From Rhizoclosmatium globosum (Eukaryota > Chytridiomycota > Chytridiomycetes > Chytridiales > Chytriomycetaceae), in NCBI GenBank assembly GCA_002104985.1, contig MCGO01000002.1, positions 558,001-622,000 on the forward strand: a stretch of DNA of 64,000 nucleotides, written 5' to 3'. A program made the translations under genes and the position numbers. Within the stretch, counting starts at the first letter, position 1. Each line of letters opens with the position of its first letter. Below, in pieces: positions 1-64,000 of this stretch. The notes beneath the pieces were generated by a model. The model was not told where the DNA came from and did no database searches. It worked only from the letters and a program-made list of their open reading frames with translations.

Positions 1-1067
1 AGAGGGATTCAGTCTGATATTTGTCAACCTCAATTTGCCGGAAAGATGATGTTATTACACAATATGCTTGGAAAGATTAAGTATGTTTGTGATATCTCAT
101 CTCGTTTCGTGTTAACTCGATATTTACTTGTAGAGCTGCTGGAGACAAAATCGTGCTTATCAGTAATTACACACAGACCCTGGATTTGTTTGAAAAGATG
201 TGTCGTGCAAATATGTGGGGTGTATTGCGACTTGATGGATCAATGTCGATTCCAAAGAGACAGAAGCTTGTTGATCAGTTTAATGATCCTCTCGGACCGG
301 AGTTTGTGTTTTTGCTGAGTAGTAAGGCTGGAGGATGTGGAATCAATTTGGTTTGTATCTGATTGTTTCGTTTTTGGTGCTAACTGAAGTTATAGGTTGG
401 AGCGAATCGACTTGTATTGTTTGATCCTGATTGGAATCCAGCAAATGATGCTCAGGTATTCTTTTACGAGAATTTTAATACATCCATCTAACAACGATTC
501 TTTACAAAGGCACTTGCTCGCGTATGGAGAGGTTTGGCTGTGAGAAATTTATTCAACTCTCGCTTATCCTTTTCTCTTTAGATGGTCAAAAGAAGACATG
601 TTTTATCTATAGGTTTATCGCCACTGGTATGACGTTGTGCAGTTTCTTTTGAACTTCTCTAAATTCTGAATCGTAGGCTCTATTGAAGAAAAGATATTCC
701 AAAGACAGGCCCACAAGCAAGCACTGTCTAACTCAGTAATTGACGAAGAAACAGAGGGCGAACGCCACTTTTCTATTGATGAGCTCGAAAACTATTTATC
801 TTGAACGAAAAAACAACATGCGACACCCACGACACTTTCAAATGCAAGCGTTGTATTCGTGGACGACAAGTGCAAAAACCGAAGCAGATGGGTGCAGGAG
901 CTACAGCTTGTGATACTAGTACTTGGAACCATTTCAGCGTTGATGATATGCATAAAGTGAATGATGGGATATTAAAGGAAGCGGCTACGAAAACTGGGGT
1001 TGTGACATTTGTGTTTGAGAATGAGTGCTCTAATGTCGAAGTTAGTGCTGTTAGCAATGTTTCTTAA
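1..1067 (+). CDS. RAD54: DNA repair/recombination translocase RAD54, C-terminal part (5' end outside window)
   Basis: This is the second RecA-like lobe of a SNF2-family dsDNA translocase that works with Rad51 in homologous recombination in the nucleus. Visible conserved blocks are [10 protein letters not shown], the helicase motif V stretch [11 protein letters not shown], motif VI ARVWRDGQKK, and the RAD54-specific tail with EEKIFQRQ and a CDTHD...CKRC zinc-like motif. Six exons are joined by introns at 81-133, 351-395, 456-509, 532-581 and 627-676. The frame ends in TGA at 802-804, but the next frame continues with an excellent RAD54 tail to the stop at 1067. One A appears to be missing in the A-run at 788-791, so I extend the gene to 1067. 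Identity is confident; whether the break is real is open. Confidence 0.93.
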
Positions 1068-1108
1068 TTAAAATCGGATTCTATATCAAATTGTAAATCT
1101 TCAAAGCG

Positions 1109-2287
1109 ATGAGACCCATTACAGGAAAATGCAAGGTCGAACTGACCACAGAGACAGACTTTTTGCATCGCGACCGGCAACGCACTTCACGCTACTTTCA
1201 TCTTCCGAAACTGTTTTCGCGGTCACTGATGGAGAAGCTCGAAATCCGGAAAGATACTGACGCGTACGACCAAACCAACGATTCCTTCATCAACTCAATA
1301 TTAACAAAGATACAAGAAGTACGACGTACCCTTGTCAGCACCATTAAAGCAAACCCAATTTAGATCAAAACCCAGTCCAACCCCTCCCAAAACACTGCTA
1401 GGCTTGAAGCGTACGACAAGCTCTTCAACCTCATCATAGCGCGTTTCACAACCCATCAATCGCTTTTAGCTGAAATCAAACGCGAATACGATCTCGTCCT
1501 CAAGTCACTCATAAACCACCACAATGAAGTTGAATACTTGAGATCTAAAATTAAGAAACTGATATGTGAAGTTGGGACACCCGAAATGTTGACCCGAGAG
1601 CTTGCAAGGGTGACTATGTATCAGTACGAGCTGGATAGCGTCAAGGTCGTGAATGAGAAGTGAGTTGGACAATACTCAACTATCAGTTTATATCCTTATA
1701 TGAGGCAACACAAGGTTGAAAAAACGACATGCCAAGAGCGATCTTGTATTCATGAAGCATTTGGGAGATCTTTTTGAAAAGGAGTTGGGAGCAATTCACG
1801 GTTTGTTTTGGTTAATATCATCTACAACTTGACCGGCACGACTTAGATGAAAATCAAAAAATGAATTTCAAATTTAAGGGACATAAGGTTTTTATAAACG
1901 ATTGGTTTTCAGCTCGAGAGGGGGAAAGTGACATATTTCGAGGTATTTTTGTTCTATTAAATGCGCTTTTCACTGAATGAAACTAGATTTACAACAGCGC
2001 TACAATAACGATGAATTTAGCTCTATAGAAAAGAAAGTTGTGATTGAAGAAGATAGTTCTCCCGAAGAGCGGGAGCAATTGAAGGAAAGCATTGCATCTC
2101 TACAAGGTCAGATAAAGAGAGCAAGCGAAAAGGTTCAAACGTACACAGAAGAAGTTGATTCTTTCACGAAGGTTGAGTACAGCAACCTACTTTTCTCCAA
2201 CTGACACATCATAAAATGTAGAAAATTGAAGAAGTGATTATGATCCAGAGAATGCAGCAAAAATCCAGTCTTAAAACGCCTCCATAA
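1109..2287 (+). CDS. TSNAXIP1-like coiled-coil protein (translin-associated factor X-interacting family)
   Basis: The protein matches the TSNAXIP1 N-terminal domain family, found mainly in ciliated or flagellated organisms; its biochemical role is poorly known. The block around residues 85-130 (EAYDKLF..IIARF...LLAEIKREYD) is the family signature, followed by heptad-rich helix to the end. An in-frame TAG at 1361-1363 is best explained as the acceptor end of a 45-nt phase-0 intron (1319-1363, GTACGA donor, TTTAG end). Further introns are 1660-1714, 1801-1846, 1943-1986 and 2172-2221. It lies between RAD54 and IFT122 on the same strand. The family call is good; the first intron is inferred from size and frame only. 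Confidence 0.78.
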
Positions 2288-2378
2288 TGAATCAAGATGG
2301 ACTGAATAAAGATATAGAACAATTTTTCTCGTTGCTAGAATTGTCAAGGGCTGGTCATTCCAACCATTCTAGAGCTAA

Positions 2379-5300
2379 ATGCGCACCTTCCTCACCTGGT
2401 AGAGCCAATACATGATTTCATATAGCCACATCAATATCTCATTCTAATCGCGTTCCAGGTCCGATAATGTCAACGATCGTGATGGAAACAAACTTCCCAT
2501 CTATGACTTGACATTCAAGGTAATATCAATCTTAAGGCATTCAGCTTAGACTAACATCAAACGCTCTAGCCGGACGGGAGCCAGCTGATCGTTGGCGCTG
2601 GAACCGAAGTCCTTGTGTATGACGTTGCTGAAGGAGAACTGATTCAATCACTCAAAGCACATAAAGACAACGTCTATGCAGTCGATTATTCTGCAGATGG
2701 AACAAGGTATCTTGGATCCATTAAATCTGTTGTTGCTGACTTGTTCTTTGCAACAAAGATTTGCTTCTGGTGGAGCAGACAAGCAAGTTGTTATATGGAG
2801 CTCTAAAATGGAGGGTATTTTGAAATATTCCCATTCGGATGCTATTCAAGCATTATCACACAATCCTGTTACTGGCCAGGTTATTTCTTGCACTGCGTCA
2901 GACTTTGGGTTATGGTCTCCTGAACAAAAGAACGTTACAAAACACAAAGTACAGTGAGATTCAGCCATCTTTGACATTCTAACGCTATACATAGGTTCCG
3001 GCGCGTATCTTAACGGCATCATGGACGAACGATGGACAATTCTTTGCTTTAGGTCTCTTCAACGGCCATGTATCTATTCGCAATCGAAGTGGAGAAGAAA
3101 AAGTCCGTATTGAACGCGGTACATCTCCAGTTTGGTCCATTCAATGGTGTCCAGCCACTGATAAAGAAGCTGAACTCCTGGCCATCACGGACTGGAACCA
3201 AAAGCTTGCCTTCTTTCATATCAATGGAAGACAGGTTGGAAAGGAACGAAATCTTGGATACGATCCAACATGTGTGTCGTTTTTCTCAAGTGGTGATTTC
3301 GCAGTTGTTGGTGGATCGGATCAGAAAGTAACTCTGTGGACGGCAGAGGGTATCAAGCTTGGTGTTGTGTGCGAAAAAGAAAGTTGGGTTTGGTGCTGCA
3401 AAGTCAAACCGAAACAGAATTACGTTGCTGTCGGTTGTAATGATGGCTCAATCTCTGTTCATCAAATCGTCTTTAACACAGTTCATGGATTGTACAATGA
3501 TCGATACGCCTTCCGAGAAAACATGACGGATGTGGTAATACAGCATTTAGTGACGGACCAAAGGGCGAGAATCAAATGTCGCGACTATGTCAAGAAGATA
3601 GCAGTCTATAAGGATCGACTTGCTGTTCAACTTCCTGACAGGATTATAATCTATGAACTCTTTCACGACGATGCAACAGATATGCATTACAGAATCAAAG
3701 AGAAACTTCAGAAAAAGCTGGACTGCAATCTATTGGTCGTCACTTCGCAGCATATCATTCTTTGCTTGGAAAAGAAGCTGCAAATGTATCAATTTAATGG
3801 CGACAAAGAGCGCGAGTGGAATCTTGAATCATTGATAAGATACATCAAGACCATCGGTGGCCCCAAAGGGCAAGAAGGACTCCTGGTTGGAATGAAAAAT
3901 GGTCAAATATTCCAGGTCTTTCTGAACAATCCGTTCCCAATTCCTCTCATTAAACAACAAACTCCTGTACGCTGTCTCGATTTAAATCTGAGTCGAACAA
4001 AACTTGCTGTTGTGGACGACCACAATACATGCTTAGTTTACTGCTTGAAAACCAAGGAACTTCTGTTCCAGGAGCCCAACGCAAACAGTGTCTCATGGAA
4101 CTCTGAACTTGATGACATGCTTTGCTACTCCGGAAACGGCGTATTAAATGTAAAAACCGGAACGTTCTTGTCACATCAACAGAAAATGCAAGGATTCGTC
4201 GTTGGTTTCAAGGGATCGAGAATCTTCTGTCTTCATATTTATAATATGACAACTGTCGATGTGCCGCAGTCAACATCTCTTGAGAGGTACCTCGACAAAA
4301 AGGAATTCGAGCCTGGATATAAAGTTGCCTGTCTGGGTGTCACTGAAAGTGATTGGAGGCGACTGGCTATGGAGTCGCTTGAAGGACTCAACTTTGACGT
4401 TGCCAAAAAGGCGTTTGTTCGTCTACGGGACATCCAATTCTTGGACTTAATCAAAATGATCGAACGAATGAAGAGCGATGGCAAATATGAGATGGACAAT
4501 GTTGTTGGAGAGATAAATACTTACGTTGGGAAGTTTCATGAGGCAAGTTGAAGAAGCACCTCATTTTGAAAACTAATTGGTTAACAGGCGGCTCGACTAT
4601 TCAAACGAGCGAGTAATCATGCACGTGCCATTCAAATGTACACTGAGTTGAATATGTGGGAATATGCAACTCAAATTGCTGCTGAAACCAACATGGACCC
4701 TGTCGAAATTCTGAAGAGAAAGGCGCAAACCCAACAGGATCGAAACGACCTTCTGGCCGCTGCAAGTACATACATTGAAGTCGGTGATTACATTCAAGCG
4801 ATTAATATTATTGGTCCAAGTGGAGCAGTTGACCGCCTTATTGAAATTACTCGTAAACTCAAAAAGACTGACACAAAAGCGTTAACCCGGTGCTTATACT
4901 ACTTCAAAAAAGCCAATCACTATCCATACGCTGCCGAATGTTTGGTCAAAATGGGGGACATAAGCCAATTACTTCAACTGCATATTGAACTTATGCAGTG
5001 GGAAGAAGCATTCCGAATTGCAGAGACATATCCGGAATTCTCAGCTCTGATCTTTCTGCCGTACGCAAACTGGCTCGCCATGAATGACAGATATATGGAA
5101 GCACAAATGAACTACAGAAAAGCCGGAAGAATAGATGAGGCAATTCGAGTTTTGGAGAGACTGGCAAAAAATGCTGTTATAGAATGGCGCTTCAATGACG
5201 CGGCATATTACTATCATTTACTATCGCTAGAGCATCTACAGACCATTCCAGATGAAATGGATTACAAAAAATTATCCGAGAATCAACTAGAGTCTTTGTC

Positions 5301-6186
5301 GGCTTTTGAGCAATACCGACAAACATCCGAAGTATACTTTGCATTTCAATCTGTACGGAAATTTATCGATGAGCCTTTTACTTCGCATGTTTCGGAGTCA
5401 CTATTGAGCATGGCAACGTTTCTTCTCAATACTACAATGAAGGCAACGACGCCGCCGGGAGTATCAAAATCATATGTTCTCTATGGTCTTACCAAGATTG
5501 CGAGAAGTGTTGGGGCGTTCAAACTCGCTCGGTACGGGTATGAACGTTTACAAAACTTCCGAATCCCTGCGGAATGGGAAAATATCTCCGATATATCGTC
5601 TTTAACGGTTCGAGGAAAACCTTCCAATGACCGAGATGATCTTCAACCTGTTTGCTTCGTTTGTTCAACCGTAAATCCTATGCTGAACGCGAAAGGAGAC
5701 ACTTGTATTGAGTGCAAAGAACGTTTTATAAGGTCCATGTACTCGTTCCAAATTCTTCCTCTTGTCGAATTCGTTCTCGCTGACGGAGTTTCTGACGCCG
5801 AAGCAGCGCATCTTATCGCCAAAGAGCCTTCAGCACAACGTGCAGATAATATGGACTTGGAGAGAAAGAGTACGAAAAAAGGAAGATCAAAAATGTCAAG
5901 TGACCATGAATTAAATCGGCATATTGAAGGTCTCGATCGTTCAGGATCTATCTTGAAGCTGGATAAAAATGATCTTGCGGAACTTCGTAGCAGGGATGTT
6001 TTCATTCAAGATTGGGGTAAAGCTTGTTTAGGTCGTCGATATTTTAAAGTCAATCATGTTGATGCATCAATAATGATGTGTCCACACTGTCGACACTTCT
6101 TCATGGACGATGAATGGAATTATCAATACTTACAAGAAGGTGCTTGTCATTTCTGTCGATCAAAATTAGAAACTCATACGGACTAA
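2379..6186 (+). CDS. IFT122: Intraflagellar transport protein 122 (IFT-A complex)
   Basis: A subunit of IFT-A, which drives retrograde transport in the flagellum and entry of membrane proteins. The spliced protein is about 1,184 residues, the normal family length. It has N-terminal WD40 propellers (SGGADKQVVIW, FGLWSPEQK, GGSDQKVTLW) and a C-terminal TPR-like solenoid (RFNDAAYYY, CFVCS..NP, C-x2-C pairs near the end). Exons are 2379-2398, 2459-2519, 2570-2706, 2759-2948, 2995-4542 and 4588-6186. The start gives MRTFLTW, matching the usual MR..LTW opening. The last intron (4543-4587) begins GCAAGT, a GC-AG intron, and is needed to join HEA to ARLFKRA. The frame is intact, so this gene shows the local sequence can be accurate over long stretches. 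Confidence 0.97.
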
Positions 6187-6244
6187 AAGCAACTTCATCT
6201 ATTTTACGAAACAAATAAAACCTCTTGTAAGAAGACAACATAGC

Positions 6245-8865
6245 CTAAGGATAGGCTACATATTTTCCAGAGCAAACTGACTTTGATACATCGTTTAACA
6301 TTACAACCTCGTCGTTGATGTCGACATCTATTCCTGACAGAAGCCCACCATTAGCTTTAAACTGAATCGCCACAATTCCTGCAGATGCTGGAGAAGATGT
6401 TTCAACTCTAGCAATGACTTTGAGAGGAGCGGCGCCTTGGCTACTCCCGTAAGAGCTGTTTGATCTTATAGAACCACCAGGAGGCATTGGCCAAGAAGGT
6501 TCGGACTGCCCACCCAACGAACCAATGTCCCACAAAATTGATCGTCTCTCTTGACTGAAGGCACCTTCTGGCTTCATTTGGGCATTGTACAAGTCACCCC
6601 CATCACTCAAAGTCGCCAAAATTCGGACTTCTCCAAGAGTGAGTCTACTAATCAAATCGTCATTGTACTCAAAGGCGAGCAGTAATGAAGCTGACGCATC
6701 GTCAAATTTCCAAATGGGATTCGCAAGAATAGGTGCATAAAAGTCAACATCATCATCAGCTACTCGGATTTGATACTTTGCGACAGGAACGACGCCTGAA
6801 CTGGAATGGGTAACAAGTTTTGATAGCTCGATGTCCAATCCGTTTCCATCTGGCCCAGTAAATGGAGTCGCAAACGCACTATTAGCGACAAACTGTTCAA
6901 AGACATCAGTTCCTGAAATCGCAAGTTTGAATTTCGCGGCATCTGGGATTGATTGGGCGTTGAATGGAAGGGAAATTGAGATTTCTCCCGTGACAAGTAG
7001 CTTTTCAATCATTCCGTCTCGAATTACTACGTTGACAGTTTCGACAACGTTTGCAGCAAGTTTAATGCTTTGTTTGGCGGAAGATGCGTTCGGAGTAGGA
7101 ACTCCAAATACTGAGTTGAAAGTATTGCTGGAAATTTGAGGACTCAACGGCAGTGGCATTGGAATGGCAGGCGCGCCATATGACGTGGAGTTCGTGGCAG
7201 TTGTTTCAGCATTGTAGCTGGAGGGAATCATTGAGATTCGATTTCTGGAGCATGTTAGTTAATTGGGGAGACAATCAAAACAACCCTACTCACGTCTTTC
7301 GGTTGGAATTAGGCAAAGAAGCAGCCAAATTTTGAAGCACTCCTGCGGCTTCACTTGGATTCGAGTCTTCGATGACACTTGATGAAATTGCAACTTTCAT
7401 CTTGGCTGTATCAAAGGCTCCACTGAAGTTTCATCAGCTTACTTGTCACAAAATTAATGTTCTTACGTATCAGCGGCATCTTCATTGTCAGAGCTATCGA
7501 ATCCGTCGTCCTGTTTTGTTGCGGCCCAGGCCGCCGGTGGGTTCTGCGAGGGAACGATTGTAAACCCTTCTTCGTCAACTAATGGAGCTGATGTTGCTGT
7601 TATTCCAGTCTCAGTGTTTTGTGCGCTTGGCCCATTTCTTGGGGATGACGGAGAGTCAAATCCAACACCCGAAGGCTGTGAATCAAGCCCCATGATTGAC
7701 GCAAAGAATAATTTATCAGTCTCAATGTCAAATCCAAGAGTTGTTGCCAAAATGCGGTCTGGAATCTGTGAATGGTCAGCGTTATAAGCATTCAATGGGG
7801 AACTAACGTCTGAAGCTGGCTTAACGACAGTAGCGAAGAGTTCGCAGAAGCGGCCCAGAGTGTTGTTCAACGCGATTTTACGGGATCGGTCCATTTGCTC
7901 AAATTTCTAGTTCAAGGATTAAACGTGGTTGCAAAGTCCATAGCTTGCTTACCAAGAGCACAGGAGTGACTTTTTCATTGAATACAACATTTGCCGCTTC
8001 AATTGCACCCGCAATCTCTGGTGAAGGCTCTGCGAGAGAAATATAAATATTTCAAAATCGTCAACTTATTGTGAAATCGATTCTGTATCATTCACATACC
8101 TTCACTTTTCTTAACTTTAAGATTCTTTAAGAATCCCATTGCACCTTTTCCGTCCTTTTTGAGCTTCTTGACTTCATCGTCGTAGTCTTTCAAGTGTTTT
8201 CCCAGTTCAACTTCATACTACAGTAACTCATTAGCACCATGTACAATAGTTCATGTCTTAAAAAGACGACTATACCGTTCTTGCTTTGCGCCACTCAGAA
8301 TCATTATCCATGAAGTTGCCTAATGGACTGGATATATGTCGCATTAATATGAACTCGCAGACGCAGTTGAAGTTCGACATACCCCACGACTTTGTCAGAT
8401 AATCCAACAGCGAAACTTTGATGAGCCTGTGCTTCTTCTGCCGTGCTCACAAGGACCTTGTTCCAAACTTCGGCAAAGCCTCTATCCATCGATGATAAAC
8501 GAACTATCTCTCCAATTCCTTAACTCGAGAAACATACCCTAGTTGATTGTTTTGAACTGAGAGTGCTCTTCGTGAGAGTTGTTCAAGTGCCTTCGCATAT
8601 GTTGCCTCAATCGCCATACTATCCCGAACAGTAAGCGAGTCTGCAATAGTTCAATATTCTCAATCAAGAAGGTGTTACCGTTCTCGGAAGAATTCATTGA
8701 CTTCAGCGTCAATAGCCTTACAGGTTTTGAGTCGAGCAGTTGCCGCATCCACACACTCTCGTGGTTGGAGATTTCCAGACGATTTCGACGATGGATTGTA
8801 TGTTGCCTGTAAATGAAGAACGGATTGTGAGTACGTTGCCCTGAAAGGGAAGTGACCCCCACCAT
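6245..8865 (-). CDS. F-BAR/muniscin endocytic adaptor (FCHO/Syp1 family)
   Basis: An early clathrin-mediated endocytosis protein that bends membrane and recruits cargo adaptors. The N-terminal F-BAR domain carries the family pattern FFRERMAIEATYAKALEQL and a PLGNF loop; the C-terminal third is a mu-homology domain (VNVVIRDGMIEKLLVTGEISI...KYQIRV...ILWDIGSLGG). The product is about 708 residues. Ten exons are inferred: 8865-8863, 8806-8679, 8618-8538, 8481-8383, 8327-8276, 8217-8100, 8029-7953, 7906-7467, 7422-7294 and 7244-6245. The first exon appears to be the ATG alone, giving M|ATYNPSSKSSG. That start is the least certain part, because the intron could instead hide a longer leader. The middle linker is Ser/Pro/Asp-rich. 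Confidence 0.88.
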
Positions 8866-9032
8866 TTTTGGAAGTTAGAAACCAAATATCGAAAGATAAC
8901 AATTTATTCACATTCATTATAGAAAGAGGAAGGAAGCCAGTAAAGTCATCACAGCAATTGTTGAGGATTAAATAAGATTTTTCGTGGCAGCGACTATAAC
9001 TTAGAATTTAAACGCCATCCCAAGAAGACTTT

Positions 9033-10305
9033 TCACTTACTGTACGCAGGGGAAGCATTCTCATAGTTTTGCAAAAACAGCTGGGTGGAGTTTGCTTCCA
9101 TATACCTACCAAAAATCAATCATTAACTTCGTTATTCGCCTGCTCAGTCACTCACTTCAAAAACTCAACAAAGTGATCCTTCAACGTGATAATTGTCTCT
9201 TGATCCATGTTTGTGTGGGCAATAAGTTGCGGTAATTGTACTGAATGAAACCATCACATTAGTAATAGCAAGCAAAGATAAAAGCTCACCAAAGAGCCTC
9301 AACAAATGCTCCGCCCCATAAACTTCACTCATTTCCTTGTCACCAAACTTTTTCTTGAGCTCAACATATTGCTGCCTTTCAAATCGGTACAGCAAAATGT
9401 TGCCCAGAGCTCTATCAAAGTACGATTTAATTCCATTCACGAGCTCTTCCAAAATGTCTTCTTGGTGGCTGTAGAGAAAATATCAACTCGACAGCCTCAA
9501 AACCGCAGAATACTCAACGCATCGTTATTGATTTTCTTCAATGCTGATTCTTTAAAGAGCTTCAAGATTTGTGCCACGTTTGGTGTGCGAGGTAGGGAAA
9601 CAAGCTAAACCCACTCAATAAGTGACAAACGAGACAGCATAGACCACACACCTTTTGGTTTTTTGTAACGTTCTCCCAATCATCTACTAATTGGATTTTG
9701 AGCGACTCGGGGATAGGAATCTTGACTTCCGGACGTTTGAGGTACTCCTCTTCCTATTAACCCCATTCCGATTAGCACATCCCTTCCAATACCCAACTAT
9801 ATATTCAGACCTTCTCTCCCGCTTCACGCTGTCGCTTCTTTGATTCCTCCTTCTTCTCTCCTCCCCCAGAACTACTGCCTCCTCCCGCAGCAGCGGCAGC
9901 CTTCTTCTTTGAGCTGAGAGAATTCAAATCAGCCTGCCGCTTCAGGTTTTGGTCGTTAAACTTGAGGATGCGCTCAATGGACACCCATTCGTCCCACCTT
10001 TAGAACTCTGTCAGCAATTCAAACCAAATAAACACAAAGGGGGTGCCAGCCTACTTTGGGTTCCAGCCCTTATAGTGGATAAAGTATTGCGCGGCGCCGT
10101 CGGCTGCGGTGTTTGTTTTCAGAATCTAAACAGAAGGGTTTGGTGGGGCGACGTTTACGGACATTGTAAACTTGTACCTTGGCTTCGTATAGCATTGGGC
10201 CGTGGAAACATAGAATGCGCTCTCCTTCAACAAAGATACCGCTGGCGGACGATGATGGTCCGCCTGCTTCGCCAGATGTGTGGCAGTGGCAGTTGTAACA
10301 TCCAT
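9033..10305 (-). CDS. EAF3: MRG15/EAF3-type chromodomain protein (NuA4 HAT / Rpd3S HDAC subunit)
   Basis: A nuclear reader of methylated H3K36. The N-terminal chromo barrel is seen as FVEGERILCFHGPMLYEAK...HYKGWNPKWDEWV. A Lys/Glu/Gly linker follows, then the MRG domain: VNGIKSYFDRALGNILLYRFERQQY, YGAEHLLRLF, LIAHTNMD, ending NASPAYSK. Exons are about 10305-10178, 10125-10055, 9997-9811, 9753-9652, 9604-9519, 9468-9290, 9240-9156 and 9105-9033. The first ATG is out of frame with the chromodomain. Removing one CA unit from the (CA)3 tract at 10277-10282 would restore MDVTTATATSGEAGG in frame, so a small indel or an unseen intron is likely there. Confidence 0.9.
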
Positions 10306-10428
10306 TTTTTACAGAGAAATTAAAGGATGAAGTGAAGAAGAGTACTCAAAACTTTATTGAGAATCTATTGCTTCTATAGCGTTGGAAAATCCAAAACTTA
10401 ACAAGAAGAATGCTGAGCTGAAGTAAGG

Positions 10429-13400
10429 CTAAGACGCGCGCCAATTGATTCCACCAACTGTTCCGTCACCGTTCAAACATCTCAATCTCATATTCACGTA
10501 ATGCCTGTAATTTTGATATTTGTATTCAGGACCAAACGCATCTCCTGGAATCATTTTCGCAGGTTGGAAGTTTTGGCCCGCGCGATAGTATTGAAGGAAC
10601 AAAGCTTCGTATGTGGGGTTGTAGATTTGATTGCAATATACTGTTGGTTTTGGGGGAGCAGGCGAGGTGGTTGTGGGGAAGACACAAGTTGCACGTTGGT
10701 TTGATTGACCAACAAGGCAGTTTAAGCCAAAGTTTGAAGTTCCTTTCGCAATAATGGACGAAAGATTAGATGGAACAGTACCAGTAAGGTTGTTATTTTG
10801 GAGTAAGCTGTTTTCGTTGTTAATTTACATAAAAATCAAGGGAAAATACGGACAGTGTCTTTAGATTAACCAAGTTGTTCAAAGCTGTCGGAATCGATCC
10901 GACGAATACATTCGAAGAAAGGTCTAATGTGGTTAAATTGACTAAAGCTCCAATAGCAGTTGGAATCGATCCAGTCAACGTGAGTCCAGACAATGTCCTG
11001 ATATTATTAATCAGCAAATAATTCCCCAAAAAAAACTCAGCAAGCTCACAAGGAATTGATTTTTCCATCCAAGTTGAAGTTAACCGCCGTAGTATTTGTA
11101 CAATCCACACCACCAAAGTCCACAGTTGGGAACGTCTGCCGAACCAAAGCACAATCTGCTGATGTCCCGCTTACGCCTCCAGAAGCACAGGTGCTTCGTA
11201 TAGCAAGACCGGCGTTACTCAAGCAATTCAAAGCAAAAGGCCTGTTAAAGTTTTAAGACTTAAATCGACTATATAAGGCAAAAACGAATCAGCTCACTTT
11301 GTTCCAAAAGTTGAAATAACAGTTGACGAAAGAGTTCCCCTCAAATAATTCGCCATCAAGTTCCTATTTGGTTTTATTTTACAACCAAAGTAAAACATCC
11401 GTCAGCAACTTACAAGCTAAGAGTTGTACTAATAGCACGTCGATGGAGCTTTTTCTTCTTCATCAAAAGAAACCCTGTGCTTGGAGCAAAAATGGTCATC
11501 ACATCTGGAATTGTTCCATTGAAGGAGTTGTACGACAAATCTCTGTCAAACCCCAAAATTAGGAATCGTAAGAAATTTAACTAAGGCCTTACAAGTATGT
11601 GAGCGTAGTGTCACTTGCTTTCACAGCAAGGGGAATCGGGCCATTGAGTTGGTTATTGGCAAGACTCCTACAGTTCGAAGCGTTTAAATTGCAGACTTCA
11701 TCCAAAATCCCCTTACAATTTGGTAATTCCCTTGTCAAACATCCACTTGGGTAAATTTCCTGACAACTGGTTATTGTTGGCGGATCTAGAATCTGTGTCA
11801 ATCTACTAAAATATAAACCGTTACATACAATGTTCTCACGGTCGTAAAGCTCTTCAAAGCATCTGGGATACTTCCAGTCAATTGGTTTGAATCCAAATTC
11901 CTGAAAACTTTTGTTCAATGTTTTCCGCGATCAATCTATAACCATACTTACAGTGTCTGCAATAAAGCACAACCAGTGATTCCGGCTGGAATCGTTCCTG
12001 ATAGCTTATTATTGTCAAGCTTGCTGCAAATACACGTTAATCTCAGCGAAGTTATGATCTTTACTTACAGTGTAATCAAGTTTGTCAAGCTTCCAACTGT
12101 GGCAGGAATGGACCCAGTGAATCCATTGCCAGAGAGAATGCTATGTTATTTCAGTAAGCCAACCAATCTAGTTGTGAGCCCTTACAGTTGTTGCAAAGAA
12201 GTAAGAAGAGTTCCAGGGTTGGGAATTACTCCCGTCAATTGGTTGTTCGCTATATTCCTATTCACACAGAATAAGTTTTCATAAATATACAAATCTACAA
12301 ACATACACCAGGTTAAGCTTTGGAAGATTCGCCGTGACCAACGATGGAGGAAAAGCACCAGCAAAACTATTATTTTGTAATGACAGAGTCTGAAGTGCAG
12401 GAAAAGTTCCCCAGTTGTCTGGAATGGCACCACTAAGTTGGTTGTAACTCAAATCTATGTTTGAAATGGCCACGAGCTGGCTCAAGTCTGGAAACCCTCC
12501 GGTAAACTTGTTTCGTCCCAAGACACTGGTGAATTTTGAAAGAGTTGTTTTAGCGTTTGAGCGACATATTGGTTAAGCGTGTTACATTGACGTTAGCTTG
12601 ACCATGTTTGATAGGTTTGGAATAGGACCTGTGAGACTCATATTGTTCAAGTTTCTAATACGCATTTTGAGTATAGTGTTGATGGGCAGTGTCAAGCAAC
12701 TCACAAAATGGTCGCACCGGACAATGTGTTTGCAAAGTTTGATGGAAGCTGCCCAGAAAACATGTTGACACTAATATCCATAGTTGTCAAGCTCTTCAGG
12801 GAGTTCAAAAATCCAATATCTCCCGTCAAGCGGTTGTTGTGAATATCCCTAGTATTGTTTTTTTTTTTTTTCAATTAAGTCGAGAATCAAATCGCGGAGC
12901 AGGAAAACAGCTTACAATGTGGTCAATGAGCTCCAAGCAGAAACATCGGGAAATGCGCCAGTCATGTAGTATTGATTTGTGGTAAATCCTCCAAACGCAG
13001 AAAGCGATTGTAAGGTACCAATTGTTCCCAAAGAAGTTGGGAAAGACCCAGTAAACTGGTTATACGATACGTCCAGATATGTCAACTGCTTAAACTGCGA
13101 CCAGTCGATGTCTGTCAGGCTACCCGTAAGTTTGTTTCCGTTCAAGTCCAAATATTGCAAGCCGGGACTGTTTGTCAAGCCAAGAGATCCAAAAGAGTTT
13201 GAGGTTGTACTCAGTCTCAGATCCAGGTATGTAAGCTGGTTCAAATTCTGAAAGACGTTTGTTGGAAGGGTGGCTAAAGGCAAATTACGAGCAACACTAG
13301 AAGAAGTCAAGTCTTAGCTACTTTTAAATATTCCTACGTATTAAAATGTGTACATTTTGGTGAGACTGGTCATTTGGGCAAAACAGTTTGGAACAGTGGT

Positions 13401-14012
13401 GATGGTGTTGGTTGGAGGACCCGCGATTTGGTTTCCGAAATCGCTTGAAATGATATACTGTTAATTAAATTAAATTAAGTAGACTGTAATAGTTACATTC
13501 GCTGTAGGGTGGTCATTGAACACAAGCTATCAGGAAGTGACGAGAGACCGGTATTGGGAATACTCCTATGTGGTGTCGAAATAAGGACTTAAGTTAGGCG
13601 GATGCATAGTAAAAGCACTCACAAGACTGCGAGCTTTGTTAGCTTCGCAATGTTTGCAGCAAATGTCGTAGTGTCCTTTGACAAATCCAAGGTTCCAAAT
13701 ATACTGCATGAAAGGTCAAGTCCAAGAAACGCGTCAAGAAGATGGTAGTAATAATACGCACAGGGAAGTCATTGATCCAGTGGTTGGGTCGACTGCGACA
13801 TATTTGTTTGCAGAATCACAGTACCATACTGCCGTGGGATCGTAAGTATTACCAGGAGTATTCAAGAGAACAGGGAACAAGCTCTTGAGGATGGCTTGAT
13901 CACCCGCGTTGCAGACTGTTTGGGACATGATATTTTGCGCCGGAATTGTCAGAGGCTCTGACAGCGGAACAAGAGAAAAGCGAAGAGAAAAGGAGAAAGA
14001 ATACTTCATCAT
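10429..14012 (-). CDS. Secreted plant-type leucine-rich repeat protein, many exons
   Basis: A long protein built from tandem LRRs of the plant extracellular type (pattern LxxLDLSxNxLxGxIPxxL), for example NLTTLDLSSNVFVGSIPTAL and NIDLSYNQLSGAIP. It begins at ATG 14012 with a hydrophobic leader (MMKYSFSFSLRFSLVPLSEP), a likely signal peptide, followed by a Cys-containing N-cap. Most repeats occupy about one exon each, separated by introns of about 50 nt. The C-terminal part after the LRRs is Pro/Thr-rich and then forms a Tyr-rich domain ending GINWRAS; I see no kinase or transmembrane segment. The role is unknown, perhaps cell-surface recognition or adhesion. It diverges from the BRO1 gene with only 41 bp between the starts. 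Individual exon limits were not all fixed. Confidence 0.75.
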
Positions 14013-14053
14013 TGCAATGAATACAGTGCCAAAGAAAGAAGAGGACAAAAAGA

Positions 14054-16545
14054 ATGCTGTTTCCAAGCAAGCAAGCAGTCCTAGGCACCGTTGACTTCCA
14101 GCAACTCACGCAGACACTCTCGCCCGAGTCGCAGTTCCAGGCGACACCGACATCGCTCGTTTCCGATCTAGAGACACTCAACACGCTCCGCCGACGCGTG
14201 TTTTCTGGCGACGGTTCCGAGGTTGAAGTTGTGCTCACGTACGCGGCACACATTGGGCGACTGAGTGTTCTTGCGCCGCGCGGACCCGTTGCGTTTACGT
14301 GGTCGTCGTGGGCGTCTTCTAAAAGTGAAGGTGGTGGAAGTGGTGTGCAAGTGGAAGTGTCGCAAGTGTCGCCTCGTTGCTGTCGCTTTCGAACGCGCGA
14401 ATGCCCTTTGCGTTGCCGCCGCCGTTGCCGCGAATTCTGCCGATTTGAACTGGCCAAAAGATGCCGCGAAACGACTGTGCACTGCCGCCGCCGCCTTTGC
14501 CGAGGCCGCGAATACCCTCGATGCCGCGCTCAAGTCCGGCGCTGCTTCCCAGGCGGATACCCGCGATGCCCCGCTGTGCCAGGCTTTGAGTGCGTGTGCT
14601 TGGCGATGGCCCAGGAGGCATTTGTTACGAAAGCAGTGTTGGGTGTGTTGCCGTCCTTATTCGTTAATCTGTATTGGCATTGCTGACCCGACAAGTCTAG
14701 ATTCACTCTCAAGTGCAACAATTGCTAAACTCGCTACTGCTGCTGCTAACTTGTTTGAATCCGCGTCTGCTTCCTTATCCCCTCTTGCTACGTCAAATCC
14801 CTCCCTTGCATCTTGGCCACCTTTCCTGGCCGTAAAACGCGCTCACCTCGCTGCAATTGCTGATTTTAATCTTGGAAAACAAGCGGCAGCTTCGTCTGAG
14901 ATTGGAAAGTACGGAACGGAAATTGGATATTTGAAACGCGCACAAGCGGCTCTCACAAAGGCCGATCCTGATTTACTCCCACAAACATCCATTCTTTCGT
15001 CTTGGATCAAGCCATCCACACCAGACTCCGGGTCCTCTGCTGCACTTCCCGCCTCCCTCAAACAAGAGTTGCGAAACCTATATGATCAAATTACACAAAT
15101 CCTGATCCCAGCAGAAAAAGACAATGATAAAATCTACATGGAAATTGTTCCGTCATTGGAAAATCTTCCTGTCCCATCTCCGGCAGTTATGGTCAAACCA
15201 GACTTTCCATCCTTAACGCCACCAAACATCACCCCACTCTTTCAAAATATTTTACCACCCCACTTGCGCTCGCTCCATGCAAAGTACACAACCTCTCTCG
15301 GCTCACCTCGCACCCATTCTCACCACCGACCTCCCCACAGCAACCTCAACCTGCAAATCCACACTTGCCTCTCTAAACCTTCCCGGCTCCTCCTATCTCT
15401 CTCAAAATCCACCACTCAATTCCTTCAAGACCTTCGTGGCGCACATCCACAAGGCTTCTCAGCAAAAGCCCTCAACCACCAAACAAACACGCTCCAAACC
15501 CTCCGCGCAACATGTTTCCAGACCTTGTCGTCAGCCGTTCAATCTCTAGACCAAGAGTCACGTGATGATGCTGAAATGCGCACGTCGTTTGGACCTCATA
15601 AGTGGACTCGTGTTGATTCAGAGACTTGACGAGAGGTTTGCGCGAAGCTGCGACAAAATATCAAGAGAAATTGGACGCGGCTCGGTCGAGTGATGATGTT
15701 ATTTTTCAGAAGGTAGAGGCGAATTATGAGCGGATTTGCGTTTTGGGCGAGGAGGAGGCTATTGTTCGCGTTATGTTGGGAGATGTTGATTTGGCAGGTG
15801 CTAATGGAGGAGGTGTCGATTTTGAGAAGAGAGAAGAGGTTGTCAAATTGAAGGCAGTGTTGGCACTGTTGAATGAAGTTGTTGCGAAACGGGATGATAT
15901 CGTAAAGCAAGTCGAGGAAATGCAAAAGAAGGAAGATGTTGGTGAGTTTTCAAACATCTATATTGCCACCCTAATATCCACACTTCTCAGTTCAACTTCT
16001 CCTGGACGCAAGTCAAACAACTTCAGATGAAATCAACCAAGAATCGTTCATTTCCTTGAACCTTGCAAAATATGACGCGCTTCTCCAAACCGCACAGGCA
16101 TCCATCAAGTCACAAGAAACATTATGGCCCTGGTTCTCGCTAGGAACCAAAAGTTTGTCGAATGGAAGCAAACAAACTGCCCACCATCCCTCTCAAGCGT
16201 GAACAATTTGCACAGGACTACACCATTGCACAACAAGTCTACAAAGAAATTATGGGAAACTTGTCAACTGGAATACGATTCTACAGTGACTTTGAACCCA
16301 TCTTGACTCGATTCGCAACCAACTGTTCAGGTGATTGTTTACTCTTTTAGGTTGATTCCATATGCTGATATTGAAATCAAGATTACTGCATGACGCGAAA
16401 CATTGAAAAGAAAGAACTGCTGGCTGAAGTGCAGAGGGGTAGTTTGGAGCAGCAGAGACCGCCTGTTTGGGATGGGAATATCCAGTACAACTTCAACCCG
16501 AATCCACCTAGCTCGGTGCCTCCCCCGTTTCAAAGGGGACCTTAA
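14054..16545 (+). CDS. BRO1-domain ESCRT-associated protein (ALIX/Bro1/Rim20 family), frame broken
   Basis: Members of this family bind ESCRT-III and act in multivesicular body sorting or pH signalling. BRO1-domain traits are GPVAFTWSSW, AFERANALC, the CLAMAQEAF block and YGTEIGYLKRA. A V-domain follows: LNLPGSSYL, SRDDAEMRTSFGPHKWTRVDS, ALLQTAQASIKSQE, NQKFVEWKQ and FYSDFEPILTRF. The tail is Pro-rich (NPNPPSSVPPPFQRGP). To follow these blocks the reading frame must shift near 14372, 14591, 15290, 15420, 15625, 16121 and 16170. A clear intron is 16331-16381 and another probably runs from about 14633 to 14694. The family is certain. Whether the gene is a pseudogene or a victim of base-calling errors is not; the length is close to family norms, which favours errors. 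Confidence 0.8.
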
Positions 16546-16644
16546 ATTCAATTCAATTTAAATTTCAAGTATGATGAAAATAAATCTGTGTTTGTCTTTC
16601 CAAGAAAGGAGATCGGAATCTGTCCAGCCACTTTCCAAAAGATA

Positions 16645-18387
16645 ATGCCCAACCTGATCACAACCGCGCTTTCCACTCTGACAGTGGTACTTGTCACGAC
16701 GTTATACTTCAAAACATCTATCCGGCGTAAACAGATGGTGAGTCGTTATTTTGACAGCTCAACTCAAAGAGCTCTTAACACTGAACTCCATTAACAAGGC
16801 CCACCTGTCGCCGCAAACGGCATTCCTTTCCTTAACCACGTACTCGTATTCATGAAAGGACAATACTTTCTCGGCGACATGTTCCAAGGTCTTGAGAACG
16901 AGAATGCCGTGGAAGGTGCAGTTATGGGCCGTCGAATGTACGTTGTCCGAGGCGGGGAGAATGTTCGCGCCGTCTTGGGATCGAGTCAACTCAAGATGCG
17001 AGGGACTGGCGAGTCGTCTGGTGGACGGTTGGAGAAATTGAGGACGCTGAACACTGGATTGTTGTTCAACTCGAATGTAACATACTCCACTCAGGAAGCG
17101 CTAGCAACAAAGACTTATGTTTTTTTTCCCAAGGTTGCGTCTTGGAAGCAACACCGAAAACTTCTTGTGGAAAACATTGGTCGACCGCGGTTCATCAAGA
17201 GTTTGATTCCAAAACTCAATGAATACATGAATTCGTTGACTCCTGTTTTGGACGAGCTGGCGGATACGTCGAAGCCTATTCTTGCGAATGTTTTACCGGT
17301 TCAATCAGTCTTGACGTTATTATGGACGTGATTTTCAGTGAAGAGCGGAATGCGGCGTATCAATACGTTAAAGATACTCTTGGATCTAACGACGGGGAAT
17401 ACCCTGAATGCGATACAATGATAACGACGATTCATAAGTTTATGGACGCGCAAAAGTACTTTACCTCGACCCCACCATTCTTATTCAATTACGTGAAATT
17501 GAAAGAAACGAGGATGCATGATGCCTCAGTTGATACGTTTGAGAAAGTCATCACACAGGTAAATCATAGCGCTCACAGAACAATGACCAACTAATTTACT
17601 TCATCACTCAGCGAGTCCACGAAAAGCTAGAGAGTCTCCAACAAGAGCCCCAAAACACCACAAACGAGCTCGATCTCGCGTCTGCCCTTCTTCTCGACCC
17701 ATCTCCAGAAATGACACCCGACCGCGTCATATCCGTAATCAAGGAAGCCGTGTTTGGCGGCCAAGACACGTCCAGCAATACCCTGGCATTCATTCTCTAC
17801 GAATTATCCCGAAACCCATCGATCGCCGACGCCGTCCACGCCGAAATCGCAGACCTCCAAGGCCCCATCACAGAAACCAACATTTCCCGGCTGAAACTCG
17901 TTGAAGCCGTGATTCACGAAACCAGCCGTCTTTATAACGTTGCGCCAACTGCGATTCGGTACTTGTCTGAGGATGTGGAGTTCCGGAGTCGGGGTATGTG
18001 TTGCGGAAGGACGGGTTTGTGTTTGTTTTGATGTGTGAGAATCATTTGCGTGCAGGGAGTGGGTTGATCCGACCAAGTTTGATCCTGGGAGGTTTTTGAA
18101 GGAGAAGAAGAGGTGGGACCGTCGGGTTTTGGATGGAATTTTGCGCCGTTTGGGTATGGAGTTCGTAAGTGTCCAGGGTGAGTAATTTTGAGATGATATT
18201 TATGAGTTTGTATTAACGAAGTCATCATAACTAGGGAGAGCTTGGCACTTTTGGAAATGAAGATGGTGGTTGCTCATCTTTGCAAGCGATACAAGTTCCG
18301 ATTGGCCACAGACGAGCCAGTCAAAATCAAGGAAACATTTGTTCGGCAATGCTCGGATTTACCATTATCTTGGAGCGTCGTGTTTAA
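16645..18387 (+). pseudogene. Cytochrome P450, copy 1, multiple frame breaks
   Basis: A class-E P450 with an N-terminal membrane anchor (LITTALSTLTVVLVTTLYF), a proline hinge (RRPPVAANGIPF), the I-helix GGQDTSSNTLAF, the ExxR region HETSRLYN, and the heme loop FAPFGYGVRKCPGE with its Cys ligand. Introns: 16727-16798, 17077-17133, one after ITQ near 17559-17611, and 18178-18234. The coding frame breaks by one base near 17294, 17982, 18056, 18108 and 18370. It is closely related to the intact copy at 49.1 kb and to copy 2 next door. I label it a pseudogene because the sequence as given cannot make the protein. All catalytic motifs remain, so an assembly artefact over a live gene is a serious alternative. 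Confidence 0.7.
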
Positions 18388-18627
18388 AGTCAAGAAAACC
18401 ATGATAATATCAATAAAGACTTCTACCATTCATATTCATAAAAAAGCTCCTAAATACTTATCTTGGTGATTTCATAACGTTGCTCGTGTAAGGAGGTCAC
18501 TTCTGTACAACGGATTGCTTTCACCAACCTCGAGGCCGATACTACAGGATCAATTCCGCAACAAGTTAGACTTTCTCTCCGTTTAAAATGATCGATTTCA
18601 ATTTGTAGAACGTAATAACTTTCAGAA

Positions 18628-20273
18628 ATGTTTGACTGGTTTGCGCCTCAACGAAAGAAGGATGGCGAGTACACTCATTCGATATACATACTTTCTCAGT
18701 GTCGAATCATATACTAAAGCTTCATCCAAGGCCCTCCGATAGCTTCAAACTGTCACCCCCTGATTGGCCACTACCTTGCTTTCACCAATCCACACGGAAA
18801 CATTGGTCTTTCGTCAATCATCTTCAAAGGACTCGAACATGAGAATGTAGTGGAAGCTCGGCTGTTTGGAAAGACAGTGTACGTTGCCCGTGGCCCTGAG
18901 AACGTCAAGGCAATCTGGATGCAGCAATCAAGCAACGGACTGGTGGTTCTGATGATGTAGCAGCAGATAAGTTGGGAATGCTGCATACAGGAATCTTGTT
19001 CAACTCAGATGTGAGGGCGCAGATCCTTGATGCTGGCTTGTGTGATGTGTCTGACTGTCTGACAACACCCAGATCCCATCGTGGAGGCTACATCGCAAAC
19101 TTCTAGTCCACAATATAGCTCGACCCAAGTTTCTTGCCGCACTGATACCGAGGCTGAACCAATATATGAACTCAATAATACCAGCCATTGACGAACTTGC
19201 ATCAAGTGGCGAATCAGTCAATATAAATGACCTGGGAGCTTCAATTATTCTTGATATTACCATGGACGTCATCTTCAGCGAACAGCCAAATGCAGCATCT
19301 AATTTCATTCATGAATGCGTCACATGTACCACAAATCCAGCAACAAACAAATTGATTCATATTGTTCGAGCCTTTCACAACGCTCAGCAGTATTTATGAT
19401 GAACTCTCCAGTTGTTTTCAATTACATCAGCGAAAGGAAACTTTACTGCATTCAGAAGCAGTTGCGGCATGGAGTCGATAGTACGAGAGGTGGGACTTCT
19501 TTGATTTCACTCTATTGTATAATAACTTGTCACAGAAAACATTAGCAAGGTCTCAAACTCTTGAAGAATCTTGCGTTATGATTCTTCAGAGCCTGAAGAC
19601 TTTGCATCAACCTTATTACAAGGCATATCTGATGAAATTACATTTGACAGCATTGTTTCAGTTATCAAGGAAATGATTTTGGGTGGACTTGATACAACAG
19701 CAACACTCTTGCTTATTTGATCAATGAGTAGCACAGAATCAACTGTTGCTGAAAAATATACGCTGAACTCATGGACGTGATTGGACCTGATGATGATATC
19801 ACAGACAACATCTTGCTCAACTCAAATATATGGAAGCTGCCATTTTGAAACAAGTCGCTTCTTATATGTGGTCACAATTGCATCTCGTTATTTAACACAG
19901 ATTTAGTACTCCCTGAACTGGATATTTCTTCAAAGGGGAGCAACGTGATTGCCTTGCTCTCAGAAAACCACAGAAACGAGGCAGTTTGGGAGAATGCAAG
20001 TACATTTGATCCTTTGCGATTCATGAGCGATAGGAATGAAGGGGGGCTGCAGGGTTTGGCTGGAATTTTACACCCTTTGGCTATGGAGTTCGAAAATGCC
20101 CTGGGTAAGATGCAATTCATGTTGGGGGGTGAGACCTGACATATAATTCTAGACAATCCCTAGCTCTCTTGGAAACAAAGTTAATTCTTGCACATCTTTG
20201 TAAACATTATCAGTGGCGTCAAGAAAGTGGGAACATTTCAGATTTGTCAGTCGTTTTTGAAGCACGCAGCTAA
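18628..20273 (+). pseudogene. Cytochrome P450, copy 2, degenerate
   Basis: A tandem relative of copy 1. Recognisable blocks are PPIASNCHPLIGHYLAFTNPHGNIGLSS, ENVKAIW, LHTGILFNSD, IPSWRLHRKLLVHNIARPKFL, the I-helix region VIKEMILGGLDTT, KGSNVIALLSENH and the heme loop WNFTPFGYGVRKCPG. The frame is lost in several places (near 18935, 19396, 19710 and 20060). Stretches present in the other copies, such as part of the segment after the I-helix, look shortened. The first intron (18665-18730) has a GC donor; the second lies before IPSW, as in copy 1, and one interrupts the heme motif. Stops plus apparent losses make real decay more likely here than in copy 1. Confidence 0.72.
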
Positions 20274-20337
20274 ACACATGTGTGACACAAGATCAAAATC
20301 TTTAAATAACAGTCACATTTATTGGTAATAGAATGTA

Positions 20338-22986
20338 TCAGGTTTCATCATCTGAGTCTTTACAATTTTCACTGAAACACTTAGGCTTTGTATTCTTTAA
20401 CTTTTTGCCATATATCTTCAAAGCATTTTTCACTCGTAATCCAATTTGGAGAATAACATCACGTGCAAAGTTGTCATTTGATGCCCAGGCAAGAAGTACA
20501 ATATACGATCCCATAGTTTCCTGATTTGTCAGTTTTTGAGAGAGGATTGGAACCTGTACCTCATTTTTTACGGATGACAGGCAATTAACACACAATCATT
20601 AATTTTCAATTTGTAAAATTTAAGTTTTGTCTGGAATATTTTGATCTGATCTTCCATCTTAACTTTTTGATTGAAGTCTTGCCCCCCAAACACAAACACA
20701 TGCACTATGACAAAATTATCATGGGATTTGTCCTTTTGTGCATCTTCTTTAATAAGATGAAAGCCCAGGTTTGAGAGGAATTCACAAAGATTCTGTGCCA
20801 CAGGGTGATCAGTCCCAAAATCATACACAGCAATGGCCACCTTCCCGATTCCTTCACTAACTAAAATTTCTGTCCTGTCTGTGTAGCGTGGTAAGACGTA
20901 CATTGATGAGGCTATGTTCATGTCAACCACATTGTGGGAGCCATGCAGTTTAAAGTAAGAGTTGAATTATCTGTTATTCGCTGCTTTCTTTTTGAACACC
21001 ACCTATTGGAGTACCACCTTCTAAATGAGCCAACATATCTAGTTGGAGGCTCAATGGAGATGTCAAATGCATTAGCAGCCAATAATGGTTTCAGACAGGT
21101 GGATTGATGATGGCGACTGGAAAAGTCCACTTGGCCAACATACTATGAATCTGGAATAAAAACAGTTTTCACTTAGAATTTGTTAACTTACAAGCAAGAA
21201 GGAAATTGAAATTGGAAATGATATCCACGGTAAGGCAGCATTTGCAAAGATAGCAAATCCAAAAATAAAAGACAAATAGTAAGAACATATATGGCAAAAA
21301 ACCATGGGAATGCACAACCATTGGCACTAGTTTTTCTCATGTCTGGGGAGAGCCATACATTTGAAACTGGCATGTTTATACAATGAGATGATTGCAACAT
21401 CAAACGGAGCTTACTTTTAACTGCACCTTTTGGTGCTAATTTTCCAAAAATATTAAACTTCTTCAGTTTGGATTTTTGGGTGGAATTGCCTTGTTGGGAA
21501 CTCCAAATCCAGAACCTACGTAGTTGAGCCACCTTTATAGAAGAGATTTTTAATGAAAATGCATTTTTACACTACATACCATTGAAAATGAGATAAATCA
21601 ACTGAGTAAATTACTTTTTGGTTCAAGTATTCAATTAGATCTGAGTATTCTCGGAATACTTTCAAGCCCTTTTTTTCTAATTTTGCAACTAAGGCTGTCA
21701 AGCACTGTAAATATTCTAAACTGACTGTGTGGCCATATTTTCCCTCATCAGGCCAAAACACAATGACTCTCTCACTTGCTGACGGTGCATTGATTGCTTC
21801 ATAAAATTCAATAAAGCAAGCAGGACTTTTGATGTAAGACGCAGTCAAACAAATCACAACAAAACGTGCATTTGCTGCCACAGTCCTTGTCACACTGATG
21901 CTTTATCTCCTGAAATCAACTTCAAGACGTCTATCCAGACCCCAATGTCATTCTTGAGAATTCCTCTAGCAAGACAACGGATATCATTTTGAATTCCTTC
22001 TTGCCAGGCATAGGAAAACATCACCTCTTCAACCAAGGGCTTTCCAATTTGACGGAGGTAGCGGAGGAGACCACGAGGTGTGCGTTCATTCAGAAGGAGA
22101 GCCCAGAGAAGGACCAAATCTTCAGTGGTTTAGTATAAATGTAAAATTTGAAATAGCAGACATACACTGAGAATTAATGCTGTGGGTCCAAGAAATATTT
22201 TGGGAACATGCCATGACACACTTTCATTATACTTTGACAAATAATCTGCAAAATACTTGTATTCTGGTTCTGTCATGTAGCTGTAGCCCCAGAATATAAA
22301 CATTCCCAGAGTAAATAGGAATAAAATTACTGCTTCAATGGCATTTATGTAGTTTGTAAGAAAAAGGTATGTTCCAAGCCTTTTCTTTGATGTGGATGGC
22401 TGTTTGATGATAAAAGGCCACTCAGATTGAAGTGCACATGGCCAATCAAATATAGCAGGCCACTCAAAGATAAGGGAATGACCAAGTTCATAGTGATGAC
22501 TGGGTTTTCCAAGCAGAAGCACAAGTAATTTCATTGGTAGTTTCCAATCTAATTTAACTGCATAACACATGCCCAATACCTAAAATAATAAATTGATATT
22601 CAACAATATTTGAATTCATATGGAATACAAACTTGGTCTGGTTGGTAGTCGTACAATGGCAATTCAGAGCATTTCAGTAATGGCTCTTCACTCACTTTCC
22701 CACTTTTGTCATAAGGGTTTATGCAAGAATTCTCGTATGCTTTTTTGCGAAAGAAGGCATTAAGATCAGATTTCTCACCACCACATTCTGGGCACTTCAG
22801 GTCAAGAATTGCAAAAAAGTTAGCTGGTGGTCGTCTTAAGTCTTCAGAGGACAAAGCTTTTGGCTGAGCTGTTTTTGTCTTCACTTCTGCAGTAGTAGAC
22901 ACTGGACGAGGGCTTTCTTTGTCAACTTCTGACTCTGACTTGAACGGCGCTGCTGTTGTTTCTGATGACCTATTTGATTCTGACAT
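20338..22986 (-). CDS. Multi-pass membrane protein with a TIR domain; C-terminal structure unresolved
   Basis: Translation starts at ATG 22986 with an acidic Ser/Thr-rich head. Next comes a Cys pair region (CPECGG) and two hydrophobic spans (INAIEAVILFLFTLGMFIFWGY and the segment VPKIFLGPTALIL joined by splicing to LVLLWALLL). A TIR domain follows at about 22050-21570: VMFSYAWQEG, GVWIDVLKLISGD, ARFVVICLTASYIKSPACFIEFYEA. The glutamate in CFIEF aligns with the usual catalytic Glu of TIR NAD hydrolases. The frame breaks at the T-run 21902-21904 (one base missing on the coding strand). Downstream pieces include another membrane span (FFAIYVLTICLLFLDLL, 21310-21220) and a soluble segment VAIAVYDFGTDHPVAQNLCEFL near 20860 that may be a second alpha/beta domain. 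I do not recognise the whole architecture. The TIR call is good; the gene model past 21550 is weak. Confidence 0.65.
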
Positions 22987-23159
22987 CAAGTTCTTCAATT
23001 CAAACTTGTTGATGACTTCAGGTGAGTTCAAATGGGAGAGCGTTGGAACAGCGAATTGTCGGATGATAATCTCTGTCGGGCCGTGCCAAAATTATGTGGG
23101 TTGTATTTATTGATTACTCGGAAATGTGACTCTTTGATTAGGAGCTTGAAATCTGTGCT

Positions 23160-23777
23160 TTAATTACGGCATGAAAACTCTCCATCTGCAACTATTATAA
23201 CATCAGGCTTCTTATCGTACTCATCCCTTGGAACTGATCCCTCCACCAACTGTTCCTTCAAAGCTATCGCAATCGTCCTGATGACATTTCCGCTCTGTTC
23301 ATTCCCCCAAACCTTCTCACACTCCGCTAGAAAGCGATCGTAATATCCGCCACCATGTCCCAAGCGCCATCCCTCTGTATCAAACGCCAACAGCGGCATA
23401 ATAACCAAATCGACGCCTTTCCATCATCAAAGGCTTCCTCACGTTTTCCGTCAATGCCGGTTCCCTAATACCCATCTTGTTGAATGGCAGGCTTTCCAGA
23501 TCAGCAACATCACGTAATCGAACCATTTCCATCTTTGTTTTTGACACCATCGGGGTATGAAGCATTGTTTTCCAGCTGAGAGTGTGTGTCGAATCAGGGC
23601 GATGGTTGAGACTTCAGGAGCATTGTCTTTCGAGATGTAAATTGAGACACGGGTTGCAGCATTGTATGCGGGATGAGCAAGGACGTGTTTTGTTATTTGA
23701 GCAGATTGGGTCTCAATTGTAGATTGGCTGAGGGCAGAGAGAGACTGACGGATGCTCTTTCGGAGGGCTGGTTTCAT
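23160..23777 (-). CDS. 5-formyltetrahydrofolate cyclo-ligase (5,10-methenyl-THF synthetase)
   Basis: This enzyme uses ATP to convert 5-formyl-THF to 5,10-methenyl-THF in one-carbon metabolism. The N-terminal helix [17 protein letters not shown] matches the family opening, and the C-terminal signature is [19 protein letters not shown], which includes the ATP/folate loop. Middle blocks ([47 protein letters not shown]) are present but in different frames. They imply one-base losses near 23545, 23440 and 23405. The start at 23777 leaves 47 bp to the divergent RPT3 start. Total length fits the family's usual 200 residues. Confidence 0.85.
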
Positions 23778-23824
23778 GAAGGAGCCAACAAAGAACTTGA
23801 CTGGAAAAAAACGCGCGTTCAAAA

Positions 23825-25323
<1,499 letters not shown>

Positions 25324-25395
25324 TTGTATTGTTGATAGAATGAGAATCATAAATACACGTCTGATTTATTCAGTTCAATAACTTTTGTGAATTGG

Positions 25396-26021
25396 TTACA
25401 AGGGAAGCAGATGACAGCCGAGCAGTCCACGGCCACTCCACTGCTGCGGTGTGAGATTCAGCTTGATAACCTGCGCACCTCTCTTCACTTCCACACTAAT
25501 CGACACGCCCTCCCGAACAACACTCGCCACATTCGCAAGTTCAACAACGCCGCCAAAGTCAAGCACATTGTCGCCAGGAGCAAGGCCGGCAGTGGCGGCC
25601 GGCGACTGTGGCGCAACCGAGTTCACGACGGCAAAGGCGGCCTTGGCCGGGCCACGCGCCAACATCGGCGGCGGCGCAGAGTTCGAATTCTGCAGCAAAG
25701 CAAACACGCGGTGCATCTCCGCCTCGAGTTTAGTCATGACGGCTTTGTGGTCGTTCTGTCGCCGGATGATCGCCGATCGAAGGTGTCGCACGGTGTACAC
25801 GTCAATGTCAGCACGTGGGAATCCCTGTGCATCCACGAGGGGGTCTGTCATGTTGGTTTGTGCTTTTGGGGTTCGTTGGGGAGTTAGTTACGCCTCCCTT
25901 GTGTGTACACTTCAAAGCAACTAACTGTCTTGAGTGCGTCTAGCATTTCTGAAAGCTCGGATTCAATGGTTGCTCTCTCGGCAACGAGTGCATCGTATTC
26001 AGAAGTTGTGCCCGACATCAT
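25396..26021 (-). CDS. NAS2: Proteasome assembly chaperone NAS2 (PSMD9/p27), PDZ domain
   Basis: NAS2 binds the C-terminus of RPT5 during assembly of the proteasome base. Exon 1 (26021-25922) encodes a helical coiled-coil opening MMSGTTSEYDALVAERATIESEL. After an intron at 25921-25863 comes the diagnostic PLVDAQGFPRADIDVYTVRHLRSAIIRRQNDHKAVM. A PDZ domain with PQSPAATAGLAPGDNVLDFGGV follows. The protein is about 185 residues, near family size. The frame is intact. It is convergent with RPT3, 72 bp between stops; sharing a neighbourhood with another base component is suggestive but may be chance. Confidence 0.94.
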
Positions 26022-26080
26022 CTTTGTGAAGTACTTTTTTTTTGGAAATCAAACAAACTAATAACGAAACGCGTCCTTCA

Positions 26081-27385
26081 TTATGCTGCAACTGGCTCTG
26101 TTGACTCCACGGAGGTTTCGGTTTAAGCTGTGTAGAAATATAATTAAGAATACGACAAGATTGTAGACGTCAGTTTCACCTGTTCAGCTTCCTCTCTTTC
26201 CTCTTCCGTTACAGGTTCCTTGTCCAGTTTTTCCAACTTTTTGCATCGGTAAATAGTCTCAATTCGGTAATTGGCCACATTTTGTACAGGATTTCCCGTC
26301 AATTCAGAGTTTTGAGGTTTGGAAGACTTCCAAGTCTCCAAATGTCATCCAAAGTTTCAACAAGGTTGTTTCTAAGGGCATAAAATTACACCGGCAATAA
26401 CGCGAACTGGCTCATACCTTAAGTTTACATAGTGGAGTGATTGAGTGATTCGTTGAGACCATCCAATGATACAATCTGATTATCACGAACATGCAAGATT
26501 TGTAGATTTGGCTTGTCGTCCAAGTCAAGAGCTTTGATTTGGTTTCCTCCCTACAATAACACTCCATCAATACAAGCACGTAACTATTTAGGCTCTTACC
26601 AGATACAATCGTTCAAGTTTCCTTGCATTTATACCCCTTGTGGTCGTAATTTTGTTTCCCCGCGCCTCCAGGTGAATCAACTCACCAAACTCGGGAAGTC
26701 TGACTTCACTCAACTTGTTTTCTGATAGGAAATGAGAACCCACAAAAAAGCCAAAATATCCTCACCATTCAAGTTCAACCACGCAATCATTGGCCAATCC
26801 GTAACGTCAATCGACTCAATCATATTCTTTGCAAAATTGGCCTGTTGCAAGTATTTACGCTTATCCATACTCGCTGGAATCTTCTTGATTTTGTTAGCGT
26901 GAAAGTCAATGGACAAGAGGTATTCCAACGACGACAGAGCACTGATATCCGAGATTGCGTTTTCAGCCAAATCCTAAACTCACAGTCACTTCCAACTTTT
27001 GAACAACAAATTATCTAAAACGTACAATATATCTCAAGTGTAAATAATTCTCCAACACGTCGATATTTGTGAGATTCTTGGAATGGATTTCCAGGCGCGT
27101 GTAGGCGTGACTGAGACCGTTTCCTGTTCGGGCGAGGAGAGAAATGTGTTGCCCGACCATTTCGGATGTGAGGACTTCTGAGTCTTCAACTGGTTTATCG
27201 TCTTCGTCGACTGGTGGAGGAACAGGCTCTTCGCCCTCGCAGGGAGGTGGCGCGTCTGTGGGGGCTGCTGCGTCGCCCCCGTCTTCAGCTGGTTCATCGC
27301 CAGCACCGGCAGCTGCGTCAGCTTCTATCTCGGTGACTTCTTCGGCGGCTGGCTGGTCGGTCGCGTCTGGATCGTCGTCGGCCAT
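26081..27385 (-). CDS. LRRC23: LRRC23-like radial spoke leucine-rich repeat protein
   Basis: LRRC23 is a leucine-rich repeat protein of the radial spoke head in motile flagella. The N-terminal 80 residues are acidic and Pro-rich. The signature ISLLARTGNGLSHAYTRLEI...YLHLRYIDLAENAISDI matches the family strongly, followed by about seven LRRs of the SDS22-like type. The cap has YRIETIYRCKKLEKLDKEPVTEEEREEAE. Exons are joined by introns of about 50 nt, for example 27025-26974. The end is uncertain. Reading straight through gives a stop at 26144. Splicing to the next acceptor and allowing one missing A gives a tail ending TEPVAA with its stop at 26081. Confidence 0.87.
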
Positions 27386-27521
27386 CTCGTTTTCTCAATT
27401 GACAATTTGAGTGGAATATCAAAGAAAAATGATCAATAGCTTTTGTTTATTTTTATTTTATAGCTTCAACGAGTTTTCAAGAAGATGTGAGTGAACGAAT
27501 CTAATCGAAATTCATCATGGA

Positions 27522-28763
27522 CTATTTAGGTCTCCAGGCGACGTTCGACACTCCATTAAAAGAAGACTTAAGTGACTTTGAATTGGCCCATGGCGCGTTC
27601 ACATAGTCATCATCGTTGTTTTCAATCAGTTTCTGTGGAAGCAGTATTTTGTCAAACATTCTGCAATTGATTAATTAGCTTTTACCTTGTGCTCTTCTTG
27701 CTTCTTGTAGTAATACGCCATCATTTCTCTTTGGGCTTGTTCAGAGAGTGGAGCCTCACGGACCGGAGCACCTTGAGATTTCTGTTTGTAAGTAAGCTTA
27801 GTATTACCGCTCTGACCAGAGGCTTGAGGGCATAATCTACCTTTTGCAGCTTCACGATCACTTTTGTTTTATCATTCTTTCCAACAAAGTCAGACAAGAG
27901 TTTTCCACAAGTGATTTCCTTTCCAGCCCACCAAAGAGAGGCATCAGCGAAGGGAATAACTTCCTTTGACGCCTAATTATACCACATTAAAATGGCTTCT
28001 TACGAAATAGACCTTTTTTACCGCGGATCCTGTCAAATCCTCTGTGTTTTTGATGATATCGTTTGCAGGTTCGAATTCTGGCATTCCCATGGGATACGCC
28101 ATTGTCAATGCACCCGAAATAAGGTTGATAGCTTCTGTCATTGCTTCGATCGTGAGAAATTTGTTTTCCATCCAGAATTCCTTGTTCGTGTGTTAAATCT
28201 TTCGTATAGGGATCTCACTAAATGAAAGTCATACCTTGGATGTAAGTTTCTTTGCTTCCTCGAGAGTCTTTTGGATGACTTCTTGGTAATTCATGAGTGG
28301 GGCTGAAGGAGAACAAACATTGTCAACAAAACGCGTTCTTTTGAGCCCAAGTTAGTTTCATACCTTCCCCGTTACGACGACCAGTTGGATCCGGGTTATA
28401 AATGTAGCTGATTCCGTTTTTGGTGAAGACTTGTCCAACTTTACTGTCCTTTGACGCATTCACACCGCCATTTAGTTCTTCAAGCTCTTCCACGGAGTAA
28501 CCTTGCTCATTCTCGGGCTTAAGTAGTCCGTACATGGATAAATCATTTGCAGCTGTGGTGTAGGATGCGGTGGGGTTAGAGTTTATTCAAACAGAATTCC
28601 TGTCAAAACCAAAACGCGTTACTTTACCATCAATCAACCGATTCAGTCGGAGCTTCATGTTGTAAATATCCGTGATCTTTGTGATCACTTCATCGACTGG
28701 AGTTGCCACAGGGATCTCCAGGAAGAAGAGGGTGTCCGTGTTGCGTTTGACGTTCAGAATCAT
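27522..28763 (-). CDS. CFAP298: Cilia- and flagella-associated protein 298 (CFAP298/C21orf59/Kurly)
   Basis: Needed for outer dynein arm assembly and cilia polarity in animals; conserved almost only in organisms with motile cilia. Diagnostic pieces are the opening MILNVKRNTDTLFFLEIPV, PTGRRNGEGM, AINLISGALTMAYPMGMPEFEP, the segment with TEDLTGS, LWWAGKEI, LSDFVGKNDKTKVIVKLQK, GAPVREAPLSEQAQREMMAYYYKKQEEHK and the terminal DDDYVNAPWA...WRPK. Introns of normal size separate six or so exons and the frame is intact. The product is near 290 residues, as in other species. The intergenic space to LRRC23 is 136 bp. Confidence 0.96.
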
Positions 28764-28955
28764 GTTTTCTGAGTTGATTTTTTTCTATCGCGTTCTCTTC
28801 TCTTCCTCCTCCATACTAAATAAACTTAAATAAACGTATACCAACTTGGCTGGTAGGAGAAGTGCAGACTGTTTTCAGGGCAATCGATTTAATCTGCATT
28901 GAAACGAGGTTCAATTCGCCCTCCCTTCTCTCTACTTCATATTCCCATTTTAAAT

Positions 28956-29540
28956 TTATGCGTTTATTTGTTTGATCAGCTTATTGAGGTTCAAGTCAAA
29001 GAGCTCTGCACGAATCGGCATTTCTGGAGTATAGAATGGGTTCTTCATGACATAGTCTGCGTACACTTCGTAAACCTTTCGCATCAATGCGTCCACGTTT
29101 GCTTGCAACGGGTCAGTCACGAGTAGGAATTTAGTGCCTGTTGTTTGATGGTTTAGTTGATTTGACGAGCTCGTAGGATGTAAATCACGCATTCGAGATA
29201 GAAATGGCATCAAGGAGTCTCTTCTTCTGGAATCGGGAGCCATTACCTGTTGGCGTTTGAATGCAGTGCATTTTGAACAGGTCAGTCTCCAGCACTTCAA
29301 TACCAGACGATCCAGGAATGGGAGATAGCTTTGAAGTGATGACGTGAATACTATTTTCAAATAGTAATGAGCCAGGCTATCGGTAAGTATGTTGTGGACG
29401 CCAATAACACCTCACCTGTGGAACGTTCCCGCCAGCACTAAGTACTCATTCGACGACAGCTTTGCAATACCATCCGTGTAATCTTTCTGATAGATGAGAC
29501 CTCCAGCCTTGTTGATGATGTACAAAGAGTGCAAAGGCAT
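28956..29540 (-). CDS. TRS23: TRAPP complex subunit 4 / Trs23
   Basis: A core longin-like subunit of the TRAPP tethering complexes, guanine exchange factors for Rab1/Ypt1 at the ER-Golgi and Golgi. The protein starts [18 protein letters not shown], then [38 protein letters not shown], and ends with [41 protein letters not shown]. Two introns are used: one after FHS, and one of about 100 nt after QTPTG. It is short (about 140 residues), lacking the PDZ-like insert present between the two halves in animal TRAPPC4. The start is only 23 bp from the divergent TPGS1 start. Confidence 0.95.
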
Positions 29541-29563
29541 TGAGGCTGTTTCTTTCTCTGAAA

Positions 29564-30534
29564 ATGGGAGGTTCGTTGAGCACCCCACCACCAACGACAC
29601 AAACTGATTCCCATCCAGCTTCACCTGACAGAGCCATGACAACAAAAATCCTACGAGAAGTATTGACGGAAATACTAGATCGGAGACCAGCTGATCCAAT
29701 TGATTTTATTCGAGAACACCTGCGAAAGTACCTTCGCACTCTCGAAGTTTCAAAAGTAACTGAAGATGTGTAAATAGTTCCATTCGATTTCCTGGATCGA
29801 TGCCTATAATACAGGCATATAATGGAATCATCTTGTTTCATTGGACAACTCCAGAATATCAAGCTAAACTTGCAGGCGCATATGACTTGTTGAAGACAAA
29901 GAGTATGACTTAAATGCATTTAAGTCGCGAGTTTTCTTATTTGTGACGTCGTAGAAGATGCGAATTCAGATCCTGTAGTCGAGTCAGTGCAATTTTGTGA
30001 GCTGATGAAGCTATTCCTAAGGTATGTCCTCGTTTTGTGATACTTTCGAAACTCACGTCGTGTGACAGAGATCAATCCACTATTCAGTCGAATCTATCCG
30101 TGTTAATTCTTTCGTGGTTGGAATATGAGACGACAGTTCCATTTGATGTGTTTTGTATGGGTATCATGCTATTTTCACTCATGGAAGGTAATCTTTATTA
30201 CAAAAGCCAACTGTTAAAAGTTGAGTTGCAGAGTATGTGAAGCAGGTTGCAGTTCTGTATAAACTTAAAGCACAAACTGGCCTTCTTCCTGTCAATTTAT
30301 TACAAGAAACATTTAAAGATATAGCCAAACTCAACATGGAAGTGATGCATGATAAGTAAGGAATTGCATTCGTTTTTCATCTCTAACAACAAATGAAGGA
30401 AAGATGGGCTTCGGCTTTATTTGTCTGAGAAGCTCTTTTTGAGTGAAACGGTCGAGCCAATACCTAAGTTTATTACACAGAAAGAGTTTGAAATTTTGAT
30501 AGAGAGACAATTATGCGTCGTTGCCTCACGTTAG
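29564..30534 (+). CDS. TPGS1: Tubulin polyglutamylase complex subunit 1 (TPGS1)-like
   Basis: TPGS1 belongs to the complex that carries TTLL1 to axonemal and cytoplasmic tubulin. The N-terminal Dpy-30/RIIa-like helix pair ILREVLTEILDRRPADPIDFIREHLRKY matches the family. It is followed by AYDLL, the block VPFDVFCMGIMLFSLMEEYVKQVAVLYKL and a terminal ITQKEFEILI. Exon joins: GAT|GCA near 29767, then introns near 29902-29955, 30022-30069, 30188-30231 and 30358-30399; all keep frame. The stop is at 30532-30534. The window also holds TPGS2 at 45.5 kb. Similarity is moderate but spread over the full length. Confidence 0.82.
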
Positions 30535-30612
30535 AGGATCAACTACAGCCTTCAAGAAACGACGGATCATATCTACTCCCGCGTGTGAGAATTGGCAAAT
30601 AAATAGCTATGC

Positions 30613-31504
30613 TTACTTTGAAAGCTTGGTTCTATATTCTTTTAAGAGCTCGTTCTTTTGTTGCAGCATTTTCTTCAGATTTTGAACAGGCATTGATTTA
30701 TCAATTCTTCCTTCGAGGTCCTAATCAACTTCAGAAACAGGGTACAGATCCGCAACACTCACGGCTTCAAGGCCTTTAATCCTTTCAGACATTAAGCTGA
30801 TTTTTCTCTATGTCATTGTTTGTCAGCCTTTATAAATGAAGTAATAGAATACCAATAGGTCTGGCGCTTCATTCTTCACAGGTCGTTGAACTATAGCATT
30901 CTATACAGGATGAACGTTGATAAATGACTTGAACGTAGTTGAAAAAAGGTACCATTTTCAAATCATTCAAGGCTTTCTCAAGTTCAGCAATCTTCCCTTT
31001 GAGCAAAATAGTCTCTCCGTTATTTATCTGTCGCCATTTAATTTGAATTCAGAGCATTGATTGTATTTACAGGATTTGCTTCTGGTTGTGGTTTTGCTTC
31101 AAGAGTTCCTACTCTGCCAGAAAACAAGTTTTCCTCAAATTCAGCGGCCTCTGCTAGGCGATCTCTGAGAATAGTAATGAGTAAATAAGTGTCGTCCCAT
31201 AATCGTACCGATTCTCTAATTCTTTCATGTCACCGACAAGAACCAGGCCTTTTGCTCCTGCCTGTGTCAGATACTGCTGGATCAGCAGCATATTCATATG
31301 CGATTGAAGCATTCCTTCACTCTGGAAAGTAGCCTCGCAATTTACAGTCGCGTCGTTCAAAATCTCGCGCACGTCATCTGAATTGTATGTTGTTTCAGTG
31401 ACACGGCGTTCAGCAACTTCCTTCAATGTGAGTCGCAACTCTTTCAATGAATCAGCGCGTTGCTTTCGCATAAAGATCAGGTATCTGTGCAGTTCTGATT
31501 CCAT
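30613..31504 (-). CDS. LZTFL1: LZTFL1-like coiled-coil regulator of the BBSome
   Basis: LZTFL1 limits BBSome entry to cilia in animals. The N-terminal half (YLIFMRKQRADSLKELRLTLKEV...NSDDVREILNDATVNCEATFQSEG..SHMNMLLIQQYLTQAGAKGLVLVGDMKELENRD) matches the conserved region. The rest is a long coiled coil ending KKMLQQKNELLKEYRTKLSK. Four or so introns are visible, for example one beginning at 31209. The protein is near 260 residues. It is divergent from RRP45 with 38 bp between the two ATGs. I find no BBS subunit elsewhere in the window. Confidence 0.85.
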
Positions 31505-31542
31505 CTTTTTTCTTTGTTTTGTTTTTCTTTTCTCAACCAGAA

Positions 31543-32693
31543 ATGAACACCGGAGAACAGCCAGTCTCAACAAGCGAGCGCAACTTTGTGACAGCAGCCC
31601 TAAGAGAGGGACTCAGAGTAGATGGACGTGGTGCATATGAGTTCCGCGATTTAGCTATTAATCTGGGCGACGGCGGGTATGGCAGTGCTGAGGTAAGGAG
31701 CCTTCTCCGGGATCAACTAGAAGGACTGTCTGACTCTATTCAAGGTCCTTCTCGGGAAAACACGTGTTCTTGCAAATGTTGCCGCCGAAGTTGTTCGACC
31801 GAATGCTGCAAATGCGACTGAAGGATTTGTGCACTTTAACACCTCATTTTCTCCAATGGCGTCTCCCGCATTTGAACAAGGCCGGTACGTACCGTATCGT
31901 TGAGGAGATTTAGTTTAACTGTTTTCCTTAGTTTGACGGATGAGGAAGTCTTGATCAGCAGAATGCTTGAGAAGGCACTTCGTAGAAGTAGAGCTATTGA
32001 CACGGAAGGACTTTGTATTATTGCTGGAGAAAAGGTTGGAATGCCATGGAAATAGGGTTGTATTCTGAACTCTGACATAGGTGTGGTCGATTCGTATTGA
32101 TATTCATGTACTGGACCATGAGGGAAATATCTTGGATTGCGCCTGTATCGCAGCTATTGCTGCACTATTACATTTCAGAAGGCCAGATATTACTGTTGAG
32201 GGAGACAACGTTATTATTGTACGTGAATCCATCATTAGCCGCACAAAGAATCTCATCAAACTCTTGTAGCATGACATGGATGAACGTAATCCAATTCCTT
32301 TAAGCATTCACCACATTCCCATCTGTATTACTTTTGGATTCTTCGATAATGGGTCAGTCTTACTTCACCCACCTCCGATTTTCTTACTTTTGCTTGACAG
32401 AGACCGGGTTCTTGTTGATCCCACGCACTTAGAAGAACAAGTTCAAGACGGTAACTTCATAGTTGTTGTAAACACACACAGAGAGCTGTGTACAATGTCG
32501 AAAGCGGGAGGAGCAAGTCTTGATGTTGCCCGAATCATTCAATGCACAGAAGTCGCAGCTGCCAAGGCAGCCGAAGTAACAGAATTAGTCAGAACAGCGT
32601 TGAGCAAGGTGATAATACGCATTAGTATTTATTGTCAACATATTAACCAATTTATCACCAAAGTCCAATGAGAGAGAAAAACAAAAGAAATAA
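31543..32693 (+). CDS. RRP45: Exosome complex component RRP45 (EXOSC9)
   Basis: A catalytically inactive RNase PH-like subunit of the exosome ring that degrades and processes RNA in nucleus and cytoplasm. The opening STSERNFVTAALREGLRVDGRGAYEFRDLAI and later VLLGKTRVLANVAAEVVRPN, EGFVHFNTSFSPMASPAFE, SRAIDTEGLCIIAGEKVWSIRIDIHVLDHEGNILDC, PIPLSIHHIPICITFGFF and DPTHLEEQVQDG identify it. Introns interrupt after GSAE (31693-31745) and at four further places, and the frame is intact. The last exon adds SNEREKQKK before the stop at 32691-32693. Confidence 0.95.
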
Positions 32694-32717
32694 AACGAGC
32701 ATTATTGATCTGATAAG

Positions 32718-34681
32718 TTATTTCTTGCCTTTATCTTTTGAGGTGCTGGTCGCTGGTTTTGGGAGAGTCAATGATTGATCCAAGGCCAAGTGAGGAACAT
32801 CAACTTCCACAGCACCAGTTTCGGCAATCAAAACGCGCTGTCCACCCTCAAAGCCATATACAGGAGGTGTAGCTCGGGCAGAAAACTCTTGGAGGAGCTC
32901 ATGAGCAGGTACCATAGTCTCTCGGAACTTTCTTGTTGCCCTCATTCGTGGGGTAACAGGAGCCATGGCCGGACTTCGTAAAGTAGTTGCTCCTGAGGTC
33001 GATCCATACATGGCTGGGGACAATGTTTTTCCAATCAACGGTCGGTTCTCATCGTTTTCCTCATATCCAAGCAGAGGAGAGCCTTGCGCGCTGTTTTCTC
33101 GGGACATAATCAGATCTAGTACTCGTCCAACCTTGACTTTGGTGTTCACATCGACGTATACGTCAGTCTCGTCTACTATCTCTTGTCCAATCAACTCTTC
33201 AATAACGTCTTCGAGCGTGATGATACCCAGAGTAGCAAAACGGCGTTGACCGGGCTGTGGTGAAGAAATCCAGAGAGGCGATGAAGTGACGATGGTGTTC
33301 ATGAAAGACTCTTCCTCCATTGGAAGTTCATCAACGACAATCGCCATATGACTTCTTCCCTCTTCAAAAACGTGAAGAATCTCAAAGAGGGGAGTATCCT
33401 TTTTAACACGTGGAAGACGGCCGATGCGGGATTTGTGGACAGGTGTGGCATCCTCAGGATCGAGAGTGATCATTTGCTTGACCAAAATAACTCCAATAAT
33501 ATCTTCGCGGATGTGGTTGTAAACAGGAACTCTTGAGTGACCAGCTTCCATAAGCTGCAATAATGTCAGTGGTGTTGAAACGTTAAATTACAACTTCTCA
33601 CCATTTTCATCGTTGGCTCGTCAAGTTCGGCATCCAACGGGAGCATTAAAACATCGTCCAATTTGGTCATAACATTTTCAGCCGTCTTTCCTCTCAACTC
33701 TAAAACAGCACGCAGAATAGACACTTCTTCATGGTTAAGTGGACCCTGATGATCCTCGTCATGCATAGCAATCAACTCTTTAAGCTCTGCACGGCGGTAG
33801 ATAACACCATCCTTGTGGCCCAAGATATAATCAAGGAGTTTAGCGATGGGATATGCAATGACAAAGAGGATCCAGATCAAGATTCGGACAGGCCAAGCAA
33901 AAATGGCACCGACTCTCAAACCATATCGAGCACAAATAGCTTGTGGGATGATCCTTGAAAACGGGATGAGATTCAACTTCACAAACTTTAAAGGACTCAC
34001 TCTCCGAAGACAAGGACGAGAAGTGTAGAGAACAAAACAGCTTGATAGCCTTCCAAATCCACAACACCAAACAGAATTGGCAGTGTCTCGTTTACGACAG
34101 TATTACTCAACAACAACGTAACAAGCAGTAAATGGGCATTCTTTCGGATCGGCTCGATTCGCTCAGCATACATCTTCTCAGTTGGAGTACCAGAGCGCTT
34201 CAAGATACGCAAATTGGTTTCATCTAGTTGTATCCCGGAGTTAAATTACGTCAAACTCATAACTTGACGTCATACCAATAGACATCAATCCAATAGTCAA
34301 TCCAGCAAACATTCCTCCCAATAAAACCAGCACAAAGATGATACACATGTACGTCCAGTATTCAGTTGGTGTCAAAGGTTCCTTTGGCCCAGAACCACCA
34401 CCATGACCCCCATTCTTGTTTGTGAACGCCTGGTACAGCTTTGAGAAGGGGGCTGACTTCCGTGGCGCCACGAGTTGAGCGACGGGAGCTGGCGGTGAGA
34501 ATGGGAACGAAGCAGCACTGCCCGGACAAGTACAAGAGCATTCGCCAGTGAGGCTTCCAGAACTCTGTACTGAAACAGGGACTGAAACCGGATCATGACG
34601 AGAGACCGATGGTAAGAACGACCAAGATATCAGGGCTACGAGAGCCACGAGGAGAATGAGCGACTGGCTGACTGGTCGCAT
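32718..34681 (-). CDS. CNNM/MAM3-type transporter with DUF21 and tandem CBS domains
   Basis: Fungal MAM3 relatives sit in the vacuolar membrane and influence metal (Mn, Mg, Zn) homeostasis. From ATG 34681 there is a signal-like hydrophobic segment (LILLVALVALISWSFL), a Ser/Pro luminal stretch, and the DUF21 membrane core (FVLVLLGGMFAGLTIGLMSI, LLLVTLLLSNTVVNETLPILF, IIPQAICARYGLRVGAIFAWPV). A CBS pair follows (TAENVMTKLDDVLMLP...GHSRVPVYN..IIGVILVKQMI; HMAIVVDE, TLGIITLEDVIEELIGQEIVDETDVY). The C-terminal cytosolic tail is about 130 residues. Five exons keep one frame. A longer start at 34759 is possible. Confidence 0.93.
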
Positions 34682-34970
34682 GGCTCCAGTTGTTTTGGAT
34701 ACTTTTTTACCTCGGAATATTTCCTGCGACAGCCAAGTGGCATGCCCCAAAGCCCCCAAATAACCGCTTTATTGTCAAAACTTATTTCCAAATGATGCGC
34801 ATCTCGTCACCTTTTCTCAAAATTAACTACTTCTCGTCGATTGTACCGTGTGCTGACATTTTGCCTTTCCTCAGGTGATACACTAAAAAGCATTTCAATC
34901 GAATTTAAGTTAAGCAAAACACGAACGCTGCTTACATAAACCGTTCTTGTTCTTGTACGCCTTCCACAGT

Positions 34971-36708
34971 TTAAGTGGGACAAACAAACGGCTTGTGGTC
35001 TGAGCTAGATCCCGATTCCTCAGGCTCAGCTTCGACAGCATTACCGTCTTCACTTGAGCTTCCTGTGTGCGCGAATGCAGATGATGTATAGATGTGAGTA
35101 TCAGTCACTTGTTCGCAAAGGCTTTGTGCGCTGTTGTTTTGGTTCAACTTTAATCCTGCAGTGTCCTGAATCAATGACGCAGTCGAAGAGGTTCCGCTGG
35201 GAACTTCAGAGCTGGAGCTAGATCCAAGTAAATGGCCTTTTCTATAAAGAAGCTCAACATTTCGATTTACACAACAATACTGTACCAAGGTGGTATTTGA
35301 GCCCATTCGCATTGCGGTAACGCTTGTGACACCCCTTATGAGTACAGGGAAACGGTTTTTGTTCATTCAGAAAAGCTATCCGTAAACTCAGTTCTTCTGC
35401 CGCCTCTGCTGTGAGCATTCCTTCTCCACCAGAATCTGAAGTAAAATCACTCGCACTCAATCTTCGATTCCGTTTCTTTGATTTGTTTGACAATTCCGAT
35501 GAATTGTTGTTATCCATATCCATAACCTCTGAAACGACAATTATGGGTGACGAAGCCATTTTCTCTGCTGGCTTTCCAGCATCTTTTCGTTTCCGTTTCT
35601 TGCTCACTATGGTCGCCTCTTTATCTCCATAATCGCTGTCAGCTAGTTCACTGTCGTTATCCTCCTCTTCAGACCAAACTGGTGCATCGCCTTCGTCTGC
35701 TGCTGGCTGCATTCCGCCCAGTCGTGGTTCCACTTTCTTCAGCAAGTCGATTTGTTCAGGGTGCATGGATTTCCCATGTGATAGTAAACCTCTTCGCTTA
35801 GTGTAAGATTTCCGACAAGATCCAATAACGCAAATATAAGGTCTGACTAAACGCATGTCGTATTTAGAAGATTTCTTGACCCCGAACACATTCTGCTGAT
35901 ATTGTTTGGAAGCAGCTTGTTTAACTTCTTGCCTAGTATTCGGTTCAGATTTTGGAATAGTTAGAGATTCTGTTATAATTGGAGTTTGAGGTTGACTGGA
36001 GGACATTTCAATATCGATTTCAGATTGTGTCTCTGTTTCTTCCACTGCCTTGAAGACTTGGGACCAATCAACATGAACTCCCGCCTGATTAACGCGATAC
36101 GTGATATCAGGAAACTCTACTTCGTCTTCAGTAGATGCGTGACTATACAGTAGCGTGTCTGTCATGGAATCATCTGGCGATTGTAGGAACTTTGGTGTCC
36201 TGATTGTACCTGCATGAGCTGAACTTCTCCGCCTCTCCATTTTAGCCAGTCCCGCTGCGGTAGATGCTACCAATGACAAAGGGTCATAATTCTCGTTCTC
36301 CAGTTTCGACGCGAAATTCTCACTTGCAGTTGTTTGTGCAAGATCCATGAACGCTCGTACCACAATATCATCGATTCTTGATAATTTACCGTTTACTGTC
36401 GAACTGTCTGATTCATATGTTATCATTTCGCCATCATCTTCATCATCGGCTGTTCCATCATTATCGCTGTATCCCAATTGTCCCAACAGAACGGCTGCTA
36501 GTTCATCGTTTTGATTTATACTACTGGTTGGACTTGAAAGGCTGAGCAGAGTTTTCGCAGCCAAATCGTCGCCCTTGATTGATGTTTGAAATACTGGGGA
36601 ATCAGGAGGAAGAATTGCCAGACGTCCAATGGAACCATCATCGTCTTCATTTCGAGCGTATCGATTTGAAGTTTTCTTGGATGCGGCAGCGAAAGAAGTA
36701 GAGCTCAT
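34971..36708 (-). CDS. SFP1-like C2H2 zinc-finger transcription factor
   Basis: The start at ATG 36708 opens a long acidic, Ser-rich region. One zinc finger lies at YICVIGSCRKSYTKRRGLLSHGKSMH; the second, near the end, is FPCTHKGCHKRYRNANGLKYH followed after an intron by KGH. The second finger with NGLKYH...GH is the typical mark of the yeast Sfp1 split-finger family, which controls ribosomal protein and growth genes under TOR. Basic clusters (KKRKRKD, KSKKRNRR) may be nuclear signals. The intron near 35285-35240 leaves the last exon one base out of frame unless its leading A-run is one longer. The last exon is Ser-rich and ends HKPFVCPT. Confidence 0.75.
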
Positions 36709-36876
36709 CAAGGATTCCTTTTGTTTTGGTTCTTTTGTTTTTTTTAGGAATCTTTGTTTCAACGCAACCAATGAAATTGGGTTATGTGGGCACGCGCTGT
36801 GAGAAAGAACAGTTATCTACAGCATCTTTAATGTGATCTATGTTGCATTATGGTGGAAAACAGTTGAATGCTGCCA

Positions 36877-37411
36877 TCACGAAGCCCCAAAAAGTTTCGT
36901 GGTGTCATCCGTTACCGCACTTGTCTGGTCAAAGTGAACGCGCGACCTATTTCACAACAACATAAGAATACATGATAATACAATATTGCATTCTTATAAC
37001 TCACATATCTTCAGATAAAGCTTGTAGCGAAAGCATTAGTCCCTGAACATCGCGATCCTTTTTGGCGATATTCTCAATCCTTAGCTTAGAATACTTCTTT
37101 TCATCTACACCCTCGCCTCCACTTTGTTGGGGATCACTAAGGAAACATCTCAGTCACCAGCCATACTTGACGAAGAATACTAACAGATCATCACTGGACA
37201 AAGTCAAAGAACTAGCTCCAATTTCTAAATGTTTCCGTGCAAGATCCATCTGCCTTGTTCTAGTTTGATGGTGTCTTGATCAGTATCCATAACCTCCCAC
37301 ACCCACCAAACAACACCCTGAGACAAACCGCAGCTCATCCAGTTGTTTCCTCATACGATCGACAGTTGCTGATGGTGTGTGCGTTGTCCTGATCCGTATG
37401 CCCCTTCCCAT
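36877..37411 (-). CDS. Small unknown coiled-coil protein, four exons
   Basis: Not recognised. Splicing four short exons (37411-37329, 37274-37185, 37136-37005, 36946-36877) with introns of 54, 48 and 58 nt gives one clean frame of about 125 residues. It begins MGRGIRIRTTHTPSATVDRM, continues with a helix rich in Lys/Arg/Asp/Leu (QMDLARKHLEIGASS, KLRIENIAKKDRDVQGLMLSLQALSEDM) and ends with DDTTKLFGAS. All splice sites are GT-AG with normal sizes, which supports a real gene even though no exon has a long open frame. No signal peptide, membrane span or catalytic motif is seen. Neighbours are the SFP1-like factor downstream and the SPFH protein upstream. Confidence 0.6.
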
Positions 37412-37647
37412 CAACAGGACCTGCGTAGTGGCCGCCTTTCCTGCAAGAGGTCTCCTCGATGTTGTCCGACCAACTGAAGGCCCAGTGGATACTGTGGCAT
37501 CGAACCGCTACTATGCTGTGATCCTTTTGAGGCCATTTCTCACAAAGTTCTGAGTATATATCATTTTCGTTTTATTGGAAACCGTTCTGGAAAACAACAA
37601 AACAAGAGGTTGGGGAATATGCTGATTTGAAGCAGTGTTCATTGGAT

Positions 37648-39007
37648 TTAGTGGGCAGCAGCGATCTTCTTGACATCGGCTGGGTCTCCGGTCTGTCTTG
37701 GAAGCTCGTTGAAGTGGTGGTAGTCTGGTGGGGATGGGATGCTCCACTCCAAAGAAACAGTGGCTGGGGTGACGACTTCCTTACGGTTTCCGTACTTGTA
37801 TTTTTGGAAGAAGGCTGGGGTGAGGACGGAGGCCCAGTAGTCAGGGGCCAAGTTGTGGCCAGCCTGGTGCTCAAGAAGGAGAGGTGGGTCCAAAGCACGG
37901 AGCTTGTCTGGGATGTTTTGGTGGGATGGGAAAGCACCACCTGAAATGACGGTTGAGTGACATGAGAAACGACGAAAAAACCACACTCACGGATTTCGAC
38001 TCCCTCAACAGAGATTCCGTACTCGCTCTCCTTAGCCTTCAAAGCAGACTCAATCTTCTCAGCAAGGCTGGCAGCAGAGGCATCTGAAAGGGTTCCGGCG
38101 TTTCCGACCTGGAGGGAGGAGACGTTTTGCTCAAGGGTTCTCTTGACGATCTTAGCGGCGGCACGCTCAGAGTCGAAGTTGTTGCTCTCTGGGTCGACGT
38201 ACAAGGCAGACTACATAAAAGTCAGGAACATTCGTGACAGATTGTGATTATCATACCTTGGCGAAGTCAGTGACCTTGATGTAGACAACAGCGTAAGCGT
38301 TAACGGAGACGCCGTCTGAATAAACGTATTAGCACTCTTTATGCTACGAATATGGATACACGTACCAGCAGACTTCAAGGCTGGGGAAACAACACCGAAA
38401 GAGATTGGGTGAACGTTCTTGACAGCACGGACCTTGGAGAATGGCAACAAGAAGTGGCTTCCCTCCTTCAAGACAGATCCGTTCTCCAAAACCCACACCT
38501 CTCCGAATGGAACCTGGGTGAGACCCTGAGGTGATATGTTCAGCAAACGTGACTCATTCTCTCCAAACCAGCTCATGCATCCTCCACCCCTATTTCACAT
38601 CCTTCCCACATCTACAGCTGAAGCCGATCAAATAGATACTTACACCAATGGATGGCTTAGCACCCAAGAAGGCGTCTGAGGAGGTCCAGAAGTCCCACTT
38701 CTTCTCGACTGGGTGCAACTCGCGGACCTGCTCTGATGGAACTCCGTTGGCGAAAGGAGTCACGGCAACGTGGGCGTATGGCACAACAAGTCCGTGGGAG
38801 AAGCGCACAGACTGGTTGATGAAGGGGACAATTATTTGTCGATGGTGGTAAAAAAGGTATCGGTTAGCTAACTCGCTTTCGATTGGAGGGTTTCGCAGCC
38901 GAGGATCCCGCGTTGGATCTCTGGCCAATGATGCATACCTGGACGGCAGCAACGGCCTTGCTTCTCTGTTGGCGGGCAACGAGGGTGGTGAGGGCAGAGA
39001 ATCTCAT
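37648..39007 (-). CDS. Mitochondrial SPFH/Band 7 family protein
   Basis: The first exon encodes MRFSALTTLVARQQRSKAVAAVQ, a basic amphipathic helix typical of a mitochondrial presequence. After a long intron (about 130 nt, acceptor CAACCAG) come HGLVVPYAHVAVTPFANG and FWTSSDAFLGAKPSIG. The Band 7 domain follows: LTQVPFGEVWVLENGSVLKEGSHFLLPFSKVRAVKNVHPISFGVVSPALKSADGVSVNAYAVVYIKVTDF...AAAKIVKRTLEQNVSSLQV. The C-terminal 110 residues (LRALDPPLLLEHQAGHNLAPDYWASVLTPAFFQKYKYGN) are not a standard part of prohibitins or stomatins and may define a distinct fungal clade. The frame is intact. The function, perhaps membrane scaffolding, is inferred from the domain only. Confidence 0.78.
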
Positions 39008-39143
39008 CTGTGATTGTGTGAGGGAAGAAAAACGCAAAAAGCGAATTGTGACACTTCCTGTTGTCATTCGCATTACCGTCTTATTTATCACTTCTTTGTC
39101 TAAATAATCCTTGGATTCTGTGGGAACGCTGTTTATTCTCACT

Positions 39144-40732
39144 TTACTCCTTCTTCTCCCTCTTCTTTACTGAATCAAACACTGCCATCAACTGAGTCAC
39201 CATTCCAGCTGCATCGCCAACATTGGAAGGAACAACAACAGTAGTTCCCTCCTTTGCAATTTTACCAAATGATTCAATGTATTTTTCGGCGATAGACAAT
39301 GATACCGCGTCTTGAGCAGAATCACCATGCTGCTTGATAGCATTTGACACTTCTGCGATCGCTTGTGCTGAAGCCAGAGCCTTAAGCCTTATAGATTCAG
39401 CTTCTCCTATAAACTATAGTTCAGAAAACATCATCGTGTTATTGAAAATCAGACCTTCTGCAAGATTGATTTGAGTCGCCTTTTCAGCTTCAGACTCAAG
39501 GATTAATGATTGTTTTCTTCCTTCAGCAACATTGATTGCAGCTTGTCTGCGGAACAGAGTTTATAATGAAAGTATAGAAATAAAACAAATATACTAACCT
39601 GGAACCTTCGGATTCCAGAATTTCAGCACGTTTCTTCGTTCAGCACTACTTGCTGGTGCATACTGGCCACAACGTTTTCTGGTGGATGAACGTCCCTTGT
39701 GGAAATGTAAGCACATGGAGTCCAAGACAAATATCGACACGAACCTGATTTCGTATCTCAAACATTTAATTCCCCAGTCAAAAGCGGCAGTGTTGATGGC
39801 GTTGACAATATTGTGGTTTAATTGAGTTCGTTCTGCCAAAGTTCTATCCAATGTCAGTTGACCGATTTCGGCTCTCTGATATCCAGTTTAGAATTCTCTC
39901 ATTCATAGAAATTTGAATAGTGCGTACCATAGTAGTTTGAGCAAGCTGTGACACTGCGAATTCTGCATTTTCAACTCCATACGACGCCTATGAACACACA
40001 TAACAATCAGCGTCATCCTGAATGAAATTTTGACGGCGGCCTAACCTTGTATGGATCTTCAATTCGGTAATAGAGTACTCCATCGATTTCCAAAGTGACG
40101 TTGTCTATTGAAAGCATTCAGCCATCGAACCCTCGTTCGCCCAACGATGATATCCACCTTGGGTAATAGCGCTCTGGGTTGGAATTTCCACCGCATTTTC
40201 TTTCAGTGATTGCACGTATTTGATGCGGTCGATGAAGGGGATCAGAATAGCCAAACCAGGCTCCAAAACCTTGTGGAACTTTCCAAACCGCTGTAGGAAG
40301 AGAGATACGAGTTAAATCGAGAGTGACTAAAGAGGAGGGATGGGCACACGTACTTCTACGACATAGACAGATGCTTGAGGAACAAACATGATGATCTAGG
40401 ATAGTTTAAACAACAAGTGAGCAACGCCCCCATCCTCCAAACTAAAAAACAAAAGAACAAACCGTGTTCGCCGGAGGAACCCGATTCGCGCCTGAGCCAA
40501 TGTTTCTGTTTCCGTTTCCGTTTCCGCCGCTGCTCAGCGACCACTGCCCAAACGAGTTTGCAAAGCCGCGGCGCTGCCCGTCACGTGCGCCACTGATCGG
40601 GCTTGTCGTCGGTGTCTTCAGTCCCGCGAATTCGGCGCCAAGAAGCCGTAATCCCACGCCGGGAGAGGTGATGCGGTGGTGGTGCTGCAAAAGCGAACGC
40701 ATTTCAGAAAAAGATTTGGAAGTGAGAGTCAT
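39144..40732 (-). CDS. Stomatin-like protein 2 (mitochondrial SPFH protein)
   Basis: Resembles STOML2, an inner-membrane scaffold that binds cardiolipin and prohibitins. The first exon gives a presequence-like N-terminus ([22 protein letters not shown]) and a Gly/Asn linker. After a 76-nt intron comes the classic [57 protein letters not shown]. Later exons carry [95 protein letters not shown] and the end [10 protein letters not shown]. Two possible starts exist, 40732 and 40702; the first leaves only 3 bp to the divergent kinase ATG, so 40702 may be used. A one-base problem is likely around 39640-39680. Confidence 0.88.
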
Positions 40733-40735
40733 CGA

Positions 40736-43614
40736 ATGGCGGACCAGTATGAGACTCTGGAGCGTATTGGTTCGTACTTATCCGCTATGGTTTATTTTCT
40801 GACATACTGTTTGAAGGGAAGGGCTCGTTTGGGGAGGTTTACAAAGGGTACATCACTCCATCTTTGCCATGTCAGCCTGTCAGCTAATAACCAACTGGGA
40901 CTCAGGAGAAAGAAATCAAACGGCCAAATAGTTGCAATTAAAGTCCTGGACCTCGATACCGACGACGAAGAGATTGTGGATGTCCAGAAGGAAATCAGTG
41001 TCCTATCCCATATTGACAATGACTATATTACTCGCTATCATGGAAGTTATTTAGTCGGAACAAAACTCTGGATAGTGATGGACTATGCTGCCGGTGGATC
41101 GTTGCGAAATTGGTTGGTTCCTACGGCGACGGAATGCCAAACTCATCAACCAAACCCCCCTAGTTGAAGTCAGGCGCCATTGAAGAACGATGCATCGCCA
41201 TCATTGCTCGAGAAATATTATACGCGTTAATATATCTTCACAAGTCCGTCAAAATCATTCACCGTGATATCAAAGGTTGAGTGTTTCCTTTAGAGCCAGG
41301 GAATACGTTGCTCAAAATACCCGAATTTAGCTGCGAATATTCTCATAACGGATAACGGCCATGTTAAACTATGTGATTTCGGTGTGGCAGGCCACATGTC
41401 CACTTCTGGCGTGAGGCGAAACTCGTTTGTTGGCACGCCGTACTGTGAGTGTGTACGTAACATTAACTGAATCTAAATGTGTCTTAGGGATGGGTAAATT
41501 TCCCTCATCCAAATGTGAGTTACTAAATTGTTTCAGCTCCCGAAATTATAACGCGGTCGCAGTACGACTTCAAAGCTGATATTTGGTCTCTGGAATACCA
41601 TCATAGAATTAGCAACAGGAAATCCGCCGTTGCAAACCATGACCCTCGAAAAGCTATATTTTTGATTCCTCGATCCCGTCCAGCCCAGTTGGAAGGAGAC
41701 TTCAGCCCTCAAATCAAAGAATTCATTGCATTATGTTTGACTGAAGAGCCTGACCAAGTTTGACACCCTTTCTATCTTCATGAATGGGTTGTATCTGATT
41801 ATGTTTTCTTTCCCGTAGAGACCCAGCGCGGAAGAACTACTGAAAACAAGATTCATCAAAAGCTGTCCCGCAAAGGGTCTTTCATTGATTCGAGATTTGG
41901 TGGCTCGTCATGCACAGTGGAAAGCCAACAACGATTTGGAACAAGAATCACCACGGGAGTAAGCGTCTTCCATCTTTTATCTTCTATCACGAAATTAACT
42001 TATTTTGAACAGGGAAAAACCTGCTTTCGATGAACCTGAAGAAGACGTGTGGATCTTTGATACTTTTCAGTCTCGACGAAGTCATCACGGTCCTGCTCGT
42101 TCCAACACTGGTCGACTCTCTGGTCGTACAAGTTTAAGGCCTCCAAGTAAAGTTATGAGTCCGGGTGGAATGAATGAAATGGACAGATCTGAAGATGGAA
42201 TTGATAAATCTGGTGTTGAGACTCAATCAGTCACGCCAAATAGTATTACTGAAAGTGACCCCAAACTTCATACTCCATTGAAAATATCGGTGGATGATGA
42301 GAATGAACCGTCGAATAGTGGTTGGGCTATCAAGGTATTTGTGGGGTCAAGTTATAACTGCTCTCACACTATCTGATAGAATCTTAAACTACCTAAAATT
42401 GATTCTGTGAATGATGATTACTGGCTCGCAGTTCAGGCTGACGGCGCTTTCGCAGGACACAAAGACAAAGGTATGACCAGAAAGTACTCACATCCTGGCT
42501 TACATAAATAATACAGTCGGCTCTATCGAAGACAGTATCATGAACTCATGGAAAACAGATCAAAGCTCCATCCCACCCAAATCAAACAACACCCCAAACA
42601 ACCCCATTCCATACAAACACATCCGTACCAACTCATTCTCAAAACTCGTAAGCTCAGATCCAGGAGACCTAGCCAACAGTGCTACAGTCAGCCCCGCTAT
42701 CTCCGCATCCAAACTGACCGATTAACCGACATCCAACTCCCCACAAACCGATCCATCCTCGAACTCTCCGACAACCGCAAAACCAACATCAAAACCTTCT
42801 TCTCAACGCCCCGTCAGAAGCAAACAGCCCCACGTCATCCGTCTCTTCACTACGTGTTCGCTTCTGAAAGACATGAATTTGGAATATGCAGTTCACAAGC
42901 CACAACAACTTTCCGCGCCGCTACCAACCACCCATTCTTCTCCACCTCCTATCCAATACGCGACTCCCACAAGTCCTTTATCAGGCGTCCTTCCAACAAA
43001 CGATGGAATGTCCCAAACAACAACTACAACAACACCGCGTCCGTCTTCACAACCGCCTCAAAGTCAGGGACAGACTCCATACAAGATATCCGCGTCGAAC
43101 AGTACATCTACAAACTCCCCGCTCCGTCACGGGGTGTCGAGAACCTCGCCACGGAGTTCGGAAAGGACGAAACCTGCTGTCAACGAACGAGGTGCGGCAG
43201 GATGAGTTTGTTCCGTCTGTTCAGAGTGTTGATGTGATTTCGGGGGAGCTTCGGGAGAAACAGCATTTGAGGAAGGACTCGTCGTTGGAGGCTCCTGCGT
43301 CTACCTTGCTTGGTATTGAACGTGGGGCGAGTACAACGACAACGACGACTACTACCTCGCACGGGAAGAAAGGTGCAGAAGGTCTAGCTGTTGAGGTTCC
43401 TCTTCAGCGAACGTCGTTTCTTGGAATCTGTACGCCGGACGGGAATAATGCGAATGTTGGATACGGGAACGTTACTAATCGTGTAGCTACGTTGCGGACT
43501 CTGGATTTCAATTGCATGAGAGAGGAGGCAGACGCGCAGCAAGAGATTTTGGTGAGAATGCAAGAAACATTGAGGCTTCTGGATTTCTTTGAGTGTCTGA
43601 TAATTGACGAGTAA
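40736..43614 (+). CDS. GCK-III / Ste20-like serine-threonine kinase (MST3/Sps1/Kic1 group)
   Basis: Kinases of this group act with Mo25/Cab39-type scaffolds in polarity and septation. Visible motifs are the Gly loop [15 protein letters not shown] lysine in [10 protein letters not shown], catalytic loop [26 protein letters not shown] and DIWSLG. The MAPE join needs a 6-nt exon at 41488-41493. The C-terminal half is a long Ser/Thr/Pro/Gln-rich region ending with a conserved-looking helix ([34 protein letters not shown]). Frame problems are one-base losses near 41595 (two) and 41650 in the kinase lobe, an in-frame TAA at 42723-42725 in low-complexity sequence, and a shift near 43186. Identity is firm; the exact C-terminal protein is not. 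Confidence 0.85.
41488..41493 (+). other. Six-nucleotide microexon of the GCK-III kinase
   Basis: The bases GGATGG lie between two 43-nt introns (41445-41487 and 41494-41536), both GT-AG. Joining TACT, GGATGG and CTCCCGAA encodes Y-W-M-A-P-E, the invariant activation-segment motif. No other placement gives the motif. Confidence 0.85.
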
Positions 43615-43700
43615 TTAGTCTGTAACAATATTGAAGGAAATGGTATTTATTTTCAAGAACGGTATTATTCTCGTTATTTCGGTTCTTCCCATCACCGATT

Positions 43701-45475
43701 TCACTGAATCCATCTCTTGATGTCCTTTTCGTATGGAGCATGAGCAAATTCAGCTGGTCTGTATACTCTGACTTGCTGAACAATAGTGTCCTCTACAGTG
43801 ACAGGTTTGATGTTGAAGTCCTTGAAAGTGAGAATGGATGGGTCTTTGCTGGCAACTTCATCAATGTAGGCTCGCTCAATTTCGTCTCTAGAGATTTGGA
43901 CGAATGGCATGACCAAGTTCAAGGCATCGGCCAAACGCTTAGCAACAAACTTGTTTGGGTACCAAACTGTTGGGTTACGCTTGGTGACATCCAAGAAGAA
44001 ATCAATCAAGTGTTGCTGCTTGTAAGAGCGTGGACTATTTGAACAAATCAGAAACTTTGATGAAGCATCTCATTGAACTTACCCGTAGAGTTCAATAGTC
44101 TTTCCAAAACTTGGTCGTTTGTCATAGACTTGGCAATGGCAGCAGCGACGTCACCGACGTAAACTGGTCTCAAGATGGTTTGACCGTTGTTGTAGATTGG
44201 GAGACCAACGAAACCGAACTTCAAGTAGTCTAAGAGCGGGGTCAATGATGTTGAAAGAGGTTTGGGAGGACATACATCCGATTCTGTTCCAGAATTTGTC
44301 CTCAGATCCGTAGATGGAAGATGGGCGAATAATGTCGCGTTAGGGAACTCCTCACGAACAGCATTTCACCGAGAGCCTATGAGATGATGATTCAATATCG
44401 GGTTCGTTTAAATTCCATCTCGCTTCATCTCAACGCATTCTCCTCGCGAAAAGTTTGTTCGGTAGCTCGCATGAGTATTCAACTCCAAAGAATAAGACTC
44501 TGTACAAAGAAGTTCGCTGCGCTCCATCCACTCGACAAGGTTATCCACTTTCACTCTCCTCTCACTTGCACTCTCAGCATTCGTTATCTCGTAGTTGCTG
44601 CGCCTGCTTTTCCAATTCCACAGATCGTTGCACAAAGATTCGGCATCCCTTTTCAGCCATTCCATTCCCCTTACTGGCAGTGCTCATTTTCGTTCTTCTT
44701 CAGAGATAACGAAATTTTACCTTGGTTCTCAAGAACTCTGAGGGGGAATCAACGTTGGCACCGAGAGCAGACACGTGAATGAACTTGTTGACACCCAACT
44801 CAGTGGCCATTCGAGCCAACTTCGTGGAACATCGACATGGGTTTGAGTCAAGTTGAAGTTGCTGTGTAGGATGTTTGAGTTGGAGGTTGATGAGGGGAGA
44901 GTGAGAGTTCATTACAGAGATGGGTAGTTTCTTCCAATCAAGTTGATGATGGTGTCGGAGTGCTTAATGCAGGAAGTCAATTGCTCGTCGTTACGGACAT
45001 CGAAACGCTATGCGACAAAGTATGTAATTAGGATGTCGAGTTTTTGGAGTAGCAATCGAGGCAGCTCACCAACTGGACGATTTGACCCAAGTCACCCATA
45101 AGCTTCAAGTGACGCTTCTCGTCGTCGGTTCCTCTGTAAGGAGTAACGACCTGGGTACCAATTTTACCTACAGTATCGTTGGAGGATAGATTAGACATTG
45201 GCACGCCCATCAATAATCCCGATCGTTTTACCGAGGTTGTTGACGACATAGCGACCGACGAAACCAGTAGCACCAAAGACAGTTGCAGTGTGGCCTAGGG
45301 GAGCGGGAGGCAGTTAGGACCGACCCAAGTCAAAAGAGCAAAACAGGTCGCGGGTACCAGAGTTCGACGAGCGGCCGCCTGGACCCTGAGTTCTAAAAAC
45401 TTCAGTCGCACCGGCCGGTCTCGTTGCAACGTTTGACAGGGCGCGGCGGTGTTGCTTGAGGGCGGCGCTCAACAT
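43701..45475 (-). CDS. NDUFA9: NADH:ubiquinone oxidoreductase 39-kDa subunit (NDUFA9/NUO-40)
   Basis: An accessory subunit of mitochondrial complex I with an atypical short-chain dehydrogenase fold. It starts MLSAALKQHRRALSNVATR, a presequence, then [43 protein letters not shown], including the GxxGxxG dinucleotide motif. Later come LMGDLGQIVQ, LARMATELGVNKFIHVSALGAN, PSSIYGSEDKFWNRIG, TILRPVYVGDVAAAIAKSM and the end FAHAPYEKDIKRWIQ. Frame losses of one base appear near 44826, 44360, 44325 and 44102. One intron (44720-44377) is 344 nt, far longer than the rest. The ATG is 31 bp from the divergent TPGS2 start. Confidence 0.93.
44377..44720 (-). other. Unusually long (344 nt) intron inside NDUFA9
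   Basis: The donor GTAAAATT follows the exon ending FLRTK and the acceptor CTCATAG precedes ALGE. Typical introns here are 43-76 nt. Open frames of 85 codons on this strand and 132 codons on the opposite strand start inside but resemble nothing known to me. I searched by eye for C/D snoRNA boxes and found no convincing pair. Confidence 0.7.
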
Positions 45476-45506
45476 CGTTTTTGTTGTTTGGTTTGTGAAA
45501 AAAGCG

Positions 45507-46826
45507 ATGGCCCAACCACCGAATCACCAAACTACTCTGCACTCGAGAAAGTCTACTTTTATCGATGCGATGCTTGGCGGCGCGGTTGCGTATTTGGAGT
45601 CGTGTCCCGGCGTGTGCAAAGTTAACATTGGAACGACGCGATCTCCGGTTGAATAGCTTGATTAATGCAGATGTAATACACTTATACTCTCAGAATAGGT
45701 TCCTCCTCATGCTTTAAAACATTGGGAATCTGCGGCTTCAAAAAATACGTTCCTCGAAACAAAGGCCGCGGTCTCAATTACCCTGCCAGAGGACTTGAGG
45801 AACCTGTATGAAGTGTCAGATGGATTCAGTCTACAATGGAGTGCAAGATTTGGCGATCCTCAGAGAACTCAAAGTCGTCAAATAATGAAGAGGTCAGGAT
45901 TCTGCTGTTCTAGGATCACTCCATGTGAATGGGATAGGTGAATACCTCCAACGTTTTAACTCAACTATTGAACCACCTCTAGATTCACTGGCCTATGTCG
46001 CAGGCTCTGCATCAAAAGCAAATACTCCTGAAAATCTAGCTGCAATTAATGCGCGTCATTCAATCTCAGATGAAGTTCTTGACTTGACTAGATTTCCAAA
46101 CCCTCCAGGCCCTGCTTTTATTCTTCATGAAAGTAATGGATACGGAAAAGTCTGTCTTGTCTACCCAATTACACCCTCCTCCCTCACGCCAACAACAAAA
46201 GACGCAAATGACCCACAAAGACACGAACTCAACATCAAACATCCTGAAATCTGGTTCCAATCTGCCCAAACATCAATGTGGTTTTTCTTGACTCATTCTT
46301 TCACGGCGTACTTTCGACTTGCCGTCATTCACCTTGGAATACGTGGATGGCATATCCTCTTTACTGATCAAGGAGTCCCTCAAGAGGTTCTGGACTGGCT
46401 CAACTTTTATACACCTACTCATGCAAAATTGATGCGTGAATTAAGAGCCGCGAGTTTATATGGCGAAAAGCTGTCAGAAGCTGGTGTCACGGGGACAACT
46501 GCAGCTACAGCTGCGGCAGCGACAGCAGCAGAAAGGTCAAATTTAGAATTCCCAAAACTTAACCAATATCTGAGACCAACAATCACGGTAAAAAATACTA
46601 CCGGGATTCCGAGTTTGATCTTGACAAGGTCCTTCAAATTATGAAGAATAGGAAAGATAAAGAGGCTGCGACAAGAGCCGTGACGTCAACTACATCAAAT
46701 ATTCCCTCGGACAAAGTAAACACAGTATCTTCTTCAGCTGTTTCCATAGGGAGTCCTTCTGTTCATGGAAACGGTAGGGAACGTGAACGACGGCCGGGAA
46801 GCACACTCACTTCAGCATTTCGTTAA
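45507..46826 (+). CDS. TPGS2: Tubulin polyglutamylase complex subunit 2 (TPGS2)-like
   Basis: TPGS2 is the second non-catalytic subunit of the axonemal polyglutamylase. It has an SMI1/KNR4-like fold: YLESCPGVCKVNI near the N-terminus, ITLPEDLRNLYEVSDGFSLQWS, GKVCLVYPI, EIWFQSAQTSMWFFLTHSFTAYFRLAVIHLGIRGWHILFTDQGVPQEVLDWLNFY. The Ala/Thr-rich linker (ATAAAATAAERS) precedes a charged tail reached after a one-base shift in the A-run 46590-46595 (KKYYRDSEFDLDKVLQIMKNRKDKE). Introns lie near 45649-45700 and 45895-45914. Finding TPGS1 15 kb away is notable. Confidence 0.85.
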
Positions 46827-46880
46827 GTTTACCTAATTAACGGAAAGTGTGGAAAGAAGTCAACAATAAAGTTCAACCAA

Positions 46881-48781
46881 ATGGCTAGTGATCCACCCAA
46901 ACAGCCCCTAAAGCTCACAAGCGGCCAAGAGCCCGAAGCCGGCCACGAAGGATCCCTCAAAGTCCACGACGAAGACAAAGGAACCTTCCTCGAAGTTCTA
47001 TCGACACGTAAGACGCCCCATGCACTCATCTTTCCGGTTATAACACCACCCCCACGCACACCCATCAGGTCGTCCCAAGGATGCAGCAGCCGGCCTCTCC
47101 AGCGGTCTCAAGAACATTGGAAAAGGTGTAATCGGAGGCGTCGCATCCCTCGTCGTCCTCCCCATCCAAGGCGCAAAGGAGAACGGCTTGCAAGGTTTCG
47201 CAACTGGATTGGGACTTGGAGCCGTCAGCGCTGTGACCATGACAGCTGCAGGTGTTGGAACAGGACTGATGCAGATTGGGCGCGGGATTGCTAATACCCC
47301 GAATGCGATCAAGAATGCGCAGGTGCGTTGTCTAGTTGTTTGGTGACGTGTGGATATTAAACCAATTTCGAGTAGGAGGAGAAGGTGTGGAATGAAGAGA
47401 CTCGCGAGTGGTATAGCTATTCACTTCCTGCGGAGGCTGAGAGTGTGTTGAGCGGTGGGGACAAGGACGCTGAAAAGAAGGCTGGAAAGGTCAAGGATAC
47501 TGCTCTTTATGATAGACTTGGCGTTCCTCCAACGGCTTCAAGAGCTGATATCAAGAAAGCCTATAGACTTAAGGCTCTTCAACTTCACCCGTAAGTAGTG
47601 GTGGCTGTAGTCGTGCGATTGCTAATCGTGGAACAAACAGTGACAAGAACCCTGATGATCCAAATGCCTCGGAGAACTTCCAAAAACTTGGAGCTGCCTA
47701 TCAAGTTCTGATTGATGATGAGTTGAGAGAAAAGTACGATAAGGGAGGCGAGAACGCGATCGACAAGCAAAACTTGATGGATAGGTAAACCATCCCTATT
47801 TACTATTCTCATTCAAACTAACATAACAAAAATAACAGCTCCCAACTATTCGAAATGGTCTTTGGATCCCAACACTTTGAAAACTTTGTGGGAGAACTCA
47901 AACTCCTCTCCATGAGCAAGGGAATGGAAGAAATCCCTCTCTCCAAAGACATGACTCCCGAGCAACAACAAGAAGTATTTGATCAAAGTCAATACCTCAT
48001 GTCGAAAAAACAAAAAGAGCGTGAAGTCCGCTGCGCCGTCAACCTCGCTAAATACCTCAACAACTACATTGCTGACGAAAGCCCCAACCACGAAAACTTC
48101 CAAAACTTCCTCAAAGTCGATGCTAAGGAACTCACAAGTTCTAGCTTCGGTGCCGTACTGATTGGTGTGCTGGGATACGTGTATCAGGAACAGGCCGTGG
48201 AATACCTTGGATTCAAAAACTCTGTCGTGGCTGGATTGGGTATCACAAAGTTTCAGAGGTCGTCGCATATTTTGAGTAATCAGTTGAAGGTCATGTCGTC
48301 TGTTGTCAAGTCATATGGAGTTGCGAGCAAAGCTCAGAAGGAAATGATTAAGGCAGAGCAAGCTGCTAAAAGTGCTGCTGAGAGTTCCGAGGCTGGTGCT
48401 GATGCGGCTGGAGCTGCCACGGCCGCGATTGGAATGAAGCAGATTGAGGACAACTTGGGAACAATTGTCGAGACCATGTGGAACATTACTGGTTCGTTTC
48501 CTCCTCTTGAGGTTTTAATCTGTTACTGACGGTATTTTTCTCCCACTAGTCTTGGATGTGGAATCAACTCTTCGCAAAGTGTGTTTCAAGGTTCTGAAAG
48601 ATTCGTCTGTTTCAAAGGAGGACCGTGTTAAACGTGCCGAAGCTCTTTTATTGATGGGTCAATGTTTCCAGCAACATGCAAAACAGTTCACAGAGGGTCT
48701 CGAGGAAATGACTATGAAAATGAAGATGGCACAGGCTGCACACCACGCTGGGCCCCAAGAACCGGAAGATGGAGAAATCTA
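46881..48781 (+). CDS. DnaJ-X domain co-chaperone (CAJ1/DnaJ10-like)
   Basis: An Hsp40 with an unusual N-terminal extension. The first 115 residues contain a Gly/Ala-rich amphipathic stretch ([54 protein letters not shown]), which may contact membrane. Then a J domain: [35 protein letters not shown] with the HPD triad. The DnaJ-X domain follows ([21 protein letters not shown]...[15 protein letters not shown]...[14 protein letters not shown]) and the protein ends PEDGEI. Introns include about 47009-47068, 47323-47373, 47591-47638, 47785-47838 and 48493-48549. The frame is intact. Substrates and location are unknown. Confidence 0.9.
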
Positions 48782-49138
48782 GTTTTGCATTAGTTATTTT
48801 TGTTGGTTTTCGTTCCTTTTGTGGAATAATTACGTTGTTCTTAGTACTTGTTTTAAGACTAGATTTAACTATCTCTCGTTTTTAAATTCATCCTTCTAGA
48901 TATTGGCGAAAATATGCGGCTTGGAATGTTTCGGCTGAACTGATGGTGCACTGGCATTGTTGTATACGTTCCCTTTCCTCGTTCACCAAAGGCTGTTTAT
49001 CTGCTGGCGCAGTTTTTAATGAAGTGTCTTGCTAGAGAGCGGCAATGACCGGAAATATCTGGGTTCTTCGTGGAGGAGCATTTCCATCAATATTCAAAAA
49101 GCCCCAGACTTGAAATCAACAATCACACAGCCACTTCA
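48782..49138. other. Intergenic stretch without a supported gene
   Basis: Between the DnaJ-X stop and the first in-frame ATG of the third P450. It is AT-rich near 48800-48900, consistent with a 3' UTR. An ATG at 49045 could open a short 5' exon for the P450, but no splice join convinced me. Confidence 0.5.
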
Positions 49139-50608
49139 ATGCTCTTCCCTCCACGCCGCCAAACGAATGGTCCTCCTATCGCTAAGGGATACTACCCCAT
49201 TATCGGCCATCTGTTTGCATTCACAAATCCAAAGGGCAATATTGCCTTGGGCTCAATTCTCTTCGACGGCCTTGAGAACGAGACTGTTGTTGAAAGTCAT
49301 CTCCTCGGTGAAGTCATTTACATTGCACGAGGCGGTGAGAATGTGAAAGCCATCTTAGGCTGTAGCCAACTCAAACAGCGTACGGGAAAGCATGAGGAAG
49401 AAGGGGCGACAAAGCTGGGCATGCAGCATACTGGTATCTTGTTCAACTCAGACGTCCCGACATGGAAACTGCATCGTAAGCTGTTTGTTGAGAACATTGC
49501 TCGACCAAGGTTCCTCAAGAGCTTGATCCCAAAATTCAATGAGTACATGGATGCACTGATTCCCGCCTTGGATGAGCTTGCAGCAAGTTCAAAGCCGATC
49601 CTTGCGAATGAATTAACGGGGTACATCAGTCGAGATAACATATTGGATATTGTATTCAGTGATAACAATTATTCTGCAATTCAGTACGTCATGGATACTG
49701 CTGCAAGTGTCGATAATGTTGTACCTAAGCGTGATGAATTGATTGATGGTGTCAGCGGTTTTATGGATGCAACGCAGTACTTCATGATGCTTCCATCCTT
49801 TGTCTTCAATTACGTGACTCGGAATGAAACTAAACGCAATGAAGCGAAGGTCAAGGTATTGGCCACGCTTGTGAAGGAAAAGATGTTGGCCAAACAAGAA
49901 CAACTAAATGCAACCAATGATTTGACAAGTCAAACCATGGACTTTGCCACTGCATTACTACAAGATCCATCTCCCGATATGACATTTGAGCGTGCCACTT
50001 CTGTTGTGCAAGAGGCGATCATTGGTGGACAAGATACATCCAAGAATACTCTCGCTTTCTTGATTTACGAACTCGCTCGCAACCCATCTGTCACGGATAC
50101 CATTTATCAAGAAGTCATTGATATTGTCGGCCCTCACAATCCAATCACTGAACACGATATTCCACAATTGAAAATGGTGGAGGCTGTTATTTTCGAAACT
50201 AGTCGTTATTACAACGTGATTACGGCTGGTACTCGTTGCCTTACTCAAGATCTGGAGTTGCCTGAATCGGGTTATGTTCTCCGTAAAGGAAGCAACGTGT
50301 TTGTCACTTTTTGCGATAACCATATGAGTGAAAAAGAATGGGAGAATGCGAACAAGTTTGATCCCACGCGGTTTTTGGCATCAGACAAGGAGGGAGGACC
50401 ATTGGGACATGGATGGGGATTTTCGCCATTTGGTCATGGAGTCCGCAAGTGTCCTGGAGAAGCATTAGCGCTCTTGCAAATGAAGGTGTTTGTTGCTAGT
50501 CTTTGCAGGAGATATAAATTCCATTTGGCCATGACGGGACCGCTTCAGATTCATGAGTCGATAAATCGTCAGTGTATGAATCTACCAGTCATTTTTGAAA
50601 GACGTTAA
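49139..50608 (+). CDS. Cytochrome P450, copy 3, intact and intronless
   Basis: A heme-thiolate monooxygenase of the same family as the two copies at 16.6-20.3 kb. One uninterrupted frame of about 489 codons from ATG 49139 carries the Pro-rich hinge (NGPPIAKGYYPIIGH), GILFNSDVPTWKLHRKLFVENIARPRFLKSLIPKFNEYM, the I-helix IIGGQDTSKNTLAFLIYELARNPS, ExxR in FETSRYYN, FDPTRF and the heme loop FSPFGHGVRKCPGE. The frame stays open upstream to 49070 without another ATG. No introns are present, although copies 1 and 2 have introns in the same motifs. No membrane-anchor exon is visible, so the N-terminus may be incomplete or soluble. Substrate unknown. Confidence 0.9.
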   Translation: MLFPPRRQTNGPPIAKGYYPIIGHLFAFTNPKGNIALGSILFDGLENETVVESHLLGEVIYIARGGENVKAILGCSQLKQRTGKHEEEGATKLGMQHTGILFNSDVPTWKLHRKLFVENIARPRFLKSLIPKFNEYMDALIPALDELAASSKPILANELTGYISRDNILDIVFSDNNYSAIQYVMDTAASVDNVVPKRDELIDGVSGFMDATQYFMMLPSFVFNYVTRNETKRNEAKVKVLATLVKEKMLAKQEQLNATNDLTSQTMDFATALLQDPSPDMTFERATSVVQEAIIGGQDTSKNTLAFLIYELARNPSVTDTIYQEVIDIVGPHNPITEHDIPQLKMVEAVIFETSRYYNVITAGTRCLTQDLELPESGYVLRKGSNVFVTFCDNHMSEKEWENANKFDPTRFLASDKEGGPLGHGWGFSPFGHGVRKCPGEALALLQMKVFVASLCRRYKFHLAMTGPLQIHESINRQCMNLPVIFERR

Positions 50609-50681
50609 ATGCCGAATCATTGCTTTATAATCAAATCCATATAAATAAAATAACAAGTTTATCTTTATTCAAGAGATAGTG

Positions 50682-55908
<5,227 letters not shown>

Positions 55909-56077
55909 ACAATAAATATTGGGAATTCAGATCTTTTGAAAGAGACAACAGTTTATTGCAATCCTCTCGCGCGCATTATCGCGATCGAGTATTTGACGGT
56001 TTTATCTCAGCCATTGTTCATATCAGCACCCGTTTGCACAGCCGAAAGAGGGCAAAAAGAAAAGGAAGAATATACCA

Positions 56078-57711
56078 CTAGGCTGTAAGAGATTTAACAT
56101 AAAGTCTGGCACGATCACGAATGATTGCGGAATCCAAACGATAAATACTATCAAACAAAGCGGTACGGAAACTGGCAGGCCCAAGAACGACATTGTCACC
56201 AGAAGCATTCTTCAAATCCACTGCCATTTCCGCTGCGATACCCATTGCAACTACTCCAGATGCAGCAGCAATCAAGTAGTCGCCCTCAGCAGCTCCCGCA
56301 AAGCACCCAATTAATGCAGTCGCAGAACACCCAGTTCCAGTCAAAAGACCAAGATGAGAGTTTCCATTTTCACAACACAAGACAGTTTCCCCATCCGAAA
56401 TGTAATCTTTGACGCCCGTAATACAGACAACAGTACCGTATTGTTTCGCGACTTGTCTTGCAACAGTGGCAGGGTCGTTCAACTCTCCGACACTGTCAGC
56501 TCCACGACTTGAGGCTTCAAGTGTTCCGTACAGATATCCAATTTCACCCGCATTTCCCTTGATGATGGCGATTTTATGAGCGGCAAGTAATTCTGCAACA
56601 GCGTTGCGACGGAATGTTGTGAATCCACAACCAATAGGATCCAATACAATCGGAGTGTTCCTCTCATTTGCCTTTGTCGCGGCTTTATGGAAGCTTGCGA
56701 TTCTGAAAGTATCGAGGGTTCCTTGATATTGAAGGCGTATTAGTTGGTTTCGTTGGTCACTAGAAATTTGCTTCACCCATGTTCAAAATAAGTGCATCAA
56801 TATGCTGACCGACTTCGTGCACTTCTTCAACTGAATGCGCCATAATAGGAGATCCACCGATATGCAAAATAATGTTCGCAGTCATCTCTTGTACAATCGC
56901 GTTCGTAATGGAATGGACAAAAGGCTTCTTTATACGCACTCTCTCCAATGCTGCCACAACTCTGAAAACAGATGGTAAGGAATAACGATAAATCTCAATC
57001 TTCCAACCTCTCGATAAGTTCATCTTTCGCTGTGTGGGTGTTCAACAGTCCATCAAGCTTTCCCTTCAAAGAAGCTGTAACTTCTTCAGTGTTGGAATGC
57101 TTCATAATCGCGGAAACGACAGCGACTCCTGAAAGACGAAAGCCCCCAGACTCCCTCTCAACGTCCTGCAACATTCCAGCAACGTTATCAGCGTTGATCC
57201 CACCAATAGTAACGATTGGAATCTTGGTATTGACAGCACGAACAGCAGCAACAACCTGACCAACGCCAGAAGGACCCAAGTAGATTGCATTATCTTTGGT
57301 TGTAGTGGGAAACACCACACCTGGAGCGATGTAGTCTGCCCCGCCTTCAACAGCCTGAAGCGCTTGCTCAACAGTCTTGGTAGTGATACCAATAATCTTT
57401 CCTGGCCCTAACAACTTGCGAGCATCCGCCAATGGAATGTCCTCCTGCCCAATGTGCACACCTTCAGCCCCACACGCAAGAGCAATATCGATACGATCGT
57501 TGATGATAAAGGGAACATTGAATTCTTTGCATACAGCGTGGATCTCCCGGGCTCGTGCCAGAAAGTCCTTCGCAATCAGCTTCTTTTCGCGGAGTTGAAC
57601 AATCGTAGCCCCGCCCTGGATCGCCTCTCGCACGGACTGGGCCAGCGTTTTACCCTCAGGCAACACAGAGCTGTCTGTCACCAAGTACAGCGATACGTCG
57701 ACGTTTGGCAT
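56078..57711 (-). CDS. THI6: Bifunctional thiamine-phosphate synthase / hydroxyethylthiazole kinase (THI6)
   Basis: The N-terminal ThiE domain joins HMP-PP and thiazole phosphate into thiamine phosphate (YLVTDSSVLPEG, IVQLREK, FIINDRIDIALACGAEGVHIGQEDIP, GITTKTVEQA, IVTIGGINADN). The C-terminal ThiM domain phosphorylates hydroxyethylthiazole (FVHSITNAIVQEMTANIIL, LILNMGT, PIVLDPIGCG, IKGNAGEI, TGTGCSATALIGCFAG). Introns fall at IER|VVAAL (near 57006-56962) and NMG|TLDT (about 56783-56728). The start is set at MPNVDVSLYLVTD, 57711; the frame is open to another ATG at 57813. It diverges from the MHS transporter, whose mRNA carries a TPP riboswitch. No TPP element was found on this strand upstream of THI6. 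Confidence 0.96.
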
Positions 57712-57811
57712 CGGTGATTTTCGGAGAAATGGAAACAAGTGAGAAGAAGAAATGCGTGGCTTGTCCTTCTCCCCCAAACTTGTCACCAATTGGAAAAAAG
57801 CAAAACCCAAC

Positions 57812-59431
57812 ATGGTTCTCTCGCTTCCCTACATCATCGCTGCTACTTGCGCTGGTACCTTGATTGAATGGTAAGATCTTGTTGTGAATGAATGATGCTT
57901 TGGGTTGGATGTTACTGCCCACCAAATCAATATGGGATCTTGGCAGATCTGGATCTAACCATGTCTGCTTCCATAGGTATGACTTTTATGTCTACCTCTT
58001 CCTTCAATCCACTGTTGCTGCCCAGTTTTACAATGGTTCGTAGCTTGCATCTTTGACATCCCAAGATCCGTTCTTACCTTCAAACATTTACTAACATGTT
58101 TGTTTAAACAGGTACTGAGTCTGCAACCACCATCATTTGGCTTGCCACTTACGCGATTGGATTCATTGTCCGTCCCATTGGAGCCTTACTGTTTGGTTAC
58201 CTTGGTGACATTTACGGACGCAAGGTCACTTTCATGGCTTCCTTGCTCATGATGGGATTAGCCACAACTCTTTGTGGATGCTTGCCAACTAAGGATCAAA
58301 TTGGATCTGCTGCTGGTATCATCTTGATCATCCTTAGAATCTTGCAAGGATTGGCTATTGGAGGCGAGTACGGAGCTGCTGTTGCGTACATTGCCGAGCA
58401 TGCGCCTGCCAATAAGAAGGGAGCGTATACTTGTGTCTTGCAGGTTATGGCGACTGTGAGTCTAATCTTGTCCCCTAACTCCGATAAAGTTCACTAATTT
58501 TATCATTCACCAGTTCGGTCTCTCCTTGGCTTTGGCGTCTTGCCTCATTTTCCGTGCCGTCTTGTCTGCAGGCGATTGGAGCACGTTTGGATGGAGATTC
58601 CCATTCCTCCTCTCCTTCCTCCTGATTGCTATTTCCTTATACGCTCGTTCCAAGCTCTTGGAATCTCCAGTGTTCGCGCAAGCTAAGGAAGACGGTGAAA
58701 TCGCTCCATCGCGCTTCACCAAGTCTGCGTTCAAGCCAGCCAACATCTGGACAATTCTTGTTGCTATCATTGGTACCTGTATGGGTCAAGGTGTTCTCGC
58801 CCAGGTTTCTCAAGCTTATCCACTCACGTTTATTACTGGTTTGGGAGTTCCATTGGTTCCAGCTTACACTATCCTCCTTGTCCCATGTCTCCTCGCGTGC
58901 CCCTTCTTTGCCCTCTTTGGTTACTTGTCCGACAAGTACGGTCGAAAGATCTTCTTGGTTACTGGAGTTACTCTCGCTGCGATTTTGACGTACCCGTGCT
59001 ACCTTGGTATCTATTCTTTCCGTCCATTTGAGAACAACAAGCCATCCTCTCCATACCGTGACGCTTACAGCCCTGCCGGTATGTCTTTCTGCATCTGGAT
59101 TCTCGTGATGTGTGCCGCTATTTCGTATGGTCCACTTGCTGCGTACTTGTCTGAACTCTTCCCAACCAACATTCGTTTCACTGGAACTGCCGCTTGTTAC
59201 CACATTGGTGTTGGAGCTCTTGGTGGTATTACTGGTGTGATTGCTGTTTCCGTTACTTCTGCTACTGGTAACATCTACGGTGGATTGTTCTACCCAATCG
59301 CTGTTTGTTCTGTCTGCGCCGTCTTTGGATTTGTCTTCTTGCCTGAGACCAATGGTCGCAATTTGAATACCATGGAAGATTCCAAGATCCAAGCTGAAAC
59401 TTCCGCCATTCCCGAGAAGTTGGCTGCCTAA
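57812..59431 (+). CDS. MFS transporter of the metabolite:H+ symporter (MHS, ProP/KgtP-like) type; predicted thiamine-related
   Basis: About 12 hydrophobic spans begin with MVLSLPYIIAATCAGTLIEWYDFYVYLFLQSTVAAQFY. The MHS signature is TIIWLATYAIGFIVRPIGALLFGYLGDIYGRK (A-loop GD..GR+) and RILQGLAIGGEYGAAVAYIAEHAP. The second half has GYLSDKYGRK, ISYGPLAAYLSELFPTNIRFTG and FLPETNGR. Three introns, 57871-57976, 58036-58111 and 58456-58513, keep frame, so it is a resident eukaryotic gene. MHS proteins are mainly bacterial, so transfer in the past is possible. A TPP aptamer follows the stop by about 80 nt and THI6 is head to head with it. From this I infer a role in uptake of thiamine or a precursor; the family alone does not tell the substrate. 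Confidence 0.9.
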
Positions 59432-59509
59432 GTCAATGACATGTTCACTTAAATTGTTTCCCCTCTTCAAATTGGCTCCTTCATGTTTCCAATTTCGTTC
59501 ATTTTGTTT

Positions 59510-59654
59510 AGCAAGCGGGTGCCCCATTTTTTGACGTTGTTTCTCTTCTTTTCCTTCTCATTTACTCCTCGTTTCTTTTCTTCCTTCTCCCCAACGTCAG
59601 GCTGAGATCATACCGTTAATACCCGAACATGGTAATGCATGCGAGGGGATTGCT
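59510..59654 (+). promoter_or_regulatory. TPP riboswitch aptamer in the 3' UTR of the MHS transporter
   Basis: The element has the thiamine pyrophosphate aptamer parts in order. P1: AGCAA (59510-59514) pairs with TTGCT (59650-59654). P2: GGGTGCC (59517-59523) faces GGCTGAGA (59600-59607), the conserved pyrimidine-sensing strand. P3: TGACGTTG (59532-59539) is perfectly complementary to CAACGTCA (59592-59599) around a 52-nt pyrimidine-rich loop. P4/P5: ATACC then ACCCGAA, with CATG (59628-59631), loop GTAATG and CATG (59638-59641), then CGAGGGGA. This lines up base for base with the bacterial form ending ACCTGA..TGG-ATAATG-CCAGCG..GGGA. It lies after the transporter stop at 59431 and before AATAAA at 59661, and no other plus-strand gene follows. 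Mechanism (splicing or poly(A) choice) is inferred. Confidence 0.88.
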
Positions 59655-59660
59655 TTTTAT

Positions 59661-59666
59661 AATAAA
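59661..59666 (+). terminator. Candidate poly(A) signal AATAAA for the MHS transporter
   Basis: Lies 6 bases after the last paired base of the TPP aptamer, in an AT-rich run. Ligand-dependent folding of the aptamer could affect its use. The convergent SPT8 stop codon is at 59696-59698. Confidence 0.55.
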
Positions 59667-59695
59667 ATCGATTTACAATCAATAGTCAGTCGATT

Positions 59696-61724
59696 TTAAT
59701 TGTTGGACTTGACACTGTACAACAAACACAGATTGTTTGAATTTCCATCCCACCCACGATTACCAGAGACACTAATGAAATACTTGGAGCTCCAATCCAG
59801 GGCTGTCAAATAGACGACGTAATTAATTGACTATAAACACAGAAGACTAATTCACCCACCCAAAGCTGAAATGGTACCACCATGGTGTCCAGAAATGATA
59901 GAAAATGGAACAAGTGGCTGCAAAGGATCAAACTCATTAAGTGCTCCAGATGGTGCAGCGCCAGCACTGCCATTATCGGCCATGGTTGTGTCCGATGCAG
60001 GTACTGTATAATTAAGATCCCAAAGCCGAATGTTATCATAAGAAGCGCTACACGGGTTTTGCGTTAAAACAGAGAAATGGAAGACATGAGTAATATTTCT
60101 CTACCAAGCAACATGTCGACCATTAGGCATACACTGCACAGCTGTGACAGGCCCTGAATCGCGTGGCAGCCGGAAATTCTGGATTATTCTGCCTTCTGCG
60201 TAGTCCCACTCGTCCACTAAAATTCAACTGTAAGGTCAAACGAGCAAGTTAAAAAATCAAAACAATACCTGATCCATTTCTTCGCCCGATGTATACACGT
60301 TTACCATCAGCGCTCCAACAAGCCTAAGACAACCAAAAAATCAATTTTAAAAAGGGTAAACGAATTTTAGATAAAAAGGCCAATACCGATATTCCCCATG
60401 GTGGAACTCCATTTTCACATCCAACAGACTTGACGATCCCAGCAGGATCTCGATGATCGACAACACTACCCTTGCCGTCAAAACTGAGAACAAAGGCAAT
60501 GTCCTCTACGCCTCCGTTTCCAGAATAATAGGGTTCTTCGGCATACCCTCCGTCCGGCTTGAACTTAATAGCCGTGATGTGTGTGTTGAGTGGCGCAAAT
60601 TCACGTACAATCGCGCCAGTCTCCAGATCCCATCGCTGAGTTTTGTGTGTAAGAGAAACACTCTTTTCTCGAGTAACTTACAATATATTTACGATCCCAA
60701 GAGCCACTCATGACGCTTCTTTCGTCTCCTGCTAATGTCAAAACCGATACGGGTTTGTCGTGGCGTCTGAGAACGTGTTGACACTGTATAGTGAGGATAT
60801 GTCAGTTACTGTCCAGCATTGTTAATATAGGCCTCTTCCACTTACAACACCTTCATCGTGTCTCACTGTATAGAGGTTGATATTTCCGCTCTGAAATGTG
60901 AAATCAGAGACAGTATAGACATAACATGAGGCCACAAAACAGCTTAATACCTCACATCCAGCGAGAAGAAAATGAGCTTCTGATTGCACAGCTATGCAAT
61001 AAATCTGAGAAATTTTGGCAGGCGACGGGATTGTTGCCGTAGCCTCTGGAGTCAGTCCCGTAATTGACGGTTGAGCATCTGATGTTCACATTGGTTACCG
61101 CGACTATGACTCAAAACGAGCTATCTTGCAACATACCCAGTGGAACTTCCTCAACTTCCCAAGCTGAGACCATTGTTCCCGCCTAATGCCCAACCAGGCA
61201 AACGCGTTTAAAATCAACTCCAAAAAAGGAATCAGCGAAATTACATTTTGAATAGAGTCTACTAGACCATGTCTTTGTGCAGCCGTCAAATTATGGTCTC
61301 CATTAATCGACCGCATAAAGTCGTATTTACGAATATATCCGTCTTCACCGCCCGTGAACATCCATTTCTGATGGTTATAGTATGAGTCTATTTTGGTTAT
61401 AGTGATATAGCGGTCCTGACCATGTTCTTTGTGGTAGCAACGCAGTGAATCGGGCATGGATGGAGTGCCAAGGTCTGCCAAACTATGTGAGACCTTCTTC
61501 GAGTAGGTACAATTAGGTATTTACCGATGGTATTATTTCGTAGTAAGCTGCCTTTGATGCTTCCACTCTGACTGTGCAAAGAGTCAGTTGGGAACCACAC
61601 ACATTTGGCAATACTCACGCTGTTCCCCAATAGGTGCATTAGGCTTCTGCGGCCCTGAATCGCCCATATCCACAATCTCCTCTTCCTCCTCGTCCATCAA
61701 CATGGCATCAGAAGTCCCTTGCAT
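59696..61724 (-). CDS. SPT8: SAGA complex subunit SPT8 (WD40 repeat protein)
   Basis: SPT8 binds TBP within SAGA and tunes transcription initiation. The acidic start (MQGTSDAMLMDEEEEEIVDMGD) leads to EASKAAYYEIIPS and then the family hallmark KWMFTGGEDGYIRKYDFMRSINGDHNLTAAQRHGLVDSIQNAGTMVSAWEVEEVPL. Further WD40 blades follow, with YDNIRLWDLNY and FSIISGHHGGTISALALDWSSKYFISVSGNRGWDG near the C-terminus. It ends VKSNN. The family is confined to fungi and close relatives, which supports the taxonomic call. Many introns of 45-60 nt split it; no frame break was forced. The start is 28 bp from the divergent UXS ATG. Confidence 0.92.
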
Positions 61725-61752
61725 CCCTTCACCTGTTTTCTTGTTCAAAAAA

Positions 61753-63249
61753 ATGAGTCCCAGTCCCAAAAAGGTCAAGACCCAACACGAAGACAAGAAG
61801 TACAGCAAGCCGATCGTGACTCACGTCGCCACGGATGACATTGCTCTTTCGACTCTGCGTGAATTGTACCTTGGCAAGTACGCTGTGCGTCCAAAGGAGG
61901 ATCGTGACGGGTTTGTGACGTATGCGCCAAAGGTGGGTGGGTGGTGAACGGCGGCCGTCGCTTTTACTGAATTGAATTCGTGGCGTAGACAAACTTTCCA
62001 CCTGTCAAGAAGTTGCATGTGAAGGATCAGAAGCGTGTGCTTGTGACTGGAGGTGCTGGTTTTGTGGGATCCCACTTGGTCGACAGACTCATGATCATGG
62101 GTCACTTTGTTATTGTCGCAGATAACTTCTTTACTGGCTTCAAGCGCAATGTGCAGCACTGGATTGGTCACCCCAACTTTGAGTTGATCCGTCACGATGT
62201 TGTTGGTGAGGTTTTGTCGATTTGTACAAGTCCCTGAGACAACATAACCACTCAAACCTATTCTCTCACTATTGCTAGACCCTCTTATGGTCGAAGTGGA
62301 TCAGATCTACCACTTGGCGTGCCCAGCCTCCCCTCCACACTACCAACACAACCCTGTCAAGACCATTAAGACTTCCATGATGGGAACCATCAACATGTTG
62401 GGATTGGCAAAGAGAACTAAGGCTAGAATTCTTCTCGCGTCTACCTCTGGTATGTTTGGTCTTTTTTCGTACTTCCGATTATACGATGAGAACCTTTTGA
62501 CAATCGAGACCAAGTTCACTAAAAACGCGAAACTATTCACCAGAAATCTACGGAGACCCAGAGGAGCACCCACAGAAGGAGACTTACTGGGGTCATGTCA
62601 ACCCAGTTGAGTTTTTTTTGGGATTTTTTAGTTTTATTTACTTAGGTCTAATATTAATTTTAGATCGGTATCCGTGCCTGTTACGATGAAGGAAAGCGTA
62701 TTGCTGAAACTTTGGCGTACGAGTACCAAAGAAAGGACAAGGTTGAAGTTCGTGTTGTGAGAATTTTCAACAGTTGAGTGCATTATTTTTATTTTCCTAT
62801 CTTTCTATTATCTTAATTCCCAATATTCTTTAGCCTTTGGTCCACGTATGAACCCAGAAGACGGACGTGTCGTTTCCAACTTCATCGTCCAGGCTCTCAA
62901 GGGTGAACAGTTGACTGTGTACGGAGGAGGAAAGCAGACTCGTTCGTTCCAATACGTGCACGACTTGATTGACGGAATGATCAAGCTCATGAACTCTGAG
63001 TACAGCCAGCCAGTAAACGTTGGAAACCCTGAGGAGTACACTATTGGTCAATTTGCTGAGGCGATTCGTGACTTGGTGAACCCCAAGGCGACTATTGCAG
63101 ACTTGCCAATGCCAAAGGATGACCCACAGAGACGTAAGCCAGACATTACTCGAGCCAAGACCGAGATTGGATGGGAGCCTAGGTTCTCTGTGATGCAGGG
63201 AGTTGAGGAGACTGTTGAGTACTTCAAGAGCATTGTTGACATTCTTTAA
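61753..63249 (+). CDS. UXS1: UDP-glucuronic acid decarboxylase (UDP-xylose synthase)
   Basis: Converts UDP-glucuronate to UDP-xylose with bound NAD. An N-terminal 80-residue extension ([18 protein letters not shown]...) precedes the SDR core: [19 protein letters not shown] (NAD motif GxxGxxG), [61 protein letters not shown], the catalytic YDEGKR (Y-x3-K), [26 protein letters not shown] and [14 protein letters not shown]. Introns are about 61933-61988, 62205-62278, 62450-62547, 62607-62663 and 62774-62833. No Golgi signal anchor is visible, suggesting a cytosolic form. UDP-xylose hints at xylose-containing glycans in this fungus. Confidence 0.96.
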
Positions 63250-63327
63250 TTTGTGATTGGGTGTGAAGGGTGGTTGTGGTATTTGAATTCATTCGTGGGA
63301 AAAGAAATCAAGGGGGCAATAGAAACC

Positions 63328-64000
63328 ATGTCCCAAACACTTACCTTCAAAGTCCGAGCACCATCGGGCGAAACCCACACGGTCCAAGTTGATTCCGAGT
63401 CGACATTCGGCGGGCTCAAAGCAGCGCTGTCGCCGGTTGTGTCGATCGCTGCAACGGAGATGCGGGTTGTTTGCGGCGGGCGAATCCTGCGCGACGACGA
63501 TGCGGCAATTCAAAGCCTGGGCTTGGCTGACGGGGCGACGCTTCACGTTGTGCGACAGGTGCGTTGGTGGTCGTTGGTCGTGTTCACCACTAACTAAAGT
63601 ACCACAACTGTCTAGGCTCAGAACTCGCAACAAACTGTTTCCTCTCCAGCTGCAGCTGCGAGCCAGGCGCGGTCGCCGGCTGCTGCGAATCCCCTCTTTG
63701 GCGGTATGGGCGGCGCGGGGGGTATGCCCGACAGAGACCAAATGCAGGCGATGATGCGCAATCCAATGATGCAGGCTCTTCTCAACAACCCTGACTTGAT
63801 GGCTTCAATCATGGAGGCTGATCCTCGTATGCAAGCCATGGCGGAACAAAATCCTGAAATTAGACGCATGCTTCGCGACCCCGCCTTCCTCAGACAAATG
63901 ACCCAGGCGATGCAGAACCCTGCGTTAATGGATGAAATGCAGAGAAACCAAGACCGTGCGTTGTCGAATATTGAGTCCATGCCTGGTGGAATGACCGCTC
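63328..64000 (+). CDS. DSK2: Ubiquilin/DSK2 proteasome shuttle, N-terminal part (runs off window)
   Basis: A UBL-UBA protein that ferries ubiquitinated clients to the proteasome. The ubiquitin-like domain (LTFKVRAPSGETHTVQVDSESTFGGLKAALSPVVSIAATEMRVVCGGRILRDDDAAIQSLGLADGATLHVVRQ) is followed, after an intron at 63559-63615, by an Ala/Ser linker. Next is a Met/Gln/Asn-rich STI1 region (MMRNPMMQALLNNPDLMASIMEADPRMQAMAEQNPEIRRMLRDPAFLRQM). The window ends before the second STI1 motif and the UBA domain. The frame is open to the last base. Confidence 0.94.

Follow-up and report, generated by a model that had tools for sequence, protein, structure and literature searches.

The closest described relatives of the elements analysed here come from other fungi, diatoms, algae, plants and synthetic designs. 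In a survey of TPP riboswitches in fungi, the types described (I-IV) are located in 5' UTRs or introns and act through splicing where tested, and NMT1 and THI4 are named as the sole biosynthesis targets; Postia eIF5B provides the only 3' UTR cases in its available part, and the word "Chytridiomycota" is absent from the main text (PMC5882874). A second survey gives mostly 5' UTR positions (PMC11683625), and the switch of Candida DUR31 is intronic (PMC5997356). The diatom aptamers of one study all lie in 3' UTRs, and the one in Phaeodactylum THIC has a P1 that overlaps AACAAA, a predicted poly(A) signal; the authors proposed an effect on polyadenylation and did not find it, with 3' RACE, a reporter and aptamer mutation giving no thiamine response (PMC9544697). 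In human cells, polyadenylation has been brought under the control of synthetic riboswitches made from tetracycline and guanine aptamers, with AAUAAA placed in the P1 stem of an aptamer in the 3' UTR (PMC10353319).

Our literature search, which left most subscription papers outside, found no report of TPP control in Chytridiomycota. Moldovan and colleagues are said to have carried out a further comparative study of fungal TPP riboswitches. The element considered here lies in the window, by which we mean the whole 64-kb stretch of Rhizoclosmatium globosum DNA that was analysed. A sequence-only reading had described it as a plus-strand TPP aptamer with helices P1-P5 and a 52-nt pyrimidine-rich P3 loop, located in the 3' UTR of a transporter gene of a zoosporic fungus, and all of this was borne out. 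The coordinates check, and in a scan of 55500-60200 with an E-value threshold the Rfam model RF00059 matches 59505-59666 over its full length (model positions 1-105) with 51.5 bits and an E-value of 2.6e-8. The first base of P1 lies 78 nt past the TAA that ends at 59431, AATAAA follows 6 nt beyond P1, 49 of the 52 loop nucleotides (59540-59591) are pyrimidines, and the transporter is identical to an entry from Rhizoclosmatium, a genus of Chytriomycetaceae (Chytridiales, Chytridiomycota). The same reading had asked for an RF00059 hit above threshold; the match is there, but its score stays below the Rfam gathering score of 54.3, and a default Rfam scan of the whole 64-kb window listed nothing, so that the refuting condition of that reading, applied to the letter, would come into force. 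We attribute the shortfall to the long P3 insert that the model must bridge, an attribution weakened by a second aptamer of the window that the sequence-only reading had not reported, which likewise stays slightly under 54.3 although it lacks a long insert (55945-56043, minus strand, 53.7 bits, E-value 7.4e-9). The features of the window are:

55952..55957, minus strand: AATAAA of the second aptamer, its first A being the last base of P1
55957..56038, minus strand: second TPP aptamer, in the 3' UTR of the THI6-type gene (RF00059 match 55945-56043)
56078..57711, minus strand: THI6-type gene with introns; its hydroxyethylthiazole kinase domain is PF02110
57812..59431, plus strand: MFS transporter gene, 459 aa, exons 57812-57870, 57977-58035, 58112-58455 and 58514-59431
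59510..59654, plus strand: TPP aptamer P1-P5, in the 3' UTR of the putative MHS-type transporter gene (RF00059 match 59505-59666)
59510-59514 / 59650-59654, plus strand: P1 of this aptamer
59532..59599, plus strand: P3 extension with an 8-bp stem (59532-59539 / 59592-59599), identical in the other allele
59540-59591, plus strand: P3 loop, 52 nt, pyrimidine-rich, identical in the other allele
59602-59607, 59633-59636 and 59641-59643, plus strand: CTGAGA, TAAT of L5 and GCG of this aptamer
59661..59666, plus strand: AATAAA, 6 nt past P1 of this aptamer

The transporter matches PF00083 and PF07690, and its provisional assignment as MHS-type follows its best NCBIfam match, TIGR00883 (metabolite/H+ symporter), which lies under that model's cut-off. 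With the four exons joined, the protein matches an entry named for Rhizoclosmatium sp. JEL0117 at 100% identity from end to end, and the next named relatives among the best 120 of 1120 matches are from other chytrids. Outside the chytrids, the nearest named relatives in the same best 120 of 1120, where some better rows are unnamed, are bacterial MHS-family proteins (Oscillochloris, 46%), which suggests that the gene may have been acquired from bacteria. Besides its kinase domain, the neighbouring THI6-type gene has a part that appears, by reading of the sequence, to be thiamine-phosphate synthase-like. The two genes are divergent, with start codons at 57711 (minus strand) and 57812 (plus strand) about 100 bp apart, and each has an aptamer in its 3' UTR.

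The single case first described is genuine and belongs to a wider pattern: the genome contains 15 copies of the aptamer, distributed over six gene families. A pattern scan for CTGAGA, a gap and TAATRCNNGCG gave 17 matches, compared with one for a reversed control, and two of these (C13 and C298) were set aside because the matched stretch lacks an ACCG that is present in the other 15. The ligand-contact motifs CUGAGA, UAAU in L5 and GCG in J4/5 are thus found in 15/15 copies, partly by construction of the pattern. Independently of the pattern, the RF00059 model also detects 11 of the 15; in the genome scan with this model, in which 49 of 1822 candidates were scored, five of the 11 matches exceed the gathering score, the aptamer of the window transporter not being among them, and further weak or unusual copies may exist beyond the 49. 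Families, copies and the offset of AATAAA from the end of P1 are:

NMT1/THI5: C4, C77, C289; AATAAA at +6
THI4: C102, C262, C412; AATAAA at +4
First THI6-type: C112 (this window), C218; AATAAA at -1, overlapping the last base of P1
Second THI6-type (synthase and kinase domains): C35, C5, C312; AATAAA at -9, inside P1
MHS-type transporter: C112 (this window), C218; AATAAA at +6
SSF-type transporter: C35, C312; AATAAA at +10

Pfam families were assigned to the upstream gene of one copy per family. No Pfam family was found in the pieces of the SSF-type transporter, which is named after relatives that carry PF00474; it shares 96% identity with a partial protein of R. hyalinum (67% of the query aligned) and 77% with a JEL0117 protein (96% aligned). 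More distant named relatives of this transporter are from green algae (Coccomyxa, Volvox, Edaphochlamys). Both transporter aptamers, MHS and SSF, have long pyrimidine-rich P3 loops, and the P3 arms are short in the four biosynthesis families. Neighbouring copies recur together, so that C112 and C218 appear to be the two haplotypes of one locus, as do C35 and C312; both haplotypes have apparently been kept in the assembly, which is useful for comparing alleles. Genome scans with PF01946, PF09084 and PF02110 gave 11, 9 and 7 matches, of which the strong loci are three THI4, three NMT1 and five kinase-domain loci, with an aptamer at 11/11. PF01946 also has five weak partial matches elsewhere (24-32 bits, four above the cut-off).

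Between families, helices of the aptamer are preserved through two-sided changes. In P1, compared across five families with the second THI6 family left out and longer helices cut to five pairs, all 25 of 25 pairs are standard, three of five positions show two-sided change, and among 119 permutations of the 3' strands one performs equally well. P5 has 24/24 pairs and two two-sided positions, with 11 of 719 permutations as good, and P4 has 20/24 pairs and two such positions, with 23 of 719 as good; P2, at 23/24 pairs and zero two-sided positions, is uninformative (719 of 719 as good). The E-values, the placement of 15/15 copies behind thiamine genes or the two transporter genes, and the two-sided changes in P1, P4 and P5 together exclude a chance match, and the element behind the MHS-type transporter is almost certainly a TPP aptamer located after the stop codon.

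Placement relative to the stop codon and to AATAAA is regular. P1 starts 38-79 nt past the stop codon in 15/15 copies, and the stretch between the two has no AATAAA, ATTAAA or AATAAT in any of them. An AATAAA lies at the end of P1 (-9 to +10) in all 15, either within it, overlapping it or 4-10 nt beyond; further such hexamers occur 58-91 nt on in the NMT1 copy C4 and the THI4 copies. The sequence-only reading had mentioned the AATAAA near its aptamer, an observation that recurs in every family, but had made no use of it in its interpretation. As background, we took 95 aptamer-free ends of stop-to-stop ORFs of at least 150 aa, many of which may be internal exons; over the first 200 nt behind these ends, AATAAA has a frequency of about 0.0011 per base (averaged from four 50-nt bins), compared with 0.0005 overall. 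A 20-nt window would thus be expected to contain AATAAA in about 0.02 cases per family, compared with 6/6 families observed, which is far from chance even though the families may share ancestry and are not fully independent. Because 19 of the 95 background ends have AATAAA in their first 300 nt and its antisense frequency over the first 200 nt (about 0.0012 per base) is as high as the sense rate, AATAAA is not established as the general signal of this genome.

Conservation extends across the aptamer and the hexamer together. We counted differences over seven pairs of alleles and paralogues; THI4 and one of the three second THI6 copies are not part of this set, and its three comparisons among NMT1 copies depend on one another. 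Of the 790 positions aligned in the block that runs from P1 to AATAAA, 3 differ; the counts are 31 of 376 for the 3' UTR ahead of P1, 28 of 216 for the 30 nt past AATAAA and 145 of 1088 for the 150 nt after those. Those first 30 nt are nearly unchanged in the NMT1 and first THI6 pairs (0-1 of 30) and differ at 12/33, 7/30 and 7/33 positions in the second THI6, MHS and SSF pairs, respectively.

To see how the hexamer is presented, local and longer stretches were folded with and without the aptamer imposed. AAUAAA is paired within P1 at four of its six bases in the second THI6 family (two of these being mostly paired anyway), at one base in the first THI6 family and at none in the other four families. 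In local folds the aptamer pairs only the first AAUAAA base of the first THI6 family, and the hexamer is mostly unpaired beside P1 in the NMT1, THI4, MHS and SSF families. Longer folds of the first THI6 family have the opposite sign, in that AAUAAA is paired in the free RNA and becomes partly accessible once the aptamer is imposed. For the window copy of the MHS-type transporter, a downstream hairpin pairs AATAAA in either state of the long fold; as a mask of the hexamer this hairpin was rejected, its second arm being changed in the other allele. The idea that base pairing masks AATAAA in every family was likewise discarded, with no support outside the two THI6-type families. Since no single base-pairing switch fits all six families, we favour, by inference, adjacency and steric hindrance.

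In the reading we prefer, and to which we give roughly even odds (about 0.5), the element is a TPP riboswitch that influences how the 3' end is formed at the neighbouring AATAAA. When TPP is plentiful, its binding would stabilise the aptamer and P1, and the folded RNA would hinder cleavage and polyadenylation at the adjoining AAUAAA, if that is the hexamer used: the second THI6 family would bury it within P1, and in the remaining families the hindrance would be steric. The improperly ended transcript would then decay, and thiamine synthesis and uptake would drop; when TPP is scarce, P1 would open and the message would mature. Both the sign and the site of this effect are ones that we infer. 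The reading is favoured by the presence of AATAAA at P1 in 6/6 families, the virtually invariant P1-to-AATAAA block and the lack of CTAAY between stop codon and AATAAA in 15/15 copies, and also by the fact that engineered riboswitches with AAUAAA in P1 work in human cells (PMC10353319). It is weakened by the mostly unpaired AAUAAA of four families and the opposite sign of the long first THI6 folds, and further by the undemonstrated status of AATAAA as a general signal and by the diatom THIC gene that gave no thiamine response (PMC9544697). The fuller claim, that a natural metabolite riboswitch gates polyadenylation directly at AAUAAA, free of splicing, as a common 3' UTR module of chytrid thiamine-synthesis genes and two transporter genes, is more tentative, its odds falling somewhat short of even.

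The sequence-only reading had instead suggested that TPP could decide splicing of the 3' UTR, naming a CAG acceptor-like site and a GTAATG donor-like site inside the aptamer. In such a plant-like arrangement, TPP would control the splicing of a 3' UTR intron and thereby remove or keep the poly(A) site, and precedent exists both in plant THIC, which uses a 3' UTR intron mechanism (PMC10226581), and in the splicing action of the fungal switches tested (PMC5882874). The copies, when compared, lend the suggestion no support. The proposed CAG abuts CTGAGA and the proposed GTAATG lies within TAATRC, both of them core motifs in 15/15 copies, so that the two sites coincide with the aptamer core and were rejected as special evidence for splicing, CTAAY also being missing. 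Motifs were tested from the stop codon to 150 nt past AATAAA. The branch-point motif CTAAY is found between stop codon and AATAAA in 0/15 copies and past AATAAA only in two copies of the MHS-type transporter family; by reading of the sequence, it is present in 3/3 introns of the window transporter. What speaks for splicing is a looser CTRAY ahead of the hexamer in 2/15 copies, both of the first THI6 family, and a donor-like GTRAG confined to the SSF family, where GTGAGC lies within P1 (2/15 copies); none of the donor-like motifs tested recurs across the families. Nor does the P3 loop read as a spliceosomal intron: its first letters are GTTTCT and its stem is followed by a CAG, yet CTAAY is missing (by reading of the sequence). 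By motif only, the intron and alternative splice sites of splicing-type TPP riboswitches are not seen here, and splicing control of the 3' UTR is the less likely reading, one that we regard as improbable.

A slightly better prospect, albeit still an unlikely one, is that the aptamer is retained in the mature 3' UTR, where TPP would alter mRNA stability or translation, and that AATAAA is near merely because these 3' UTRs are short. This reading accounts equally well for the placement behind the stop codon and for aptamer conservation, and intronless THI5-like genes of Micromonas and Aureococcus have 3' UTR aptamers, the Micromonas riboswitch genes being reported high under thiamine depletion (PMC4260697); yet AATAAA keeps close to P1 in six families, even overlapping it or falling inside it, and linker and hexamer are conserved like the aptamer while the next 30 nt differ at 28/216. 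That the element is a conserved one that binds, or formerly bound, TPP with no effect on these genes under ordinary conditions has a precedent in the diatom (PMC9544697). Such inertness is hard to square with an aptamer at all strong THI4 (3/3), NMT1 (3/3) and kinase-domain (5/5) loci, and with an aptamer that stays almost invariant while its flanks change, although diatom conservation was no guarantee of function; we hold it to be marginally more doubtful than splicing. The aptamers might finally be leaders of the next downstream gene rather than 3' UTRs of the upstream one, as same-strand ORFs of at least 110 aa downstream in the second THI6 and SSF families and short ORFs on both strands behind the MHS-type transporter would allow. 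This is very improbable: opposite-strand ORFs run towards the aptamer behind NMT1 (452 codons) and first THI6 (756 codons), the sole ORF found behind THI4 is on the opposite strand, and the upstream neighbour is a thiamine gene in four of six families. Because of these opposite-strand downstream ORFs, the 3' UTR reading is firmest for NMT1, first THI6 and THI4.

Should action on 3' end formation at AATAAA prove correct, the chytrid copies would represent a natural riboswitch that acts directly on a poly(A) signal, an arrangement known until now from engineered designs and suggested, but not confirmed, for a diatom; it would also bring TPP control to chytrids in a layout unlike the 5' and intronic switches of other fungi. 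With six families sharing the same arrangement in one organism, the polyadenylation idea is directly testable. The two transporters, one of them with bacterial relatives, are candidate importers of thiamine or its precursors.

Compared with the switches of other fungi (Neurospora NMT1 and NCU01977, Candida DUR31), the aptamer is the same, and NMT1, THI4 and transporter targets are common to both; theirs are located in 5' UTRs or introns, whereas the chytrid copies follow the stop codon in six families, THI6-type genes included. Plant THIC shares with them a 3' UTR aptamer near the poly(A) site but works through a 3' UTR intron (PMC10226581), in contrast to chytrid copies with neither CTAAY ahead of AATAAA nor, among those tested, a common donor motif. 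The diatom and Micromonas elements likewise lie in 3' UTRs with no evident intron (PMC9544697, PMC4260697); these belong to other lineages, and a canonical AATAAA sits at P1 in the six chytrid families, whereas the diatom gene tested is unresponsive. In the synthetic polyadenylation riboswitches, the arrangement of AAUAAA in P1 is the one seen in the second THI6 family (PMC10353319); those are engineered and operate in human cells, and in five of the six chytrid families the hexamer lies beside P1 or overlaps it by one base.
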